From NCBI GenBank assembly GCA_009846005.1, contig VXYL01000066.1, positions 19,717-83,716 of the forward strand: DNA of 64,000 nucleotides. Reading direction: 5' to 3'. Of the stretch, positions 1 to 64,000 are shown piece after piece. This DNA comes from Gammaproteobacteria bacterium. Lineage in GTDB: Bacteria > Pseudomonadota > Gammaproteobacteria > Pseudomonadales > Azotimanducaceae. The position numbers were made by a program, and so were the translations under genes. A model generated the notes under the pieces. The model did not search any database. It had not been told where the DNA came from and worked only from the letters and a program-made list of their open reading frames with translations. Each line of letters opens with the position of its first letter. Within the stretch, counting starts at the first letter, position 1.

Positions 1-217
1 GGCTTGTCCCGTCCCGCGGGGTGCGCGGGCGACCACGAGGGTCGCCCCTACGGTGCGCGGCCTCGCCGGCGGCGTAGGGGACGGGCTTGTCCCGTCCCGC
101 GGGGTGCGCGGGCGACCACGAGGGTCGCCCCTACGGTGGCGGCCTCGCCGGCGGCGTAGGGGACGGGCTTGTCCCGTCCCGCGGGATGTGTGGGCGACCA
201 CAAGGGTCGCCCCTACG
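1..217. repeat. Tandem array of composite palindromic elements (three units, 82-bp period)
   Basis: Three near-identical units: a left-truncated one ending near 51, then 73-135 and 155-217. Each complete unit is 63 bp. It opens with CGTAGGGG, forms a hairpin with arms GGGACGGG/CCCGTCCC and loop CTTGT, then a second hairpin with arms GGGCGACC/GGTCGCCC, and closes with CCCCTACG. Its ends are therefore inverted repeats. Units are separated by a 19-bp GC-rich spacer, giving an 82-bp period. The last unit overlaps the end of the RND pump gene and supplies its TAG stop. The array may continue left of the window. Confidence 0.9.
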
Positions 218-3200
218 GGGCCAGGCGATCCCGCCCGGCCACGATCATCGTCAGGGCGGGCACCACGAACAGGATCATCACGCTGGCGAAGAGGATGCCG
301 GTGGCGAGGCTGACCGCCATCGGGATGAGGAACTGCGCCTGGGTGTCGGTCTCGAACAGCATCGGCGTCAGGCCGAGTGCGGTGGTCGCCGTGGTCAGGA
401 AGATCGCCCGGAAGCGGTGCCGGACGGCCTCGACGATGGCCTCGGCCGGTGCCAATCCCGACGCCAGGCGGATCTTGTTGTAGCGGTCGATCATCACCAG
501 GGAATCGTTCACCACGACGCCGCTCAACGCGACCATGCCGAACATCGAGATGAACGACAGGTCGTGGCCCAGGATGAAATGGCCGATGACGGCGCCCGAC
601 GCGCCGAGCGGCACCCCGGCCAGGATGATGAGCGGCTCGGTGTAGCTCCGGAGCTTGGAGGCGAGCAGCACGAAGATCACCAGCAGCGCAACGATCGCGA
701 GGTCGCCCAGCGCCGCCATGTCCTGCGCCTGCTCCCGCCCGAACCCCGACTGGATGACCGCGAGCCCCGGGTAGGCTTCGCGCAGCGCCGGCATCAACTC
801 GTCCCGGACGATGGCGTCGGCTTGGCTCGTGGTGATGATGTTCGTGTCGACGCGGCCGCGCACCTTGACCACCCGCAGGCCATCGACGCGGTCGATGGAC
901 GAGAAGTCCCGCGACTCCACCAGCTCCGCCACCGCCGACAGGGGTGCCTCGGTGCCGTCGGCCAGGCGGATGCGGACGTTGTACAGGTCCCGGGTGCTGC
1001 GGCGCTGATCCTCCGGGTTCTTGACCATGACCTTGATTTCCTGGCGGCCACGCTGGATGCGCTGCACCTCGTTGCCCCAGAACGCACCGCGGAGTTGGCG
1101 CGCGATGTCCAAAGGGGTCAGGCCCGCGGCTTCCCCGGCGGCGGTGAGTTCGATGTCGTACTGGCGCTTGCCCTCGTTGGCCGTGTCGTCGATCTCAACC
1201 ATGCCGGGAATGCCGCGGTAGCCCCGCTTCATCTCTTCCACCGCTTCGATGAGCATCTCGTCGTCCGGGTGGGCGAGTTCGTACTCGATCGACACCTCGT
1301 CGGAGAAGAATGCCGACGAGAACGACAGCCGTTCGGCGCCGGCGACCTCGCCCACTTTGGTCCGCCAGATCCGTTCGAGCTCCTGGGCCGATTGAGTCCG
1401 CCCGATCTTGAGCTGGACCTGCACCATGGCGACGTTGCTCGCGATGTCCATGCCGCCCGTGGCCAAGGGGCCGGTGGATTCCCGGGCCCGGCCGCCGACG
1501 GTAACGCTGACCGCCCGGAACGGCGACTCGTCGACCTCGGCGTTGGTGGCGTGGGCCGCCTCGGCGATGTGGTCGGCGGCGGCGCGGGTGACGTCGAACG
1601 GCGTGCCGACCGGGAACTGCACGTCGGCGGTGATGAGGTCCGGTTCCAGGTTGGGCATGAAGTTGAACCGCACGACTCCCGTGCCGACAATCGCCACGGC
1701 GACTGCGACGAACGCCACCCCGGCTAGCAGCGTGAGATAACGGTGCCGCACGGCGACGGCCACGGCGGGAACAAGGGTGTCGTCGCGGAAGCGTCGCACC
1801 CCCCGGGCGACCCAATCCTGGAACGCGTCGAGGGGCCAGCGACTCCACGGGCTGCCGTGGGACAGGTGCGCCGGGAGGATGTAGAACACCTCGATGAGCG
1901 ACATGGTCAGCACCGTGATCACGACGATCGCCACCTCCCCGAGTATCTGCCCGAACAAGCCGGTGACGAACATCAGCGGCGCGAACGCGGCCATCGTCGT
2001 CAGGACGCCGATCAGGACCGGCCCCTGGACACCGTGTGCGCCCGCGATGGCGGCGGCGGGACCCGCGAGGTGGCCGGCTTCCTGCTCGGCGACGATGTTC
2101 TCGCCGACCACCACGGCGTCGTCCACCACGATGCCGAGCACCATGATGAGCGCGAACAGGGACACCATGTTGATGTTGACGGCGAGGAAGTCGAACAGGA
2201 GGAACGCGCCGAGGAAGGATATGGGCACGCCCATGGCGACCCACATGGCGAGACGCAGGTCGAGCATGACGACGAGGAACAGGAACACCAGCGCGAATCC
2301 CAGCACCCCGTTTCGCACCAGCAGGTTCAGGCGTGCAGCTAGGATGTCCGTCTGGTCCTCCCAGATCGCGACGTCGATTCCCGGCGGCGGCCGGTAGGTT
2401 GAGAGCAGATCCTTGATGGCGTCGGCGATCGTAAGCACGTCCTCGGCCTCGGACTTCTGCACCCGGACGAAGACGCTCTGCCGACCGTTGTATTCGTTCA
2501 GGAGATCCACGTCGGCGAAGCCGTCGCGTACGTTCGCGACGTCGCCGAGACGCAGGATGGTGCCGTCGGGACGCGCGCGCAGGACGATGTCCTCGAACTC
2601 CTCGCCGCGCTCGCGTTTCAAGTTGGTGCGCAGCAGCACGTCGCCCGCATCCGTGCGCAGTTCCCCGGAGGACAGGTTGAGGGACGAGCGCCGAATCGCC
2701 GCGGCCACCTGATCGATGGTCAGTCCGTAGCGCCTGAGATCCTGCTCCCGCACCTCGATGGCGATCTCGTAGTCCCGGGCGCCGGACAGGGACACCAGCG
2801 AAACATCGGGCAGCGACAGCAGTGCTTCCTCGAGGTCTTCTGCGCCTTGGCGCAGTTCCGCCTCGGACAATTCGGAGGATACGACGAGGGTCATGACGTC
2901 GCTGACGGTCTCGGCGGCGACCACCTCCGCCTGCTCGGCTTCATCGGGTGGAAAGTCGGCCAGCCGGTCGACCGCTGCTTCCACGTCGTCCCTGACCTTC
3001 TTCGAATCGACGAAGTCCTTCAGCTCGATGGTGACGGTGCCGACGTTTTCGGCGGCCTTGGAAGTCACCCGGTCGACCCCGTCGATGCCGGCTACCGCCT
3101 CCTCGACGCGACGGGTGATTCCTTCCTCGACCTCGGTGGGGGTCGCGCCCGGATACGCCACGGTCACCATGACGATGCCCGGGGCGACGCTGGGGAAGAT

Positions 3201-3356
3201 CTGGGCGGTCAGGCGCATGCCGGCAAGCAGTCCGCCCACCAGCATCAGCGTCATGATGAGGTTGGCCGCCACCGGGTTGTTGGCGAAATACTGGACGAAG
3301 CCCCGGTCCGGGACGGCGGGTTGAACCGCCGGTGGCGGCAGAGCGGTCTCGCTCAC
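213..3356 (-). CDS. Efflux RND transporter permease subunit (AcrB/HAE1 type)
   Basis: At 1047 aa this is full length for a resistance-nodulation-division inner-membrane pump, which uses the proton gradient to export drugs or lipophilic compounds as a trimer. An N-terminal membrane helix (about residues 31-48) precedes the first periplasmic porter domain. The central helix block carries the family's proton-relay motif GIVVDDAVVVGEN near residue 410. A second porter domain and a C-terminal helix bundle follow. The gene starts with GTG, overlapping the stop of the upstream adaptor gene by 4 bp, so translation is probably coupled. No outer-membrane channel gene is nearby. The stop codon TAG lies within a palindromic repeat unit, so the native C terminus may have been altered. 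Substrate unknown. Confidence 0.93.
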   Translation of the reverse strand: MSETALPPPAVQPAVPDRGFVQYFANNPVAANLIMTLMLVGGLLAGMRLTAQIFPSVAPGIVMVTVAYPGATPTEVEEGITRRVEEAVAGIDGVDRVTSKAAENVGTVTIELKDFVDSKKVRDDVEAAVDRLADFPPDEAEQAEVVAAETVSDVMTLVVSSELSEAELRQGAEDLEEALLSLPDVSLVSLSGARDYEIAIEVREQDLRRYGLTIDQVAAAIRRSSLNLSSGELRTDAGDVLLRTNLKRERGEEFEDIVLRARPDGTILRLGDVANVRDGFADVDLLNEYNGRQSVFVRVQKSEAEDVLTIADAIKDLLSTYRPPPGIDVAIWEDQTDILAARLNLLVRNGVLGFALVFLFLVVMLDLRLAMWVAMGVPISFLGAFLLFDFLAVNINMVSLFALIMVLGIVVDDAVVVGENIVAEQEAGHLAGPAAAIAGAHGVQGPVLIGVLTTMAAFAPLMFVTGLFGQILGEVAIVVITVLTMSLIEVFYILPAHLSHGSPWSRWPLDAFQDWVARGVRRFRDDTLVPAVAVAVRHRYLTLLAGVAFVAVAVAIVGTGVVRFNFMPNLEPDLITADVQFPVGTPFDVTRAAADHIAEAAHATNAEVDESPFRAVSVTVGGRARESTGPLATGGMDIASNVAMVQVQLKIGRTQSAQELERIWRTKVGEVAGAERLSFSSAFFSDEVSIEYELAHPDDEMLIEAVEEMKRGYRGIPGMVEIDDTANEGKRQYDIELTAAGEAAGLTPLDIARQLRGAFWGNEVQRIQRGRQEIKVMVKNPEDQRRSTRDLYNVRIRLADGTEAPLSAVAELVESRDFSSIDRVDGLRVVKVRGRVDTNIITTSQADAIVRDELMPALREAYPGLAVIQSGFGREQAQDMAALGDLAIVALLVIFVLLASKLRSYTEPLIILAGVPLGASGAVIGHFILGHDLSFISMFGMVALSGVVVNDSLVMIDRYNKIRLASGLAPAEAIVEAVRHRFRAIFLTTATTALGLTPMLFETDTQAQFLIPMAVSLATGILFASVMILFVVPALTMIVAGRDRLAP

Positions 3357-4507
3357 GGAGTCGCGGCAGCCTTGCCGGGGTCGGCGATCTGCACGGCCTG
3401 TCCTGCTTGGGCACCCGGGACCGCGCCGAGTACGATGCCGTCCTCCGGGTCGAAGGCCTGTGTGATCCAGCCGTCGGCGGTGCGGCCGAAGGTTGGGGTC
3501 GACACCGCACGCAATTCGCCGTTCGCAACGACCCAGACGCGATCATTGCCCTGTTCCGCGGCATCCGGGAGCAGGAACGTACCGGCGAAAACCGGACCGT
3601 CGATCTCGACGTCCACGAAAGTGCCCGGAACCGGCGGCTCGCCGGTCACCTTGAGATACAGCGTCGCGAACCGTGTGCGGCTGTCGAGTTCGGCGGATAC
3701 CTTCTCTACGACGGCATCGAAGCTGCGGTACCGATCGCGTATCCGGGCGCGCCGGCCGACGACGGGGTCGAGGCGCTTCAGGTTGTCAGACGAAATGGGC
3801 GCCACGACTTCGATGGCGTCGTCGGCGAAGGCCTCCCCGAAAGACTGGCCCCGGGTCAGCAGTTGCCCAACCTCCGCCGTCGTCCGGGCGACGGTGCCGT
3901 CGAAGGGCAGCGAGAATGCGGTGCGTTCCAGGTCGAGCGCCGCCACCCGCTGGCGAGCCCGGGCCGCCGCCAGCCGCGCCTCCGCCTGGGCGATTTGCGG
4001 CACCCGGGCCACAAGGGCGGGAACTTTCTCCCCCGGATGCAGCAGGTCGTAGTTGGCCCGCGCGGCATCGCTTCGCGCCTGTTCGAGCCTGAGGTCCGAC
4101 TCCGCCGTGGCGACATCGGCTTCGGCAGCCTCGACGGCAAGTTGGAAGTCCCGGGGATCGATGACCAGCAGCTGCTCCCCGGCGGCAAACGCGCCCCCGA
4201 CGCGCATTGACGGCGAGATGGATACGACCCGGCCCGTCACCTGGGGCGTTAGCGCAACGCGATTGCGCACGTCGACGGAGCCGGTCGCTGCGACAGTCAG
4301 CACGTTGGCGCCGGCGACGGGATGGAAGACGTTGACCAGCGGTTTGGGATCCTCGCCGGCGCCGATCTGCAAGGCGGTGTCGTTGTTGTCCGGTGCCCGG
4401 GCGTAGAGCAAGGCCAAGAGGACCAATGCGATCACCACGACCACCTGCGTCGTGCCCGCCCAGCGTCGTTTGGGCTTTCCTGACGCGGGCTCGCTTGAAT
4501 CCGACAT
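3353..4507 (-). CDS. Efflux RND transporter periplasmic adaptor subunit (MFP/HlyD family)
   Basis: A 384-aa membrane-fusion protein that should link the RND pump encoded immediately downstream (4-bp overlap) to an outer-membrane channel. A single N-terminal hydrophobic anchor spans about residues 20-37, with no lipobox Cys. The order barrel-sandwich, alpha-hairpin (residues about 110-180, rich in Ala/Glu/Arg heptads) and beta-barrel is typical of AcrA/MexA-like adaptors. It follows the acyl-CoA dehydrogenase gene by 23 bp on the same strand, so it may belong to a longer transcript. Family assignment is firm; the transported substrate cannot be read from the sequence. Confidence 0.9.
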   Translation of the reverse strand: MSDSSEPASGKPKRRWAGTTQVVVVIALVLLALLYARAPDNNDTALQIGAGEDPKPLVNVFHPVAGANVLTVAATGSVDVRNRVALTPQVTGRVVSISPSMRVGGAFAAGEQLLVIDPRDFQLAVEAAEADVATAESDLRLEQARSDAARANYDLLHPGEKVPALVARVPQIAQAEARLAAARARQRVAALDLERTAFSLPFDGTVARTTAEVGQLLTRGQSFGEAFADDAIEVVAPISSDNLKRLDPVVGRRARIRDRYRSFDAVVEKVSAELDSRTRFATLYLKVTGEPPVPGTFVDVEIDGPVFAGTFLLPDAAEQGNDRVWVVANGELRAVSTPTFGRTADGWITQAFDPEDGIVLGAVPGAQAGQAVQIADPGKAAATP

Positions 4508-4530
4508 GGGTGCTACTGCTTGGACCTACG

Positions 4531-5697
4531 TCAGTCCGGCAGGCCCAGTACGCGCTTGGCGATGATGTTGCGCTGGATCTCGGACGTGCCGCCCTCGATG
4601 GAGTTCGCCTTCGAGCGCAGCCAACCCCGGGTCGAACCGCGTTCGGCGCCGGTGAAGCCATCGCCGGCCCAGCCCAAGCCCTGGGTGCCGAGGATGGACA
4701 TGAGCAGGTCGTTGCGGCGCATGTTCTGCTCGGTGCCGTAGAGCTTGAACATCGACGACAGGAAACTGGGGGCTTGCGAACTGGTGGCCTCCTCGAAGGA
4801 TCGCCGGATGGTGAGTTGGTAGGCGTCGTCGCCAATGCGCTGTTCGGTGACGGAGTCGCGGATCGCCGGGTCGACGATCCGCCCATCGGCCTCGCCGACG
4901 TACTCCTTGGCCCACTCGTCGATGGTCTTGGCCTTCTGCCGCGTGCCGCCGCGCCCGCCGATGGAACTCCGTTCGTACTGCAGCAGGCGCTTGCCCACGG
5001 TCCAGCCGTTACCCGGCTGACCGATCAGGTTGCGCTTGGGAACCCGCACATCGTCGAAGAAGGTCTGGCAGAACTCGGACGCGCCGCTGATCAGTTCGAT
5101 GGGGGTGACGGTGACGCCGGGGGTCTCCATGTCGAGCACCAGGAACGAGATGCCTTCGTGCTTGGATGCCTTGAAGTCGGTGCGCACCAGGCAGAAGATC
5201 CAGTCCGCGCCCACGGCACCGGAGGTCCAGATCTTCGAGCCGTTGACGATGTAGTCGTCGCCGTCCTCGTCGGCACGCATCATGAGGCCCGCGAGATCCG
5301 AACCCGCGCCGGGTTCGCTGTAGCCCTGGCACCAGCGGATCTCGCCCCGGGCGATGGGGGGCAGATGCTCGCGGCATTGCGCGTCGTTGCCGAATTCGAT
5401 GATGGCGGGGCCGATCATGGTGAGCCCGTGGCCGGCCAATGCTGCCGGCGCGTTGATGCGGCGCATCTCCTCGTCGAGGATCATGTTCTCGGCGTTGGTC
5501 AGACCGCCGCCGCCGTACTCCTTGGGCCACGTGGGCGCCGTCCAACCGCGCTCCGCCATCCGATCCAGCCACAGCTTGGTGTCCGGGTTGCCGTACGTGG
5601 CCTTGCGTCCGCCCGCGGTATAGCCGCCGAGGCCCCGGCGAAGGCTGTCCGGACAGTTCGCTGTGAGCCATTCCCTCGCTTCGAGACGAAAATCCAT
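4531..5697 (-). CDS. Acyl-CoA dehydrogenase family protein
   Basis: A 388-aa FAD-dependent dehydrogenase expected to introduce an alpha-beta double bond into an acyl-CoA and pass electrons to ETF. Both family signatures are present: GYSEPGAGSDLAGL (residues about 120-133, flavin/substrate loop) and EGGTSEIQRNIIAKRVLGLP at the C terminus. The length matches the family. The ATG start is preceded by AGGAGCGTCGT (reverse strand), a reasonable ribosome site. It is preceded 13 bp upstream by the phosphoesterase gene and followed 23 bp downstream by the RND adaptor gene. The chain-length or branched-substrate preference cannot be deduced. Confidence 0.92.
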   Translation of the reverse strand: MDFRLEAREWLTANCPDSLRRGLGGYTAGGRKATYGNPDTKLWLDRMAERGWTAPTWPKEYGGGGLTNAENMILDEEMRRINAPAALAGHGLTMIGPAIIEFGNDAQCREHLPPIARGEIRWCQGYSEPGAGSDLAGLMMRADEDGDDYIVNGSKIWTSGAVGADWIFCLVRTDFKASKHEGISFLVLDMETPGVTVTPIELISGASEFCQTFFDDVRVPKRNLIGQPGNGWTVGKRLLQYERSSIGGRGGTRQKAKTIDEWAKEYVGEADGRIVDPAIRDSVTEQRIGDDAYQLTIRRSFEEATSSQAPSFLSSMFKLYGTEQNMRRNDLLMSILGTQGLGWAGDGFTGAERGSTRGWLRSKANSIEGGTSEIQRNIIAKRVLGLPD

Positions 5698-5710
5698 ACG
5701 ACGCTCCTAG

Positions 5711-6490
5711 TTAGAACGGGAACCCGCCGTTGGACCGTTCCATCGTCCGTTCCCAGTGTGAGACTTTACGGCTCTCGACGCGAACTCCGTCGTCGGGGCA
5801 GAGATTGACCACCGCCACGTGTCCGCCGTTGGCGCCGGCGAAGTGTGCGACGGGCGAGCCCGAGTAGAACGCGGCCGTTTCGCCTTCGCTGTGGTCGGCC
5901 CAGACATGGATGTGCCCGAGCGCGAGGTAGTCGAAACCGGACGTGCGGATCTCTTCCCGGGTGATCGGCGACGAGCCCTGACTGACCCGGCGCTCGACGA
6001 CCTGGCCGTGCGCCATGCCGATGTTCCAATGCCGGTCGTGGCGCGCCGGTATGCCGGCCAGGGGGTAGTTTTCGGGCGCATGCTCGGCCATGGCCTTGCC
6101 CCATACCCGGGCGCCGATGTCGTCGAGCGTCACGCAATCGCCGCCGTGGGACATCAGGCCGTGCACGTGGTCGCCCGCCGCGTCGAAGTCGAAACGGTTC
6201 CAGACCGAGCCTTCGTCGTGCACGTCGTGGTTGCCGGGCAGCATGACCACCGGGCAGCGCAGACGGGCGAACTGGCCGTACACGAAGTCGATGTTGGAGT
6301 CGTCGACCCGGTTGTTGTCGAACAGGTCGCCGGCGATCAGAAGGAGATTGGCATCCGCCTCCCGCGTCGCATCGACGACGCCCGCGAAGGCGCGTTCGGC
6401 GCGGCTGCGGAACCCGTTGGTCGCCATGTCGGTGTCGCGGCTGTCCAGGTGCACGTCGGAGGTGTGCACGATGGTCAGGGGTTTCTGCAT
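5711..6490 (-). CDS. Metallophosphoesterase, Mre11/SbcD-like
   Basis: A 259-aa calcineurin-fold phosphoesterase. All five metal-binding blocks are visible: HTSDVHLDSRDTD (residues 9-21), GDLFDNN, GNHDVHDEG, an internal HGG and the C-terminal GHIHVWADH. The order and the SDVHL opening resemble the nuclease domain of SbcD/Mre11/YhaO. However, the protein lacks the capping domain and no SbcC-like ATPase gene is nearby, so a DNA-repair role is only a possibility. It lies 12 bp downstream of the nitronate monooxygenase gene and 13 bp upstream of the acyl-CoA dehydrogenase gene, on the same strand. The start at 6490 (MQKPLTIVHTSDVH) is the natural one. Confidence 0.87.
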   Translation of the reverse strand: MQKPLTIVHTSDVHLDSRDTDMATNGFRSRAERAFAGVVDATREADANLLLIAGDLFDNNRVDDSNIDFVYGQFARLRCPVVMLPGNHDVHDEGSVWNRFDFDAAGDHVHGLMSHGGDCVTLDDIGARVWGKAMAEHAPENYPLAGIPARHDRHWNIGMAHGQVVERRVSQGSSPITREEIRTSGFDYLALGHIHVWADHSEGETAAFYSGSPVAHFAGANGGHVAVVNLCPDDGVRVESRKVSHWERTMERSNGGFPF

Positions 6491-6502
6491 GGTGAGTCGA
6501 AG

Positions 6503-7642
6503 CTACTCGCCGAGGGCGTCCGCGAGCCGCTCGGTGGCATCGGCGAAGTCCTGCATGAAGTTGTAGACCACGGTGCGGGCGGAGACGGTTTCGTTCATTA
6601 GGCCGACGCCTTGGCCGACGTAGTAGTTGACGAGTTGTCGCGCGCCCGGGTGGTCCGACTGGGCGAGCTTGTTGATCTTGCGGAACGCGGCACCGGCGAG
6701 AACGCCTTGCAGCGGCATCGGCAGCGGAGCCGGCGCCTCCTCGGCGGTCCAGGCGTCGGTCCAGGCGGACTTGAGCTGTCGCGTGTACTTGCCCGTGCGG
6801 CTGCGCGAACGCACGGTTTGGCGCGAGTTGGCGGCCAGCATCTTCTCCTTCACGACGGGCAGGGTCTCCGCCTCCGCAGTGGTCAGCCACACCGAGCCGG
6901 TCCATACGCCCGCCGCGCCCATGGCCATGCAGGCCGCCATCTGCCGTCCGGTGACGATCCCGCCGGCGGCCACGACGTGGCTGCGATTGCCGTACGATGC
7001 CAGCGCGTCGAGTACCTCGGGCAGCAGCACCATGGTCGAGACTTCGCCGCAGTGTCCGCCCGCTTCGGTACCAGCCACGATGATGACATCAACGCCGGCC
7101 TCGGCATGCTTGATGGCATGTTCCTTCGCCCCGGCCAGGGCACCCACCTTGATGCCCTTGGCGCGCGCACGGTCGAACATGAAGCCCGGCGGCACGCCGA
7201 GGGCGTTCACAACGAGTTTCACGGGATGGGAAAACGCGGCATCGAGGATTTTCCCGGCACCGACCTCGCGCATGTTGTCGCCGACGCCGTCGTGGACCGA
7301 GTCGTCCCACAGGTCGCCGGTATCGATGTCGTGCCGGGCCAGGAGTTCGGCGATGTAGCGCTTGTGCTGCTCGGGGATGCGGTCTTCGAGTTCCCGGGCG
7401 GTCAGCGCGTGTTCCTTGCTGTCCATGCTGGTCGGTACCAGCAGATCGACGCCGTAGGACTTGCCGCCGACCTGCTCGTCGATCCAGTTCAGTTCGATGT
7501 CGAGGGTGGCAGGGGAGTGACCGGCCGCACCGAGCACGCCGAACCCGCCGGCATTGGTCACGGCCGCGATGACATCGCGACAGTGGCTGAACGCAAACAG
7601 CGGGAACTCGATGCCGAGTTCGTCGCAGAGTCTGGAATTCAT
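6503..7642 (-). CDS. Nitronate monooxygenase (2-nitropropane dioxygenase family)
   Basis: A 379-aa FMN-dependent TIM-barrel enzyme, expected to oxidise alkyl nitronates such as propionate-3-nitronate. Recognisable are the N-terminal substrate-pocket region FAFSHCRDVIAAVTNAGGFG, the flavin-phosphate-binding stretch AGTEAGGHCGEVSTM and AAGGIVTGRQMAACMAMGA. The reading frame stays open to 7786, but family alignment and the core N terminus (MNSRLCDELGIEF) place the start at 7642. It heads a same-strand run (NMO, phosphoesterase, acyl-CoA dehydrogenase, RND adaptor, RND pump) with gaps of 12-23 bp or overlaps, consistent with one transcript. The physiological substrate is not evident. Confidence 0.9.
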   Translation of the reverse strand: MNSRLCDELGIEFPLFAFSHCRDVIAAVTNAGGFGVLGAAGHSPATLDIELNWIDEQVGGKSYGVDLLVPTSMDSKEHALTARELEDRIPEQHKRYIAELLARHDIDTGDLWDDSVHDGVGDNMREVGAGKILDAAFSHPVKLVVNALGVPPGFMFDRARAKGIKVGALAGAKEHAIKHAEAGVDVIIVAGTEAGGHCGEVSTMVLLPEVLDALASYGNRSHVVAAGGIVTGRQMAACMAMGAAGVWTGSVWLTTAEAETLPVVKEKMLAANSRQTVRSRSRTGKYTRQLKSAWTDAWTAEEAPAPLPMPLQGVLAGAAFRKINKLAQSDHPGARQLVNYYVGQGVGLMNETVSARTVVYNFMQDFADATERLADALGE

Positions 7643-7873
7643 GGCCTTCTCCCGGGACGAGGCCTCGTGGGCGTGTCCGCACGAACGCGACATTCTACCG
7701 TGTGGTGCGCCGTTTCGTTCCCCCGCGTCCGGCGAAGTTTCCCCGAAGGGACGGAGATCGTCGTCGATGTTGGACGGGCGAGGCATTTTTTTCTTTAAGA
7801 CATGGGAGATTTCCTACAGACATGCCCAAAACGCTCGTGCATCGTGTAGTTTTCCTACTCGTAGTTGGACGAC

Positions 7874-8503
7874 ATGACCGCCACCGTGATCGACACGCTT
7901 AGGTATGCAGATCGGCTCAAGCAGGCCGGTGTGGCGCCTGGACAGGCCGAGGGAATGTCTCGCGCCCTGAACGACGAACTCACCGAAGGGCTGGTGACCC
8001 GTAAAGACCTCGACGACGCCGTCGCGGGATTGAAGGGCGACCTCGACGACGCCGTCGCGGGATTGAAGGGCGACCTCGACGACGCCGTCGCGGGATTGAA
8101 GGGCGACCTCGGCGACGCCGTCGCGGGATTGAAGGGCGATCTCAACGATGCCGTCGTGGACCTGAAGGGCGACATCGACGGTCTCGGCAACAGGATCGAC
8201 GTGTTGGAGACGAAGTTCGACTCGAAGTTTGACGGGGTGGATGCCAGGTTCGAGGCCATGGATGTCAAGTTCGAGGCCATGGATGTCAAGTTCGAGGCCA
8301 TGGATGTCAAGTTCGACGCGCTCAGCAGTCAGAGCAAGTACGTGTTCCTCGTGCTGGCGCTCATCGCCGGACTTGGCCTCTACAACGCCACCGCGCCGCA
8401 TTTTCTTGGGAAGAGCGTACCGGCCGACGGGTCGAGCCTCGTGGCGCCGACCGCGCTGACGAAGGGGAACCCAGCGAATGCGGCGAGCACTCCCGGGTCT
8501 TGA
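7874..8503 (+). CDS. DUF1640-like coiled-coil protein with C-terminal membrane anchor
   Basis: A 209-aa protein opening MTATVIDTLRYADRLKQAGV, which is typical of the DUF1640 coiled-coil family (related to mitochondrial MCUR1/CCDC90-type proteins; bacterial function unknown). Residues about 45-99 are five 11-residue repeats (DLDDAVAGLKG and variants). Residues about 127-147 are three 7-residue repeats (EAMDVKF). One hydrophobic segment near residues 157-175 (YVFLVLALIAGLGLYNA) should anchor it, followed by a short low-complexity tail. An in-frame TTG lies 9 bp upstream, but ATG 7874 matches the family start. The internal repeats are exact at DNA level, so the length probably varies between strains. 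The NUDIX gene start overlaps or abuts its stop. Confidence 0.75.
   Translation: MTATVIDTLRYADRLKQAGVAPGQAEGMSRALNDELTEGLVTRKDLDDAVAGLKGDLDDAVAGLKGDLDDAVAGLKGDLGDAVAGLKGDLNDAVVDLKGDIDGLGNRIDVLETKFDSKFDGVDARFEAMDVKFEAMDVKFEAMDVKFDALSSQSKYVFLVLALIAGLGLYNATAPHFLGKSVPADGSSLVAPTALTKGNPANAASTPGS
8008..8172 (+). repeat. Five 33-bp direct repeats inside the DUF1640-like gene
   Basis: Units at 8008-8040, 8041-8073, 8074-8106, 8107-8139 and a divergent 8140-8172. The first three are identical and the fourth differs at one base. Each encodes 11 residues, the hendecad period of a right-handed coiled coil. Confidence 0.92.
8252..8314 (+). repeat. Three 21-bp direct repeats inside the DUF1640-like gene
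   Basis: Identical units at 8252-8272, 8273-8293 and 8294-8314, each encoding EAMDVKF, a heptad. They continue the coiled coil just before the membrane segment. Confidence 0.9.
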
Positions 8504-8505
8504 TC

Positions 8506-9252
8506 GTGAGCAAGGGCCAAGACAAACCGACCAAGCACGCCAACGACATCTACGGCGACCTCGATAATCCCGCCAAGGAAACCCGCCCCGCGACACCGGC
8601 CGCCACCGTCGTCCTGCTGCGCGACACGGACGACGGTCCTGAGGTGCTGATGCTGCGCAAGAACTCGAAGATCGCCTTCGGGGGCATGTGGGTCTTCCCG
8701 GGTGGCCGCATCGATCCGGAGGATTATCCTGCGGACGGCGACAAGGACACCGCCGCCCGCAATGCCGCCGCGCGGGAGGCCGCGGAGGAGGCCGGGGTCA
8801 CGCTCGATCCCGCCGCGTTCATCTGGTTCGCCCATTGGACGCCGCCGCCGAGTACCCCCGTCCGCTTCGCCACCTGGTTCTTCGTCGCCCGCGCCGGTGA
8901 CGAGGCCATCGACATCGACGGCGGCGAGATCGAGGAGCACCGCTGGATTCGTCCCGCGGATGCACTCGCGAAGCATGCCGAAGGCGAAATCGACCTGGTG
9001 CCGCCAACCTGGGTGACGCTCCATCACCTATCCCTGTACCAGCCGGTCAGCGCGCTGCTCGAGGAGTTGGATTCCCGCGATCCGCGCTTCTACGAGACCC
9101 GGGCGGTCAAGCGCGCGGACGGCGTGCGCGTCGCGCTGTGGGCGGGTGATGCCGGCTACGAGGACTGGGATGCCGACCGTGATGGGCCCCGGCACCGGTT
9201 GGTAATGCCGGAACACGGTTTCACGTTCGAGAACGACGTCGTCGACTACTGA
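8506..9252 (+). CDS. NUDIX hydrolase
   Basis: A protein of about 248 aa with a Nudix fold. The core begins TPAATVVLLRDTDDG and runs through the Nudix box. GGRIDPED is separated from REAAEEAGV by an insertion of about 15 residues, as in the larger CoA-pyrophosphatase/RNA-processing-like Nudix proteins. The catalytic Glu residues of REAAEEAG are intact. GTG at 8506 is preferred; an in-frame TTG at 8500 overlaps the stop of the preceding gene. The preceding gene is close enough for co-transcription. The substrate (nucleoside diphosphate derivative or CoA ester) cannot be inferred. Confidence 0.87.
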   Translation: MSKGQDKPTKHANDIYGDLDNPAKETRPATPAATVVLLRDTDDGPEVLMLRKNSKIAFGGMWVFPGGRIDPEDYPADGDKDTAARNAAAREAAEEAGVTLDPAAFIWFAHWTPPPSTPVRFATWFFVARAGDEAIDIDGGEIEEHRWIRPADALAKHAEGEIDLVPPTWVTLHHLSLYQPVSALLEELDSRDPRFYETRAVKRADGVRVALWAGDAGYEDWDADRDGPRHRLVMPEHGFTFENDVVDY

Positions 9253-9361
9253 GGAACGTCGCGAGACGCGCACGGGCGACGAAGGTCCCGCAACGGCGAG
9301 GCCATCGCGCCCACAGGGCCGTCGCCCGGGCGGTTGTCCTTGATCTCGGTTCGTACGGCAC

Positions 9362-9387
9362 GGGACGGGACAAGCCCGTCCCCTACG
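9362..9387 (-). repeat. Solitary palindromic element (CGTAG type, GGGACGGG arms)
   Basis: Read on the minus strand, this is CGTAG followed by arms GGGACGGG/CCCGTCCC with loop CTTGT, identical to the left half of the 1-217 array. It sits in the 253-bp space between the NUDIX gene and the promoter of the membrane-protein/XRE pair. A partner element to its left is not clear. Confidence 0.85.
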
Positions 9388-9427
9388 GCTCGTAGTCTTC
9401 GTCGAAGCCACGTCCCAGGGCGCGGCA

Positions 9428-9473
9428 TGTCAAAAATTATTGACACACCGGATCGTGTCAAGTATTTTTTACA
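9428..9473 (+). promoter_or_regulatory. Promoter with two 18-bp palindromic operators
   Basis: A sigma70-type promoter is visible: TTGACA at 9440-9445, a 17-bp spacer and TATTTT at 9463-9468. Two copies of TGTCAA-N6-TTGACA overlap it. The copy at 9428-9445 is perfect and covers the -35 box. The copy at 9456-9473 reads TGTCAA-N6-TTTACA (one mismatch) and covers the -10 box. Placement over both core boxes suggests repression, most simply by the XRE protein encoded second in the transcript. The regulator assignment is inference. Confidence 0.7.
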
Positions 9474-9505
9474 CCGTGTCGGCCACGTCAGTTTGGAGAG
9501 ACTCC

Positions 9506-9925
9506 ATGGATACGTCCTTCGAGGAGAAGAGCGTCTGGATTCAACTCGTCGGTCTCGTCGTCGGCCTGGGCGGCTACCTGATCGCCGCCGGCCTCATGCT
9601 GTCGAACGGTGTCAGTGCCTTGCCGGCCTTCGTGCCGGTGTTCGCCGCGGCGATCGTCCTCGTCGTGGCCATCAACATCGCAGGACACGTCGTCGCGGCA
9701 ATCGTCAGCCGGACGGACGAGGCCGACGAGCGCGATCGGCTCATCGGCTATCGCGCAGAGAGCCGGTCGTCGTGGATACTGGGCGTCGGCGCCATCGGCG
9801 CGATCATGGCGCTGATCCTGTCGGTCGGCAGCGTCTGGGTTGCCCACCTGCTCCTCATTTCGCTGTTCGGTTCCGAGGTTGCGAAGGACGTGTTGCAGAT
9901 CGTCTACTACCGCCGGGGCATTTGA
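9506..9925 (+). CDS. Four-helix membrane protein partnered with an XRE regulator
   Basis: A 139-aa integral membrane protein with hydrophobic segments at about residues 14-34, 40-62, 82-104 and 110-130. A charged loop (DEADERDRLIGYRAE) sits in the middle. Small membrane proteins of this size beside a short XRE regulator are common (DUF2178-like arrangements), but no biochemical role is established and none is claimed. ATG 9506 follows GGAGAG by 5 bp. The XRE gene begins 2 bp after the stop, so the two are almost certainly cotranscribed from the operator-bearing promoter at 9440-9468. Confidence 0.75.
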   Translation: MDTSFEEKSVWIQLVGLVVGLGGYLIAAGLMLSNGVSALPAFVPVFAAAIVLVVAINIAGHVVAAIVSRTDEADERDRLIGYRAESRSSWILGVGAIGAIMALILSVGSVWVAHLLLISLFGSEVAKDVLQIVYYRRGI

Positions 9926-9927
9926 GC

Positions 9928-10182
9928 GTGGCCCGATCAGGGGCGAGCATTCGCAATCGGATCCGGACCCTGCGGTCCCGCCACGGCGAGATGACGCAGC
10001 AGCAACTCGCCGACCAAGTGGGTGTCACCCGGCAGACGGTCAACGCGATTGAGGGCGGCAAGTACTCGCCGTCGCTCGAGGTCGCGTTCCGGATTGCCCA
10101 CGTGTTCGGCGAGCCGCTCGAAGAAGTGTTTCAGTTCGTAGCTGCGGCTGGGCGACGCGGACGCCAGGATCAACGGCCGTAG
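9928..10182 (+). CDS. Small XRE-family helix-turn-helix transcriptional regulator
   Basis: An 84-aa protein that is almost entirely one HTH_3 domain: RNRIRTLRSRHGEMTQQQLA leads into QVGVTRQTVNAIEGGKYSPS, the recognition-helix region. It resembles the YozG/PlcR-N-like single-domain regulators that sit beside small membrane proteins. The start is GTG 9928, 2 bp after the stop of the membrane-protein gene. The natural reading is an autoregulated pair controlling the promoter at 9440-9468. Its TAG stop (10180-10182) is the TAG of a palindromic repeat element, so the C-terminal few residues (RRGRQDQRP) may not be ancestral. Confidence 0.83.
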   Translation: MARSGASIRNRIRTLRSRHGEMTQQQLADQVGVTRQTVNAIEGGKYSPSLEVAFRIAHVFGEPLEEVFQFVAAAGRRGRQDQRP

Positions 10183-10273
10183 GGGACGGCTTGTCCCGTC
10201 CCGTTGCAGTGGGCCCCTACATCCCCGTCACGGGCGACCGCGCGCCTTGCGTGTGCGTTAGGTCGCCTCTGCG
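10178..10273. repeat. Decayed composite palindromic element
   Basis: The left half is a slightly shortened CGTAG element (CGTAGGGGACGG...CCGTCCCG) at 10178-10202. The right end, GGTCGCCTCTGCG, is a mutated form of GGTCGCCCCTACG. It fills the space between the convergent XRE and PhyH genes and provides the XRE stop codon. Confidence 0.65.
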
Positions 10274-10274
10274 G

Positions 10275-11294
10275 TCATCGACCTTCCACCGAGCGCCACC
10301 GTTTCATCCCCGTTCGCTCGCGATGCTCCGCGGCCGGCTGGTAGATGGAGATCTCGGCGTCAGGGAACGGGAGCGTACGATGCGCCGCCTCGGCCTGGGC
10401 CCTCCACCGCTCCCAAACCTCGGGCGGCTCCGCCAACGCGCGCACCATCGGATTCGAGTGCTTCAGCAGAGGCGAGGGCTTGCCGCGCCACGCCTTGCCG
10501 TTGCGGCGCCATCCAGCCGTGAAGGTGACATCGTTTCGCCACAGCGAGGCGAGCCGGGCATCCCTGTCGGGGTAGCCGACGAACCAATAGGCCAGCAGGC
10601 GGCGGTCCGGTGCATGGTTGAAGACCGCGTGGTACATCGAATGGTGGAAGAACACGATGTCGCCGACCGTCGCTTCGACCGAGACGGAGGGTATCTCGAC
10701 GCCTTTGACCCCGAACGTGTACTCGGCGTACTCGGGCGTATAGGTCTTGGGTGCATCGGCGGTTCCGTGCCAACCCATCAACGGCTTTAGCTGCTCCTGG
10801 TACTCGGCGCGGTGGGAGCCGGGAATCAGGCGCAGCGCTCCCTGCTTCGTCGTGTCCCGCAGATACATCATGACCTTGATCCGGGGCCAGCATTCGAATA
10901 CGCCCGGGTTGTCGCTGTGCCATCCATGCTCCGGGACATGCGTGTCCTCCAGCCCTTTCGGCGCGCCTTGGTCCTTGGCCGCGCCCCAGAGAGTATTGGA
11001 GCCGGAGAGCAGCCAGCGGCTTTCACCCATGGCCTTCATCAACTGCGCCACCGCGCCACCCGACCGGTCGTCCTCGAGCAGCAACGCCGTCAGCCGCTCG
11101 CTGCCGGCGATCAGCTCGCGCCCGTCGCCGTGGTGCAGACTTTGGGCGCGGCCTACCTCGACGTCCTCGATGATGTCCGCCATTTCGGCGCCAGTGAACG
11201 CCCCTCGGCAGTGAAGAAAGCCGAACGCCTTGAACATCCTCACTTGCGCGGCCGTGAGCGGTTCGGCGGACGGCGCCTCAGACCCAGTACTCAT
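10275..11294 (-). CDS. Phytanoyl-CoA dioxygenase (PhyH) family protein
   Basis: A protein of about 339 aa from the Fe(II)/2-oxoglutarate-dependent oxygenase superfamily. The iron ligands appear as the HxD of HGWHSDNPG (residues about 125-133) and a distal His in HHSMYHAVFNHAPDRR. The Arg of DRRLLAYW is placed to bind 2-oxoglutarate. PhyH relatives hydroxylate very different small molecules, so the substrate is unknown. The start is taken at 11294 (MSTGSEAPSAEPL); an in-frame ATG 33 bp upstream is possible. It is transcribed towards the XRE gene, with only repeat DNA between. No obvious pathway partner lies next to it. Confidence 0.87.
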   Translation of the reverse strand: MSTGSEAPSAEPLTAAQVRMFKAFGFLHCRGAFTGAEMADIIEDVEVGRAQSLHHGDGRELIAGSERLTALLLEDDRSGGAVAQLMKAMGESRWLLSGSNTLWGAAKDQGAPKGLEDTHVPEHGWHSDNPGVFECWPRIKVMMYLRDTTKQGALRLIPGSHRAEYQEQLKPLMGWHGTADAPKTYTPEYAEYTFGVKGVEIPSVSVEATVGDIVFFHHSMYHAVFNHAPDRRLLAYWFVGYPDRDARLASLWRNDVTFTAGWRRNGKAWRGKPSPLLKHSNPMVRALAEPPEVWERWRAQAEAAHRTLPFPDAEISIYQPAAEHRERTGMKRWRSVEGR

Positions 11295-11429
11295 GTAGTC
11301 CACGTCTCCGCGAATTTGCCACTGCACACCCAGCGCAATCTACCATCATGGCAGGGGATTGTTTTGAACCGTGCCTAGTGCGCGTGCCACGCTGGGTTCG
11401 GCTGGCGAGGAACCTCTAAGGAGGACGGC

Positions 11430-11759
11430 ATGACCGAGACCGCTACCGCGCCCTACGACGTTGCCGAGCACCTTCGCACGCGCGAGGAGATGGCGGCGTA
11501 CTTGGAGGCGTCCATCGAGGAGTCGGACGGCGATGCCGCGTTCGTAGCCAAGGCGCTGGGCGACATCGCCCGCGCTCGGGGTATGGCGCAGGTGGCGTCC
11601 GATGCGGGGTTGTCCCGCGAGAGCCTCTACAAAGCGCTCTCGGGAGAGCGCGTCCCGACGTTCGAGACCGTCCTAAGGGTGGTCGGCGCCCTGGGTCTGA
11701 ACCTGCGTGCCGAAGTGCTGGACCCGGACTTCGCCGGGAGTGCGGCGGCGCCTCGCTGA
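11430..11759 (+). CDS. Putative addiction-module antidote protein (HigA/HI1420 family)
   Basis: A 109-aa helix-turn-helix antitoxin. The opening AEHLRTREEMAAYLEASIEE and the core GLSRESLYKALSGERVPTFE are characteristic of the family found as the second gene after a RelE/HigB-like toxin. ATG 11430 follows a strong AAGGAGG site by 5 bp. No toxin ORF is visible in the 135 bp between the divergent PhyH start and this gene, nor directly downstream, where the convergent ChaC gene ends 6 bp away. It therefore looks like an orphan antitoxin that may act as a plain repressor or act in trans. Confidence 0.82.
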   Translation: MTETATAPYDVAEHLRTREEMAAYLEASIEESDGDAAFVAKALGDIARARGMAQVASDAGLSRESLYKALSGERVPTFETVLRVVGALGLNLRAEVLDPDFAGSAAAPR

Positions 11760-11765
11760 GCGTTT

Positions 11766-12302
11766 CTAGCGCGCGCCGGGAAGTCGCAGGCGCTCGACCA
11801 GTGCCTCGACGTGGCGGTCCTCTGCGCCGAGGTCGTCCAATGCCGCTGCAAGTTGGAACAGGTAGTCGCGGTTGCTGCCGCTCGGACCGCGCGAGCGAGC
11901 GATCTGCGCAACCATGTCGTCCATGTCCGCAGGCCCGAGAAAGGCGACATTTCCCGGTGATGCGATGTAGGTCACGCCATCCACTGTGTCACCGTCGGGA
12001 GCCGCGCCGTTGGTCGCGGACAGCCCCATCGTCACCGGTACGCGCTCGTAGCCGTTCTTCTCACGGTGATCGAGGTGCTCGAACACCGCTTCGTCGACGC
12101 GGTAGGCGGCGCCGACGCATACGGCATCCGCATCTTCGACGAGGGTCACCACGCGGCCCGGCGCATCCGGTGTGCCGCGGTGGTCATGGGAGCCTTGCCA
12201 GAAACGACGCGCCCAACCGCGAACGTCGGCACGACGCCGGTCATGGTGAGGAAAGTCGACCCGCCAGATCAGCGAGCCGTAGCCGAACACCCAGTGCTGC
12301 AC
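11766..12302 (-). CDS. Gamma-glutamylcyclotransferase, ChaC-like
   Basis: A 178-aa protein starting MQHWVFGYGSLIWRVDF. The YGSL substrate loop is diagnostic of the gamma-glutamylcyclotransferase fold. HREKNGYERVPV supplies the catalytic Glu region conserved in ChaC proteins, which degrade glutathione to 5-oxoproline and Cys-Gly in the cytoplasm. The length suits the ChaC branch. It is convergent with the antitoxin gene and divergent from glcD, 84 bp away. Assignment to glutathione-specific ChaC rather than a general GGCT is probable but not certain. Confidence 0.87.
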   Translation of the reverse strand: MQHWVFGYGSLIWRVDFPHHDRRRADVRGWARRFWQGSHDHRGTPDAPGRVVTLVEDADAVCVGAAYRVDEAVFEHLDHREKNGYERVPVTMGLSATNGAAPDGDTVDGVTYIASPGNVAFLGPADMDDMVAQIARSRGPSGSNRDYLFQLAAALDDLGAEDRHVEALVERLRLPGAR

Positions 12303-12386
12303 AGTTCAATTTGCTTGCGGAACCCCATCATGGTACGACGACGCGGGTAACGTCCTCCACGCCGCTGCTAGGTAACCATCGAGATC

Positions 12387-13838
12387 ATGTCGAACCCCAA
12401 GGTGCTCGCAAGACTCCGTGCCAGTCTGCCGACGGCGTCCGTGCTGACCGGCGAGCACGCCGTGCGCCCGTTCGAGACCGATGGCCTGACTGCGATCCGG
12501 GAGACCCCCTGGGTCGTCGTGCTGCCAGAGACCGTGGAGCAGGTCCGTGCCGTTCTCGCCATCTGCCGCGAGTACCGTGTGCCGGTGGTCACGCGCGGCG
12601 CGGGCACGGGTCTGTCGGGCGGGGCGAGACCGCTGAAGGACGGCGTGCTGCTGACCTTGACCAAGATGAACCGCATCAAGGAGGTCGATCTCGATGCCTG
12701 CACGGCGACGTTGGAGCCCGGCGTCACGAACCTCGCCATCAGCGAGGCGGTGCGCGACCACGGTCTCTACTACGCGCCGGATCCGTCCTCCCAGCTTGCC
12801 TGCAGCATCGGCGGCAACGTCGCGGAGAACTCCGGGGGCGTGCACTGCCTGAAGTACGGCCTCACCGTGCACAACGTGATCGGGCTCAAGGTGGAGACCT
12901 TCGAAGGCGACGAACTCGTCCTCGGCGGCAAGACCCTGGAGTCGCCGGGTCTCGACCTGCTGGCGATCATGATGGGCTCCGAGGGCATGCTCGGCGTGGT
13001 CACCGAGGTGACCGTGAAGCTGCTGCCGTTGCCCGTGGCGAAGACCGTCCTGCTTGGATCTTTCGGCGTACTGGAAGACGCCGGCCGGGCGGTGGGCGCC
13101 ATCATCGCCGAGGGCATCATCCCGGCGGGTCTCGAGATGATGGACAACCCGTCGATCCGGGCCGCGGAGGACTTCGCGGCCGCCGGCTATCCCCGGGATG
13201 CAGCGGCGATCCTGCTTTGCGAACTCGACGGCACGGCCGAGGAAGTGGCCGCCGACGCGCACCGGGTCCAAGCTGTGCTCACGTCCCACGGTGCCGATGT
13301 CCGCCTAGCGACGGATGCCGCGGACCAGGAACGCCTTTGGAAGGGGCGCAAGGCCGCGTTTCCCGCGATGGGCCGTCTGGCGCCGGACTACTACTGCATG
13401 GACGGGACGATCCCCCGCGCCAAGCTCGCCGAGGTGCTCAACGGGATCGGCGAGTTGTCGGGGCAATTCGGCCTGCGCGTCGCCAACGTGTTCCACGCCG
13501 GCGACGGCAACCTGCACCCGTTGATCCTGTTCGACGCGAACGTGCCGGGCCAGTTGGAACAGGCCGAGGAACTCGGCGATCGCATCCTAAGGCTCTGCGT
13601 GGATGCCGGCGGCACCGTGACCGGCGAACACGGCGTGGGTGTCGAAAAACTGAACACCATGTGCGTCCAGTTCAACGACGAGGAACTCACCCAGTTCCAC
13701 GCGCTTAAAGGCGCGTTCGATCCCGACGGGCTCATGAACCCGGGCAAGGCCATTCCGACACTGGCGCGGTGCTCCGAACTCGGAGGCATGCGGGTTCACC
13801 AGGGGCGGGTTCCACACCCCGAACTGGAACGGTTCTGA
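12387..13838 (+). CDS. glcD: Glycolate oxidase subunit GlcD (FAD-linked oxidase)
   Basis: A 483-aa flavoprotein. The N-terminal PCMH-type FAD domain includes VVTRGAGTGLSGGARPL and GGNVAENSGGVHCLKYG. The C-terminal FAD-oxidase domain carries HAGDGNLHPL and VTGEHGVGVEKLN. GlcD is the catalytic subunit of the membrane-associated GlcDEF complex, which oxidises glycolate to glyoxylate and passes electrons to the quinone pool. glcE follows after 17 bp and glcF directly after that. No GlcC regulator is nearby; the divergent neighbour is the ChaC gene. Confidence 0.93.
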   Translation: MSNPKVLARLRASLPTASVLTGEHAVRPFETDGLTAIRETPWVVVLPETVEQVRAVLAICREYRVPVVTRGAGTGLSGGARPLKDGVLLTLTKMNRIKEVDLDACTATLEPGVTNLAISEAVRDHGLYYAPDPSSQLACSIGGNVAENSGGVHCLKYGLTVHNVIGLKVETFEGDELVLGGKTLESPGLDLLAIMMGSEGMLGVVTEVTVKLLPLPVAKTVLLGSFGVLEDAGRAVGAIIAEGIIPAGLEMMDNPSIRAAEDFAAAGYPRDAAAILLCELDGTAEEVAADAHRVQAVLTSHGADVRLATDAADQERLWKGRKAAFPAMGRLAPDYYCMDGTIPRAKLAEVLNGIGELSGQFGLRVANVFHAGDGNLHPLILFDANVPGQLEQAEELGDRILRLCVDAGGTVTGEHGVGVEKLNTMCVQFNDEELTQFHALKGAFDPDGLMNPGKAIPTLARCSELGGMRVHQGRVPHPELERF

Positions 13839-13855
13839 CGGTTCGAGACCGCAGG

Positions 13856-14869
13856 ATGGACGAAGCGGATCGCATTCAGATCGCCGTCGCGGAGTGCCAC
13901 CGCTTGTCGTCGAGCCTCGCGATCGTCGGGCACGGCAGCAAGGCGTTGATGGGGCCGCTTCAGGGTGCGGACACGCTGTCCACGCAGAGCCTTGCGGGAA
14001 TCATCGACTACCGACCCGAGGAGCTGGTCGTAACCGCCTGGGCCGGCACGTCCCTCGCCGAGCTGACCGAGGTCCTGGCGGAGAAGCGCCAGATGCTGCC
14101 CTTCGACCCGCCACGCTTCGACGGCGCGGGGACGCTCGGCGGCGCATTGGCGAGCGGCCTGTCGGGCCCGGCCCGGCCTTGGCGGGGCAGTGTCCGGGAT
14201 GCGGTGCTCGGCGTCGAGATCGTCAACGGGCGCGGCCAGCGGCTGCGTTTCGGCGGCAGCGTGATGAAGAACGTCGCGGGCTACGACGTGTCCCGGCTCA
14301 TGGTCGGCGCCCGGGGCGTGCTGGGCGTCATTCTCTCGGCGAGCGTGCGGGTGCTGCCCATGCCGGAGACCGAGGCAACGCTTGCCGTCGCGTGCGATGC
14401 CGGAGAAGCCGGTCGCCTGGTTCGGGACTGGGCACGCCGACCGCTCCCCATCACGGCGACGTGCTACTACGAAGACACCCTGCACCTGCGCCTGTCGGGC
14501 AGCGCCGCCAGCGTCGCGAGCGCGCGTTCGGCGTCGGGCCTCGGCGAATCCGGCGACCCGCTATTATGGGCCGCCGTGCGCGATCACGCGCACCCGTTCT
14601 TCGCGGACTCCGCTGGGACGATCACCCGGTTGTCGCTGCCCCGGGGGTCGCGATTCGAGGTCGAAGACGCGTTGATCGAGTGGGGCGGATGCCAGGCTTG
14701 GTCGCGCGGGTCGATCGAGCCGCCGGACGGCGCGTTTGCCACGACGTTCGCACCGGGCCGGCAAGCGGCGACGCGCCCGGTCTCCGATGCGGCGACAGCC
14801 AAGGTGACCGCGCGGCTGAAGGACGCTTTCGATCCAAGCGGCGTATTCAACCCGGGTGTCGAGGGCTAG
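13856..14869 (+). CDS. glcE: Glycolate oxidase subunit GlcE (FAD-binding)
   Basis: A 337-aa shortened relative of GlcD that keeps the PCMH flavin-binding domain: AIVGHGSKALMGPL, GTLGGALASGLSGPARPW and RFGGSVMKNVAGYDVSRL. It has only a short C-terminal region, ending FDPSGVFNPGVEG as GlcE proteins do. The start is set at ATG 13856 (MDEADRIQIAVAE); the frame is open further upstream, but that part overlaps glcD. It ends directly against the ATG of glcF, so the three subunits should be made together. It is needed with GlcD and GlcF for glycolate oxidation. Confidence 0.92.
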   Translation: MDEADRIQIAVAECHRLSSSLAIVGHGSKALMGPLQGADTLSTQSLAGIIDYRPEELVVTAWAGTSLAELTEVLAEKRQMLPFDPPRFDGAGTLGGALASGLSGPARPWRGSVRDAVLGVEIVNGRGQRLRFGGSVMKNVAGYDVSRLMVGARGVLGVILSASVRVLPMPETEATLAVACDAGEAGRLVRDWARRPLPITATCYYEDTLHLRLSGSAASVASARSASGLGESGDPLLWAAVRDHAHPFFADSAGTITRLSLPRGSRFEVEDALIEWGGCQAWSRGSIEPPDGAFATTFAPGRQAATRPVSDAATAKVTARLKDAFDPSGVFNPGVEG

Positions 14870-16036
14870 ATGCGTACCGAGATTCCGGAAGCGACCCTCG
14901 CCACGGACCGGGGACGACGCGCCAACGCCATCTTGCGTACCTGTGTCCACTGCGGCATGTGCAACGCGACCTGCCCGACCTACCAGGTGCGCGGGGACGA
15001 GTTGGACGGCCCGCGCGGGCGCATCTACCTCATAAAGGGCCTGCTCGAATCCGGCGCGGCCAACGCCGTGGCGCGCACCCACCTCGACCGCTGTCTGACC
15101 TGCCGGGCCTGCGAGACGACCTGTCCCTCTGGCGTCAGCTACGGCGAACTCGCCGAAATCGGTCGCGAGGTTCTCGAAGAGCAACGGCCGAGCCGGAGCC
15201 TGCTACGCCAGCTTCTGCTTGGCATCGTGCCGAGGCCGAAGCTCTTGGGGCCGCTCGTCGCCTTGGCACGGCCGTTTCGATGGCTGCTCCCACGCCGCCT
15301 ACGTCGCCTGCTCAAGCCACCGCCGCGCCATCGATCCTTGCCTGCCCGTGGTCGCGTGCTGCTCATGCAGGGCTGCGTGCAGCGCGTCGTAACGCCGGAG
15401 GTGAACGCCCACCTCGCCGGGCTGCTCGAAGCGCGCGGCATGGCGCCGTTCGTTTCGGCGGCTGAGCAATGCTGCGGGGGCCTGGCATTGCACGCGGGCA
15501 GAACCGGGGCCGCGCACTCGGTGATGCGCCGCAACGTGGAGCGCCTGCCGGTGGACGACGTCGATGTGGTGATCTCCACGGCCAGCGGCTGCGGCGTGAC
15601 CCTCAAGGATTACGGCCGGGTGCTTGGCGGCGACACGGCGTCGCGGTTCGCGGACAAGGTGCGGGACGTCGCGGAAGTGCTCGCCGGACTCGATTTCCAG
15701 AAGAACCCGGTGGATGGCCGGGAAGCCGAAACCGTGGCCTGGCATCCGCCCTGCACACTGCAGCACGGCCAGCGGCTCACCGGGTTGGTGGAGAAGATCC
15801 TGACCTCCACGGGCTACGCGCTCGTCCCGGTCGCGGATCAGCATCTCTGTTGCGGGTCGGCGGGCTCCTACAGCATTCTGCAACCGGGCCTGGCGTCCGA
15901 GTTGAAGGAACGCAAAGCCCGTGCGCTCACCCGGGCGAGCCCCGACGTGATCGCGACCGCCAACATCGGCTGCCAAACGCACTTGGCGGACGCCGTGGGC
16001 GTACCCGTCGTGCACTGGATGGAACTGCTGCGCTGA
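14870..16036 (+). CDS. glcF: Glycolate oxidase iron-sulfur subunit GlcF
   Basis: A 388-aa subunit with two 4Fe-4S motifs near the N terminus, CVHCGMCNATCPTY (residues about 25-38) and CLTCRACETTCPSG (about 73-86). Two cysteine-rich CCG domains further on carry EQCCGGLA and LCCGSAGSY. It carries electrons from the GlcD/GlcE flavins to the membrane quinone pool. Its ATG begins on the base after the glcE stop. The operon is followed 34 bp later by a perfect stem-loop at 16075-16095, a likely end of transcription. Confidence 0.93.
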   Translation: MRTEIPEATLATDRGRRANAILRTCVHCGMCNATCPTYQVRGDELDGPRGRIYLIKGLLESGAANAVARTHLDRCLTCRACETTCPSGVSYGELAEIGREVLEEQRPSRSLLRQLLLGIVPRPKLLGPLVALARPFRWLLPRRLRRLLKPPPRHRSLPARGRVLLMQGCVQRVVTPEVNAHLAGLLEARGMAPFVSAAEQCCGGLALHAGRTGAAHSVMRRNVERLPVDDVDVVISTASGCGVTLKDYGRVLGGDTASRFADKVRDVAEVLAGLDFQKNPVDGREAETVAWHPPCTLQHGQRLTGLVEKILTSTGYALVPVADQHLCCGSAGSYSILQPGLASELKERKARALTRASPDVIATANIGCQTHLADAVGVPVVHWMELLR

Positions 16037-16069
16037 CGCCGGGTGCGCCTGCAGGCTGCCGCCAAACGT

Positions 16070-16095
16070 CGTAGGGGACACCTTTATGGTGTCCC
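16070..16095. terminator. Palindromic hairpin between glcF and the LRR gene
   Basis: CGTAG followed by arms GGGACACC (16075-16082) and GGTGTCCC (16088-16095) with loop TTTAT: a perfect 8-bp stem. It has the same CGTAG-arm-5nt-arm design as the dispersed repeats. It sits between two converging genes, so it can act as a bidirectional terminator or 3'-end stabiliser. Confidence 0.65.
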
Positions 16096-16127
16096 TTCTT
16101 GACGGATGGACGACGTCGGTTCATCCG

Positions 16128-19100
16128 CTATTCCAAACGCAACTCCTCGTCCGGCCAGGTGGACAGGTTGGTCAAGTGGCCCGTGGGGCTCTCCAGCAGA
16201 TTCATGACCATGACGTCGGCGGCGGACTCGGCCGCAACGAAGACGCGCAGTTCCCACTTGCCCGTCCCGTCGCCCAAGGCCCCGGCGAGGCTTTCGCCAT
16301 CTCCCGACTCAAGCGCTAGGGAGGTAAGCGTTCGCGCGGTGCCCGCCGGCAGCGACAGCATTGCCGGGCCGCGCTCCGCGCCGTCGTCGTCGACGCCGAA
16401 GATGGTGATCGCCGCGTCCGAATCGCCCCGGTTGACGAGCCGAAGCGAGCTGACCTGGCGCGTGTTGCTCGCCGGATTGAAGAACGGCACGCGTCGTTCG
16501 TCCCCGCAATCGCGGAACGAGAAGGTACGCTCGCTTCGTGCCGCGACCCTTCCGCCCTCGACCTCCTCGGCGGCGCACGTGTCCCGGACGACATGATCGT
16601 GCATGCTCGTCAGGAATCCGTCCCGCGTGCGCACGTAGGCGGACACCGCGAGATCCAATGTGCTCTCGAACTCCAACCGCCACGGCCCTTCGCCGGTGCC
16701 GGCGGCGCCTTCGAGCCCTTTCTCGGCATTGCCGAACTCCCAGTCGTCCGAGTTGAAATGCACGGTGCGCCCGGCGGGCAGCTCTAACAGGAGGGGACCG
16801 TACGACGCGCCCGCGTCGTCGTATCCCCGTATTCGGGCCGTGCCGGCCGTGCCGCCGAGGTTCGCCACCCGCGCGAATCCCTGCTGCGTGGGATGCGACG
16901 CCGCGGGGAACATCGGCACCACGAGGGCGTCGGACGAGGTCGACAGATTGGTGAGGTGGCCGGTGGGGCTCGACATGAGATTCATGACGTGAATCGCCGC
17001 GTCCGCCGACACTACGAGACGCCATTTTCCTTCGCCGTCGCCGAGCGAACCGGACAAATCTGCCGCGCCGGATTCCAGTTCCGTCGCGTCGAGTGTCCTC
17101 GTCGAATGCGCGTCGAGGGAGAACCGCACGGGATCCGCTGAGACCCCGTGGTCGTCGACGGCGTAAACCGTTACGTCCGTGTCCTCCCCGCTTGGATTGA
17201 CAAGACGTAGCCTGCTGCGCTGGTTCGTATTGCTTGCCGGGTTGAAGGTGGGCACGAAGTGGCCGCCCGCTGTCCGATCGGACGCCGCGACGGCGCGCCC
17301 TCTCAAAGCGTCAAGCCGTTCGTTCCCCGGCGGGAGCCACGCCGCTGTGTCGTGCATGGACGTGACGAATCCGTCCGCGGTGCGGATGTAGGACAGGACC
17401 TCGAGGTCGTCGGCGGCGTAGACGCTAAGGCGGTCGCCAGCCTCGGACTCGATCGTCGAACGAAGACCCTTGCTCGGGTTGCCGGATACGAGGTCGTCGG
17501 AATTGAAGTGCCGGGCATTCCGCGCACCGAGCAGGAAGCGGGAGGGACTGCCGTCCTGCCCCGACGCAAAGATCCACGCCCTATCGGAAGCGTCTTGACC
17601 CGACGGCGGCTCGCCCACGACCGACGACACGACGCGGACGAAGCCCTGCCGGAAGCCGCCCGGGGCGGGAAAGAACGGCACGCGCCAGCCGCCGCCGGCC
17701 AAGCGGACGCCCAGTTCCCGCATGGCGGGGATATGGACGTCCCGCGAATCCGCATCGAGCGGGTTGGCCCAGAGACTCACGCTGCCGAGGGACGCGGGCG
17801 CGCTGGCCAGCGGCATTGCATCGGCGACGGCGTTGCCGCCCAAGTCCAGAGATTGAAGGCTCGGCAGGTTCGCTGCCGGTCCGATGTCAACGATCTCGTT
17901 CACGGCAGCATCCAACGTCCTCAGGGACCGCACGCCCTCAACTGCCGACAGATCCGTCATCCGGTTGTTCGATAGATCGAGCGACCACAGTTCCAAACGC
18001 GACAACGCGGATACGTCCGAGATCTGGTTGTCGGACAGGTCGAGAAAGACCGTAAAGGGGACGCCCGATAGAGGCGAGATGTTCGTTATCTCGTTGTCCG
18101 AAAGTACGAGCTCGCCCACCAATAATCCCGACAGCGAGGAAACGTCCGACATGCCATTGCGTGAAAGATCGAGTTCAAGGAGGTAACCGCCCCTGAGCGG
18201 TGCCACATCGGAAATCTGGTTGTCCGCAAGGTAGATTTGGAACGCCGGGGTGCCTGATAGCGACGACACGTCCGAAATGTCGTTGTCCGAAAGATCGAGG
18301 GTTAGCAACTCGGGTAGGTCCGACAGCGGCGAGAGGTCCGAGATCGCGTTGCCCGAGAGAAAGAGGAAGGTCATCTCGGGCAGGTCCGACAGCGGCGAGA
18401 GGTCCCAAATCTGGTTGTCCGCAAGATGAAGAACGGCCAGCAACTTGAGGTCCGACAGTGGGGTCAAGTCTGAGATCCGGTTGCCCGAAAGCGTGAGAAC
18501 ACTCAACGTGTCGAGGTCGACCAACGGCATCAAATCCGCCAGCTCGTTGTTGGAGAGATGGAGGTAGTCCAGTTCGTTCATGCCGGTGAGGGGCGACAAG
18601 TCAGAGATTTCGTTCTCGGAGAGATAGAGAAACGACATCCTCGTCATGCCCGCCAAGGGGGCCAAGTCTGAGATCCGGTTGTCGTCGAGGTCGAGATCCC
18701 ACAAGAATTGCATTCCCTCCAATGACGCCACGTCGGTGATCCGGTTGTTCGAAAGGTCGAGCGAAGCCAGGTCGGTCAGTCCGGCGAGAGGGGACAGGTC
18801 CGATATCCCGTTGCTCCCAAGCTCTAGAAAACGCAACGACGAGACCAGGCCCGCGAGCGGCGACAGGTCCGTGATGCCGTTGTTGGAGAGTTCGAGAATG
18901 CGCAGTACGGACAGGTTGGCGAGTGGGGCCAGGTCCACGATCTCGTTGTTCGACAGACCGAGCCGGTCCAGGGTGGTCAGGCCCGAGAGCGGGGACAGGT
19001 CTGTGACCCCGTTGTCGCCAAGAAGGAGCCATTCCATCGCGTCAAGGCCTGAGAGCGGCGCGAGGTCTGAGATGCGGTTGTCTCTCAGGTCGAGAGATTC

Positions 19101-19616
19101 CAGTGCCTCCAGGCCCGCTAGCGGTGAGGGGTCTGAGACGTTGTTGAAAGGAAGCCCGAGGAGAGTCAACGAGGTCAGGCCCGCCAGCGGCGTCACGTCC
19201 GCAATCCGGTTTCTGGAAAGGCGGAGGGTCTCCAATGCGGTCAAGTCCGACAGCGGCGCCAGGTCGACGATTTCGTTGGACCACAACATCAGTTCCGTCA
19301 ATTCCGTCGCGTGCTCAAGACCGGTGAGATCCTTGATGCCGAGGTAGTTGGCCTGCAGTTCCGTCAACGACTCCATCTCCTCGACGGTGATCGTCTCGCC
19401 GGACTGCTTGTCGAGCGCACGTTCTATGGCGGCCCGGAGACTCTCGTCGGGGATGTCCGCCTCCTGGGCCTCGGTACCCGTCGGAACTGCGGCTGCGACG
19501 AGATAAATCCATGCCAGCACCGGGTGAAGGCGATGGCGAGTGCCCCGCGTTTGCCGCGCCGCAGCCCGCGTGATGCGCATGGCACTTTTGGTTCGGTTCG
19601 CTAGCGGCAGCTTCAT
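16128..19616 (-). CDS. Large exported leucine-rich-repeat protein (internalin-like LRRs plus repeated C-terminal beta domains)
   Basis: About 1162 aa. A basic N terminus and hydrophobic stretch (VLAWIYLVAAAVPTGTEA, residues about 33-50) form a signal peptide. Residues about 85-600 hold about 24 LRRs of 21-22 residues of the internalin SDS22-like type (N-x-I-S-D-L-x-P-L). The remaining 550 residues are two module types in A-B-A-B order. The A modules contain HFNSDD, GNxxKGL and YxRTxDGFxTSMHD. The B modules contain FNPASNTxQ, LRLVN and SPTGHLTNLSTS. No LPXTG or obvious anchor is present, and it ends NLSTWPDEELRLE. Adhesion or host/surface interaction is plausible but unproven. The start is uncertain (19616 or 19580). 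Confidence 0.82.
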   Translation of the reverse strand: MKLPLANRTKSAMRITRAAARQTRGTRHRLHPVLAWIYLVAAAVPTGTEAQEADIPDESLRAAIERALDKQSGETITVEEMESLTELQANYLGIKDLTGLEHATELTELMLWSNEIVDLAPLSDLTALETLRLSRNRIADVTPLAGLTSLTLLGLPFNNVSDPSPLAGLEALESLDLRDNRISDLAPLSGLDAMEWLLLGDNGVTDLSPLSGLTTLDRLGLSNNEIVDLAPLANLSVLRILELSNNGITDLSPLAGLVSSLRFLELGSNGISDLSPLAGLTDLASLDLSNNRITDVASLEGMQFLWDLDLDDNRISDLAPLAGMTRMSFLYLSENEISDLSPLTGMNELDYLHLSNNELADLMPLVDLDTLSVLTLSGNRISDLTPLSDLKLLAVLHLADNQIWDLSPLSDLPEMTFLFLSGNAISDLSPLSDLPELLTLDLSDNDISDVSSLSGTPAFQIYLADNQISDVAPLRGGYLLELDLSRNGMSDVSSLSGLLVGELVLSDNEITNISPLSGVPFTVFLDLSDNQISDVSALSRLELWSLDLSNNRMTDLSAVEGVRSLRTLDAAVNEIVDIGPAANLPSLQSLDLGGNAVADAMPLASAPASLGSVSLWANPLDADSRDVHIPAMRELGVRLAGGGWRVPFFPAPGGFRQGFVRVVSSVVGEPPSGQDASDRAWIFASGQDGSPSRFLLGARNARHFNSDDLVSGNPSKGLRSTIESEAGDRLSVYAADDLEVLSYIRTADGFVTSMHDTAAWLPPGNERLDALRGRAVAASDRTAGGHFVPTFNPASNTNQRSRLRLVNPSGEDTDVTVYAVDDHGVSADPVRFSLDAHSTRTLDATELESGAADLSGSLGDGEGKWRLVVSADAAIHVMNLMSSPTGHLTNLSTSSDALVVPMFPAASHPTQQGFARVANLGGTAGTARIRGYDDAGASYGPLLLELPAGRTVHFNSDDWEFGNAEKGLEGAAGTGEGPWRLEFESTLDLAVSAYVRTRDGFLTSMHDHVVRDTCAAEEVEGGRVAARSERTFSFRDCGDERRVPFFNPASNTRQVSSLRLVNRGDSDAAITIFGVDDDGAERGPAMLSLPAGTARTLTSLALESGDGESLAGALGDGTGKWELRVFVAAESAADVMVMNLLESPTGHLTNLSTWPDEELRLE

Positions 19617-19674
19617 CGGTCTACCCAACCGACGGCTTGTCGTTTCCCACGACCCGCAATCGTAACGCGCCAGA

Positions 19675-20187
19675 TCAGTCGTTGGGCGCGTTCCACCGGA
19701 TGCGCAGGCCCTCTGCGGACTCGAAATCGCCCTGCGCTTCGCGTGCGTCGGCAATCACTAGCCACGCGTCGCGTTCTTCCGGGCTGCCCGATTGCAGAAA
19801 CAGCAATGCCTTGCGGGCACTCTGCTCGGCCATCGGGGCTTGACCGTCGCGCAGTCGGATCACGGCCAGTTGCAGCCAAAGCGCGCCGCGCCGGGGCTCG
19901 ATTCGGATCGCCTGTTCTATGGTGGCCGCCGCTTGTTCTGGCGAACCGGCGTTCTCGAGAGCAGTCGCCTCGGCGACGAGGGCTTCGGTGATGGCCGTTG
20001 GGGGTTCGATCAAGGGCGGCGGTGGTGCTGGCGGCGGCTGCGCCGGCGCTTCGATGACGATGGGCTGCACCGAGGGCGGCGGCGGTGGCGGGGGCGCCGG
20101 AGCCCGCACCGGAGGCGGCGGCGTCGGCAACAACGAACAACCGGCGGCGACCAAGCCGATGGCGGTCGTGAACGCGAGTCGGTTCAA
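19675..20187 (-). CDS. TPR-containing lipoprotein with proline-rich linker
   Basis: About 170 aa from a TTG start whose bases overlap the TGA of the nucleoside hydrolase gene (TTGA junction). The N terminus MNRLAFTTAIGLVAAGCSLL is a lipoprotein signal with lipobox VAAGC. A proline-rich linker (residues about 23-60) leads to two tetratricopeptide-like helical repeats (VAEATALENAGSPEQAAATI and LWLQLAVIRLRDGQAPMAEQ). The protein should sit in the periplasm or outer membrane as a scaffold. Upstream in-frame starts exist but would put sequence before the signal peptide. The function is unknown; coupling to a nucleoside hydrolase gene may only reflect shared transcription. Confidence 0.72.
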   Translation of the reverse strand: MNRLAFTTAIGLVAAGCSLLPTPPPPVRAPAPPPPPPPSVQPIVIEAPAQPPPAPPPPLIEPPTAITEALVAEATALENAGSPEQAAATIEQAIRIEPRRGALWLQLAVIRLRDGQAPMAEQSARKALLFLQSGSPEERDAWLVIADAREAQGDFESAEGLRIRWNAPND

Positions 20188-21107
20188 GACGAACCCGGGC
20201 CAGCGTCCAGGGATTCCATGACCACCTCCCACGCGCGTTCGGCATCGATTCGGTAGGCCACCTTCGCATTGGCTTGATCGCGCCGTCGACCGACGCGCTG
20301 ATCGACGACGGTCATCCCCCGGGTCAGGGTTCCCGCCAGTTCGACGGCGACGGCTCGCGGTTGGGTCACAAGGAGGTGGGGGTGGGTGATCGCCAGCACG
20401 GCGCAGGGGTCGTGCATGGCGGAGGCGCGCTGGCCGATGAAGGTCTCCATGCGGTCGTGCAGGTAGTCGAAGATCTGCGCGGCGAAGGTGGCCTTGGGCG
20501 TGTCGGCGTCCCGCAGCCGCTCGGCGAGGGCATCGCTGGTCTGGAACTGATGGGTGAGATTGAGGCCGCACATGGTGATCTCGGCCCCGGATTCGAAGAC
20601 CCTCGCCGCCGCTTCCGGATCGGCGAAGATGTTGAACTCCGCGACCCGCGTGGCGTTTCCGACGTCGGTGCTGCCGCCCATGATGGATATGCCGGCGATG
20701 CGTTTCACCCAGGTCGGATCCCGGTCGATGGCGTGGGCGAGGTTGGTGAGCGGCCCCACGGCTACCACCGTGATGTCGGATTCCGCGACATCGAGCAGGT
20801 AGGCGACCGCGTCGTCGCCGGCGGTCGTGCGTTGGTGGGCGATGCGGTCGACGCCGCCCAGGCCCGATTCGCCGTGCACCGCCGCGGCGTGGATCGGTTC
20901 TCCCACCAATGGCCTGGCGGCACCGCTCACCACCGGCGTGTCCACGCCGAGCAGCGCGGTGACCATGAGCGCGTTGGCCGTTGTGCGGGTAAGCGGCGCG
21001 TTGCCGCTGACTGACGTGATGCCGACGACGTCGGCATGCCGATGCGCGAGGATCAGCGCGATGGCGTCGTCGTGGCCGGGGTCGCAGTCGATGATCAGTC
21101 GGTGCAT
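20184..21107 (-). CDS. Nucleoside hydrolase (IunH family)
   Basis: About 307 aa. The opening LIIDCDPGHDDAIALILA contains the DxDxxxDD calcium-binding and catalytic motif of inosine-uridine-preferring nucleoside N-ribohydrolases. VAEFNIFADPEAA and the late HDPCAVLAITHP block supply further ribose- and metal-binding residues. The enzyme splits nucleosides into ribose and base for salvage. An alternative GTG start at 21134 is possible. The gene is divergent from the MFS transporter, which begins within about 50 bp, so the transporter could import nucleosides; that link is inference. Confidence 0.9.
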   Translation of the reverse strand: MHRLIIDCDPGHDDAIALILAHRHADVVGITSVSGNAPLTRTTANALMVTALLGVDTPVVSGAARPLVGEPIHAAAVHGESGLGGVDRIAHQRTTAGDDAVAYLLDVAESDITVVAVGPLTNLAHAIDRDPTWVKRIAGISIMGGSTDVGNATRVAEFNIFADPEAAARVFESGAEITMCGLNLTHQFQTSDALAERLRDADTPKATFAAQIFDYLHDRMETFIGQRASAMHDPCAVLAITHPHLLVTQPRAVAVELAGTLTRGMTVVDQRVGRRRDQANAKVAYRIDAERAWEVVMESLDAGPGSS

Positions 21108-21157
21108 TGGATCGTCCGGTGGCGTGCCAGTCACCCTATCATGGCGGGCGGGCTTTG

Positions 21158-22384
21158 TTGGATTGCGAGGGTGTCATCGAGGCAGGGAGTCGCGCGCTAG
21201 AGCGCCGCATCTTGAGTTGGATGTGCGTGCTGATCGCCGTCAACCAACTCGGCTTCGGCGCGGTCATCCCGGTGCTGCCGCTGTATGCGAAGTCCTTCGA
21301 CGTGTCGCAGACCGCCATCGGCGCGACCGTCGCGGTGTACGGCGTGGCACGGGTGTTCCTCGGTCTGCCCACCGGCAAGGTCGCGGACGTACTGGGGCGG
21401 CGCGCCGCACTCGCGATCGGCGGCGGCGTGACCGTGCTCGGCAACCTGTGGTGCGCAATGGCGGCGACGTATCTCGAACTGCTCACGGCGCGCCTGGTTG
21501 CCGGCGCGGGTGCCGGAATCGTGCTGACCGCGGGACTCATCGTTCTGGCGGACATCGCATCGCCCGCGACGCGGGGACGTACGTTGGCGATCTACCAAGG
21601 TGTCTTCCTGTTCGCTGTCGGCATCGGTCCTTTCCCGGGCGGCTTTCTCGCCGAGCGGTTCGGCTTGGAAGCGCCGTTTTTGGTCTACGCGATCATGGGC
21701 GCCGCCGTGACCGCAGTCGCCTGGTTCGGGGTCGCGGAGACGCGCGTCGAAGGCGGTACACCGGCAAGCCGAGACGCCGTCCCGCTCCGTGCCCAGGTCC
21801 GGGCCTTGCTTGGCGACGTCGGATTCCGGCTGGTCTGCTTCATCGGCCTGGTCGGCGCGTTGGCGCGCACCGGTGGCCTGTTCAGCATCGTGCCGATCCT
21901 AGGGCGGGAGCGTCTCGCGCTGTCGGCTACGGAGATCGGGTTCGGCTTCGCCTTGGGCAGTATCGTCGGGCTCCTCGTGACCTACCCCGCCGGCTACATG
22001 GCCGACCGGTTCGGCCGCAAGGCCGTGATCGTGCCCGCCACGGTGCTGATCGGCGTGTCGATGCTCGCGTTCAGCTTCGCCGCGGACTATGCATGGTTCC
22101 TTGTGGCCTGCCTGATTTGGGGCGGAGCGATCACCGCGTCGGGCGCGGCGCCGGCCGCCTATGCAGCGGATGCAGCACCGGAAGGCATGAACGCCGCGGC
22201 GATGGGTTCGTACCGCATGCTGAGCGACGTCGGCTACGTCGTGGGTCCGATCGTGCTGGGTTGGATGGGCGACGCGGGCGGCCTCGATCTGCCGCTCTGG
22301 GCGGCGGCCGGCGGCCTCTTCCTGATGGCGGCGTTGTTTGGTGCGTTCGCGTCCGAGACGGTGCGGAAAGAGGGGACCGCATAG
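21158..22384 (+). CDS. MFS transporter
   Basis: About 408 aa with twelve predicted membrane helices. The MFS signature between helices 2 and 3 is visible as GLPTGKVADVLGRRAAL, and its second-half counterpart as YPAGYMADRFGRKAV. The start is poorly defined. No ATG lies before the first helix (RRILSWMCVLIAVNQLGFG); in-frame TTG codons at 21155/21158 or a GTG at 21119 are the candidates, the latter overlapping the divergent nucleoside hydrolase promoter region. Overall it resembles drug/metabolite antiporters of the DHA1 type. Substrate unknown. Confidence 0.85.
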   Translation: MDCEGVIEAGSRALERRILSWMCVLIAVNQLGFGAVIPVLPLYAKSFDVSQTAIGATVAVYGVARVFLGLPTGKVADVLGRRAALAIGGGVTVLGNLWCAMAATYLELLTARLVAGAGAGIVLTAGLIVLADIASPATRGRTLAIYQGVFLFAVGIGPFPGGFLAERFGLEAPFLVYAIMGAAVTAVAWFGVAETRVEGGTPASRDAVPLRAQVRALLGDVGFRLVCFIGLVGALARTGGLFSIVPILGRERLALSATEIGFGFALGSIVGLLVTYPAGYMADRFGRKAVIVPATVLIGVSMLAFSFAADYAWFLVACLIWGGAITASGAAPAAYAADAAPEGMNAAAMGSYRMLSDVGYVVGPIVLGWMGDAGGLDLPLWAAAGGLFLMAALFGAFASETVRKEGTA

Positions 22385-22558
22385 CCCGCCGCGTCAGTCG
22401 TGGTGGGGCCGTCCCTACCGTTCCCACGTCCACTGGGGCTTTTTCCTACGCGACGCCGCGTCTCTCGCTGACAACGCGCAGTGCTATTATCTGCTGCAAA
22501 AGCCCCGCTCCTCGCATGCATAGTCGGCGCATCCACTGTTCCATTCGAGGAGGAAGCT

Positions 22559-23011
22559 GTGAATCGAGAGGGCAAGCGCGTGACCAAGGGCGAAACCATA
22601 GCCGTCGTCGGTGTGGGCGTGGCGCTCCTAGGCGTAGTGATCGCCGGATGGGCAGACACGCGGGCGGGAATCGCCACGTTGCGTGCGGAAATCAGTGATG
22701 TGCGGAGCGAGGTCGGCGACGTTCGGGGCGAAGTCGGCACCTTGCGGGGCAGTGTGAAGCAGGACATCGCGGATCTTCGTACGGAGTTGAAGCAGGACAT
22801 CGGGGATCTTCGTACGGAGTTGAAGCAGGACATCGCGGAGCTTCGTACGGAGTTGAAGGAGGACATCGCGGAGCTACGCGCAGACGTACGACGTCTCGAC
22901 CAACGAGTTGATGAACTCAACGTGCGCTTGGTGGCAGTGGAGATACACACTGGCGTCGTCGCCCGGAAAACTGCGCCGGACGAGGTTCCCAACGGAGGTG
23001 ATGCCGGCTAA
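22559..23011 (+). CDS. Membrane-anchored coiled-coil protein with hendecad repeats
   Basis: A 150-aa protein starting with GTG 22559 behind a clear GAGGAGGA ribosome site. A membrane segment near residues 14-35 (AVVGVGVALLGVVIAGWAD) is followed by continuous coiled coil. The core is four 11-residue repeats (KQDIADLRTEL and variants) at residues about 67-110, then RLDQRVDELNVRLVAVE. Anchor first and coil after is the mirror image of the protein at 7874-8503. No recognised domain; a spacer or structural role is only a guess. It ends 23 bp before lhr. Confidence 0.72.
   Translation: MNREGKRVTKGETIAVVGVGVALLGVVIAGWADTRAGIATLRAEISDVRSEVGDVRGEVGTLRGSVKQDIADLRTELKQDIGDLRTELKQDIAELRTELKEDIAELRADVRRLDQRVDELNVRLVAVEIHTGVVARKTAPDEVPNGGDAG
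22757..22888 (+). repeat. Four 33-bp direct repeats inside the coiled-coil gene
   Basis: Units at 22757-22789, 22790-22822, 22823-22855 and a more divergent 22856-22888, each encoding an 11-residue coiled-coil period (KQDIxxLRTEL). Near-identity of the first three points to recent unit duplication. Confidence 0.9.
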
Positions 23012-23034
23012 CGCGCGGGCTTAGCGATCGGGTC

Positions 23035-26000
23035 ATGACTCCTGCCGTCGATCGTTTCCATCCCCGGATCCGGGACTGGTTCATAGACCGGTTTCGCACC
23101 CCGACCGATGTTCAGGCGCAGAGCTGGCCGCGCATCGCTGCTGGCGAGCACCTGCTGATCACCGCGCCCACGGGCAGCGGCAAGACACTCACCGCGTTCC
23201 TGTGGGCCATCGATGCCTTTGCTACGGGTTTGTCCGAGCCGGAGGCGACCCGGATCCTCTACGTCTCGCCCCTGAAGGCGCTCAACAACGACATCCGCGC
23301 CAACCTGGTTGAACCCATCGCCCAGATCCGGGAAAGGTTCGCCGAGGCGGGGCTTTTGTTTCCCAACATCCGGGTGCAGACCCGCAGCGGCGACACCGAG
23401 CCGGGCGATCGCCAGCGCATGCTTCGCCGGCCCCCGGAACTGCTCATCACGACGCCGGAAAGCCTCACCCTCCTGCTCACCACCGTCCGGGGACGCCAAG
23501 CGCTGTCGACGGTCCAGACGGTGATCCTCGACGAGATCCACTCGGTCGTTGAGAACCGCCGTGGTGTGCAACTCATGACGGGGCTTGAACGCCTGGTCGA
23601 GGTGGCGGGCGAGGTCCAGCGGGTCGCGCTGTCGGCGACGGTACGCCCGCTCGAAGCCGTTGCCGACTATGTGGGCGGCCGCGATGTTTCGGGATCGAAG
23701 CGCCCGGTGGGCATCGTGGAATCGAAGCTCGTCAAGGAGATCGAGTTCCGGGTGCGCTTCCCGGAGGCCGCCCGGGTGGCCGCAGACAACGGCGAGAAGA
23801 TCTGGGAGCCGCTATCCGATTCGTTCAAGGACGTGATCGACGCCAATCGCTCGACGCTGTTCTTCACCAATAGCCGCCGCATGGCCGAGAAGATCACGTT
23901 GAAGCTCAACGACGACGTCGTGACGCCGTTGGCATACGCACATCACGGATCCCTGTCGCGGGAAATTCGCACCGAGGTCGAGACGCGCCTGAAGGACGGC
24001 GACTTGAAGGCGATCGTCGCCACCAACTCGCTGGAAATGGGCATCGACATCGGCGACCTCGACGAGGTCGTCCTCATCCAGTCGCCGCCCTCCATCGCCT
24101 CCGCCGTGCAGCGTGTCGGGCGGGCGGGCCACCGCGTCGGCGAGGTCAGCCGGGGGTCGTTGTTCCCGACCTTCGCCCAGGACTTCCTCGAGGCTGCGGT
24201 GGTGGCCAAGGCCGTGCGGGACAAGGACATCGAGCCCCTGCATCCGCTTGCCAATCCATTGGATGTGCTGGCGCAGACCCTCGTCTCCTGCGCGGCGACC
24301 GAGGAGTGGGAGACCGACAGGCTCTACGACGTCCTCACCCGGGCGGCACCCTACGCGGAGTTGCCCCGCCAGCAGTTCGACCTGGTGATCGAGATGCTCG
24401 CGGGACGGTATGCGGGAACGCGGGTTCGCGACCTCAAGCCCAGGCTCGCCTTCGACCGTGTGCACGAGACCGTCAAGGCGCGGCAAGGGGCCGCGTTCGC
24501 CCTCTATACGTCCGGCGGGACGATTCCGGACCGCGGCTACTTCACCCTGCGCCACGCCGAAAACGGCGCCGCCATCGGCGACCTCGACGAGGAGTTCGTC
24601 TGGGAGTCGACGGTGGGCCAGACCTTCACGCTGGGCACCCAGAACTGGCTCATCCAGCGCATCACCCACAACGACGTGCTCGTCAAGCCGGGCAAACCCA
24701 AGGCCACCGCGCCGCCGTTCTGGCGGGCCGAGGGTTTCAACCGGAGTGCCTACTTTTCGCGGCGGATCGGCGAGTTCCTGGAGGCGGCCAACGAGGCGCT
24801 CGAACGTCGCGACGATGCCTCCCTCGATGGTGACCTGCGCGAGCTCGGATTCGATGCGATCGCCTCGGACGAACTCGTGGGATTCCTGAAACGCCAGCGG
24901 GAGACCACCCATGCCGATCTGCCCCACGCCAACCACCTGCTCGTCGAGCATGTGAAGAGCGGCCCCGGCGGCTACACGGGACCCGACCGGGAACAGCAGA
25001 TCGTCCTGCACACCATTTGGGGTGGCAGGGTCAACCGGCCCATTGCCTTGGCGTTGGAGACCGCTTGGCAACAGCGCTTTGCGCACCGTGCGGACGTGTT
25101 CGCCGACAACGACGCGATCGTCGTGCTCCTCAAGGACGAAATCGATCCCGCGGTGCTCTTGAGCCTCGTCACCCCGGCGAACTTCGAGACGCTGCTGCGG
25201 CAATCCCTGGAAGGATCGGGATTCTTCGGCGCCCGCTTCCGGGAGTGCGCGGGTCGCTCGCTGCTGTTGACCAAGCGTCGCTTCAACCAACGCATGCCGC
25301 TGTGGATGACCCGGCAGCAGGCCAAGAAGCTGATGACGGCCACCAAGGATCTGGCCGATTTTCCGGTCATGCTGGAAACGTGGCGCACCTGCCTCAAGGA
25401 CGAGTTCGACCTCGTCGCCGCCTACGAGGCGCTGGAACGCCTCGCCGCCGGCGAACTCGACTGGTCGATTGCGACCGTGTCAGTGCCGAGCCCGTTCGCG
25501 GCGGGTATCGCCTTCAACCAGGTCAGCCGCTACATGTACGCCGACGACAGGCCGGAGCAAGGCGGGCGTTCGTCGCTGTCGGATGATCTGATCCGCCAGG
25601 CGGTGTTCGACCAGGCGTTGCGCCCCGCCATCGATCCCGCGGTGATCGCCGATTTCGAGTCCCGCGCCCAACGTACCCGTGCCGGCTACGTCCCCGATGG
25701 CGAGGACGAACTCGCGGAGTGGGCGAAAGAACGCGTGGCGATTCCCGAAGCCGAGTGGTTCGAAGGCGTCGCGGTACCGGCCAAGCTGCGGCGGCGCCGG
25801 ACCGCGAGCGGCGGGATTTTTCTCGTTCACCCGGAGATCGAGGTTGGCAACGACCCCGTCCAGCAGGCGGGCGAGATCCTGCAGTTCTACGGGCCGCGGA
25901 CGGCGGCGGAAGTTGCGGCTCTGCTGCCGTTCGACGACGTGGAGACGATCCTGCGCGAGTTGACCGATGGCGAGGAGGTTGTGCGCGGCCGGCTCGTGGC

Positions 26001-27279
26001 GGGCTCCGACGCCGAGTACTTCTGCGATGCCGACAACCTCGAGACGTTGATCCGCTTCCAGCGTGCGGCGTCGCGGCCGGGTTTCGAGCCGCGCCCGGTC
26101 GCGGATCTCGTGCCTTTCCTGGCGGCGTGGCAGGGATTCGGCGGCGACCCGACGCCGGAGCGTTTTCTCGACTCAAGCGACCGGTTACGCGGCTACGCGG
26201 CGCCTGTGGACTACTGGCTAGACGACGCTTTCGCGTCCCGCATGCCCGGCGCGACCGCCGCGGGTCTCGACACCGCGGCGACGACTGGCGGCCTCGTTTG
26301 GCGCGGTGCCGGACCCGAGGCGGTATGCATCGGTTTTGGCGATGACTTCGACCTGCTCGCAGCACCGGATGGCACCGACTCCGACGCGACGCGTCTATTC
26401 AAGGATCCCCGCGCCCGGTACACGTTCCTGCAACTCCTCGATGCCTCGGAACTCGGCGCGGAAGACTTCAACGCGGCGTTCTGGGCGGCGGTTTGGGCGG
26501 GGCGGATCAGCGCTGATGGGTTCGCGGTCCTCGACGCCGCCCGCACGCGACGCTACGAACTCGCCTTGGGGTCGCGGTCCCGCATTCGCCAGGGCGGCGC
26601 GCGCGCTCGGGCCCGGGGGTTGGCCATCGGCTGGCCGGGCACCTGGTATCGGTGCGAGATTCCCGCACCCGTGGACGATGGCATCGACAAGCTCGAACAG
26701 AGCAAGGAACGCTGCCGATTGCTCCTCGACCGCTACGGCGTTCTCACCCGCGAGCATGCCAACCGCGAAGGCGGCGCGTTCCGGTGGACCTCGGTTTTTC
26801 CCGCACTGCGCGTCATGGAACTATCGGGCGAGGTCGTTGCGGGTTTGTTCTTCGACGAACTCTCGGGTCCCCAGTTCGCCCTGCCGGAAGCGGTGCGCCG
26901 GCTCGAGCGGCTGCGCAAGCCGGGCGCGTCGTTCTGGATCAGCGCCTTGGATCCCGCAGCGCCCTGCGGGCTGGGCCTTGGGCTTTCCGAGCTGCCGCAG
27001 CGGCGCATCGCCAATCACCTGGGGTACTACGAGGGCTCGCTGGCCCTGGTGTCCGAGAACCACGGTCGCCGGCTCGCTATCCTCCTCGAACCCGACGATC
27101 CCGGTCTGGACGTTCTGCTGCCCGATTTGGTCGTCCTCTGTCGTCGGCGCAAACGCCTGTCACCGCAAACCATCAACGGCGAACCGGCGCGGAACAGTCC
27201 CTACCTCGTGCCTCTGTCGCGCCACCTTGCAGTCGGAAAGGATCACAAGGGGGTCTATCTCGAGACCCCGGAGCCGTAA
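23035..27279 (+). CDS. lhr: Large helicase Lhr (DExH superfamily 2)
   Basis: At 1414 aa it is full length for bacterial Lhr, a DNA/RNA-dependent ATPase that translocates 3'-5' and unwinds RNA:DNA hybrids in DNA damage responses. Motif I (Walker A) is TAPTGSGKTLTAFLW (residues about 43-57), motif II is ILDEIHSVVENRRG, motif III is ALSATV, and motifs V/VI are NSLEMGIDIG and QRVGRAGHRVG. The long C-terminal half carries the Lhr-specific winged-helix and Lhr-CTD regions. It ends LGLSELPQRRIANHLGYYEG followed by a short tail. It stands alone; no nuclease, ligase or phosphoesterase gene of the kind sometimes clustered with lhr lies beside it. Confidence 0.94.
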   Translation: MTPAVDRFHPRIRDWFIDRFRTPTDVQAQSWPRIAAGEHLLITAPTGSGKTLTAFLWAIDAFATGLSEPEATRILYVSPLKALNNDIRANLVEPIAQIRERFAEAGLLFPNIRVQTRSGDTEPGDRQRMLRRPPELLITTPESLTLLLTTVRGRQALSTVQTVILDEIHSVVENRRGVQLMTGLERLVEVAGEVQRVALSATVRPLEAVADYVGGRDVSGSKRPVGIVESKLVKEIEFRVRFPEAARVAADNGEKIWEPLSDSFKDVIDANRSTLFFTNSRRMAEKITLKLNDDVVTPLAYAHHGSLSREIRTEVETRLKDGDLKAIVATNSLEMGIDIGDLDEVVLIQSPPSIASAVQRVGRAGHRVGEVSRGSLFPTFAQDFLEAAVVAKAVRDKDIEPLHPLANPLDVLAQTLVSCAATEEWETDRLYDVLTRAAPYAELPRQQFDLVIEMLAGRYAGTRVRDLKPRLAFDRVHETVKARQGAAFALYTSGGTIPDRGYFTLRHAENGAAIGDLDEEFVWESTVGQTFTLGTQNWLIQRITHNDVLVKPGKPKATAPPFWRAEGFNRSAYFSRRIGEFLEAANEALERRDDASLDGDLRELGFDAIASDELVGFLKRQRETTHADLPHANHLLVEHVKSGPGGYTGPDREQQIVLHTIWGGRVNRPIALALETAWQQRFAHRADVFADNDAIVVLLKDEIDPAVLLSLVTPANFETLLRQSLEGSGFFGARFRECAGRSLLLTKRRFNQRMPLWMTRQQAKKLMTATKDLADFPVMLETWRTCLKDEFDLVAAYEALERLAAGELDWSIATVSVPSPFAAGIAFNQVSRYMYADDRPEQGGRSSLSDDLIRQAVFDQALRPAIDPAVIADFESRAQRTRAGYVPDGEDELAEWAKERVAIPEAEWFEGVAVPAKLRRRRTASGGIFLVHPEIEVGNDPVQQAGEILQFYGPRTAAEVAALLPFDDVETILRELTDGEEVVRGRLVAGSDAEYFCDADNLETLIRFQRAASRPGFEPRPVADLVPFLAAWQGFGGDPTPERFLDSSDRLRGYAAPVDYWLDDAFASRMPGATAAGLDTAATTGGLVWRGAGPEAVCIGFGDDFDLLAAPDGTDSDATRLFKDPRARYTFLQLLDASELGAEDFNAAFWAAVWAGRISADGFAVLDAARTRRYELALGSRSRIRQGGARARARGLAIGWPGTWYRCEIPAPVDDGIDKLEQSKERCRLLLDRYGVLTREHANREGGAFRWTSVFPALRVMELSGEVVAGLFFDELSGPQFALPEAVRRLERLRKPGASFWISALDPAAPCGLGLGLSELPQRRIANHLGYYEGSLALVSENHGRRLAILLEPDDPGLDVLLPDLVVLCRRRKRLSPQTINGEPARNSPYLVPLSRHLAVGKDHKGVYLETPEP

Positions 27280-27366
27280 TCCGGATTTGACGGGGTTGGA
27301 GAATCCGATCAGTGTTTTGACCGACCATTCGGGACTTCCGCCAATGGCGGGAAAGGAATCGTGCTC

Positions 27367-28458
27367 ATGATGGCTACCCCGTTGCTGCGTTCGAAGGCCG
27401 CCAAGCTGCTATGCGTCGCGGCATGGCTCACCCTCGGCCCGGCACCTTTTGGCGAGACTACGCTCAAGGGCACCTATGCGGACGCGTTCGGCGTGGGCGT
27501 TGCGGTCCAGGCGGGGCAGTTCGAAAACGCGGCCGAGCGCGAACTGATACAACGCCATTTCGGTGTGCTCGTCGCCGAATACCAGATGAAGGCCGATGTC
27601 ATCGCGCCCCGGGAGGGGGTATACGATTGGTCTGCCGCGGACGCCATCGTCGAGTATGCCCAGGCGAACGGCATGCGCGTCCGCGGCCATGCCCTGGTGT
27701 GGCACCAGTCGACGCCGGATTGGTTCCTCGCGGGGGGCGATCCGGCGGTGATCCGTGCCCGGCTCGAGACCTATGTACGCGACGTGGTGACCCGGTACCG
27801 GGGACGCATCTTCGCTTGGGACGTGGTCAACGAAGCGGTGAGCGACGGCGACGGGCCGTACCGTGACAACGCCTGGTTCCGCGCCACCGGGCCCGACTAC
27901 ATAGACTGGGCCTTCCGCGCTGCGCGCACGGCCGATCCCGACTGCCTGCTGTTTTTGAACGACTATGGCACCGAGCGGGAAGCCAAGCTCGGTCGGCTAA
28001 TGGGCGTGGTGGACGATCTCAGGGAACGCGGCGTGCCCTTGGACGGCATCGGGCACCAGTTCCATCTCGGGCCGAATCAGGCCGTCGAGGGCATCCATCG
28101 GGCACTCGACGCGGTGGCGGGCGTGGGGCTCGTGAGCCACGTCACGGAACTCGATGTCTCGGCGTACAACGATCCGGGATCCTGCTACGCCCGCGACAGC
28201 GGATGTTTGCCGGAACTCGCCGGTGACGCGGTTTCTGGTTTCCGCGCCGAGCAGGCGCATCTGTACCGCGCCGTGTTCGATGCCGCGCGTGACCGTCCGA
28301 GCGTTGGCGCGGTGCTGGTCTGGGGTCTGCACGACGGACGATCCTGGCTAAACAACTTCCCGGTGCGTCGGCGCCCCAACCACCCGCTGCTGTTCGATCG
28401 AAGCCTCGAGGCGAAACCCGCCCTGCGCGCCTTGCTGGACCGCGACTACGAACCGTGA
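27367..28458 (+). CDS. Endo-1,4-beta-xylanase, glycoside hydrolase family 10
   Basis: About 363 aa. A signal peptide (KAAKLLCVAAWLTLGPAPFG) precedes a single GH10 TIM barrel. The acid/base Glu lies in WDVVNEAVSDG and the nucleophile Glu in VTELDVSAYND. GHALVWHQSTPDWF is the conserved strand-3 region that contacts xylose. The enzyme should cut internal beta-1,4-xylan bonds outside the cytoplasm. No carbohydrate-binding module is present. ATG 27367 (spacing about 9 from AAAGGA) is favoured over GTG 27361. It converges with and overlaps the next gene by 13 bp. No other xylan genes are nearby. Confidence 0.9.
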   Translation: MMATPLLRSKAAKLLCVAAWLTLGPAPFGETTLKGTYADAFGVGVAVQAGQFENAAERELIQRHFGVLVAEYQMKADVIAPREGVYDWSAADAIVEYAQANGMRVRGHALVWHQSTPDWFLAGGDPAVIRARLETYVRDVVTRYRGRIFAWDVVNEAVSDGDGPYRDNAWFRATGPDYIDWAFRAARTADPDCLLFLNDYGTEREAKLGRLMGVVDDLRERGVPLDGIGHQFHLGPNQAVEGIHRALDAVAGVGLVSHVTELDVSAYNDPGSCYARDSGCLPELAGDAVSGFRAEQAHLYRAVFDAARDRPSVGAVLVWGLHDGRSWLNNFPVRRRPNHPLLFDRSLEAKPALRALLDRDYEP

Positions 28459-29042
28459 AGCCGCGGAAAGTAGCGACCCACGCGTCGGCAATAGGCATCG
28501 AAGGCTTCACCGTGGACGCGGCGCAGGTACGGTTCCTCGACCTCTCGAACCTGTAGATCGAATCCCTTGTAGCTTAGGACCGCGCAGAGCGCCGTAAGAA
28601 TGTGCGGGACCAGTATCACGAATCCGATGCCGAGTAGGAGCATTCCGGCGTAGATCGGATTCCTGGAAAGGCTGAACATGCCCTGGGTCACAAGCGCGTT
28701 CTTCTCCGAGGCATCGACCCCGATTCGCCAGGCATCGCCCATTTGGTATTGCGAGATCATCGTGATTGCCGTCGCCACCGCGCACACTGCGACGCCCGCT
28801 GCCGTGCCGATGGGACCGAGGTCGAGTTGCCACGGCAACAGGCCGAGGGTGTCCAGAACCGTCAGTACGAGGACGCCGACCAAGGCCACCGCTTGCATGG
28901 CAGTGGCCGCTTGGCCCGGACGGGAGGCGCCTTGCTTGCCCAGGCGTAGGCCGTGGTCGCGGGTGCGCCCGTATTGCAGCGCAATCCGGAATCCGAAAAC
29001 GAGTACGGCACAAACGACAAAGCAGACGAGCGGGAGTTTCAT
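28446..29042 (-). CDS. Isoprenylcysteine carboxyl methyltransferase-like membrane protein
   Basis: A 198-aa multi-pass membrane protein with about five hydrophobic segments. The C-terminal half has the ICMT/PEMT pattern: GMFSLSRNPIYAGMLLLGIG, where the RNPxY contacts S-adenosylmethionine, and later EEPYLRRVHGEAFDAYCRRV. Bacterial members methylate unknown lipid or small-molecule targets. ATG 29042 (MKLPLVCFVVCAV) is clear. It follows the SDR gene by 41 bp on the same strand and could be cotranscribed. Its 3' end overlaps the convergent xylanase gene by 13 bp. Confidence 0.8.
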   Translation of the reverse strand: MKLPLVCFVVCAVLVFGFRIALQYGRTRDHGLRLGKQGASRPGQAATAMQAVALVGVLVLTVLDTLGLLPWQLDLGPIGTAAGVAVCAVATAITMISQYQMGDAWRIGVDASEKNALVTQGMFSLSRNPIYAGMLLLGIGFVILVPHILTALCAVLSYKGFDLQVREVEEPYLRRVHGEAFDAYCRRVGRYFPRLHGS

Positions 29043-29083
29043 GGCGTGCGCCGATTCGAGACGGGACGCCGCACGGGCGTTCC

Positions 29084-29848
29084 CTACAAGGGGCCCCCGC
29101 CGTCGCAGTAGATCTTCTCGCCGGTCACGTAGGAATTCTCGTCGGACACGAGAAAGCGCACCACGTTCGCCACGTCCTCGGGCTGGCAGACCTTGCCGAA
29201 CGGCATCGACTGATCGAGGGCACGCATGTTGGTGATCCCTGCCGTCGCCTTCACGAGCCGACGGCCCATCTCCGTTTCGACGAGGCCAGGTGCGACGATG
29301 TTGACGCGAATGCCGTGCGCGCGTTCTTCCTTGGACAGGGTCACGGCGAGGCTCTCCATCGCCGACTTCGCCATGTTGTACGGTCCCCCGTTGGCCGCGA
29401 GGCCGCGGGTGGCCGTGCTTGAAATCATGACGATGTCGCCGCGGCCTAGCTGGCGCATGCCGGGTACGACCAGCTTGGCCAGGTAGTGGGATCCGAAAGC
29501 GTGGGTCGCCACGACGCGCCGCAGTTCGGCGGGGTCGGTGTCGACCACGGAAAGGCCCCGGCTGGCGATGCCGGCGTTGTTGACCAGGATCCCCACCGGA
29601 CCGAGTTCCTCCTCGACGCGGGCGGCCATTTCGGCCGTTTGCTCGAAGTCGTCAACGGAGGCGGCGTAGGCCCTGGCGGTGCCGTGCTCGGCCTCGATCG
29701 TCTTCACGGTGTCCCGTGCCGCGTCTTCGTCACGTCGGTAGTTGACGGCGACGGCTGCCCCGTCGGCTGCGAGCGCTAGAGAGATCGCCCTGCCGATCCC
29801 GCGGCCTCCGCCGGACACCAACGCGACCCGTCCGTTGAGTGAGCCCAC
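29084..29848 (-). CDS. SDR family oxidoreductase (FabG-like)
   Basis: A 254-aa short-chain dehydrogenase with GTG start 29848, 2 bp after the stop of the enoyl-CoA hydratase gene. The nucleotide-binding GGGRGIGRA, NNAG (in ILVNNAGIASRG), catalytic Ser (MISSTATRG) and YxxxK (GGPYNMAKSA) are intact. The protein ends DENSYVTGEKIYCDGGGPL as FabG/3-ketoacyl reductases do. Coupling to a crotonase suggests a beta-oxidation-like or degradative pathway acting on a hydroxyacyl-CoA. The TAG stop is inside a degraded palindrome (CTACA instead of CTACG). Confidence 0.9.
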   Translation of the reverse strand: MGSLNGRVALVSGGGRGIGRAISLALAADGAAVAVNYRRDEDAARDTVKTIEAEHGTARAYAASVDDFEQTAEMAARVEEELGPVGILVNNAGIASRGLSVVDTDPAELRRVVATHAFGSHYLAKLVVPGMRQLGRGDIVMISSTATRGLAANGGPYNMAKSAMESLAVTLSKEERAHGIRVNIVAPGLVETEMGRRLVKATAGITNMRALDQSMPFGKVCQPEDVANVVRFLVSDENSYVTGEKIYCDGGGPL

Positions 29849-29850
29849 GC

Positions 29851-30633
29851 CTACTTCCCGCTGAACGTCGGGTCGCGCTTCTCGAGAAAAGCCCGGACCC
29901 CTTCCGCGTAGTCCCGGCTGCTGCCGGCTTGGGCCTGCAGACGCGCTTCGAGGTCGAGTTGCTGTTCGTAGGCATGGTGCCACGTCGCCCAGTAGGCGCG
30001 CCGAATCAATGCCAGTGACGCAGGCCCGTCGGCAAGCTGCCGGGCGATCGCCATCGCGCCTTCCATCAGCGCCTCGTTGTCGTCGAACAGCCGGTTGACG
30101 AGACCCCAGTCGTGGGCCTTTTCGGCAGGCAGGCGTTCGGCGAGCAACGACAGTTCGACGGCGCGCCCCCACCCGATTAGGCGGGGCAGCATGAAGGTGG
30201 CGCCGCCGTCCGGGACGAGGCCGATACGCGCGAAGGCCTGCAGAAAGAACGCCGCCTTCGACGCACAGACGATGTCGCCGAACACGGCAAAGCTCATGCC
30301 GACGCCCGCGGCCGCCCCGTTGACGGCGGTGACGACGGGCATGTCGAGGTCGCGCAGGGCGAAGAACAGCGGATGGTACGCATTGCGCAGAGATGCGCCG
30401 GCGCCATGCTTGGGACGCTTTGTATCGGAGAGATTGGCGCCAGCGCAGAAGCCGCGTCCTTGGCCGGTGATGAGCAGACAACGGGCGCCGTTGTTCGGAT
30501 CCTGGATTTCGCGCATTGCGTCGGCAAGACCCTCCAGCATGTCCACCCCCACGGCGTTCATGACCTCCGGATGGTTGAATTGAAGTACCGCGACGTTGTC
30601 GTCGAAGTCGAGGATGACTCGATTGAATTCCAA
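29851..30633 (-). CDS. Enoyl-CoA hydratase/isomerase family protein
   Basis: A 260-aa crotonase-fold protein. FNHPEVMNAVGVDMLEGLAD, the oxyanion-hole region ITGQGRGFCAGANLSD, and AVNGAAAGVGMSFAVFGDIV are standard for the family. It ends EGVRAFLEKRDPTFSGK, a usual enoyl-CoA hydratase tail. It should hydrate or isomerise an unsaturated acyl-CoA. It is followed after 2 bp by the SDR gene, implying coupled synthesis. GGGGGAG lies about 9 bp before the ATG. The exact substrate is unknown. Confidence 0.91.
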   Translation of the reverse strand: MEFNRVILDFDDNVAVLQFNHPEVMNAVGVDMLEGLADAMREIQDPNNGARCLLITGQGRGFCAGANLSDTKRPKHGAGASLRNAYHPLFFALRDLDMPVVTAVNGAAAGVGMSFAVFGDIVCASKAAFFLQAFARIGLVPDGGATFMLPRLIGWGRAVELSLLAERLPAEKAHDWGLVNRLFDDNEALMEGAMAIARQLADGPASLALIRRAYWATWHHAYEQQLDLEARLQAQAGSSRDYAEGVRAFLEKRDPTFSGK

Positions 30634-30779
30634 ACTGCTCCCCCCTGGCAGTTCTGTCAGCGGACGATAACCCAGCTTGCCCGTGAACGCACACCCGCCG
30701 CGGCCGGAGCCCTCAACCGAACAGATATGTTCGCACCGGCAGCAAGCGGCCGGGAAGGAATGCGGGCTAGAATCGCCCC

Positions 30780-31271
30780 ATGGAACTCGCTTCCACGGTA
30801 CTTGACCTGGCCAATACCGAGGACGCCGCGCCGATTGCGCGTCTTTCTCGGGATGAGATCGAGCGAGGACTGGACTGGCGTTGGCGACCTCCGGCGATCC
30901 GCCGCTTGATCACAGCGCCGGAGGTGGCGGTGCTATGCGCGCGTTGCCGGGTCGCGTCGTCCGCGACGACCACGGAGTTGCTCGGTGGTTTCGGTGCGAT
31001 GGAGTTCGGCCTCGACCGTGCCCACCTCGTGCTGCTGGCCGTGGAACCGAGCTTGCGCCGCCGCGGTCTTGCCCGGCGCATGCTGCGCTGGCTCGAGAAG
31101 TCCGCGCGTACCGCGGGCATCGGCGAGATCGACTTGGAAGTCCGCGCCGACAACAGCGGCGCACGGCAGTTCTACCTCGTCGAAGGTTTCAGCCGCGGCG
31201 AGTATCTGCCCGGGTACTACCAGGGCCGGGCGGCGGCCTACCGGATGAACAAGAAGCTTGGGTTCACGTAG
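30780..31271 (+). CDS. GNAT family N-acetyltransferase (RimI-like)
   Basis: A 163-aa acetyltransferase. The acetyl-CoA loop is RRRGLARRMLRWLEKSA (residues about 95-111), preceded by HLVLLAVEPSLRR. The following EIDLEVRADNSGARQFYLVE and GFSRGEYLPGYY are the usual fourth motif of RimI-type enzymes. Acetylation of a protein N terminus or small amine is likely; the target is unknown. The gene is divergent from the enoyl-CoA hydratase gene across 146 bp. Its stop TAG (31269-31271) belongs to a palindromic element, and the last residues (KKLGFT) run right up to it. Confidence 0.86.
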   Translation: MELASTVLDLANTEDAAPIARLSRDEIERGLDWRWRPPAIRRLITAPEVAVLCARCRVASSATTTELLGGFGAMEFGLDRAHLVLLAVEPSLRRRGLARRMLRWLEKSARTAGIGEIDLEVRADNSGARQFYLVEGFSRGEYLPGYYQGRAAAYRMNKKLGFT

Positions 31272-31418
31272 GGGCGGGGCTTGTCCCCGCCGGCGCATTG
31301 GGGGTTTTCAGCGGGACGGGACAAGCCCGTCCCCTACGGAATGCACCGGCGCGGGACGGGACAAGCCCGTCCCCTACGGAATTCGTCCGCGCGGGACGCG
31401 ACAAGCCCGTCCGCTACG
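31267..31418. repeat. Cluster of four palindromic elements
   Basis: A forward element CGTAG + GGGGCGGGG...CCCCGCC at 31267-31291 is followed by three reverse elements ending CTACG at 31338, 31378 and 31418, spaced exactly 40 bp. The first two reverse copies are identical; the third has mutations in the arms. They fill the whole space between the convergent GNAT and ubiB genes. Confidence 0.9.
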
Positions 31419-31427
31419 GTGCGACCT

Positions 31428-33083
31428 TCAACCCCGAAGCACGAGGACCGAACCCGCGAGCGCTGCCACGACGCCGGCGGTGACCGTTGCGGAATCGCCG
31501 GCCGTGATAGCGTCCGCCAACGGGCGCCAGAGCAGCACGAGCCCCAAGGCGACGAGTACGCCGCCTGCAGCCCGTCGCCAACGCGCGCGGCGGTTCTGTC
31601 CGACGATCGCGTTCGTCAGTCGTTCCATGGCTTGACGGTGCGTGTTCTCTCGCCGGTCCATATCGGTGAATCTGTGCATCGCGGTGGCGACGATGTCGGG
31701 AATCTGGGGCAGGAGGCGAGGCAGTTCGACGGCAAGGGTTGGCGCGTGCTCGATGAGGTTGGTAAGCAGGGCAAATGCTCCGTAGCGCTCGCGCATCCAT
31801 GACTCCATGAACGGCTTGGCCGTGTTCCACAGGTCGAGATCGGGATAGAGCTGACGACCGAGGCCCTCGATATTGAGCAACGTCTTCTGCAGAAGGACGA
31901 GCTGGGGTTGCACTTCCATGTTGAACCTTCGCGCGGTCTGAAATAGCGCCACAAGGAAGTGCCCGAAGGAGATCTCGTTCAAGGGGCGTTGGAATATGGG
32001 CTCCAACAGTTGTCGGATGACGTCCTCGAACTCGCGGGGATCCGTTCCGGCCGGGATCCAGCCCGATTCGATGTGCAGCCGGGCGATACGACCGTAGTCG
32101 CGGTTCAAGAAGGCAAGGACATTGCGCGCGAGGTAGCTTTGGTCTTCCTCGCTCAAGGTGCCGATGATCGCGCAGTCGATAGCGATATAGCTGGGATTGG
32201 CGGGATCCTCGATGTCGATGAAGATGTTGCCGGGATGCATGTCGGCGTGGAAGAAATTGTGCTTGAAAAGCTGGGTGAAGAACGTTTCGACGCCGCGTTC
32301 GGCGAGTTTCTTCATGTCCGTGCCAGCCGCCCTCAATGCCTCGATGTCGGAGATCGGGACCGCCCGGACGCGTTCCAGGGTGAGCACGGACTCGGCGCAA
32401 CGCTCCCAATACACCTTCGGAGCGTAAAGCAACTCGGAAGTAGCGAAGTTACGCCGTAGCGTGGCGGTGTTGGCGGCTTCCTTCTGCAGGTTGAGTTCGT
32501 CGAAGATCGTGCGCTCGTAGTCCGCCACGACGGCCTTAAGCCTAAGGCGCCTCGCGTCGCGCGAGATGCGCTCGAGCAGGGATGCCATGGTGTGTATGAG
32601 CGCGAGGTCCTTCTCGATCACGCGTTCGATGTCGGGACGGATGACCTTCACGGCCACTTCGTCGCCGCCCGCCATCGTGGCGGCATGGACCTGCGCCAAC
32701 GACGCCGAGGCGAGCGGCTCGAGGTCGAAGCTCTGGAACAGCGAGGTTATCGAATCCCCGAGGGCCGCCTCGATGCGGGCGACGGCGAGGTCGCCGGGAA
32801 ACGGCGGTACCTGGTCCTGAAGCTTCGCCAGTTCATCGGCGTAGTCGGCCGGAAGCAGGTCGCGGCGGGTCGACAGGATCTGCCCGAACTTGACGAACAC
32901 CGGGCCCAGCTTTTCCATGGCTTCGCGCAGCCGGACGGCGTCTGGCTTCCCGGGAGCGGGGAGCAGCCGAAGCGGGGACAGCCGGTACCACCAGTGGTGA
33001 CCTGCGAAACGATCGACGTTGCGATCCAGCCGATGCCTTGCGACCGTCAGCAGGATCCTCGCAACGCGTCCAGCCCGGGTCAT
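31428..33083 (-). CDS. ubiB: UbiB, ubiquinone biosynthesis regulatory kinase-like protein
   Basis: A 551-aa atypical ABC1/ADCK-family kinase-like ATPase required for ubiquinone synthesis. The KxGQ motif (KLGPVFVKFGQILSTRRDLL, residues about 48-67) and the nucleotide-binding HADMHPGNIFID are present. Two C-terminal hydrophobic segments (AAGGVLVALGLVLLW and VTAGVVAALAGSVLVL) anchor it in the inner membrane. The start overlaps the ubiJ stop by 4 bp (ATGA), and the order ubiE-ubiJ-ubiB is the usual one in gammaproteobacteria. Confidence 0.94.
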   Translation of the reverse strand: MTRAGRVARILLTVARHRLDRNVDRFAGHHWWYRLSPLRLLPAPGKPDAVRLREAMEKLGPVFVKFGQILSTRRDLLPADYADELAKLQDQVPPFPGDLAVARIEAALGDSITSLFQSFDLEPLASASLAQVHAATMAGGDEVAVKVIRPDIERVIEKDLALIHTMASLLERISRDARRLRLKAVVADYERTIFDELNLQKEAANTATLRRNFATSELLYAPKVYWERCAESVLTLERVRAVPISDIEALRAAGTDMKKLAERGVETFFTQLFKHNFFHADMHPGNIFIDIEDPANPSYIAIDCAIIGTLSEEDQSYLARNVLAFLNRDYGRIARLHIESGWIPAGTDPREFEDVIRQLLEPIFQRPLNEISFGHFLVALFQTARRFNMEVQPQLVLLQKTLLNIEGLGRQLYPDLDLWNTAKPFMESWMRERYGAFALLTNLIEHAPTLAVELPRLLPQIPDIVATAMHRFTDMDRRENTHRQAMERLTNAIVGQNRRARWRRAAGGVLVALGLVLLWRPLADAITAGDSATVTAGVVAALAGSVLVLRG

Positions 33084-33535
33084 GGGTCTCTCCGGTTCCT
33101 CAGGGCGTTCGCCAAGCCTTCCAGAGCCGACTCGGCAGCCTTTGCGCCGAGGCGCACGATGTCGCCGATGTCTTCGAACACGAACCTTCCCGGCATGTCC
33201 AATCGCGGTCGGAACGAGTCGCGGAAATCCTCGAACAGGGCCGCGTCGCCGAGGATTGCCGCGGTGTCTTCCCCGCCTGCCAGGGTCGCCGCAACGGCGC
33301 CGGGCGAGCCGCGCACCGTCGCGTCGGCCGGATCCGTCCCGCTATCGACGCGAACCGCACCGGCTTCGAAGTGAATCACGAAGCGGGCTTCGAGCGTTTC
33401 GATGGCAAGTGAACGTCCGGCAAGGCGTTCGCTGCACGCCCGCGCGGTCGGGTTGGCGGCGATCCCCGCCGACAGCGTGAGGCGCGCAAGTTCGGCAAGT
33501 GCGGCGCTGGGGTTCGGTAGTCGCGCGATCGTCAT
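33080..33535 (-). CDS. ubiJ: UbiJ, ubiquinone biosynthesis accessory factor (SCP2 domain)
   Basis: A 151-aa protein with an N-terminal SCP2-like lipid-binding fold (SLAIETLEARFVIHFEAGAV and TVRGSPGAVAATLAG) and a C-terminal amphipathic helix (FEDIGDIVRLGAKAAESALE). In E. coli UbiJ, with UbiK, helps assemble the Ubi complex around lipid intermediates. It starts in the ATGA overlapping the ubiE stop and ends in the ATGA overlapping ubiB, so the three are translationally coupled. Shorter than the E. coli protein (about 200 aa), but the domain is complete. Confidence 0.87.
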   Translation of the reverse strand: MTIARLPNPSAALAELARLTLSAGIAANPTARACSERLAGRSLAIETLEARFVIHFEAGAVRVDSGTDPADATVRGSPGAVAATLAGGEDTAAILGDAALFEDFRDSFRPRLDMPGRFVFEDIGDIVRLGAKAAESALEGLANALRNRRDP

Positions 33536-34266
33536 TTGACGCCCCGGTGGATCGCGGCGGCGCCCGCCGCGAGATTGTGCACTTCGACGTCCACGAAGCC
33601 CGTCTCCACCATCATCGACCGGAAAGCGCCCTGGTCGGGATGACGGTCGATGGATTCGACGAGGTACCGATAAGGTGCGGCGGCGCCGGCCACGGCAGTT
33701 CCGATGATCGGCCAGGTAGCCCGGAAAGCGTCGTAGGCTTTCCCGAGGAGCCGGTTCTGGATGCGCGAGAACTCCAGCACGACCGCGGTGCCGGCCGTGC
33801 GCAGGACCCGGTGCATCTCCTTCAAACCCGCTTCCTTGTCGGTGAAGTTGCGCACCCCGAAGGCGACGATCACGGCATCGAAACACCCATCCGGAAACGG
33901 TAGCGACTCCGCGCGGGCTTGAACGGCCGTGAAATTCGCGAAGCCGTGGTCGAGTAGGCGGTCGCGACCCCTCGTGAGCATCGCGCCGTTGATGTCGGCG
34001 AGCACGACGCGGCCGGTCTCGCCGACGAGCGGCGCCGTCAGGGCCGTCATGTCGCCGGTGCCACCGGCCAGGTCGAGTACCCGATGCCCCGCACGCAAGC
34101 GCGCCATCTCGACAGCCACGCGTTTGAACAACCGGTGGGTGCCCAGGGACATGATGTCGTTCATGGCGTCGTAGCGATCCACGACGGCGTCGAACACGCC
34201 GCCGACGCGCCGCGTCTTCTCCGTCGGGGTTACCCGCTCGGCCCCGAAATCGACCGTCTTGTCCAT
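33532..34266 (-). CDS. ubiE: UbiE, ubiquinone/menaquinone biosynthesis C-methyltransferase
   Basis: A 244-aa class I SAM-dependent methyltransferase. It opens with the family signature VFDAVVDRYDAMNDIMSLGT. The SAM-binding VLDLAGGTGDMTAL and the second UbiE signature region FPDGCFDAVIVAFGVRNFTD are intact. It ends AAGAAAIHRGVK as UbiE does. It methylates the C-2 position of 2-polyprenyl-6-methoxy-1,4-benzoquinol. The 234-bp gap to the upstream DUF971 gene is filled by palindromic repeats, so ubiE-J-B may now depend on readthrough or its own promoter. Confidence 0.94.
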   Translation of the reverse strand: MDKTVDFGAERVTPTEKTRRVGGVFDAVVDRYDAMNDIMSLGTHRLFKRVAVEMARLRAGHRVLDLAGGTGDMTALTAPLVGETGRVVLADINGAMLTRGRDRLLDHGFANFTAVQARAESLPFPDGCFDAVIVAFGVRNFTDKEAGLKEMHRVLRTAGTAVVLEFSRIQNRLLGKAYDAFRATWPIIGTAVAGAAAPYRYLVESIDRHPDQGAFRSMMVETGFVDVEVHNLAAGAAAIHRGVK

Positions 34267-34325
34267 GGTGCGAGTGTAGCGCTAGCCCAGGGAGGCGGCT
34301 TGCGTGCGAGATGCTGGCGAGGCGG

Positions 34326-34506
34326 CGTCGGGGCTGGGCTTGTCCCCGCCCGCACCGGATCCGCACTTCGATCGCGGGACGGGACAAGCCCGTCCCCCAC
34401 GGAATGCGTCGGCGCGCGTCGGAACCCCGTAGGGGCGGGGCTTGTCCCCGCCCGCAAGGGTGCGCCCTCGCCGTCCGGCCCCAGCCCTCACCGCCCGTCC
34501 CCTACG
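34326..34506. repeat. Palindromic repeat cluster between DUF971 gene and ubiE
   Basis: A mutated forward element (CGTCGGGGCTGGG...) at 34326-34351 is followed by a reverse element with CCCACG end near 34401. A third, complete composite at 34428-34506 runs from CGTAGGGGC to CCCCTACG. The right-hand composite supplies the DUF971 stop codon. Nothing else is seen in 34267-34501. Confidence 0.83.
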
Positions 34507-34885
34507 TGCGCGGTGTCCACTGGCCGACCGGGATGGTGGGCAGCCTCGACGCGTTCTTCTCCTCGAGTTCGTCGAGATAGCGTCGCCAGTAGTCCGCTTC
34601 GTTGTCGGCGAGGTCGCGCAGGAACCCCCAGGAGTAGATGCCGGTGTCGTGGCCGTCGTCGAACACGATACGGATCGCATAGTTGCCGACGGCTTCGATG
34701 CGATCGATGCCGATATGCTTCTTTCCGGTCTGCAGAACCCGTTCGGCGTCGCTGTGGCCGCGTACCTCCGCCGATGGCGAGTAGACGCGCAGCAACTCGG
34801 CGGGCAACGTTGCGGATTGCCGGTCCAGGTAGGTCAACTCCAGGGTTCTGGAGTTCCTGTGGTAGGTGATCCCGGTGGGGTTCAC
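34502..34885 (-). CDS. DUF971 domain-containing protein (GBBH-like N-terminal domain)
   Basis: A 127-aa protein consisting of the DUF971 / gamma-butyrobetaine-hydroxylase-like N-terminal domain. Recognisable are [40 protein letters not shown] and WGFLRDL. The family's beta fold often binds zinc and is linked to Fe-S or redox proteins, but the role of this stand-alone version next to hslVU is not established. Its ATG overlaps the hslU stop by 4 bp, so it is cotranscribed with the protease. The stop TAG is part of a palindromic element; the last residues are GQWTPRT. Confidence 0.88.
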
Positions 34886-36288
34886 AGGATGTAGCGGGAA
34901 AGATCCTGGTCGCGGGCGATGTCGGCCAGGTGTTCGTCCACATAGGTGGCATCGATGACCGTGGACCCCCTGCCGTCGCCCGCCTCGAACGAGACCTCGT
35001 CGAGCAGTCGCTCCATGACCGTATGCAGGCGGCGCGCGCCGATGTTCTCGGTGTGCTCGTTGACCTCGCAGGCGATCTCGGCGATGCGTACCAGCGCCGC
35101 ATCCTCGAAATCGATGGTCACGCCCTCCGTTTCGAGCAACGCCTTGTACTGCTCGGTGAGCGAAGCGTCCGGCTCGGATAGGATGCGGCGGAAGTCCTCC
35201 GCCGTCAGTGCCGCGAGTTCCACCCGGATGGGCAGGCGGCCTTGCAGTTCCGGGATCAGGTCCGACGGCTTAGCGAAATGGAAAGCTCCGGAGGCGATGA
35301 ACAGGATGTGGTCGGTGCGCACCATGCCGTACTTGGTGTTGATCGTTGAGCCTTCGATCAGCGGCAGCAGGTCGCGCTGCACGCCTTCCCGGGAGACGTC
35401 GGCGCCAACGCCTTCGCCGCGCTTGGCGACCTTGTCGAGTTCGTCCAGGAAGACGATGCCGGTCTGTTCCACCGCGTCGATGGCCTGGGTCTTCAACTCG
35501 TCCTCGTTAACGAGCTTCATCGCCTCTTCTTCGCACAGGCGGCGCATGGCATCGCGGATCTTCAGCCGCATCTGCCGTTTCTTTTGTTGCATGTTCGAGA
35601 ACATGCTCTGCAGGTGCCCCGTGAATTCCTCCATCCCCGGCGGCGCCATGATCTCCACGCCGATTGCGGCGCTGTCGACCTCGATGGAGATCTCCTTGTC
35701 GTCGAGTTCGCCGTTGCGCAGCCGCTGCCGGAACACCTGACGTGCAGCCGAGTTGTCGCGTGGTGCCTCGGTCTCGGTGCGCCCTTCCAGGGTCGGGTCA
35801 GCCTGCTGCGCCAAGCCGTCAAGGAGTTCGCGCATCGGTTCCTCTGGCCCGGTGGCCCCTCGGGTCCGGCGCGGCTCCGGGAGCAGTGCGTCGAGCACAC
35901 GGTCTTCGGCCGCGTCCTCGGCTCGCGGCTGCACACGGTCCATGGCCTGTTCGCGCAGCATCTTGACCGCGACGTCCGTTAGATCGCGGACGATGGACTC
36001 GACATCGCGCCCGACGTAGCCGACCTCGGTGAACTTCGTGGCTTCCACCTTGATGAAGGGCGCGTTGGCGAGCTTGGCCAGACGCCGGGCGATCTCCGTC
36101 TTGCCGACGCCGGTGGGGCCGATCATGAGGATGTTCTTCGGGGTGACTTCCTCGCGCAGATCGTCGTCGAGCTGCATGCGTCGCCAGCGGTTGCGCAGTG
36201 CAATGGCGACGGCTCGCTTGGCCTGGTCCTGGCCGATGATGTGCTTGTCGAGTTCGTGCACGATCTCGCGCGGGGTCATCAGGGTCAT
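34882..36288 (-). CDS. hslU: HslU, ATPase subunit of the HslVU (ClpYQ) protease
   Basis: A 468-aa AAA+ unfoldase. Walker A is [15 protein letters not shown] (residues about 57-71), Walker B is [10 protein letters not shown], and GYVGRDVES carries the pore motif. The I-domain follows Walker A. The C terminus, [10 protein letters not shown], is the tail that inserts into HslV to activate it. It unfolds proteins for degradation in the cytoplasm. The start overlaps the hslV stop by 4 bp. Confidence 0.96.
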
Positions 36289-36818
36289 AGCGTCTCGATG
36301 GTCGTGTGTCGGTTGGTGTAGATGCAGATTTCCGCCGCGATCTCAAGACTCTTGGCGACGATCTCCTTTGCCGACAGCTCGGTCTCGTTGAGCATCGCGC
36401 GGGCGGCGGCTTGCGCAAAGGGGCCTCCCGATCCGATGGCGATCAGGCCGCCCTCGGGCTCGATGACATCGCCGTTGCCGGTAACGATGAGGGAGCTGTC
36501 GCGACCGGCGACCGCCAACAGCGCCTCGAGACGGCGCAACACGCGATCCGAGCGCCAGTCCTTGGCGAGTTCGACGGCGGCCCGGGTGAGGTTGCCGTGG
36601 TACTTGTCGAGCGCGCCCTCGAATCGTTCGAACAGCGTGAATGCGTCCGCTGTGCCGCCCGCGAAGCCCGCGAGCACGGGGTGATCGCGCAGCCGGCGCA
36701 CCTTGACCGCGTTGCTCTTCATGATGGTGTTGCCCATCGAGACCTGCCCGTCGCCCCCGAGCACGACATCGGGGCCGCGCCGGACGGAGACGATGGTCGT
36801 TCCGTTGAACTGGTCCAC
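36285..36818 (-). CDS. hslV: HslV, peptidase subunit of the HslVU protease
   Basis: A 177-aa proteasome-like threonine peptidase. The sequence [15 protein letters not shown] shows a 6-residue propeptide before the catalytic Thr of [28 protein letters not shown] and [19 protein letters not shown] are family hallmarks. It forms two stacked hexamers capped by HslU. The GTG start lies 30 bp downstream of a sigma32-like promoter. hslV, hslU and the DUF971 gene overlap successively by 4 bp. Confidence 0.96.
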
Positions 36819-36847
36819 GGGGTTTGGTTCGCGTAAACGGGAACCGG

Positions 36848-36877
36848 ATAGTGGGGAGTGCCCGGGCGAAATTCAAC
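36848..36877 (-). promoter_or_regulatory. Sigma32-type (heat-shock) promoter for hslVU
   Basis: Reading the minus strand: GTTGAAT (36877-36871), a 14-bp spacer, then CCCCACTAT (36856-36848). This closely follows the heat-shock consensus CTTGAAA-N(11-16)-CCCCATNT, and the spacing to the hslV start (36818) leaves a short leader. hslVU is a classic sigma32 target in E. coli. Confidence 0.7.
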
Positions 36878-36991
36878 TGTTGCCTCCCGCCGGCCCACGG
36901 CGCGTATGGGGCGACAAGGCGCGCTTTGCATGACGCTGGCCGGCGGAGCGGCTAAAGTCGACCGCTCGATAACAAGGAGGGTGCGAAGTCC

Positions 36992-38035
36992 ATGCACCGC
37001 GAAGCGTTCTCTCTGGCCGCCGTCCTCACGCGCCCGCTAGGGCGCGCGGTCCTCACGCGCCCGCTAGGGCGCGCGGTCGGCATGGTCGCCGTACTGGCGA
37101 TGTCGCCCGCCGCCGTTGCCGACGTTGTGCACTTCACGAACGGCGACCGTTTGACGGGCACGCTGGTCGATGGCCCCGCGGATTTCGTCGCCATCGAGGT
37201 GCCCCAGGTTGGGGTGGTGACGGTGCCGCGGGCGCGGGTGGAACGCGTCGACGAGGCTCCTCCCCAACCGGATGAAGCCGTCCGAGATGCGACGACCAGC
37301 ACTACGTCGACGATCCCGTCCGATCCGAGTAGCCGCTGGCAAGCCCGTGCCGATCTGGGCGTGGCGGTTGCGACCGGCAATACGCGTGCCGCTGACCTCA
37401 ACTTCGTTGCCGGCGTCGAGCGCCACGGCGCGCGATTCGACAACGTCCTCGGCGTGGCGGTACACAAAGCCCGTGCACAAGCGGACGCCCGCCGCTCGGA
37501 CTTGGGAACGACCACGACCAAGGATCACCTCGATGTCGACTACAACCTGCGCTGGAAGTACGGCGAGACATGGTATGCCGTTGCGAACTTCGAGTACTTC
37601 AGGGATCCGATCAAGGACATCGACCAACGGGCCACTACGGGTGCCGGCGTCGGTCACACTTTCTGGGAGTCGGAACGTGGATCCCTTCGCACCGACGCCG
37701 GTATCAGCCGGGTATTCGAGGAGTTCCGATTCGGGCTGCTGACAGCGGCCGAGGGGTCAAAGGAATCCGACAACAACCCGGCATTGCGGTGGGGGCTGCA
37801 GTTCAACCGATGGCTGGTTGTTGATCGCCTGGAGCTTTTCCACAACAACCAGCTGCTGCACATACTCGACAACGAGCCCAGCTCGGTGTGGGATTCGGAT
37901 ACCGGCATCCGGTTCCATGTGAACAGCCGCTGGCTTGCCGCCTTGCGCGTGGACCTTCAACACGAAACCGCTCCTTCGGCCGGTCGGCGGAAGACGGATT
38001 CGAGCTATGCCGTGGCGGTGGGCGTCAAGCTATAG
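36992..38035 (+). CDS. DUF481 outer-membrane beta-barrel protein (YdiY-like)
   Basis: A 347-aa protein. A long signal peptide ends VLAMSPAAVADVVHF (cleavage likely after AVA). A short domain follows (FTNGDRLTGTLVDGPADFVA, which resembles a small beta fold often found before DUF481). The C-terminal DUF481 barrel contains WQARADLGVAVATGNT and ends SYAVAVGVKL. Function unknown; YdiY in E. coli is an uncharacterised acid-inducible outer-membrane protein. ATG 36992 follows AAGGAGG. The n-region of the signal peptide contains a duplicated 9-residue block (VLTRPLGRA) made by a palindromic 27-bp repeat; a later ATG at 37081 would bypass it. Confidence 0.83.
   Translation: MHREAFSLAAVLTRPLGRAVLTRPLGRAVGMVAVLAMSPAAVADVVHFTNGDRLTGTLVDGPADFVAIEVPQVGVVTVPRARVERVDEAPPQPDEAVRDATTSTTSTIPSDPSSRWQARADLGVAVATGNTRAADLNFVAGVERHGARFDNVLGVAVHKARAQADARRSDLGTTTTKDHLDVDYNLRWKYGETWYAVANFEYFRDPIKDIDQRATTGAGVGHTFWESERGSLRTDAGISRVFEEFRFGLLTAAEGSKESDNNPALRWGLQFNRWLVVDRLELFHNNQLLHILDNEPSSVWDSDTGIRFHVNSRWLAALRVDLQHETAPSAGRRKTDSSYAVAVGVKL
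37022..37075 (+). repeat. 27-bp tandem duplication of a palindrome in the DUF481 signal-peptide region
   Basis: Two exact copies, 37022-37048 and 37049-37075. Each contains arms GCGCCC/GGGCGC around GCTA. The same core, ACGCGCCCG..AGGGCGCGCGG, occurs at 42221-42242, so this is another dispersed palindrome lying in coding DNA. Confidence 0.87.
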
Positions 38036-38087
38036 CGGACGGTCGTCGGTAAGAAAAACCGTCCAAGCCCTGGCGTCGTGTCCCGAC

Positions 38088-38639
38088 CTAAGTGGTGGGT
38101 CCGGAACGCGACAGCGGGCGCGCGAGAATCTGCGCGGGGATGTCACGGTCGAGTAGCTGAGCCAACGCCTGTTGCGCGTCGGGTTCAGCGGCGTACGGTC
38201 CAACCAGGACCCGGTGCCAAGCGCCGCCCAAGTCCCGCGGACGTGTCGCAATGCTGACGGGGAATCCGTCCAGCATCAATTCCGCCTGCATTACCCGGGC
38301 ATCTTCCTCGCGAAGGAACTGCGCGGCCTGCAGAACGTATTCCCTGGGTTCCGAGTCGGCCAATACGGGTCTTTCGACGGGTTCCACGCCGGTCTTGACC
38401 TCGGTGTTGGGCAGCCGCTTGATGAACTCCCAGTCGATATCCGACGCGACAGGCCCCGTAACGGGATTGGTAGCAGGGGGCGTGCCGGTCGGCTCCGATC
38501 CGGCCTGGTAGGTGATGGCGAGCACAACCGCACCGCCCACGACCGCGCCGCCGATGAAGGAACCGAAAGAGAAGGCGCCGTTTCGACGCGACCGGCGACT
38601 GCCAGACCTGTTCCGTGGTTTTCGTTTCGCTACTGGCAT
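38088..38639 (-). CDS. SPOR-domain membrane protein (FtsN-like)
   Basis: A 183-aa protein. A basic N terminus (MPVAKRKPRNRSGSRRSRRN) and one membrane helix (FIGGAVVGGAVVLAITYQAG, residues about 29-48) are followed by a proline-rich linker. A C-terminal SPOR domain spans about residues 100-178 (EYVLQAAQFLREEDARVMQA, WHRVLVGPYAAEPDAQQAL). SPOR domains bind denuded peptidoglycan at the septum. In many gammaproteobacteria an FtsN-like SPOR gene precedes hslVU; here the DUF481 gene lies between them in the opposite direction. ATG 38639 is chosen because the basic n-region begins there. Confidence 0.82.
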   Translation of the reverse strand: MPVAKRKPRNRSGSRRSRRNGAFSFGSFIGGAVVGGAVVLAITYQAGSEPTGTPPATNPVTGPVASDIDWEFIKRLPNTEVKTGVEPVERPVLADSEPREYVLQAAQFLREEDARVMQAELMLDGFPVSIATRPRDLGGAWHRVLVGPYAAEPDAQQALAQLLDRDIPAQILARPLSRSGPTT

Positions 38640-38780
38640 ATCGGCATCACATCCATGTCTGCCAAGTGCCGCGATCATACGCCTCGATCCAGTCAAACGC
38701 CAAAAGGTCGAATCCCGACCCGTCCGTTCCGTGACGTGTCCAGGTCGACGTGCAACCCCGTCGCCCCTCGCGGTCGTCGA

Positions 38781-40700
38781 TCAGTGCGGGGGCGGCAAAT
38801 CCAACGCGGGGTTGCGGTCGAAGAACCCTACCGGCTGAAGCACGAACCCGCACTTCTCGACAGGCATCACGGGCCAGTCCTCGGGCCTCGGCAGGTGGGT
38901 CGAGCCCACGGTGTGCCAGAGCACCACGTCGGCGTCTTCGACGATGCGGTCGTTGGCGGTCCAGGCGGGCAGGCCGTCGCCGCCGGGGTTCAGGTTGGGA
39001 TGGTCGCCGGCGGCGGATAGCTCCTCGGCGTCGTACGGGGTCACCCAGAGGTTGTAGCGCGCGAAGCCCGCGCGGGCCGCGACACGGGATCCGGGGTCGG
39101 CCAGCAACGCCGGCGTCGGGCCCGGCAGCAGGCGATAGCCGACCGGACCGCCGAGGCGATTCCGTCGCCCCGGATTGACCACCTTCCAGGACCGCGATCG
39201 CGCGGGGTCGATGCACCGCCGTGCCGCCGACTCGGTGGCGAGCAGGTCGGAGCGGACTCGGAACGCGGTTCCGTCGGGGTTGTCGGGACCGACCGTCAGC
39301 GCTTCGGTATTCAGTTCGTAGACGCTGTTGGATTGGCCGTCCAAGTCGAAGTCGAGGCGGAAGCAGAACAGGTGTTGATGCACGGGCGAGGCAAGGTTGG
39401 GTGCCACGAGAGGCGCAAACTCGTCACGATGTTCGCCGTCGACCACTGCCGAGACGCCCACGATGCCGGTCAGCTTGACCTCCATCTCGATGCTGCCGTC
39501 GAGATAGAGGTACCAGTAGAACCCGTACTCGTAGTTGCCGACCGTGTGGAAGGAACTCACCACCAGCCGGCGCGACCGCCTCACCTCGGTGGTCTGGGAG
39601 TGGCCGTCGTGGTGCTTCCACAGGATGCCGTTGTCTTCCTCGTGGAGGCAGATGGCGTTCGGAACATGCCGCGCCGTGCCATCGGGTTTCACCGCCGCGT
39701 GATCGAGGTAGCGAATCTCGCCGAGACAGTCGCAGCCGAGCATGAGGGAGTTGGCGCAATTGCCGATGCTGGCTTCGCCGGCGTCCAGCACGTGCTTCCA
39801 GACATGCATCGGGTCGGTGTCGCCGTAGGGGACGATCATCTCCGACAACGCCGCGCGGTGCAGAATCGGCCGCACGTGGTCGCCATCGCGGTAGCCGAGT
39901 TGGTGTAGGACCAACCCGTTCGTTGGATGCATGCCGACCCGAAACTCCCAGTTCTGCCAGGCGATGGCATTGCCGTCCACTGTGAAGCCGAGCCCCTCGG
40001 GCTGGGTAATCGAGAGGGGCTTCGGTGCGTCGCGGAGCGTCGGTTGACTCGCCGCATCGTATCGGCCGGATTCGGGCGGTAGCGGGATGTCGCCGTGGTC
40101 TTCGAGGTGGGCGACGCGACCTGCGGTCAGGTCCACGTGCGCGATCAGGCCTTGCACGGGACGTGCGTAGCCGTTGTCCGACCTGTCCTCGCGTACGAAG
40201 CTGATGCACCGGTGGGCTCGGTGGCCTTCCGGGATGCTCGGATGCGGGTAGCCGCTGGCCGGCCAGGGATCGATCTGGACGTTCTCGAAGTCCTCGATGC
40301 CGCGCCGTCGCATGGCCGCCTGCCAGTGGGGATCCTGCTTGGCGATTCGGACGGCATTGACCACATCGGCGAAGCCGATAGGCGCTTGTCCCTTGGTGAT
40401 GCGCGACACCGACACGTCGTTGGTATCGAGATCAACACTCGCATCGAATCCACCGTCCGGCTGTTCGACGGGATAGTCGTAGCCGAGGAAACGCAGCTTG
40501 CGGGGAACCCGGTCGCCTTGCGTGAATGCCTTGAGTTCGGTCTTGGCGGGTTCGACGAGGGCCACGGAGCAGAATCCGGCTCGTTCGGTCCAAGCCTTGC
40601 CCATCGCTTCCTTGATCAATTCGGTGCCACGTTCGATCTCCTCGACGGTGGGCGGGTCGAGGGGGTGCGTGGGGGTGTTGCTGACTTCTGTCTCGGCCAT
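38781..40700 (-). CDS. Copper-containing primary-amine oxidase
   Basis: A 639-aa enzyme that converts primary amines to aldehydes with release of ammonia and hydrogen peroxide. The topaquinone precursor is Tyr390 in the motif VGNYEYGFYW (N389-Y390-E391). Copper-ligand His residues are expected at HQHLFCFRLDFDLDG and the C-terminal VLWHTVGSTHLPRPEDWPVM. The order of N2, N3 and catalytic domains matches other bacterial amine oxidases. No signal peptide is evident, so it is probably cytoplasmic or its export is unusual. It is divergent from the ECF-sigma gene. Substrate (tyramine, histamine or polyamines) not predictable. Confidence 0.92.
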   Translation of the reverse strand: MAETEVSNTPTHPLDPPTVEEIERGTELIKEAMGKAWTERAGFCSVALVEPAKTELKAFTQGDRVPRKLRFLGYDYPVEQPDGGFDASVDLDTNDVSVSRITKGQAPIGFADVVNAVRIAKQDPHWQAAMRRRGIEDFENVQIDPWPASGYPHPSIPEGHRAHRCISFVREDRSDNGYARPVQGLIAHVDLTAGRVAHLEDHGDIPLPPESGRYDAASQPTLRDAPKPLSITQPEGLGFTVDGNAIAWQNWEFRVGMHPTNGLVLHQLGYRDGDHVRPILHRAALSEMIVPYGDTDPMHVWKHVLDAGEASIGNCANSLMLGCDCLGEIRYLDHAAVKPDGTARHVPNAICLHEEDNGILWKHHDGHSQTTEVRRSRRLVVSSFHTVGNYEYGFYWYLYLDGSIEMEVKLTGIVGVSAVVDGEHRDEFAPLVAPNLASPVHQHLFCFRLDFDLDGQSNSVYELNTEALTVGPDNPDGTAFRVRSDLLATESAARRCIDPARSRSWKVVNPGRRNRLGGPVGYRLLPGPTPALLADPGSRVAARAGFARYNLWVTPYDAEELSAAGDHPNLNPGGDGLPAWTANDRIVEDADVVLWHTVGSTHLPRPEDWPVMPVEKCGFVLQPVGFFDRNPALDLPPPH

Positions 40701-40809
40701 TTTGTCGACGGGTCCGATGTTTGGCTGGCCAGCACCCTACACTGCGTGGACGGACAGCCGCCACCAAGATGCGAACCTTCTTGCCTTGGACTGCGCCTTG
40801 TAGCCTGCA

Positions 40810-42210
40810 ATGGTCGAATCGATGCACAACCTCCCGGACGAGGATCTGACCGAGCGGATCTGCCGCGGCGATCAGCAAGCGTTTCTGGTGCTCGTCCGGC
40901 GCTACGAGAGGTCGTTGGCAGCCCTGATCGGCCGTCGCCTGGGCGCGGCAGGGACGGTGGACGCGGTCGAGGATCTGCTGCAGGAGACGTTCGTGCAGGC
41001 ATGGCGGGGACTTGCATCCCAGTCGCCGAGAAACGTGCGCGCATGGCTCTACCAGGTGGCACGGAACCGGTGCAGCGACTTCTTGCGTTCTTCCCAGCGC
41101 CGGGAACGCACCGTCGACGACGAATCGCTCGCCGTTATGGTCAACCGCCTTGGCGCCACGGATGCCGAGCAGCGTCGGGTGGCGGCAGAGGTTTTCGAGG
41201 CCTTCGAAGCGGTTCCGGTGCGTGAACGCCAGGCGCTCGAGTCGTTCTACCTGGAAGGGTTGAGCATCGCCGAGATCGCCGCCCGGCATCGCTGCGCGCC
41301 GGGCACCGTCAAGCGACGACTGTCGCATGGGCGCGACTGGGTTCGCGCTGAATTGGGTATTGCTCCAGTAGGGAGGGAAACTGCTATGAATAGGGACAGT
41401 CAGGCCAAGGTTGCCCGGTTCCCCGCGATACGGCCGGGTATCGTTGTCGAAAGGCAGCCAGCCACGGCGATGCCGATCGACATGCGCGAACTCACTTGGT
41501 GGTTCCTGGTCCCGGAACTTCACGATGAAGTGCGCTGGGCCGAGTACCAGCCGGTTCAGGGCGGATCGACTTGGCGACTTGCGGCCGCCACGGCAATGAA
41601 GGCGGCACGACCTGCGGTGCTTCACGACCGCGACTGCGTGGAAATCGAAGTGGACCAGACGCAAGAGACGGTCGACGGCCTGTTGATCGCGATGTCGACG
41701 GACCGCCATACCAAGGTGTGGGGTCGCCTGACCGACACCGAGGTCGAATGGCTCGGAGTCGAGCGGCTGGCGCCCGACGGAACGCGAAAGCTCGACACCT
41801 TCCTCGACGACGGCTTCGAGTTGGACTGGGGCGCGTGTCCACGGCATGTCGAGGTCGGCGAATGGTTGGTTGAAGACCCGAACGGGAGCTTGAAACGGCG
41901 GCCGGACAGTCCCGCGGTGTTCGCGGACGGCGTATTCGCCGTACGGGTCGGGAGTCGGACGTTCAACTGCACCCGCGTCGTCGAGATGGAAAAGGAAGCC
42001 ACGGAGCTGGATGTCGTCATCGTCGCGTATGTGGACAATGGCGGGCGAACCGTCCTGTTCCGTCGCTACGACGGCGATCGTCGTGTTCCCCATGATGGTT
42101 CGCCGCCGCGCCGGGACCTGCTGCCGGACGCGGACCGGCTCGTGATCGACGGCATGACCTTCGTGCACAGCTACGACTACCTGACTGCCGAAGCCTGCGG
42201 CGTTCCGTAG
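40810..42210 (+). CDS. ECF sigma factor with a 270-residue C-terminal extension of unknown function
   Basis: 466 aa. Residues about 10-80 are sigma region 2 (AFLVLVRRYERSLAALIGRR, DLLQETFVQAWRGL, VRAWLYQVARNRCSDFLRSS). Residues about 125-180 are region 4 (VRERQALESFYLEGLSIAEI and GTVKRRLSHGRDWV). The frame then continues without a stop into about 270 residues with no recognisable domain and no membrane helix, including ELTWWFLVPELHDEVRWAEY. At the junction Met193 (41386) has its own strong ribosome site GGGAGGG 8 bp upstream. The locus may therefore also make the C-terminal part alone, or it is a recent fusion of two genes. The stop TAG comes from a palindromic element. Confidence 0.84.
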   Translation: MVESMHNLPDEDLTERICRGDQQAFLVLVRRYERSLAALIGRRLGAAGTVDAVEDLLQETFVQAWRGLASQSPRNVRAWLYQVARNRCSDFLRSSQRRERTVDDESLAVMVNRLGATDAEQRRVAAEVFEAFEAVPVRERQALESFYLEGLSIAEIAARHRCAPGTVKRRLSHGRDWVRAELGIAPVGRETAMNRDSQAKVARFPAIRPGIVVERQPATAMPIDMRELTWWFLVPELHDEVRWAEYQPVQGGSTWRLAAATAMKAARPAVLHDRDCVEIEVDQTQETVDGLLIAMSTDRHTKVWGRLTDTEVEWLGVERLAPDGTRKLDTFLDDGFELDWGACPRHVEVGEWLVEDPNGSLKRRPDSPAVFADGVFAVRVGSRTFNCTRVVEMEKEATELDVVIVAYVDNGGRTVLFRRYDGDRRVPHDGSPPRRDLLPDADRLVIDGMTFVHSYDYLTAEACGVP

Positions 42211-42318
42211 GGGCGACCCTAACGCGCCCGAAGGGCGCGCGGTCGCCCGGAGCCCATGTGGCTTGGTGTTCCGGCGGGCCCGCTGGACGCGCGGGACGGG
42301 ACAAGCCCGTCCCCTACG
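42206..42318. repeat. 113-bp composite palindromic element with a nested palindrome
   Basis: It runs from CGTAGGGG (42206) to CCCCTACG (ending 42318). The left hairpin GGGCGACC/GGTCGCCC has its loop replaced by another palindrome, CGCGCCC-GAA-GGGCGCG. The right half is the usual GGGACGGG/CCCGTCCC element. Flanking bases are GTTC and ATTC (three of four match), a possible eroded target duplication. It lies between the ECF-sigma and amidase genes; 42319-42404 holds nothing else recognised. Confidence 0.83.
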
Positions 42319-42404
42319 ATTCGGTGTCCTTGCGCACTCGTAACGTTCGTTGCCGCTTGACGCGGGGTACCATGACCGTTCGTTTGCCATGATGGACGAT
42401 TGCT

Positions 42405-43847
42405 GTGACCGACCTCGCCTTTGCCACCGCCGGCGAAATCGCCGAACGCATTCGCCGCCGCGAACTGGGGTCGGTTGAGGCGACGGACAACTTCATCGAG
42501 CGCATCGAGCGCCTCGACGGCGACGTGAACGCCGTCGCAGTGCGCGACTTCGACCGCGCCCGGGAGGCGGCCCGCGCCGCGGACCGGGCGGCACAACCCG
42601 CGGGGCCGCTCCATGGCGTGCCGATGACGGTCAAGGAGGGCTACCACCTCGCCGGTCTGCCGACGACCTTCGGCTATCCGGAACTCAAGGACAACACGCC
42701 GGACTGGGACTCGGACTGCGTGGTCCGCTACAAGGCGGCGGGCGCCATCGTGCTGGGCAAGACCAACATGGCTTTTGCCGGCGCCGACTTCCAGACTTAC
42801 AACGAGGTCTACGGGACTACCAACAATCCCTGGGATCTCGAACGAATTCCGGGCGGTTCGTCCGGCGGTTCGTCGGCGGCGTTGGCGGCCGGCCTGACGC
42901 CATTGGAAGCCGGCTCGGACATCGGCGGGTCGATCCGGAATCCGGCGCACTTCTGCGGGGTCTACGGACACAAGCCGACCTTCGGCGTCGTCTCCCAGAC
43001 CGGGCACTCGACGATGCTCACGCCGGGTCCGGCCACGGATCTCGTGGTCTGCGGACCCATGGCGCGCTCGGCGGAGGACCTGGCGCTATCCCTCGGCATC
43101 GTGGCGGGTCCCGCAGACCTGGACGCGCCCGGGTGGCGTCTTGACCTGCCGCGACCGAGCGGGACGCGTCTGGCCGACTACCGCGTCGCGGTCTGGGCGA
43201 ACGACGACAACAGCCCGGTGGATCGCGAGATTGCCGAACGCGCCGCGGCCATCGGTGAGACGTTGTCGAGACTCGGAGCACGGGTTTCGGATACCGCCCG
43301 CCCCGCCATCGATGCGCGCCGCGGCTACGAGACCTACCTCGAACTCCTGCACTCGGTGATGGCCGCCGGCGTGGGACCAGAGAAATACGAGAGGAACCAA
43401 CGCTACGCGGCCGAAACGGATCCGGCGGATCGGTCCGATCGGGCGATCATGTCCCGCGCCATGGTCTTGAGCCATGCCGGCTGGCTGGGCGCGAACGGCC
43501 GCCGCGAACGTTTGCGCTACGCATGGCGCGAGTTCTTCGAGGATTGGGACATCCTGGTCTGCCCGCAGATGGCGACCACCGCGTTTCCCCACGACCACTC
43601 GCCGATGCAGACCCGCACGGTCACGGTCAACGGCAAGCCCCAACCGTACTTTCAACAGTTGTTCTGGTCCGGTCTCGTTACCGGTCCCTACCTTCCGAGC
43701 ACGGTGTTTCCGGCCGGTTTGTCCAGCGACGGCCTGCCCATCGGGTTGCAAGCCGTCGGCGCTGCCTACCACGACCGCGTGACGATCGAATTCACGCGCC
43801 TGCTCGCACAGGAAATCGGTGGCTTCCAAGCGCCGCCCGGATACTGA
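42405..43847 (+). CDS. Amidase (amidase-signature family)
   Basis: A 480-aa serine hydrolase. The Ser-cisSer-Lys catalytic triad is recognisable: Lys in VPMTVKEGYHLAG (residues about 73-85), and the serines in GGSSGGSSAALAAGL and GSDIGGSIRNPAHFCG. Members hydrolyse carboxamides in the cytoplasm; this one could act on plant, peptide or xenobiotic amides. GTG 42405 is the start. The next gene, a flavin-dependent oxidoreductase, starts inside its last 30 bp, so the two are coupled and may act on the same compound. Confidence 0.9.
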   Translation: MTDLAFATAGEIAERIRRRELGSVEATDNFIERIERLDGDVNAVAVRDFDRAREAARAADRAAQPAGPLHGVPMTVKEGYHLAGLPTTFGYPELKDNTPDWDSDCVVRYKAAGAIVLGKTNMAFAGADFQTYNEVYGTTNNPWDLERIPGGSSGGSSAALAAGLTPLEAGSDIGGSIRNPAHFCGVYGHKPTFGVVSQTGHSTMLTPGPATDLVVCGPMARSAEDLALSLGIVAGPADLDAPGWRLDLPRPSGTRLADYRVAVWANDDNSPVDREIAERAAAIGETLSRLGARVSDTARPAIDARRGYETYLELLHSVMAAGVGPEKYERNQRYAAETDPADRSDRAIMSRAMVLSHAGWLGANGRRERLRYAWREFFEDWDILVCPQMATTAFPHDHSPMQTRTVTVNGKPQPYFQQLFWSGLVTGPYLPSTVFPAGLSSDGLPIGLQAVGAAYHDRVTIEFTRLLAQEIGGFQAPPGY

Positions 43848-45009
43848 ACGGGCACTCGCCGGCGTGCCCGCGCCAATCCCGAGACGGGAGGAGATCCTGG
43901 CGAGGGTGGCGCGTATCGCGCCGATTCTGGATCGCACGGCCGGCGAATCCGAACGCCAGCGGACGCTGTGCACCGAAGCGCTCACGGCGTTGCACGCGAC
44001 CGGTCTGTTTGGCCTTTGGGCACCCACGGAGGTGGGCGGCTACGACGCGGATCTCGTAACCCAGGTGGACGTGCTCGTCGAGGTGGCCCGTGCCGACATG
44101 TCGGCTTGCTGGACGATGATGATCGGCACGACGGTGACCGGCGTGATGGCTGCCGGACTGACCGACGAGGGCCTCACCGAGGTTTTCTCGGGAGAACGAC
44201 TGCCGATTGCCGCCGGATCGCTGAAGTCGTCCGGCCGTGCCGAGCCGGTGTCGGGTGGCTACCGAGTGTCCGGGAGGTGGGGTTTCGGGAGCGGCATCCA
44301 CCATGCCAGTTGGATCGTGGCCAACTGCCTCGTGACCGACGACGGCGAGCCGAGGCAACCCGTCGAGGGGATCTCGCTGGCAGTTCCCATTGCCGACGTC
44401 GAGGTCGAGGATGACTGGCACGTGGCGGGCCTTTGCGGGACCGGTAGCAGCAGCTACTCGGTGACCGACGTGTTCGTCCCCCAGCGGCGCGCCATCCAGG
44501 CGCCGAGGAAACGGGGCAGTTTCTTCAACGCCAACCCGGGACCCCGCCTGCCCATCGAACATGCTGCCGTATCACTGGGCGGTGCCCGCCGCGGCATCGA
44601 CGAAGTCGTTCGCCTAGCCGGATCCAAGCGACGGTTGATGGACCCGGCGACCCTCCGGCACAAGGAGTCGTTCCAGTTGGAACTCGGTGCCCTGGAGGCA
44701 CGCTGGCGGACGTGCGTCGCGGGTGTTCGCGAGAGCGCCGCCGAACTATGGCAGGCCAGGGACGAAGGCCGGCCCATCGACGGCCCGGCGACGAAGCTGA
44801 AGGCCATCTGCGCACACGCCGTCGAGGAGAGCCTCGCGATCGGCGGGCGCGCGTTCCGGCAGGCGGGTGCCTCGGCTGTCCACGAAACCGACGTGCTGCA
44901 ACGGGTCTACCGCGACCTCGCAGTGGCCGCTCAGCATGCGATGGTCTCCGATGCCGCATACGCGGAGTTCGGCAAGGAGCTATTGGCCGAGGTCCCGCGA
45001 AGTATGTAG
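43819..45009 (+). CDS. Acyl-CoA dehydrogenase-fold flavoprotein (flavin-dependent monooxygenase-like)
   Basis: A 396-aa protein of the acyl-CoA dehydrogenase fold. It is closer to the group D flavin monooxygenases/HpaB-HsaA-DszC type than to fatty-acid enzymes: GLFGLWAPTEVGGYDADL, SGRWGFGSGIHHASWIVANC, GTGSSSYSVTDVFVP and a C-terminal HETDVLQRVYRDLAVAAQHA. It lacks the usual C-terminal acyl-CoA-dehydrogenase signature. Such enzymes need a partner flavin reductase, and none is adjacent. GTG 43819 has AGGA upstream and overlaps the amidase gene by 29 bp; GTG 43864 is an alternative. Aromatic or sulfur-compound oxidation is possible. Confidence 0.83.
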   Translation: MASKRRPDTERALAGVPAPIPRREEILARVARIAPILDRTAGESERQRTLCTEALTALHATGLFGLWAPTEVGGYDADLVTQVDVLVEVARADMSACWTMMIGTTVTGVMAAGLTDEGLTEVFSGERLPIAAGSLKSSGRAEPVSGGYRVSGRWGFGSGIHHASWIVANCLVTDDGEPRQPVEGISLAVPIADVEVEDDWHVAGLCGTGSSSYSVTDVFVPQRRAIQAPRKRGSFFNANPGPRLPIEHAAVSLGGARRGIDEVVRLAGSKRRLMDPATLRHKESFQLELGALEARWRTCVAGVRESAAELWQARDEGRPIDGPATKLKAICAHAVEESLAIGGRAFRQAGASAVHETDVLQRVYRDLAVAAQHAMVSDAAYAEFGKELLAEVPRSM

Positions 45010-45020
45010 GACCTCGCTTG

Positions 45021-45614
45021 CTACAGGGCTACGCTTTGGTGCAGGACCAGATCCTTCTCGGAGACTGCCTTGATCAGTTGGCCGAGCTTCTCGACACTAG
45101 GCACGGAAGTTCCGCGTTCGTAGCGTGCGTAGGCGTTGCGGGATTTCACGCCGAGGCGTTGGGCCGCTTGGGCGAGAGAGAGGCCGCTCCGCTCCCGTTG
45201 TCGTCGGAGCACCAATCCGATCATGCCCCGAACGTCCGTTGAGCTAACCTCGAAATCGCCTTCCGCCCCGGGATGCACGACAGCGCTGAATCCTGGCCGG
45301 TTAGCGAGCGACTCAACCAGATCCTTGGCCATCTCAAGGGCTTCCCGTTTGGTGTGCCCCTGCGTCATGGCATCGAGCAACGGTACTTCCACCAGCCAGA
45401 ACTTCCCGTCCTCGTAAACGTTGCCGAACAATCGCATATCAGTCCTGCTCCTGACTCTCTTGATGATCGAATTCGCGAGTTTCTCGTTGATCTCTCGATG
45501 GCGCGGTATCGCTTCCTCGCGTTCTCCGTTCGTCCAGATGTCATGCCGACGTCCGTGACGGAGAAAGACCCATCCGTGGCGACGAAGAGCGCGTTCCAAA
45601 TCGCGACGCTTCAT
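45021..45614 (-). CDS. HicA-HicB toxin-antitoxin joined in one reading frame
   Basis: 197 aa. Residues 1-58 are a HicA mRNA-interferase-type domain (MKRRDLERALRRHGWVFLRH and RRHDIW, with the catalytic His). From residue 60 a HicB antitoxin follows: MRLFGNVYEDGKFWLVEVPL, TQGHTKREALEMAKDLV and a C-terminal HTH (GLSLAQAAQRLGVKSRNAYA). Normally these are two genes. Here no stop separates them, although Met60 (45437) is preceded by AGGAG and could also be a separate HicB start. It is convergent with the flavoprotein gene and lies 43 bp downstream of the Opp permease on the same strand. Whether a fused toxin remains active is unknown. Confidence 0.82.
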   Translation of the reverse strand: MKRRDLERALRRHGWVFLRHGRRHDIWTNGEREEAIPRHREINEKLANSIIKRVRSRTDMRLFGNVYEDGKFWLVEVPLLDAMTQGHTKREALEMAKDLVESLANRPGFSAVVHPGAEGDFEVSSTDVRGMIGLVLRRQRERSGLSLAQAAQRLGVKSRNAYARYERGTSVPSVEKLGQLIKAVSEKDLVLHQSVAL

Positions 45615-45621
45615 TGAGAGG

Positions 45622-45653
45622 ACTATACACGGATACGTGTACGTACAGATCAA
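45622..45653 (-). promoter_or_regulatory. Probable hicAB promoter with palindromic operators
   Basis: Reading the minus strand, TTGATC (45653-45648) and TATAGT (45627-45622) are candidate -35/-10 boxes, with a long 20-bp spacer. Between them lie two palindromes: TGTACGTACA at 45638-45647 and ACACG-N4-CGTGT at 45627-45640, the second touching the -10 box. The ATG follows at 45614. Such palindromes fit binding by the HicB HTH. Confidence 0.5.
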
Positions 45654-45657
45654 CGGG

Positions 45658-46485
45658 CTATGTGGCACTTGAATGCCGCCGGTCCAACGCGTCCCGCAAT
45701 CGGTCTCCCAGAACGTTGAGCGCGAACAGCGTCACGGCGAGCATCGTCGCCGGGAACGCGAGTTGCCAAGGCGCCGAGCGCATCTCCCGCGCCCCGTCGG
45801 CGATCAGGACGCCCCAACTCGTCTGCGGTTCCTGCACGCCGAGCCCGAGGAAGCTCAAGAAACTCTCCGCGATGATCACGCCGGGCACCGTCAGCGTCGC
45901 GTAGACCAACGCCGGTCCGATGACGTTGGGAACGATGTGTCGCTTGATGATGCCGGGGGTGCGGACGCCCATGGCGCGCGCGGCTTCCACGTAGGCTTCG
46001 TTCTTGGCGGCAAGGGTCTGGCCGCGCACGATCCGCGCCAGGTCGAGCCAGGACACCGCCCCGAGAGCTGCGAACAGCAGCACGATGTTGCGGCCGAACA
46101 GCACGACCAGCAGGATCACCAGCAGAATGAAGGGCAGCGCGTAAAGTCCGTCCACCACGCGCATCATGGTCATGTCGGCGGCACCGCCAACGTAGCCGGC
46201 CGTCGCGCCCCAGGGAATGCCGATCAGGCAACTGACGAGGGTCGCGGCGAGAGCGATCACGATGGACAGGCGTGCACCCGTGAGGGTGCGCACGAGCAGG
46301 TCGCGCCCGACGCCGTCGGTACCGAACCAATGGACGGCGCTGGGGGCCGCGTCGATGGCATCCCAGTCGACGGCGTCGATATCCCAGGGCGACAACCACG
46401 GGCCCGTGATTGCCGCCAGCACGACCAGCAGGAGAACGGCGCAGCAGATCCGCGCCAGCGGCGTGCCGAGCAACGCCTCACGCAT
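45658..46485 (-). CDS. ABC transporter permease, OppC/DppC type
   Basis: A 275-aa inner-membrane permease with an N-terminal helix (ICCAVLLLVVLAAITGPWLS) and the binding-protein-dependent permease domain. The ATPase-contacting EAA loop is EAARAMGVRTPGIIKRHIVPN. It should pair with the OppB-type permease encoded upstream (8-bp overlap) and the solute-binding protein before that, importing peptides or similar solutes. No ATPase gene (OppD/OppF) follows; the next gene is hicAB. The ATPases must be elsewhere or shared. Confidence 0.91.
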   Translation of the reverse strand: MREALLGTPLARICCAVLLLVVLAAITGPWLSPWDIDAVDWDAIDAAPSAVHWFGTDGVGRDLLVRTLTGARLSIVIALAATLVSCLIGIPWGATAGYVGGAADMTMMRVVDGLYALPFILLVILLVVLFGRNIVLLFAALGAVSWLDLARIVRGQTLAAKNEAYVEAARAMGVRTPGIIKRHIVPNVIGPALVYATLTVPGVIIAESFLSFLGLGVQEPQTSWGVLIADGAREMRSAPWQLAFPATMLAVTLFALNVLGDRLRDALDRRHSSAT

Positions 46486-47395
46486 GGCGGATCCTCGGGT
46501 CGAGTCTCGCGTAGCAGAGATCGACCAGCAGGTTGAAGCCGAGCACCAGGGCGGCGTAGACGACGACGGCGCCGGTGACCAGCGTGTAGTCGCGGTTCAG
46601 GGCGCCCTGCACGAAGTAACGGCCGAGACCCGGCAACGAGAACACCTCCTCGATCACCATGGAACCGGCGAGCAGGCCAGCGGCCGCGGGACCGAGAAAC
46701 GACACCACGGGCAGCAGTGCGCTTGGTAGCACATGGCGCGTGACGAGGCGGAAGCGGCCAAGACCCTTGGCCCGGGCCGTCACGACGTGGGGGCGGCTGA
46801 GCACTTCCAGGACGCTGCCCCGGGTCAGTCGCATGAACGCGGCCGCATATGGCAACGCCAGGGTGATCGCTGGCAGCACGAAGTGCTTCCAAGTGGCATA
46901 GCCGCCGGCCGGGAACCAGCCGAGCGAAACCGCGAACAGGAGGACCAGCACGGGTGCGACGACGATGGGCGGCAGGGCGAGGCCGAGCGTGGCGCCGAGG
47001 ACCAGCAGTCGGTCCCGTGGCCCGTCCCGGCTGAGTGCCGCGAACGTGCCTCCCGCGACACCCATTGCCAGCGCCAATGACAGCGCCGCCAGGCCGACAC
47101 CGACGCTGATCGGCAGCCCCATGCCGATCAACTCGTTGACCGAGAAGTCCTTCTGCCTGAACGATGGTCCGAGGTCGCCGCTCAACAAGTTGACCACGTA
47201 GCGGCCGTACTGGAGGAGCAACGGTTGGTCGAGGTCGTAGGCGGCGCGCAGGTTGGCTTCCACCTCCGCCGGCAGTCGGCGTTCCCCGTCGAACGGCCCG
47301 CCCGGGGCGAGGCGGACCAGAAAGAACGTCACCGTCACCACCGCCCAGAGGGTTACGACCGCAAAGGCCAGCCTCCGGAGCAGGTAGTACCTCAT
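46478..47395 (-). CDS. ABC transporter permease, OppB/DppB type
   Basis: A 305-aa permease beginning MRYYLLRRLAFAVVTLWAVV, the typical OppB/DppB N terminus, with six membrane helices. The EAA loop is TARAKGLGRFRLVTRHVLPS. The C-terminal EEVFSLPGLGRYFVQGALNR is strongly conserved in this family. It starts 3 bp after the stop of the solute-binding protein gene and overlaps the OppC gene by 8 bp. Confidence 0.92.
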   Translation of the reverse strand: MRYYLLRRLAFAVVTLWAVVTVTFFLVRLAPGGPFDGERRLPAEVEANLRAAYDLDQPLLLQYGRYVVNLLSGDLGPSFRQKDFSVNELIGMGLPISVGVGLAALSLALAMGVAGGTFAALSRDGPRDRLLVLGATLGLALPPIVVAPVLVLLFAVSLGWFPAGGYATWKHFVLPAITLALPYAAAFMRLTRGSVLEVLSRPHVVTARAKGLGRFRLVTRHVLPSALLPVVSFLGPAAAGLLAGSMVIEEVFSLPGLGRYFVQGALNRDYTLVTGAVVVYAALVLGFNLLVDLCYARLDPRIRHA

Positions 47396-47398
47396 GGG

Positions 47399-48961
47399 TC
47401 AGTCGTGCTCGCGAATCCCGAGGTACCTCGCCGGGTGCACGTTGCGGGCGTTGGTCCGCCACCCAGTTATTCGGGGACTCACCAGGCTGCGGATGGTGAC
47501 GGCGTAGAGCGGCACCACCGGGTCGTGGTCCAGCGCTGCGACTTCCGCCTGGCGGAGCAGGCCAAGCCGCGCCTCGAGTCGCGCGGTACGTTTTGCGCGT
47601 TCCATCAGGGCGTCGACCTCGGCGTTGGCGAAACGCCCGTAGTTCACGTCGCCAGTCGAGGACATGAGGAGCTCCAGGTAGTGCTCCGGATTGTTCTCGC
47701 CGAACCAGCCGGCCTGGGCGACTTGGAAGTTGCCCTGGCGAAGTTCCGCGAAATGGGCGTTCAACTCGGCATGGTGCAAGGCGGTTTCGACGCCGATCGC
47801 CTTCCACATCGCGGCGATGGCGACCTGGACATTCTTGCTGTCGGCACCGGCGATGTAGCGCAGGGTCACCTGCAGCGGGTTGTCGCTGTTGTAGCCGGCT
47901 TCGGCGAGTAGTTGGCGGGCCGCGTCCTGGTCCACGGCGCGCGGCGCGACGGCGCTTGAGTAGTTCTCAACCATGGGCGGAACGAACGACGCGCTGGGCA
48001 CCTCGCCGCTTTCGAGTACCCGGCCGGTCAGGATCTTGCGGTCGATCGCCAGCGCGAGGGCGCGGCGTAACCGCGCGTCGTCGAAGGGTGGTTCGGTGAC
48101 GTTGAACACCAGGTACATGATCGACAGCAGCGGGAAGAGGTGGATGTGGTCTGCCATCTCCTGTTTCAGCCAGCCGATTTCGCCGGGCGGAAAGTCGCCG
48201 ACGATGTCCAGTTCGTCGTTGCGGTAGCGGTTGTAGGCGGCGTTGCGGTCGGCCGTGGGATAGTAGGTAACCGCCTTTAGCCGGACGTTCGCGGCATCGC
48301 GGAAGTGCGGGTTCTTCTCGGCACGAACGAAGCCTTGGGGTTGCCATTCGTCGAGTACGAAAGCCCCATTGGTGACCATGTTGCCGGGTTTGACCCAATC
48401 GTCGCCGAGTTCCTCGACGACGTGTTTCGGCACCGGGTAGCCGGTGGGATAGATCAGCCGTTCCGCGAAGAACGGGAACGGCTTGGCGAGCCGGATCTCG
48501 AGCAGGTGCGTACCGAGTGCCCGGACGGCGAGTTCGTCGAGGGATGCCTTGCCGGCGTTGACCGATGCCGCGCCGTTGATGGCGTAGAGAAAGTAGGCGA
48601 GGCTCGCGGCCGTGGCCGGGTCGAACAGGCGTCGGAAGGAGAATACGAAGTCGGCAGCCGTTACGGGTACGCCATCGGACCAGCGTGCGTCCTCGCGCAG
48701 TTGGAAAGTCCATGTCAGGCCGTCTTCGGACACGCGCCAACTCTTGGCCGCCCCCGGAACGACGCGGCCGTCGGCATCGTGGGCTGTCAGCCCCTCGAAG
48801 AGGTCCGCGAGGATCTTTTCCTCGAGATTCAGGTTGTAGCGGTGCGGATCCAGGGTCAGCGGCTCGCCGCCGTTGCCGATGTGCAGTTCCGCGGCATGGG
48901 CCGAGGCAGCGAGCAACGTGACGCAGACGACGGGCATCGCATGCAGTAAGCCTGCAACCAT
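47399..48961 (-). CDS. Peptide ABC transporter substrate-binding protein (OppA/SBP family 5)
   Basis: About 520 aa. A signal peptide (MVAGLLHAMPVVCVTLLAAS, cleavage near AHA-AEL) leads to a family 5 binding protein: GNGGEPLTLDPHRYNLNLEE, LTWTFQLREDARWSDGVPVT and RALALAIDRKILTG. It captures oligopeptides or related solutes in the periplasm for the two downstream permeases. The ATG at 48961 has AGGGA at good spacing; the frame is open much further upstream, but that part is antisense to nothing convincing. No lipobox, so it is soluble rather than lipid-anchored. Confidence 0.92.
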   Translation of the reverse strand: MVAGLLHAMPVVCVTLLAASAHAAELHIGNGGEPLTLDPHRYNLNLEEKILADLFEGLTAHDADGRVVPGAAKSWRVSEDGLTWTFQLREDARWSDGVPVTAADFVFSFRRLFDPATAASLAYFLYAINGAASVNAGKASLDELAVRALGTHLLEIRLAKPFPFFAERLIYPTGYPVPKHVVEELGDDWVKPGNMVTNGAFVLDEWQPQGFVRAEKNPHFRDAANVRLKAVTYYPTADRNAAYNRYRNDELDIVGDFPPGEIGWLKQEMADHIHLFPLLSIMYLVFNVTEPPFDDARLRRALALAIDRKILTGRVLESGEVPSASFVPPMVENYSSAVAPRAVDQDAARQLLAEAGYNSDNPLQVTLRYIAGADSKNVQVAIAAMWKAIGVETALHHAELNAHFAELRQGNFQVAQAGWFGENNPEHYLELLMSSTGDVNYGRFANAEVDALMERAKRTARLEARLGLLRQAEVAALDHDPVVPLYAVTIRSLVSPRITGWRTNARNVHPARYLGIREHD

Positions 48962-49001
48962 TTGAATTCCCTGAATGAATCGACTCACGGGGTGGACGAT
49001 T

Positions 49002-49427
49002 TCAGTCTGGGTCGTCGTCGTGATCCCAGGCGCGCTGCATGTGCAGGAAGGTGAACGAGGCGGTCCAGGCGATGAGGACCAGCCCGGCCAGGCCCTCGGT
49101 CCCGGTGATCGCCCGCAGTGGTCCCGACGGGAACTCGTCGCCGAGACCAAGCGTGGTGTAGGCCGAGGCGGAGAAGTAGATGCAACCGGAAACCGACGGG
49201 TCGGACACGGCGCCGAACATGGTTCCGGACATGAGGTAGTAGGCCATGCCGAAAATCCAGATCTCTGCGACATGGACGACGAGCATCGCCACGACGAAGG
49301 ACAACACGCCCACGGGTCGACCGTCGAGGCGCGGGGACCGGTACAGCCGGCGCATGGCCGCGTAGTGGATGACCACGCAGGTCCCGGTCAGGGCGGCCGC
49401 GATGCCGTAGGCCATTACTTCGATCAT
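49002..49427 (-). CDS. Small potassium-channel-like protein (ion-channel pore domain)
   Basis: A 141-aa membrane protein with three to four hydrophobic segments. The selectivity-filter region SASAYTTLGLGDEFP lies between the last two helices. TLGLGD departs from the usual T-V-G-Y-G-D of potassium channels but matches the bacterial Ion_trans_2 group with GLGD filters. No regulatory domain is attached. It is upstream of the Opp genes on the same strand (40 bp) and divergent from glucokinase. Ion selectivity cannot be assumed. Confidence 0.78.
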   Translation of the reverse strand: MIEVMAYGIAAALTGTCVVIHYAAMRRLYRSPRLDGRPVGVLSFVVAMLVVHVAEIWIFGMAYYLMSGTMFGAVSDPSVSGCIYFSASAYTTLGLGDEFPSGPLRAITGTEGLAGLVLIAWTASFTFLHMQRAWDHDDDPD

Positions 49428-49553
49428 GGGATCCCCCTGCTGAACGAGTATGGCACATCGACACGACCGGTCCGCCCAAGGGGTCGCTGCTACAATCGCC
49501 GTCCGTTAAGCGGTCCCGTCAAGACATTGCCCACGGTCCCCGGTCCCCGAACA

Positions 49554-50486
49554 GTGATCCTCGCCGGCGACATCGGCGGCACCAACGCCCGTTTCGGCTG
49601 CTACGCCGACGGAGAACGGGTCGGCGTCGCCGAACTCGACGCCGAGGCCTTCCCAAACGGCGAGGAACTGCTCGCCGCCGCGTTGGCCGAACTGCCTCCG
49701 CGCACCATCGACGCCTGCTGTCTCGCGGTGGCGGGACCGGTTTTCGGTGACGAAGCGAAGCTGACCAACATCGACATCGCGTTCTCCCGGACCGGCATCG
49801 AAGCGGCAACGGGCGCATCGGCGGTCGCCCTGGTCAACGACATGGTCGCGCTGGGAAGCGCGGTCAGCGGGTTGCCCGACGACCGGTTCGAGTTGCTGAG
49901 CGGGGAGCCCCGGGATGGTGTGAAGTGCGTACTTGCGGCGGGCACGGGGCTCGGCATGGTCGTCGTGGCGGACGGCAAGTGCCTTCCATCCGAGGGAGGT
50001 CATGCGCGCATTGCCCCGGTGGGAGCCTTCGAGCGGGAGTTGATCAGCTTCTCGGAATCGGAAGTCGAGCTCCATGGCGGCGTCCTCGCTTGGGAGCACT
50101 ACCTTTCGGGTCGCGGTGTCGAGGCCCTTTACCGGGCCGTCTGTGCCGTTTGGGGTGCCAAACCGGAGTGGTTCGATGCGGAGAGAATCACGCGCCGGGG
50201 ACTCGCGGTGGAGGATCCCGTCTGCCACACCACGGTGGAGACCTGGGCCGGCATGCTCGCCACGGCGGCAGGTGGCCTTGCGGTGACATCGTTATCGTTC
50301 GGAGGCGTCTACCTGGGCGGGTCGATTCCGGTGGCAGTCGCCGAGTTTCTCCGGGGGGCGCTGTTCAGGCGGCGTTTCGAGGACGCGGCGTGGGCAGCCG
50401 ACTATCTGAAGGAAATCCCAATTTACCTCGTCGCGGATCCCCTCGCTGGACTCGACGGCGCGCACTTGATTGCCGCGGAACGTTGA
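49554..50486 (+). CDS. glk: Glucokinase (Glk family)
   Basis: About 310 aa. The ATP phosphate loop is ILAGDIGGTNARFGCY at the N terminus. CCLAVAGPVFGDEAKLTNID and LVNDMVALGSAVSGLP contain the conserved Asn-Asp catalytic region. LAAGTGLGMVVV and SEGGHARIAPVG bind glucose and metal. It ends with the usual YLGGSIPVAVAEFL block. It phosphorylates glucose with ATP in the cytoplasm. GTG 49554 gives the shortest canonical N terminus; TTG 49527 would add nine residues. No sugar transporter or Entner-Doudoroff gene is next to it. Confidence 0.9.
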   Translation: MILAGDIGGTNARFGCYADGERVGVAELDAEAFPNGEELLAAALAELPPRTIDACCLAVAGPVFGDEAKLTNIDIAFSRTGIEAATGASAVALVNDMVALGSAVSGLPDDRFELLSGEPRDGVKCVLAAGTGLGMVVVADGKCLPSEGGHARIAPVGAFERELISFSESEVELHGGVLAWEHYLSGRGVEALYRAVCAVWGAKPEWFDAERITRRGLAVEDPVCHTTVETWAGMLATAAGGLAVTSLSFGGVYLGGSIPVAVAEFLRGALFRRRFEDAAWAADYLKEIPIYLVADPLAGLDGAHLIAAER

Positions 50487-50510
50487 GCGGAATACGAACA
50501 GGAGCACATC

Positions 50511-51557
50511 ATGAAGGTAAGCATCGGCATCGGCGGCGCCGCTTCGGGTGGCCGCCGCGACGACTTCCAGGACAACGTCGAGTTCGTCGTCGAGGCGGAG
50601 AAACTCGGCGTCGACACCGTCTGGTCCGCCGAAGCGTGGGGACAAGACGCCATCGCGCCGCTCGCCTACCTAGCGGCCCGCACCGAACGCATCCGTCTCG
50701 GTACCGGCATCATGCAGATCAGCGCCCGCACACCCAGCATGACGGCGATGACGGCGCTCACCATGGCGTCGATCTCGGGCGAGAGGTTCATCCTCGGCCT
50801 CGGTGCCAGCGGTCCGCAGGTGGTCGAGGGCCTGCAGGGCAGACCGTTCAAAGCGCCGTTGACGCGCATGCGCGAGACCGTCGACATCGTCAAGCTGGCC
50901 TTCGCCGGCGAACGCATCGCCTACCAGGGCCGCTACCACCAACTGCCGCTGCCAGGCGGCGAAGGCAAGGCCCTGCGCCTCGCCCAACCCGGCAACGATC
51001 GCATCCCCATCTATCTGGCGACCCTTGGTCCGAACGCGCTTCGCTACACGGGCGAGGCGGCGGACGGCTGGCTTGGCACGTCGTTCACGCCGGAGCACGC
51101 CGACGCCCACCTCGACCCCATTCGTGCGGGGGCGGAAGCTGCAGGCCGCAGATTGTCCGACATCGACATCCAGGTTGGCGGCACCGTGGCCTTCGGCGAT
51201 GCCGAGGCGCTGGCCGAGCCCATGAAGGCCGGCCTCGCATTCACCTTGGGCGCCATGGGTTCGGCACGGACCAACTTCTACAACGACGCCTTCAAACGCG
51301 GCGGCTGGGACGCCGTGGCCCGGGAGTCCCAGTCGCTCTGGGTGGCCGGCAAACGCGACCAGGCAACAGCGGTCATCCCCACGGAGATGGTGCTGCAGGC
51401 GAACCTGCTCGGCAGCGACGCGGAGGTTCGCGACCGCCTGCGAGTCTACCGGGACGCGGGTGTCACGACGGTGCGGCTGGCACCGGCGGGACGGGACGTG
51501 AGGTCGCGGCTTGACACCTTGTCTCGAGCGATGGATCTCGTCGGCAGCCTCGACTGA
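50511..51557 (+). CDS. LLM class flavin-dependent oxidoreductase
   Basis: A 348-aa bacterial-luciferase-like TIM barrel. It opens MKVSIGIGGAASGGRRDDFQ. EKLGVDTVWSAEAWGQDA, RIRLGTGIMQISARTPSMTA and GERFILGLGASGPQVVEGLQ are the family's flavin/F420-binding strands. PIYLATLGPNALRYTGEAAD is typical of F420- or FMN-dependent members. Its role (oxidation of an unknown xenobiotic or metabolite) cannot be specified; no F420-synthesis gene is in the window. ATG 50511 is 24 bp after the glucokinase stop, close enough for cotranscription. Confidence 0.9.
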   Translation: MKVSIGIGGAASGGRRDDFQDNVEFVVEAEKLGVDTVWSAEAWGQDAIAPLAYLAARTERIRLGTGIMQISARTPSMTAMTALTMASISGERFILGLGASGPQVVEGLQGRPFKAPLTRMRETVDIVKLAFAGERIAYQGRYHQLPLPGGEGKALRLAQPGNDRIPIYLATLGPNALRYTGEAADGWLGTSFTPEHADAHLDPIRAGAEAAGRRLSDIDIQVGGTVAFGDAEALAEPMKAGLAFTLGAMGSARTNFYNDAFKRGGWDAVARESQSLWVAGKRDQATAVIPTEMVLQANLLGSDAEVRDRLRVYRDAGVTTVRLAPAGRDVRSRLDTLSRAMDLVGSLD

Positions 51558-51605
51558 CGCGTTGGCCCGACCGTTTTCGCCGCCGTTCAGCGGCCGTTGA
51601 GGCGG

Positions 51606-52850
51606 TCAAACCACTATGCCAGCGACCGCCACCGTCCGACGGATGCACACGGCCGTCAGCACACCGGTTCCGACGACGCCAAGAACCAGCCCCGCAGTGA
51701 CTGGCACGGGCCATTCGATGAACAATGTCATCAATGCCGACCACACGACAAGGAAAACCGGTAGCGCCATCGACAACACGTACCGGGCTGACCCCACTGG
51801 CACCAGCCTGATCCGTGCAAACATGACCAGGACCTGCAGGAAGATGGCGGCCTGAACCAACAACAGCATGTTGGCGAGCGCGCTAGGCTTTGAACCGGGT
51901 GCCAAGACACAGGCGCTGACCAATCCCGCCGGCAGCCACCCTAGCGTTCGTAACAGGACCATATTGGCGCACCAACGCCCAAGATCCGAACGGGACTCCG
52001 CCGCACCCACTAGCCAGTAAAGATGAACGACCCGGTGAAGGTTGTCGCAGAGAAATAGGGTACGCGGGGCGGCAACGGACACGCACGCGATCACGAACAT
52101 GAGCGTCTCGATGAAGCCCAAGTCGACGTTGAGCAGAACTAGCGCAACGCCGACTAGGATGGTGCTGTACGCGAGTTCCTTGACTACTGGTCTGCCGTAC
52201 GAGGCGTAAGGTACCAGCGAGCCCCGGGGCTGTTGAAGACTCCGGACTGCAAACGGTTCAGAGACCGGTGCTGGCCGGAAGTGCGGGGAGTTGAGGCTTC
52301 GTTTGATGAGTCCCAGGACGAAACCCGACAAGACCAGCGTCAGGACCTGCACCCAGGGCTCTGAGAGCAACCTGAAGAACGAGTCGTGCAGGCCAAAGAA
52401 GGTCGCGAACAATATAAAGGTGCTGCAGGCCAAAACGACGAGCCCGACCACGGCAATTGGGGGGCGACCGACGCCGAGCAGAAACGCATACGTGAAAGTG
52501 GACCCCGCGAGCAAAGCCGGTCCCACTGCGGGCGTCGGGTTGCCCGCCAACATGGACAGCGTTGCGCAACCCACGGCGACGATGCACAGGAACGCGGTAA
52601 CCATGGTGAACAGCGAGTTGACGTAGCTGGGCGTCAGGTTTCGGTTCGGCCAACTCGCGAGTGCCGTCGCGCCGGCACCGACGAGCCATCCGCAGATTGC
52701 GAGCACCCATACCGACGTGCCGTTGCCGGCCAAAGCCGGTGTGCCGTCCCAGCGTGGAATGACCACCAGGGTCGCGACGAACGCGGCCACCGCCGAGAGG
52801 GCCCACCACCAACCGCGGAGGAACGAACGCAAGAGGAGTGCGGCTCTCAT
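51606..52850 (-). CDS. ABC exporter membrane protein, partner of the adjacent ATPase
   Basis: A 414-aa hydrophobic protein with about ten to twelve membrane helices in two halves, separated by a hydrophilic stretch near residues 185-215. It has no recognisable catalytic domain. It overlaps the ABC ATPase stop by 4 bp, and a YtrA-type GntR regulator heads the operon. This is the standard layout GntR-ATPase-membrane protein of the YtrABC/BcrAB-like exporters, often involved in antibiotic or cell-envelope stress responses. Sequence similarity to a named permease family is not obvious from reading, so the assignment rests on context. Confidence 0.75.
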   Translation of the reverse strand: MRAALLLRSFLRGWWWALSAVAAFVATLVVIPRWDGTPALAGNGTSVWVLAICGWLVGAGATALASWPNRNLTPSYVNSLFTMVTAFLCIVAVGCATLSMLAGNPTPAVGPALLAGSTFTYAFLLGVGRPPIAVVGLVVLACSTFILFATFFGLHDSFFRLLSEPWVQVLTLVLSGFVLGLIKRSLNSPHFRPAPVSEPFAVRSLQQPRGSLVPYASYGRPVVKELAYSTILVGVALVLLNVDLGFIETLMFVIACVSVAAPRTLFLCDNLHRVVHLYWLVGAAESRSDLGRWCANMVLLRTLGWLPAGLVSACVLAPGSKPSALANMLLLVQAAIFLQVLVMFARIRLVPVGSARYVLSMALPVFLVVWSALMTLFIEWPVPVTAGLVLGVVGTGVLTAVCIRRTVAVAGIVV

Positions 52851-53704
52851 GGGGAAGTGACCCCAACGAACAGGTCCTCAAGCACGACGGGCTCGACGCG
52901 CACATCCGCCGCCAACCCACACGTATCGGGGTTCCAGATCCAGTGCCTGTCGCGATGGGATGCGAGGACGTTGTCGGCCGGGGGCCAAGGAGGCTCAGAA
53001 AGGGTCACCATACCCACGCGATCCTTGATCTCGTCGAGGGCCTCGTGGCAGACGATGCGCCCCCGGTGGAGGATCGCGATGTGCGAGGCGACGCGCTCGA
53101 TGTCGCTCGTTATGTGGCTTGATAAGAGGACCGTTTGGCCGCGGTCGGCGTTGAGCTCCACCAACGCCTTGAGCAAGTCCCGGCGCGCAGCCGGGTCGAG
53201 ACTGGCCGCCGGTTCGTCGAGGAGCAGCAAGTCGGGCCGGTGGCCGACGGCGAGCAGGATGGCGACCTTCTGCTGATCGCCAGGCGAGAGCTTGGCGATC
53301 CTTCGGTTCTCCAACTGCCACTTCTCCATGAGTTCTTCGATCAGGGCATGGTCCCAATCGCCATAGTGGCTACCGACCATCGCCAGGCAGGCGTCGACCT
53401 TCATCCAACCGAAGTGTGCGAACTGCTGGGGCACGTAACCGATCCTCTTGCGAACATCGGGAGGCGATTGCCAAGAGTCCGCCGCGAACAGCCTTGAGGT
53501 GCCCCGGCGTGCGCGCAGCAGCCCGAGAGCGACCCGAATCAGCGTGGTCTTGCCGCTACCGTTGCGTCCCAAGAGCCCGGTGATGGTTCCCGGCGCGAGC
53601 TCAAGATCGACCTCGTCGAGTACGCGGTTCTTGTGCTGCGCGTCGTATCCGGCCGAGACGCCGCTCAGCGCGAGCGGCGCAGCGGGATCGGTTGGCCGGT
53701 CCAT
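52847..53704 (-). CDS. ABC transporter ATP-binding protein
   Basis: About 285 aa. Walker A is GLLGRNGSGKTTLIRVALG (residues about 43-61). The Q loop lies in YVPQQFAHFG, the signature in AKLSPGDQQKVAILLA (SPGDQ, a variant of LSGGQ), Walker B in LLLDEPAASLD, and the switch His in VLLSSHITSD. A C-terminal 60-residue extension is unassigned. ATG 53704 has GGGAGG 4 bp upstream and lies inside the 3' end of the GntR gene (40-bp overlap). It powers the multi-helix membrane protein encoded next. Confidence 0.92.
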   Translation of the reverse strand: MDRPTDPAAPLALSGVSAGYDAQHKNRVLDEVDLELAPGTITGLLGRNGSGKTTLIRVALGLLRARRGTSRLFAADSWQSPPDVRKRIGYVPQQFAHFGWMKVDACLAMVGSHYGDWDHALIEELMEKWQLENRRIAKLSPGDQQKVAILLAVGHRPDLLLLDEPAASLDPAARRDLLKALVELNADRGQTVLLSSHITSDIERVASHIAILHRGRIVCHEALDEIKDRVGMVTLSEPPWPPADNVLASHRDRHWIWNPDTCGLAADVRVEPVVLEDLFVGVTSP

Positions 53705-54057
53705 TCTTCCTCCCATTGCTTGTTGATTCGTTCGACGAGTTGCTTCCGCGACAGGCCCAGTTGCTTCGCGGTCTGGACAAGCGCTTGCGCATCCATGTCG
53801 ATTACGCCGACCGGGTCCGCGCCGGCTTCGGAAACCACCATGCCGATGCCGGGATGCCGCACCACCACCCCTGCCTGTTCCAATGTCGAGTAGGCCTTGG
53901 AGACGGTCATCGGATTCACGCCGAGTTGCGTCGCGATCGTGCGCACCGACGGCAACCGGTCACCGGGTCTGACACGCCCGGTGGCGATCGCGAACCGGGC
54001 TTGCTGGACGATCTGGCGGTAGATCGGTATGCCCGACGAGGGGTTGAGCGAGAACAT
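53665..54057 (-). CDS. GntR-family transcriptional regulator, YtrA subfamily
   Basis: A 130-aa regulator. The winged HTH (IYRQIVQQARFAIATGRVRP, LPSVRTIATQLGVNPMTVSK, YSTLEQAGVVVRHPGIGMVV) fills most of the protein. The short C-terminal helix region, rather than a ligand-binding domain, marks the YtrA type. It heads the operon with the ABC ATPase and membrane protein, and the 3' end overlaps the ATPase gene. A palindrome over its own promoter (54081-54103) is the likely autoregulatory operator. Confidence 0.9.
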   Translation of the reverse strand: MFSLNPSSGIPIYRQIVQQARFAIATGRVRPGDRLPSVRTIATQLGVNPMTVSKAYSTLEQAGVVVRHPGIGMVVSEAGADPVGVIDMDAQALVQTAKQLGLSRKQLVERINKQWEEEWTGQPIPLRRSR

Positions 54058-54080
54058 CCGTGGGCGTTCAGTTCATCGAA

Positions 54081-54123
54081 GTGTACTAGTCGAATTAATA
54101 CACATAATACGCTGGTGCGTCAA
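54081..54123 (-). promoter_or_regulatory. Promoter and YtrA-type operator of the GntR-ABC operon
   Basis: On the minus strand: TTGACG (54123-54118), a 17-bp spacer and TATTAA, giving a good sigma70 promoter. The inverted repeat GTGTACTA-N7-TAATACAC (54081-54103, 7 of 8 arm bases pairing) covers the -10 box. YtrA-subfamily proteins typically bind GTGTA/TACAC-type palindromes in their own promoters. Confidence 0.72.
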
Positions 54124-54129
54124 ACATGC

Positions 54130-54155
54130 CGTAGGGGACGGGCTTGTCCCGTCCC
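54130..54155 (+). repeat. Solitary palindromic element (CGTAG type)
   Basis: CGTAG followed by arms GGGACGGG/CCCGTCCC and loop CTTGT, identical to the copies in 1-217. It lies just upstream of the GntR operon promoter on one side and the RHH-Uma2 gene on the other. Confidence 0.87.
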
Positions 54156-54206
54156 ATTGAGCCTATGGCTATAGATACAACGATCAGAATCGTGAAGGAT
54201 CGCGCA

Positions 54207-55391
54207 ATGAGGATCATACGAATGACCATGGAGAACGAGCTGGTCGAGCGTGTCGACGCACGTGTGAAACGCCTTGGAACCACGCGGTCGGCGTTCACGA
54301 GGCAGGCTCTCAGAAATGCCTTGAGACGTCTCGACGAGAAGGAACTCGAAGAACGGCACGTCGCGGGATACCGTCGCGATCCGGCGCAACCCGGCGAGTT
54401 CGAAGTTCCGGAAGCCGACCACGCCTGGGGCGACGACGCATGGAGCGCCGACCAATCAACCGTAGCTTCGACCTTCGCGTTCCCTCTGCCTCCGTGCCCG
54501 CCCCGTCCGAGAGATGAATCGTGGTACTTTCCAATGATGAAGCCGAGATCGAGGACCGGCGAAGCGGTCGTCGTGGCGGGGGCCAAGCCCGTGCAAGCGG
54601 CGACCGAACTGCCGCTGTCCGTCATCCATGCCGAAGCGCTCTACCGACCGGTGCCGCCGGTCGAGTATGACGACGAAGGCTATCCCGGTCCCGACGGCAA
54701 CGTGCCCGAGAGCACCCAGCACGCGCATACGTCGGCGTATACCTTCAACTCGCTACGCGCCGTGTTCCGCGACCGGGGGGACGACTTAATCGCGCACGAC
54801 CTGATGCTGCTCTTCGAGGAAGGCAACCGGAAAGCCACCCTGGCGCCCGATCTGATGGTCGTTATGGGCGTGGGGAACGAGCCCAGGGATTCCTACAAGA
54901 CCTGGAAAGAGGGCAAGGTGCCCGACCTCGTCATCGAAGTGGTCTCGAGGAGCACCTGGCGCAAGGACGTCAACGTCAAGCCGCCGTTATACGAGGCGTT
55001 GGGCATCGCGGAGTTCTGGCTGTTCGATCCGTTGAATCCCCGCTTGGCCGGGTTCGAGCTGGTCCGCGGCAGGTACCGGGAGATTGCAGAGCTGCCCGAG
55101 GGCGGTTTGAGGAGCCGTGTTCTGGCGTTGGACCTGCTTGTCATGGACGGCGAGTTGCGGTGCCGGGATCCTCGCGACGCAAAGGTCATCCCGGATCACG
55201 TGGAAACGGTCAGGATGCTCGACGTCGCCGAGCGGAAGCTATCGCAAGCCGATCATGAACGTGCCGAGGCCGACCGCCAACTTGCCGAGGCCGACCGCGA
55301 GCTTGCGACATCCAAGCGCGAACGCGAGCAAGCGCTGCGTCGCGTCGCGGAGTTGGCGGCGTTGCTGCGGCAAGCGCGCGCCGAGAGCTGA
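54207..55391 (+). CDS. Ribbon-helix-helix (antitoxin-like) domain fused in frame to a Uma2-family nuclease
   Basis: 394 aa as one ORF. Residues 1-75 are a CopG/RHH DNA-binding antitoxin (RMTMENELVERVDARVKRLG, TTRSAFTRQALRNALRRLDE) ending PGEFEVPEADHAWGDDA. A 35-residue low-complexity bridge follows. From Met110 (54534) comes a Uma2/DUF820 PD-(D/E)xK-fold protein: TLAPDLMVVMGVG, VPDLVIEVVSRST and GIAEFWLFDP. A C-terminal coiled coil follows (ERAEADRQLAEADRELATSK). ATG 54207 has GAAGGA upstream. The bridge looks like former intergenic DNA, so this could be two genes joined by stop-codon loss, or a genuine fusion. Uma2 proteins are thought to be nucleases, but targets are unknown. Confidence 0.72.
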   Translation: MRIIRMTMENELVERVDARVKRLGTTRSAFTRQALRNALRRLDEKELEERHVAGYRRDPAQPGEFEVPEADHAWGDDAWSADQSTVASTFAFPLPPCPPRPRDESWYFPMMKPRSRTGEAVVVAGAKPVQAATELPLSVIHAEALYRPVPPVEYDDEGYPGPDGNVPESTQHAHTSAYTFNSLRAVFRDRGDDLIAHDLMLLFEEGNRKATLAPDLMVVMGVGNEPRDSYKTWKEGKVPDLVIEVVSRSTWRKDVNVKPPLYEALGIAEFWLFDPLNPRLAGFELVRGRYREIAELPEGGLRSRVLALDLLVMDGELRCRDPRDAKVIPDHVETVRMLDVAERKLSQADHERAEADRQLAEADRELATSKREREQALRRVAELAALLRQARAES

Positions 55392-55415
55392 TCCTCGAAG
55401 CCCAATTTGACTGGC

Positions 55416-55491
55416 ACCCTCCGTATCGACTAAAACGGAGGGTTAAGGACTCGTTGACGTCCTTTGGGAAAAGCCGTCGAGGGGGCGGCTT
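55416..55491 (+). other. Three consecutive hairpins before the amidohydrolase gene
   Basis: Stem 1: ACCCTCCGT (55416-55424) with ACGGAGGGT (55435-55443), perfect 9 bp, 10-nt loop. Stem 2: AAGGAC/GTCCTT (55445-55464). Stem 3: AAGCCG/CGGCTT (55471-55491). They lie between the Uma2 stop and the ribosome site of the amidohydrolase gene. The first could be a terminator; together they could form a structured leader. Confidence 0.5.
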
Positions 55492-55514
55492 GAGAGGAGA
55501 ACGCGGAGAACCCA

Positions 55515-57155
55515 ATGGCACATGACATCGTGATTCGTGGCGGCGAACTCGTCGACGGAACCGGCGCAGATCCGGTAGCCGGCGACCTAGCCGTCGACGA
55601 CGGACTGATCACCGCTGTCGGCAAGGTCGACGGCAAGGGCAAACAGGAGATCGACGCCAAGGGTCTTGCGGTGACCCCGGGTTTCGTGGATCTGCACACC
55701 CACTTGGATGCCCAGATTGGCTGGGATCCGTCGCTGACGCCGGTTAGCTGGCACGGTGTCACCACGGCGCTGCTCGGCAACTGCGGGGTCACCTTCGCGC
55801 CCTGCAAGCCCGATGACGTCGAGCTACTCGCGGGGATGATGGAAACCGTCGAGGATATTCCGAAGAACGCCATTCTCACGGGACTGCCGTGGGACTGGGA
55901 GGACTACGGCGGCTACCTCGATGCCATCGAGCGGCTCGAGCCCGCCATCAACGTTGCGGGCATGGTCGGGCACTGCGCGGTGCGCTTCTACGTCATGGGC
56001 GAGCGCGCCGTGGAAGAGCAGGCTTCCGATGACGAACGCAAGCAGATGGCGGATGTGGTCGCGCACTCCATCGACCGCGGGGCGGTCGGGTTCTCCACCA
56101 ACCGCTATCCGCCCCACAAGCTGCCGGACGGACGGTCGATTCCCGGGACGTTCGCGGAGGTGGGCGAACTGGTCGAGATCGCCAAGGCCGTGGGGCCGCG
56201 CAACGCCTTGATGCAGGCGGTGGGTGCCAACTTCGAAGTGCTGAGGGCCATGGCGGAGACCACCAAGGGCCGCATTCTGTTCAGCTACGGCACGGGTCCG
56301 CAGGAAGGCATGGGTGCCAAGAGCGCGGAAGGACTGGAGCAGCTTTCGAAGTACGGTGACCTGACGGCCATCACCCAGGTCCGGGGTTCTGGCTTCATGT
56401 TCGGCCTGCAGTCCAACCTGCCGGTGCAGGGCGAGACCTGGGACAAGCTGCGCAAGCAGAACCTGGAGGAGCGACTCGCCGCGATCCGGGATCCGGAGAC
56501 CCGGGAGAAACTCGTCGACGAGGGCCTCGCCATGAAGCGCCGCTTCCCGATGACCAACGTCTTCTACCTGGGCGACGGCGAATCCCCGGACTACACCACC
56601 CCGCCGGATCAGAACCTCGAGGCCGTGGCCAAAGCCAACAACGAGCACTGGGTGGAGACCTTCCTGCGCCTGTCGGACGAGACCGACGGTCGGGCGCTCT
56701 TCAACCTGCGCATGTTCAACCAGAGCCTCAAGGAGTTGGGCGACCTCTTCAAGAGCGAGCACATCTTCCCGAGCCTGGGCGACGCGGGCGCGCACGTCTC
56801 GCAGATCATGGATGCCGGCTGGTCGAGCTTCATTCTTTCGTACTGGATTCGCGAGGCGGGCGTGTACAGCCTGAGCGAAGGCATCCGGCGCATGACCTCC
56901 GGTCCGGCACGGGTCCTCGGCCTCAAGGATCGCGGCGCGCTCAAGCCAGGTCTGCGCGCCGACATCAACGTCCTCGACCCGGGCAAGGTCGCCGAGCGCC
57001 AGCCCGTGCTCGTGCACGATTTCCCGGGTGGCGCGCCGCGCTATATCCAGAAGTCGTTGGGCTACAAGACGACGATCGTCAACGGCGAGGTGACTTTGGT
57101 CGACGGCGAGCATACCGGAGCCCGGGCCGGTCGCGTGCTGCGTCACGCGGGGTAG
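55515..57155 (+). CDS. Amidohydrolase family protein, N-acyl-D-amino-acid deacylase-like
   Basis: A 546-aa member of the D-aminoacylase branch of the amidohydrolase superfamily. DIVIRGGELVDGTGADPVAG begins the outer beta sandwich. VDLHTHLDAQIGWDPS provides the first metal-ligand pair, MVGHCAVRFYVMGE the strand-4 region, and LGDAGAHVSQ the late metal-binding Asp. The C terminus returns to the beta sandwich (GALKPGLRADINVLDPGKVA). It hydrolyses N-acyl-D-amino acids or a cyclic amide. Other family members differ, so the substrate is uncertain. AGGAG lies upstream of ATG 55515 and the leader contains hairpins. Confidence 0.89.
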   Translation: MAHDIVIRGGELVDGTGADPVAGDLAVDDGLITAVGKVDGKGKQEIDAKGLAVTPGFVDLHTHLDAQIGWDPSLTPVSWHGVTTALLGNCGVTFAPCKPDDVELLAGMMETVEDIPKNAILTGLPWDWEDYGGYLDAIERLEPAINVAGMVGHCAVRFYVMGERAVEEQASDDERKQMADVVAHSIDRGAVGFSTNRYPPHKLPDGRSIPGTFAEVGELVEIAKAVGPRNALMQAVGANFEVLRAMAETTKGRILFSYGTGPQEGMGAKSAEGLEQLSKYGDLTAITQVRGSGFMFGLQSNLPVQGETWDKLRKQNLEERLAAIRDPETREKLVDEGLAMKRRFPMTNVFYLGDGESPDYTTPPDQNLEAVAKANNEHWVETFLRLSDETDGRALFNLRMFNQSLKELGDLFKSEHIFPSLGDAGAHVSQIMDAGWSSFILSYWIREAGVYSLSEGIRRMTSGPARVLGLKDRGALKPGLRADINVLDPGKVAERQPVLVHDFPGGAPRYIQKSLGYKTTIVNGEVTLVDGEHTGARAGRVLRHAG

Positions 57156-57304
57156 GGAATGAACGGGTCGGGCGGCGCTCTGCCGCCCGGTTTCCCGAGA
57201 GCCGGTTAGCGGCGGATAGCTGGGAACGCCGGTCCCCGGTGCTTGTGATCAATGACCGCCGTTCAGTACGATGAGCGCTGATGCCTCCTTGGCTGCGAGG
57301 GTCC

Positions 57305-58204
57305 ATGACCGGCCATAACAAGCGCTTGCAGGGCAGCCTCGTTGCCCTGGTAACGCCCATGAAGAATAGCGGTGCAGTCGATTGGGCGGCACTCGACGCC
57401 CTGGTGGACTGGCATCTGGAATCCGGCACTCACGGCATCGTTCCCGTCGGCACGACGGGCGAGTCCGCGACCCTCAACCACGACGAGCACAAGCGGGTCA
57501 TCAAGGCCGTGATCGGTCGGGTGGACGGACGCGTGCCCGTTGTCGCGGGTGCCGGCGCCAACGCTACGGCGGAGGCCATCGAACTCACCGAGTCGGCGCA
57601 AGGCGATGGCGCCGACTACTGCCTTTCTGTGACGCCGTACTACAACAAGCCCACCCAGGAAGGACTCTACCGGCACTACTGCGCCATCGCCGAGGCGGTT
57701 GACCTGCCGATGGTGCTCTACAACGTGCCGCCGCGCACGGCGTGCGACATGAAGGCGGAAACCGTGGCGCGCCTTGCGGGGGTCGACAGCATCGTGGGCA
57801 TCAAGGAAGCCTGCGGCGACGCCGAACGGGTGGCGGAGATCAAGGCGCTCGTTCCCGATGACTTCGTACTGCTCTCCGGGGAAGACGCCCAGACGCTCAC
57901 CATGGTGGGCTATGGCGCCGTCGGCGCGATTTCCGTCACGGCGAACGTGTTGCCGGCGTTGATGGTGGCGTTCTGCGAGGCGTTTCTTGCGGGCGACCAC
58001 GCCAAGGCCCGCGAGATCGACGCGAGACTGCAGCCGATCCACGAGATTCTGTTCGTCGAGACGAGCCCGATCCCATCCAAATGGGCGCTCAACGCCATGG
58101 GCAGAATCGAAGACGGCATTCGTCTGCCCTTGGTGGAACTCACCGCACCGGCACAGGTCGAAGTTCGCAAACGCCTGGAGGCGTTGACGGGGGCCGCGCT
58201 CTAG
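57305..58204 (+). CDS. dapA: 4-hydroxy-tetrahydrodipicolinate synthase DapA
   Basis: About 299 aa. The first enzyme of the lysine/diaminopimelate branch, condensing pyruvate with aspartate semialdehyde. It has VGTTGESATLNHDEH (residues about 44-58), the catalytic Tyr in LYNVPPRTACDM and the Schiff-base Lys in VGIKEACGDAERV. The C-terminal SPIPSKWALNAMGRI matches dimer/tetramer-type DapA. ATG 57305 follows GAGGG; ATG 57281 is possible. It is followed by bamC, the same order as in E. coli. Confidence 0.94.
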   Translation: MTGHNKRLQGSLVALVTPMKNSGAVDWAALDALVDWHLESGTHGIVPVGTTGESATLNHDEHKRVIKAVIGRVDGRVPVVAGAGANATAEAIELTESAQGDGADYCLSVTPYYNKPTQEGLYRHYCAIAEAVDLPMVLYNVPPRTACDMKAETVARLAGVDSIVGIKEACGDAERVAEIKALVPDDFVLLSGEDAQTLTMVGYGAVGAISVTANVLPALMVAFCEAFLAGDHAKAREIDARLQPIHEILFVETSPIPSKWALNAMGRIEDGIRLPLVELTAPAQVEVRKRLEALTGAAL

Positions 58205-58344
58205 ATTCCTCGAGCGCCCCTTGATGCTTACACGCAGGTTGCAAATGGGCATGCACTCGAATCTGGTCCTCGACCGCTCGTGTACTCTACGAGCCGCGCT
58301 CGCGTACTCGCGAGACGCTCTAGCCGTCTAGTGGGGACGAACTC

Positions 58345-59445
58345 TTGCTGAAACGTGGGCCGACAACGGCTAAGACCGCGGCTGCGCTCTTGCTGACGAT
58401 GCTCGCCTCGACCGGCTGTCGTTTGCTCAGCGACGACGCCGGCGTGTTCGTCGATCCGCGGGATGACTATGTGACCGCAACGGTTGGCCCACCGCTTGCC
58501 GTTCCGGAGGGCATGGAATCCAGTGTCGGGGACACCTGGCCGATCCCGGAAGTCGTCGACCAGCCCACGGCGAAGACCTACGCCGGCGAAGTGCCGCGCC
58601 CCAGGTTCCTGGCCAGTGCCAACGTGGATGCAATCAAGATCCAGAAGCTCGGGACCAAGTCCTGGATTGTGCTTGCGGACGCACCCGAACAGGTCTGGCC
58701 CCTCGTCACCCAGTTGGTGGCGGACAGCGGCGTGGGCGTGGAGCGGGAAGATCCGCCTGCGGGTGTGGTCGAAACGGCTTGGTTCGCACTGGGCGCCGGC
58801 GCGGGGGACATCCTGCGCGAGGGGATCCGAGCGGGCTTGGCAGAGGAGGAGCAGACCGAGGGAGGTGCGTGGCTTGATCGGGTGCAGGTGCGGATAGAAC
58901 GCGCGATCCGCCCGGGCTCTTCAGAAGTGCATGTAGTCCACTACCGGACGCGTTCCGAGAGTGCAGGGGACATCAAGACGTCGGCGGTGCCGGAGGTCGA
59001 GGCCGAACTGATTGCCAAGATCGCCGCGTATTTCGCGCAGGGCCCGGCCACCGCTTCGGTTTCGATGGTCGCCCGGGAAATCGCGTCCGAGAACAAGGCC
59101 CGAATCGTGGCGGACGAAAGAGGCAATCCGATGCTGGTCCTCAATATCGGTTTCGACCGGGCCTGGGCCACCGTCGACGGGGCCCTCGAGCGTTCCGAGA
59201 TGAACGTTGTCGCGACCGATCGGGACAGCGCGACGTTTCGGGCCGTCGTGCTGGCGCCGCGTAGACCCGGTTTCTTCGCCCGGGTTCTGTCCCGGAACGG
59301 CGGGAGCGACGGGACTCAGGTAACCATTTCCCTGCATGAGCGCGCCGAGGGGATCGTTGTCGAGGTTCGCGACGATGGCGGGGCGCCCGTGTCGCGCGAC
59401 ATGGCAGAGCAAGTGCTGGTTACGCTGCGGGAGTTCGCCGCGTAG
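58345..59445 (+). CDS. bamC: Outer membrane protein assembly factor BamC
   Basis: 366 aa. A TTG start behind GGGGAC and a lipoprotein signal (LLLTMLASTGC, Cys as lipidation site) precede the BamC fold: DYVTATVGPPLAVPEGMESS (the unstructured N-terminal segment that binds BamD), then two helix-grip domains (WIVLADAPEQVWPLVTQLVA and LVLNIGFDRAWATVDGALER). BamC is a non-essential lipoprotein of the BAM complex inserting outer-membrane barrels. It follows dapA by 140 bp, which holds two small inverted repeats. Its stop TAG is supplied by a palindromic composite. Confidence 0.9.
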   Translation: MLKRGPTTAKTAAALLLTMLASTGCRLLSDDAGVFVDPRDDYVTATVGPPLAVPEGMESSVGDTWPIPEVVDQPTAKTYAGEVPRPRFLASANVDAIKIQKLGTKSWIVLADAPEQVWPLVTQLVADSGVGVEREDPPAGVVETAWFALGAGAGDILREGIRAGLAEEEQTEGGAWLDRVQVRIERAIRPGSSEVHVVHYRTRSESAGDIKTSAVPEVEAELIAKIAAYFAQGPATASVSMVAREIASENKARIVADERGNPMLVLNIGFDRAWATVDGALERSEMNVVATDRDSATFRAVVLAPRRPGFFARVLSRNGGSDGTQVTISLHERAEGIVVEVRDDGGAPVSRDMAEQVLVTLREFAA

Positions 59446-59511
59446 GGGCTGGGCCCGAGGCGACCCGACGCACAGCGGAGCGAAGCGTCGGGGCGGCCCT
59501 GGGGCGCTACG
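59441..59511. repeat. 71-bp composite palindrome between convergent bamC and TldE-like genes
   Basis: It runs from CGTAGGGGC to GGGGCGCTACG with an internal perfect stem CCCGACGC (59464-59471)/GCGTCGGG (59485-59492). Outer arms also pair imperfectly. Flanking bases GCCG and GTCG match at three of four positions. It supplies the bamC stop and could terminate both converging genes. Confidence 0.72.
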
Positions 59512-59516
59512 GTCGC

Positions 59517-61202
59517 TTACTCGAAGAACGGATGGGCCACGACCGGTGGCCGGGGCGAATTGCCGAGCGGTTTGCGCAGCGTCGCTTCCTCGATCAACAG
59601 ATCGGGCAGGACAATCGAGCCAACGGCGTCGTAGCGAGGCGAGCCGAACACAGCCGACGTCTGCCACAGGATCGACGTGCGCGACGTCGGAAAGCGCAGC
59701 GTGTGCACGTGGGATGCCTTGGACACCGCGACGATGTCCTTGAACGTCGACGCCGAGAATCCTGACAGCTCCGCCTTGCGGATGGGCACCTCGCGACCGT
59801 CCGGGTAGACCATCGCGGCTTGGACGACCGCGGACGAGCCGCGCAGCCGGCGCACCACGACACCGAACTCGTTGCCACGCTCGTGGATCAGCGCAACGAA
59901 TTCGGCACGCAGTTCGTCTGGCGGAAGGCCGTCCTCGGTGCTCACGATCAGGTTGCTCGGCACCGGCCCGACACCCCGCCGATTGCCCGTGCTCGACACA
60001 AAGCCCTCGATCGGTGTTCGAGTCGTGAGCAAGGTGCGCAACCTGCCGCGTTGCACGAGCGTCGTGGAACCCGCTGGCACGCCTTCGTCGTCGAACTGGT
60101 AGCTGCCGTGCAACCGATGTCCGCCGTACGCCGCGAGGGAGGGGTCGTCGCGAACCTCGAGGAACCGCGGCAGGACCCGGGCGCCGATCTTGTCCGCGAA
60201 CGGATTGCGCGCCGCCAGTGCCATCCGTTCATAGCGTGAACCGTCAGCGTCCGGCACCCGGACCGCGACAAGCCGAGACGCGAAGACCGAGGCGAAGAGT
60301 TCCGCGGCAGCCTGACCCTCGAACAGCACCGGTCCGCTGTACCGGTTTAGGGGCTCGGCGTCGCGGCGCTCGCTCAACGCCTTGGCCATTCCCCGCACCT
60401 TGGCGCGAAGGATCTTCCGATCAGGTAGCGGTTCCGAGCGGGCGTTGAACACTTCCGAGTCGGTGAGGATGGTGCCATCGTCGGCTTGGGTTTTTGCCCA
60501 GGCGCGCAGCTGCGCCCATGGCGTGACCTGGACGTAGGTCGTGCCTTCGCTATTCACGTAGTAGGTGCGGCGGTTCTCCTTCTCGGCCTGAAGGCGCGAC
60601 TCGTAGATGCTCGGAGTCTCCTTGAAGAGCGCCGACAGCATCCGAGCCAAGGACTCGGCGTCCTCGATGGGCCAGGCCGCCGAGTCGGCAAGGGTGAACG
60701 CTTCGACGGGGTCGACCCAGGCGAAATCGGGAATCGCGTCGCGGGTGCGGTTCTGGAGTGCTGCGCGTTTCCCGGCGAGCCGTCTCTGCGCGTTCTTGTA
60801 GGCCGAGTCGGTGGCGAGCCAAAGCTGCCGACGTAGTCCGTCGTAGTCGTCATCGAGGGGCAGGGTCGTGGATCCACCCGTGCCCGAATAGCCCGCGAGG
60901 AAGTTGCTGTTGTCGAACATGGGGTTGCCGACGCGCAGTTCCACCGACAGCGACCGTCGCTTTGATGCAGAGCTCTGGTCCAAGGCCCCGAAACGCGCCG
61001 AGACGCGAAAGCCTTCCACTTCGTCGACCCGATAGGCCAGGAAATAGGGCTTCCCCATGTCCTCCATGGACAGGTTCTCAGTGGATCGCTTGAGTTCGTC
61101 GCGCATCGCCTTTAGCAGGATGTCGTTGACACCGTCATCGGTCGCCGAGACCCCAAGGGCTAGGGTTAGGCTGGCGGTCGCCGCCGTGCGCACCAGCGTC
61201 AT
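59517..61202 (-). CDS. Exported TldD/PmbA-family protein lacking the metal motif (TldE-like)
   Basis: About 561 aa. A signal peptide (MTLVRTAATASLTLALGVSA) is followed by a TldD/PmbA (U62) fold: FLAYRVDEVEGFRVSARFGA, YYVNSEGTTYVQVTPWAQLR, DDEGVPAGSTTLVQRGRLRT and TTRTPIEGFVSSTGN. Where the TldD partner has HEILGH, this protein reads ASVFASRLVAVRV. The zinc site is therefore missing and it should be the non-catalytic partner, as TldE/PmbA is to TldD. It is 92 bp downstream of the TldD-like gene on the same strand. The E. coli pair is cytoplasmic; export here is unusual. Confidence 0.85.
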   Translation of the reverse strand: MTLVRTAATASLTLALGVSATDDGVNDILLKAMRDELKRSTENLSMEDMGKPYFLAYRVDEVEGFRVSARFGALDQSSASKRRSLSVELRVGNPMFDNSNFLAGYSGTGGSTTLPLDDDYDGLRRQLWLATDSAYKNAQRRLAGKRAALQNRTRDAIPDFAWVDPVEAFTLADSAAWPIEDAESLARMLSALFKETPSIYESRLQAEKENRRTYYVNSEGTTYVQVTPWAQLRAWAKTQADDGTILTDSEVFNARSEPLPDRKILRAKVRGMAKALSERRDAEPLNRYSGPVLFEGQAAAELFASVFASRLVAVRVPDADGSRYERMALAARNPFADKIGARVLPRFLEVRDDPSLAAYGGHRLHGSYQFDDEGVPAGSTTLVQRGRLRTLLTTRTPIEGFVSSTGNRRGVGPVPSNLIVSTEDGLPPDELRAEFVALIHERGNEFGVVVRRLRGSSAVVQAAMVYPDGREVPIRKAELSGFSASTFKDIVAVSKASHVHTLRFPTSRTSILWQTSAVFGSPRYDAVGSIVLPDLLIEEATLRKPLGNSPRPPVVAHPFFE

Positions 61203-61294
61203 GGCGGCTCGTGGGCCAAATGGCCGGCGCGGCCGGCCGCGCGCTCGCCGCGGCCGGTCGACGTGGGCACGGCCATGCACTCGCGGAATTGTTC

Positions 61295-63127
61295 TCAATG
61301 CTCCCACGGCGGCTCCGCAAATATCGTTCGCCCGGCAGCGTTCTCTGCCGAGGGCGCGGGAAGGATGGGCAGTCGTTCCTGCGACTTGCCCTTTTTCTGG
61401 ACTTCGACCTGGGAGATGAGAATCCCGGGCGCCGCTGCCGAGACGGGCACGCTCCCCGATTCGGCCCCGCAGAAGCCGTTGAACACCGCCAGTTGATCGT
61501 CCGCCGCGACGACACGACTCAACGTCGTAAGCGGTGTCCCGATGAGGTCGACGCCGCGCACCAGCTCCTCCCGACCGTCCGGGTAGACGCGGTAGACCAT
61601 GTTCGGCTGAACGTTGAACGCGTTCGGCATGAACCGGCCCGTGGTCGTTATCCCACCCTGAATGTCGTCGATGAAGAGCCCAAACGGTCGCCCGCTATCA
61701 CGGATCATCGCCAGCAGTTGCGCCTTCAAGGCGTCGCGGCTCACGGCATCGCGCACCTCCACGATGAGGTTGGATTGGCGGGACACCGGTCTGTAGCCGT
61801 ACTGTTTGCGGCCGTGTCCGTTGGATCCGGGGAAGCCTTCGATGGGGGTGCGCGACATGAGGAAGTCCACGAGCACGCCGTCGTCGACCACTACGACGGC
61901 GCGGCCGGGAACGCCCTGGTTGTCGTAGCGGTACGCCCCGACCAGATCCCGGCCTGCGGCCTGCCGGCGCGTCGGGTCGAACGAGACGGTAAAGCCGGGT
62001 GGCAGGATGCGCTCGTTGACCTTCTTCTTGAAGGTCTGGCCGTCGTCGGCGCGCTTCTGCCGATGGCCCTCTATGCGGTGGCCAAGGATCTCGTGGAAGA
62101 ACACGCCGCTTGCCCGCCCGGACAGGATGGCGGGGCCGGTGTACGGGTCGACCAACGGCGCGTCGCGCAGTGCTGCCAGGTCGGCGACCATTCTGTTCGC
62201 GGCGCCGAGAACGGTGTCGTCGTCCGGCAGACCCCCCGGCGTAAACGCGAAGTAGGACTCGTACCGGGGCAGCGCCATCCCGTCGTCGGCTTTCGTTCGC
62301 GCTGACACGAAGACCCGGTAGCTCGACTCCCCGGTTTGGACTTCGCTGCCCTCGCTATTGACGAACCAACGCGTCTCGGCGGCACCGGAGACCGTCGCGA
62401 AGGCAGCGTAGACCTGATCATGCCCGGCAAACGGTGCAGAGTAGAGCTTGGCCTTGCGTTCCCAATCCGGCAGCTCGGCTTCGAGCCTTGCCGCGTCGTC
62501 GACCGCCTTGGTCGGTTTCTCGTGCGAGAAGTCGGCGGACTTGTCCTCCGCTTCGACCTTGACCTGTATGTCGGTCTCGACCTTTGTCAGTGCTTCGATA
62601 GCTTGCTTGTAGCGTTCGTCCGTGGCGTTCCACACGACGCTCCTGATGGCGTCGATGTCGTCGTCGAACGGAATCCGCACCGTCGTGCGCCGGTTGCGCG
62701 CACCTTGGATCGGCCGCGTATTGTCGAGACCATAGTCGCCGACGCGGAGATCGATATCGAGGTAGCGGCTCCGGCCTCGGCTGCTCCCCGTCAAGGCCCC
62801 GAATGCCGCGGTCGCGGACGCGGTCTCCCGCTCGGTGACTTCGTAGCTCAGAAAGTACGGTGGGACCGGTTGTTCGCCGAGCATGGCCATGGACCGTGCC
62901 AATTCGGTCTTGAGGGCTTCCATGACGGGGGATTCGGCCGCGACTGGCGCGGCTGCCAGCGTTGCGACAAGCAGGTGGCGCTGAAGAACCGCGTAGGGGC
63001 GACCCTTGTGGTCGCCCGCGATGGTCCAACGCACCCGGCTTCGGTGCGGGCGGGGACAAGCCCCGCCCCTACGACCGGGATTCGGCGTCTGCGAAACGCC
63101 ATGTCCGGGACCAGCACGCCGCCGCAT
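61295..63127 (-). CDS. Exported TldD-family metalloprotease (catalytic subunit)
   Basis: Up to 610 aa. The zinc motif HEXXXH is intact as H345-EILG-H350 in FFHEILGHRIEGHRQ. DNQGVPGRAVVVVDDGVLVD, SRTPIEGFPGSNGHGRKQYG and IQGGITTTGRFMPNAFNVQP are TldD landmarks. The present frame starts at ATG 63127 (GGAGG 8 bp upstream) and reads through an 82-bp palindromic insertion before the hydrophobic segment LLVATLAAAPVAAES. Without the insertion an ATG at 63102 would give MAFRRRRIPVLQRHLLVATL, a normal signal peptide. GTG 63034 is another possible start. With its TldE-like neighbour it probably cleaves unfolded peptides in the periplasm. Confidence 0.84.
   Translation of the reverse strand: MRRRAGPGHGVSQTPNPGRRGGACPRPHRSRVRWTIAGDHKGRPYAVLQRHLLVATLAAAPVAAESPVMEALKTELARSMAMLGEQPVPPYFLSYEVTERETASATAAFGALTGSSRGRSRYLDIDLRVGDYGLDNTRPIQGARNRRTTVRIPFDDDIDAIRSVVWNATDERYKQAIEALTKVETDIQVKVEAEDKSADFSHEKPTKAVDDAARLEAELPDWERKAKLYSAPFAGHDQVYAAFATVSGAAETRWFVNSEGSEVQTGESSYRVFVSARTKADDGMALPRYESYFAFTPGGLPDDDTVLGAANRMVADLAALRDAPLVDPYTGPAILSGRASGVFFHEILGHRIEGHRQKRADDGQTFKKKVNERILPPGFTVSFDPTRRQAAGRDLVGAYRYDNQGVPGRAVVVVDDGVLVDFLMSRTPIEGFPGSNGHGRKQYGYRPVSRQSNLIVEVRDAVSRDALKAQLLAMIRDSGRPFGLFIDDIQGGITTTGRFMPNAFNVQPNMVYRVYPDGREELVRGVDLIGTPLTTLSRVVAADDQLAVFNGFCGAESGSVPVSAAAPGILISQVEVQKKGKSQERLPILPAPSAENAAGRTIFAEPPWEH
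62988..63077. mobile_element. 82-bp MITE-like palindromic element with 4-bp target duplication
   Basis: The element is 62992-63073. Its left end CGTAGGGGC begins hairpin GGGGCGACC/GGTCGCCC. Its right end, ...GGGCGGGG, loop ACAAG, CCCCGCCC then CTACG, is inverted relative to the left. It is flanked directly by ACCG on both sides (62988-62991 and 63074-63077). Excision of the element plus one ACCG restores an uninterrupted signal-peptide frame in the tldD-like gene. No transposase is encoded. Confidence 0.82.
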
Positions 63128-63130
63128 GGT

Positions 63131-64000
63131 CTACGCCTCCGGTCCGCGGCGCGCCACGAGTTGCCGCTCGACGACCACCTCGTTGAGTTCGAGCCCGAGG
63201 CCCGGTGTCGTTGGGGGATCGATAAACCCGTTTTCGAACTTCACGGGCTCGACGAAGATCTCGTTGTGCAAACTCGCGCCGTTGTACTCCTGGATTAGGA
63301 AGTTCGGCGAGCAGGTGTCGACCTGTACGGCCGCGGCGGCGGCGATCGGGCCAACGTACATATGCGGGGCGATCATGGCGTAGTGGCTTTCCGCCAGGCT
63401 CGCGATCTTCTTCGACTCCAGTATGCCGCCGCACTGGCCGACATCGAGTTGGATGATCTGCGCCGCCTGCTTCTCCAGGAGATTTGCGAACTCGTACTTG
63501 GTGACCAGCCGTTCGCCGGTAGCGATGGGAATGCTGGTATGGGCCGCGACCCGGGCCATCTCCTCGACGTTTTCCGGTGGCACGGGCTCTTCGAACCAGT
63601 ACGGCTGGTACTCCTCGAACACCTTCGCGACGCGGATGGCGCCGGCGGTGCTGAACTGGCCGTGGGTGCCGATGCCGATCTCCAACTCGTCGCCCACGGC
63701 GTCGCGGATGGCCTTGAAGATCTTCGCGGCGTGTTTGATCGTCTTCAGGGGGAAGTCCCTGGGTAGCGGGAAGTAGGGCATGAACGGGTCGATCTTGCAG
63801 GCCGTGTTGCCCTCCTTGACGAGCTGCTCGGCGATGGCGCCGGCCTTCGTGGGATCTTCCCAGACCCCGGTGGTGGGCATGTACGCATACGCGCGCAGCT
63901 GCTCGTGGCAGCGCCCGCCTAGGAGGTTGTAGATCGGCTGGCCGGCTGCCTTGCCGACGATATCCCAGAGCGCCATTTCGATGGCGGAAAGCGCGGGTGT
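63131..64000 (-). CDS. Mandelate racemase/galactonate dehydratase-like enolase-superfamily protein (5' end outside window)
   Basis: 290 residues of the C-terminal part; the frame runs off the right edge (TPALSAIEMALWDIVGKAAG is internal sequence). The barrel carries the metal ligand Glu in PYWFEEPVPPE, another Glu in IATGERLVTKYE, QLDVGQCGGI and the general-base-region His in IAPHMYVGPI. These fit acid-sugar dehydratases of the DgoD type. The first metal-ligand position, normally Asp in VDFHGR, reads GTHGQ here. The stop (TAG) is 3 bp before the ATG of the TldD-like gene, so translation is probably coupled. Confidence 0.87.
   Translation of the reverse strand, partial: TPALSAIEMALWDIVGKAAGQPIYNLLGGRCHEQLRAYAYMPTTGVWEDPTKAGAIAEQLVKEGNTACKIDPFMPYFPLPRDFPLKTIKHAAKIFKAIRDAVGDELEIGIGTHGQFSTAGAIRVAKVFEEYQPYWFEEPVPPENVEEMARVAAHTSIPIATGERLVTKYEFANLLEKQAAQIIQLDVGQCGGILESKKIASLAESHYAMIAPHMYVGPIAAAAAVQVDTCSPNFLIQEYNGASLHNEIFVEPVKFENGFIDPPTTPGLGLELNEVVVERQLVARRGPEA

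Follow-up and report, generated by a model that had tools for sequence, protein, structure and literature searches.

The window, i.e., the whole stretch of 64,000 nucleotides that was analysed, belongs to a genome (G000) of 4.96 Mb in 106 contigs. Close to its right end, an enolase-superfamily gene and a PmbA/TldD-like metallopeptidase gene follow each other on the minus strand, and the N-terminal part of the latter's open reading frame (ORF) is traversed by an 82-bp palindromic composite. The respective features are listed below, where G005 and G003 denote genomes of related species.

61295..63127, minus strand: ORF of a PmbA/TldD-like metallopeptidase, which runs through the doublet without a stop and has 610 aa when read from ATG 63127 (PF19289, E 1.3e-23)
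63131..63976, minus strand: listed ORF of the enolase superfamily (MR_MLE C-terminal), whose stop lies directly before the TldD-like gene; the start of the gene may lie outside the window
63125..63127, minus strand: proposed ancestral start, an ATG beside the upstream stop; G005 and G003 have GTG at this position
62992..63073, no strand: REP doublet (BIME/REPIN-type) of two GTAG-tagged hairpins in inverted orientation, GTAG ends facing outward
62992..63017, plus strand: REP type a, C-GTAG-GGGCGACC-CTTGT-GGTCGCCC
63018..63047, no strand: doublet spacer of 30 nt, containing GTG 63034 (minus strand), a possible internal start
63032..63034, minus strand: this GTG of the spacer, 43 nt ahead of the gene-sense 3' end of the doublet; G005 has GTG here and G003 ATG; alternative start
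63048..63073, minus strand: REP type b, C-GTAG-GGGCGGGG-CTTGT-CCCCGCCC
62988..62991, plus strand: ACCG, one flank of a claimed target duplication
63074..63077, plus strand: ACCG, second flank of the claimed duplication, adjoining a 3-nt length difference to G005 and G003

Both units follow the same plan, i.e., a short palindromic stem-loop (8-bp stem, CTTGT loop) with GTAG at its foot, and the doublet is an inverted pair of them. The initial annotation had placed the composite at 62992-63073 with inverted 9-mer ends (CGTAGGGGC/GCCCCTACG) and ACCG directly on both sides, which is indeed what the sequence contains. Folding the 90-mer 62988-63077 as single-stranded DNA gives a z-score of -3.10. 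The exact 16-nt core of the spacer is found in no other fetched locus.

GTAG-tagged REP families are characterized in PMC3733652 (BMC Genomics 2013) by GTAG at one end, a short stem-loop and mostly head-to-head dimers, and the same account locates some of them within ORFs and at the N termini of ORFs. The GTAG end, the stem-loop, the outward doublets and the N-terminal ORF site observed here are alike, and the stem/loop types of the present family (GGGCGACC-CTTGT, GGGACGGG-CTTGT, GGGCGGGG-CTTGT) can be likened to the families of that paper by description only. REPINs or BIMEs, as introduced in PMC3116915 (PLoS Genet 2011) and PMC8266576 (NAR 2021), comprise two REPs in inverted orientation around a variable spacer and are thought to be mobilised by RAYT/TnpAREP; the inverted REP pairs with spacer found here are similar. 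The 82-bp composite is a GTAG-tagged REP doublet of this known BIME/REPIN kind. A literature search with the letters of the repeat returned, among the matches listed, titles that looked unrelated.

The window holds further REP sites:

1..217, no strand: REP array, window-side flank of the RAYT gene
9362..9387, minus strand: single REP type c
31267..31418, no strand: REP cluster of type b/c, one plus-strand and three minus-strand units
34326..34453, no strand: REP cluster, three type b/c units
42206..42318, no strand: REP doublet of a degenerate type-a unit and a type-c unit; G003, G005 and G010 have related sequence here, G002 does not
54130..54155, plus strand: single REP type c

Within the whole genome, REP-a (searched without its leading C) has 143 matches with at most 1 mismatch (control 0) and 250 with at most 3 mismatches (control 2), where the larger count includes mirror matches, i.e., hairpins matched again on the other strand, such that 143 is a lower bound. 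Types b and c jointly account for 486 matches with at most 3 mismatches (control 0). This amounts to at least about 630 REP units (143 + 486) dispersed over many contigs, i.e., the high-copy dispersal of GTAG-tagged REPs. REP-a occurs in 11 of 16 genomes of the genus compared to 1 of 42 others, where it is present at one place.

To describe how the units are paired, we used a sample of 114 sources: besides the window, these are 33 loci that had come up in similarity, pattern and family searches and 80 fetched stretches, the latter mostly around type-a places among the matches listed. Mirror matches of REP-a (40 of 288 raw matches) were taken out, since they otherwise hide real doublets. The remaining 237 distinct units form 110 distinct adjacent pairs (at most 120 nt apart), which are oriented outward in 76, inward in 29 and in the same direction in 5 cases. 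That is, inverted REP pairs with a short spacer prevail in the sample, as is typical for REPINs and BIMEs. The 76 outward doublets combine type a with b/c in 70 cases and two b/c units in 6, while a-a doublets are absent, which has a probability of about 1e-8 when partners are drawn at random (type-a share 143/629). The predominance of a + b/c and the lack of a-a resemble the y-z mosaics of E. coli as described in PMC8266576. The listed REP-a places of two other genomes (G008, G009) are often plus/minus pairs about 60 nt apart. This suggests that doublets of these genomes combine two type-a units, in contrast to the a-b/c pairs of G000.

A candidate agent of this spread is encoded just left of the window. 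The whole genome contains only one PF01797 match (C12:19094-19390; 39.4 bits with a cut-off of 23), which lies in the following gene.

G000:C12:18962-19612, minus strand: RAYT ORF, intact, 216 aa, beginning about 105 bases to the left of window base 1

Between this start and window base 1, there are 10 consecutive Ns. A REP doublet abuts the 3' end of the gene, and a REP array including window positions 1-217 lies beyond its 5' end, such that REP doublets are present on both sides. The ORF carries MPNHVHGL and RGYFDH, i.e., an HxH motif and a later Tyr, which we take to be the catalytic residues of this RAYT. Its best NCBIfam match is REP_Tyr_transpos (NF047646) with 79 bits (cut-off 80); on the genome, this model finds the RAYT gene and five weaker places, which we take as probable genes of the IS200/IS605 type. 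A PDB sequence search with the RAYT gave no match.

A RAYT gene flanked by its REPs is called a REPtron (PMC3733652, PMC8266576). The RAYT genes with adjoining REP doublets in G000 and G010 are comparable to this definition, where the likeness is read from sequence alone and the G000 protein stays one bit under the NCBIfam cut-off. We thus regard the gene and its flanking REPs, judged by these motifs and this arrangement, as a REPtron with a predicted REP-type (Y1, HUH) tyrosine transposase. The RAYT relative in G010 (74% identity) is flanked by an array of both REP types and, on its other side, by a single unit. Both REP types are also found beside the RAYT gene of L205 (Gammaproteobacteria bacterium IRC1_bin_7), whose aligned RAYT equals that of G010; L205 is therefore not an independent REPtron case, and both may be the same organism. 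Other observations argue against a close coupling of RAYT genes and these REPs. Among 30 scanned loci, clear REPs were seen only at the two REPtron loci, and a third had a single unit with 4 mismatches. Three proteins of the genus that exceed the cut-off (about 90 bits; G004, G009, G014, loci L145-L147) are without such REPs in their fetched flanks. Several REP-bearing genomes (e.g., G005, G003, G008) show weak RAYT matches only, and their fetched loci are free of REPs. The family of the composite had been taken as mobile, presumably by means of a transposase encoded elsewhere, and this view holds up: the doublet was probably spread by the RAYT encoded about 63 kb away, just outside the window and among such REPs.

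We compared the doublet's site with orthologous loci. In G005 (about 93% protein identity over the compared part) and G003 (83%), the doublet occupies the orthologous site between the enolase-superfamily gene and the TldD-like gene, with identical order and orientation of its units. The insertion is thus old and not, as the initial annotation had it, a recent jump. The gene-sense flanks are TCCT...CGTG in G005 and TCCT...CGTT in G003, neither of which is duplicated. That is, the flank at 62988..62991 reads CGGT in G000, CGTG in G005 and CGTT in G003 (gene sense), while the flank at 63074..63077 is CGGT in G000 vs. TCCT in both others. TCCT is common to species of both branches of the protein tree and would most simply be ancestral, with the second ACCG (63074..63077) probably derived later, in the G000 lineage. 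In G006 (about 70%), the site is free of REPs and the leader is read from an ATG that overlaps the upstream stop. Among the TldD-like loci scanned (L035-L051), some of which are distant or paralogous, 3 of 17 have REP units near the N terminus.

The tree of the TldD-like proteins is (G000,G005),(G011,(G002,(G003,G010))), i.e., it groups G003 with G010 and G002, both of which lack the doublet. This grouping would be expected if the site had been hit twice, once in the ancestor of G000 and G005 and once in G003. We consider such a pair of independent insertions very improbable: the two REP types show the same order and orientation, the spacer is alignable and the right junction TACGCG is common to G000, G005 and G003, as is the left flank TCCT to G005 and G003. 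Moreover, the enolase-superfamily gene is followed by other DNA in G010 and G002, where no REP unit turned up and the leader is a different one; a loss by replacement is the simpler account of this. From these comparisons, a single doublet insertion appears to predate the divergence of G000, G005 and G003 and to have occurred without target duplication. By eye, a PIN/ribbon-helix-helix toxin-antitoxin-like pair is seen in G002 (L281) and G010 (L282) at the place of the doublet.

Next to the shared site, the sibling copies inform about the proposed 4-bp target duplication. Flanks were usable for 74 of the 76 outward doublets. As a background, the right flanks were re-dealt among the doublets. 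Identical flanking 4-mers are found for 1/74 doublets, namely for the copy at 62992-63073 itself (shuffled mean 0.60, p = 0.45). Matches of 2 bp (8/74; mean 5.82, p 0.21) and 3 bp (3/74; mean 1.34, p 0.14) are similarly unremarkable, matches of at least 5 bp are absent (0/74), and all lengths from 2 to 10 are within chance. When boundaries were shifted by 100 different offsets, the highest count was 5/74. The ACCG pair is thus what chance provides, and the tabulated flanks of the sibling copies, where 4-bp duplications had been anticipated, hold no excess of them. REP doublet insertion seems to leave no detectable target duplication, as judged from these flanks, and the apparent 4-base scar at 62992-63073 is best read as a coincidence.

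The same data bear on a recently inserted miniature element (MITE) of a DDE transposase with terminal inverted repeats and 4-bp target duplication, which would imply a full-length IS bounded by CGTAGGGG. It would account for ACCG on both sides and for the inverted ends of the composite. However, flank identity is at chance level and no duplication of fixed length emerges, the orthologous copies in G005 and G003 are without duplication, and the linked transposase belongs to the Y1 type. We therefore deem this origin extremely improbable.

We further studied the reading frame through the doublet. As stated in the initial annotation, ATG 63102 is out of frame, while ATG 63127 and GTG 63034 are in frame through the repeat (GDHKGRPYA). 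An ancestor had been reconstructed by deletion of the element together with one ACCG. Removal of the 82+4 bases does bring ATG 63102 into frame (MAFRRRRIPV followed by LQRHLLVATL, by eye); yet ATG 63102 is absent from both G005 and G003, and MAFRR is found in none of the six frames of the loci of 16 relatives (L036-L051, where L038 is N-terminally incomplete) nor in L281 and L282. Frame restoration, which in combination with the duplication had been considered hard to explain by chance, is by itself expected in about 1 of 3 cases.

Followed upstream from the mature protein, the frame stays open in all three species, through the doublet and up to a start codon a few bases past the enolase stop (ATG, GTG and GTG in G000, G005 and G003, respectively). 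The distance from this first start to the doublet is 54/75/72 nt and the doublet length 82/88/88 bp (same order), i.e., distances and lengths differ by multiples of three, a pattern of three sequences only, and each length is 1 mod 3. One of the two other frames has stops in 3/3 species, the other in 2/3. REP-derived codons end in GDHKGRPYA (G000) and GDRKGRPYA (G005). Since the doublet is in frame and 1 mod 3 long in three species, its codons probably contribute to the coding sequence of the TldD-like leader.

A second REP doublet with an in-frame GDHKGRPYG is located directly upstream of an orthologous gene, MFS-like as judged by eye, in L217 (G000:C5:161500-165500) and L218 (G010:C80:37600-41600). 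The frame of this MFS gene is open over 617 codons in both G000 and G010, and MMSD after the doublet looks like its true start. An open frame through a REP is thus weak evidence of translation, given that this frame is open upstream of a likelier start as well.

The MFS case, known from two species, also speaks for a different reading of the TldD-like gene, namely that the doublet belongs to a 5' untranslated region, the protein starts downstream and the open frame is accidental. This would agree with a caution expressed in PMC3733652, by which REPs at the N termini of ORFs may in many cases be extragenic, i.e., outside the true coding sequence, and with the GTG codons that follow the doublet in G005 and G003. 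In G000, on the other hand, there is no ATG, GTG or TTG between the doublet and the mature domain, such that the protein would lose its leader, and the frame is kept in three species. We regard an untranslated doublet as unlikely.

Taken together, we are confident in the following explanation: a REP doublet was inserted before the split of G000, G005 and G003, with the RAYT as likely agent and without duplication, and is now probably situated in leader coding sequence. It rests directly on the anatomy of the doublet, the copy number, the RAYT linkage, the shared site, the lack of a duplication excess and the open frame in three species, from which we infer that the RAYT moved the doublet and that REP codons are translated. 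The doublet would have entered between the stop of the enolase-superfamily gene and the signal-peptide core of the TldD/PmbA-like gene, mobilised by the putative REP-type (Y1, HUH) transposase that sits among like REPs at the left window edge. Two leaders are conceivable: a long one, translated from the older start codon next to the upstream stop, and a short one, which would begin at the conserved GTG/ATG start of the spacer and continue with R, a few residues, GD-K-GRPYA and the hydrophobic core. A co-option of the doublet as coding sequence, whereby start codon and charged n-region of the TldD-like signal peptide would come from the doublet and be retained in frame over at least three species, is a tentative extension that we think somewhat doubtful. 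As a hairpin at the beginning of the mRNA, the doublet could also modulate translation.

The overall picture is that of an ordinary REPtron family, in which one gene carries an old doublet in its leader. That REP DNA can serve as coding sequence is known in principle; here it is probably kept across species, and the TldD-like leader provides a concrete case of REP DNA probably translated within a signal peptide in several species. PMC3733652 reports that Rickettsia palindromic elements are kept inside protein genes, some of them N-terminal, that R. conorii RPE sequences end in CGTC and that the CGTC class is without a dedicated transposase. The present doublet is similarly a palindromic repeat in a protein gene; in contrast, it belongs to the GTAG class and has a RAYT. 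The REPtron, with its hundreds of REPs mostly arranged as two-type doublets, is found in an uncultured lineage. The analysis also corrects an attractive reading, since a perfect 4-bp 'target duplication' disappears when related species and sibling copies are compared.

Finally, filled and empty sites were compared for other REP positions of the window. No clean empty site with a footprint was seen at 9362, 10178, 16070, 31267, 34326, 42206 and 54130. At 42206, the doublet is missing in G002 along with about 20 further bases, which may reflect a deletion, and at 34326 the orthologous sequences are scrambled. Repeats of other kinds are present in the window as well, i.e., tandem repeats of 33 nt and 21 nt at 7973-8308, and repeats mostly 66 nt apart at 17929-19226 within an ORF of 1208 aa, a leucine-rich-repeat-like spacing.
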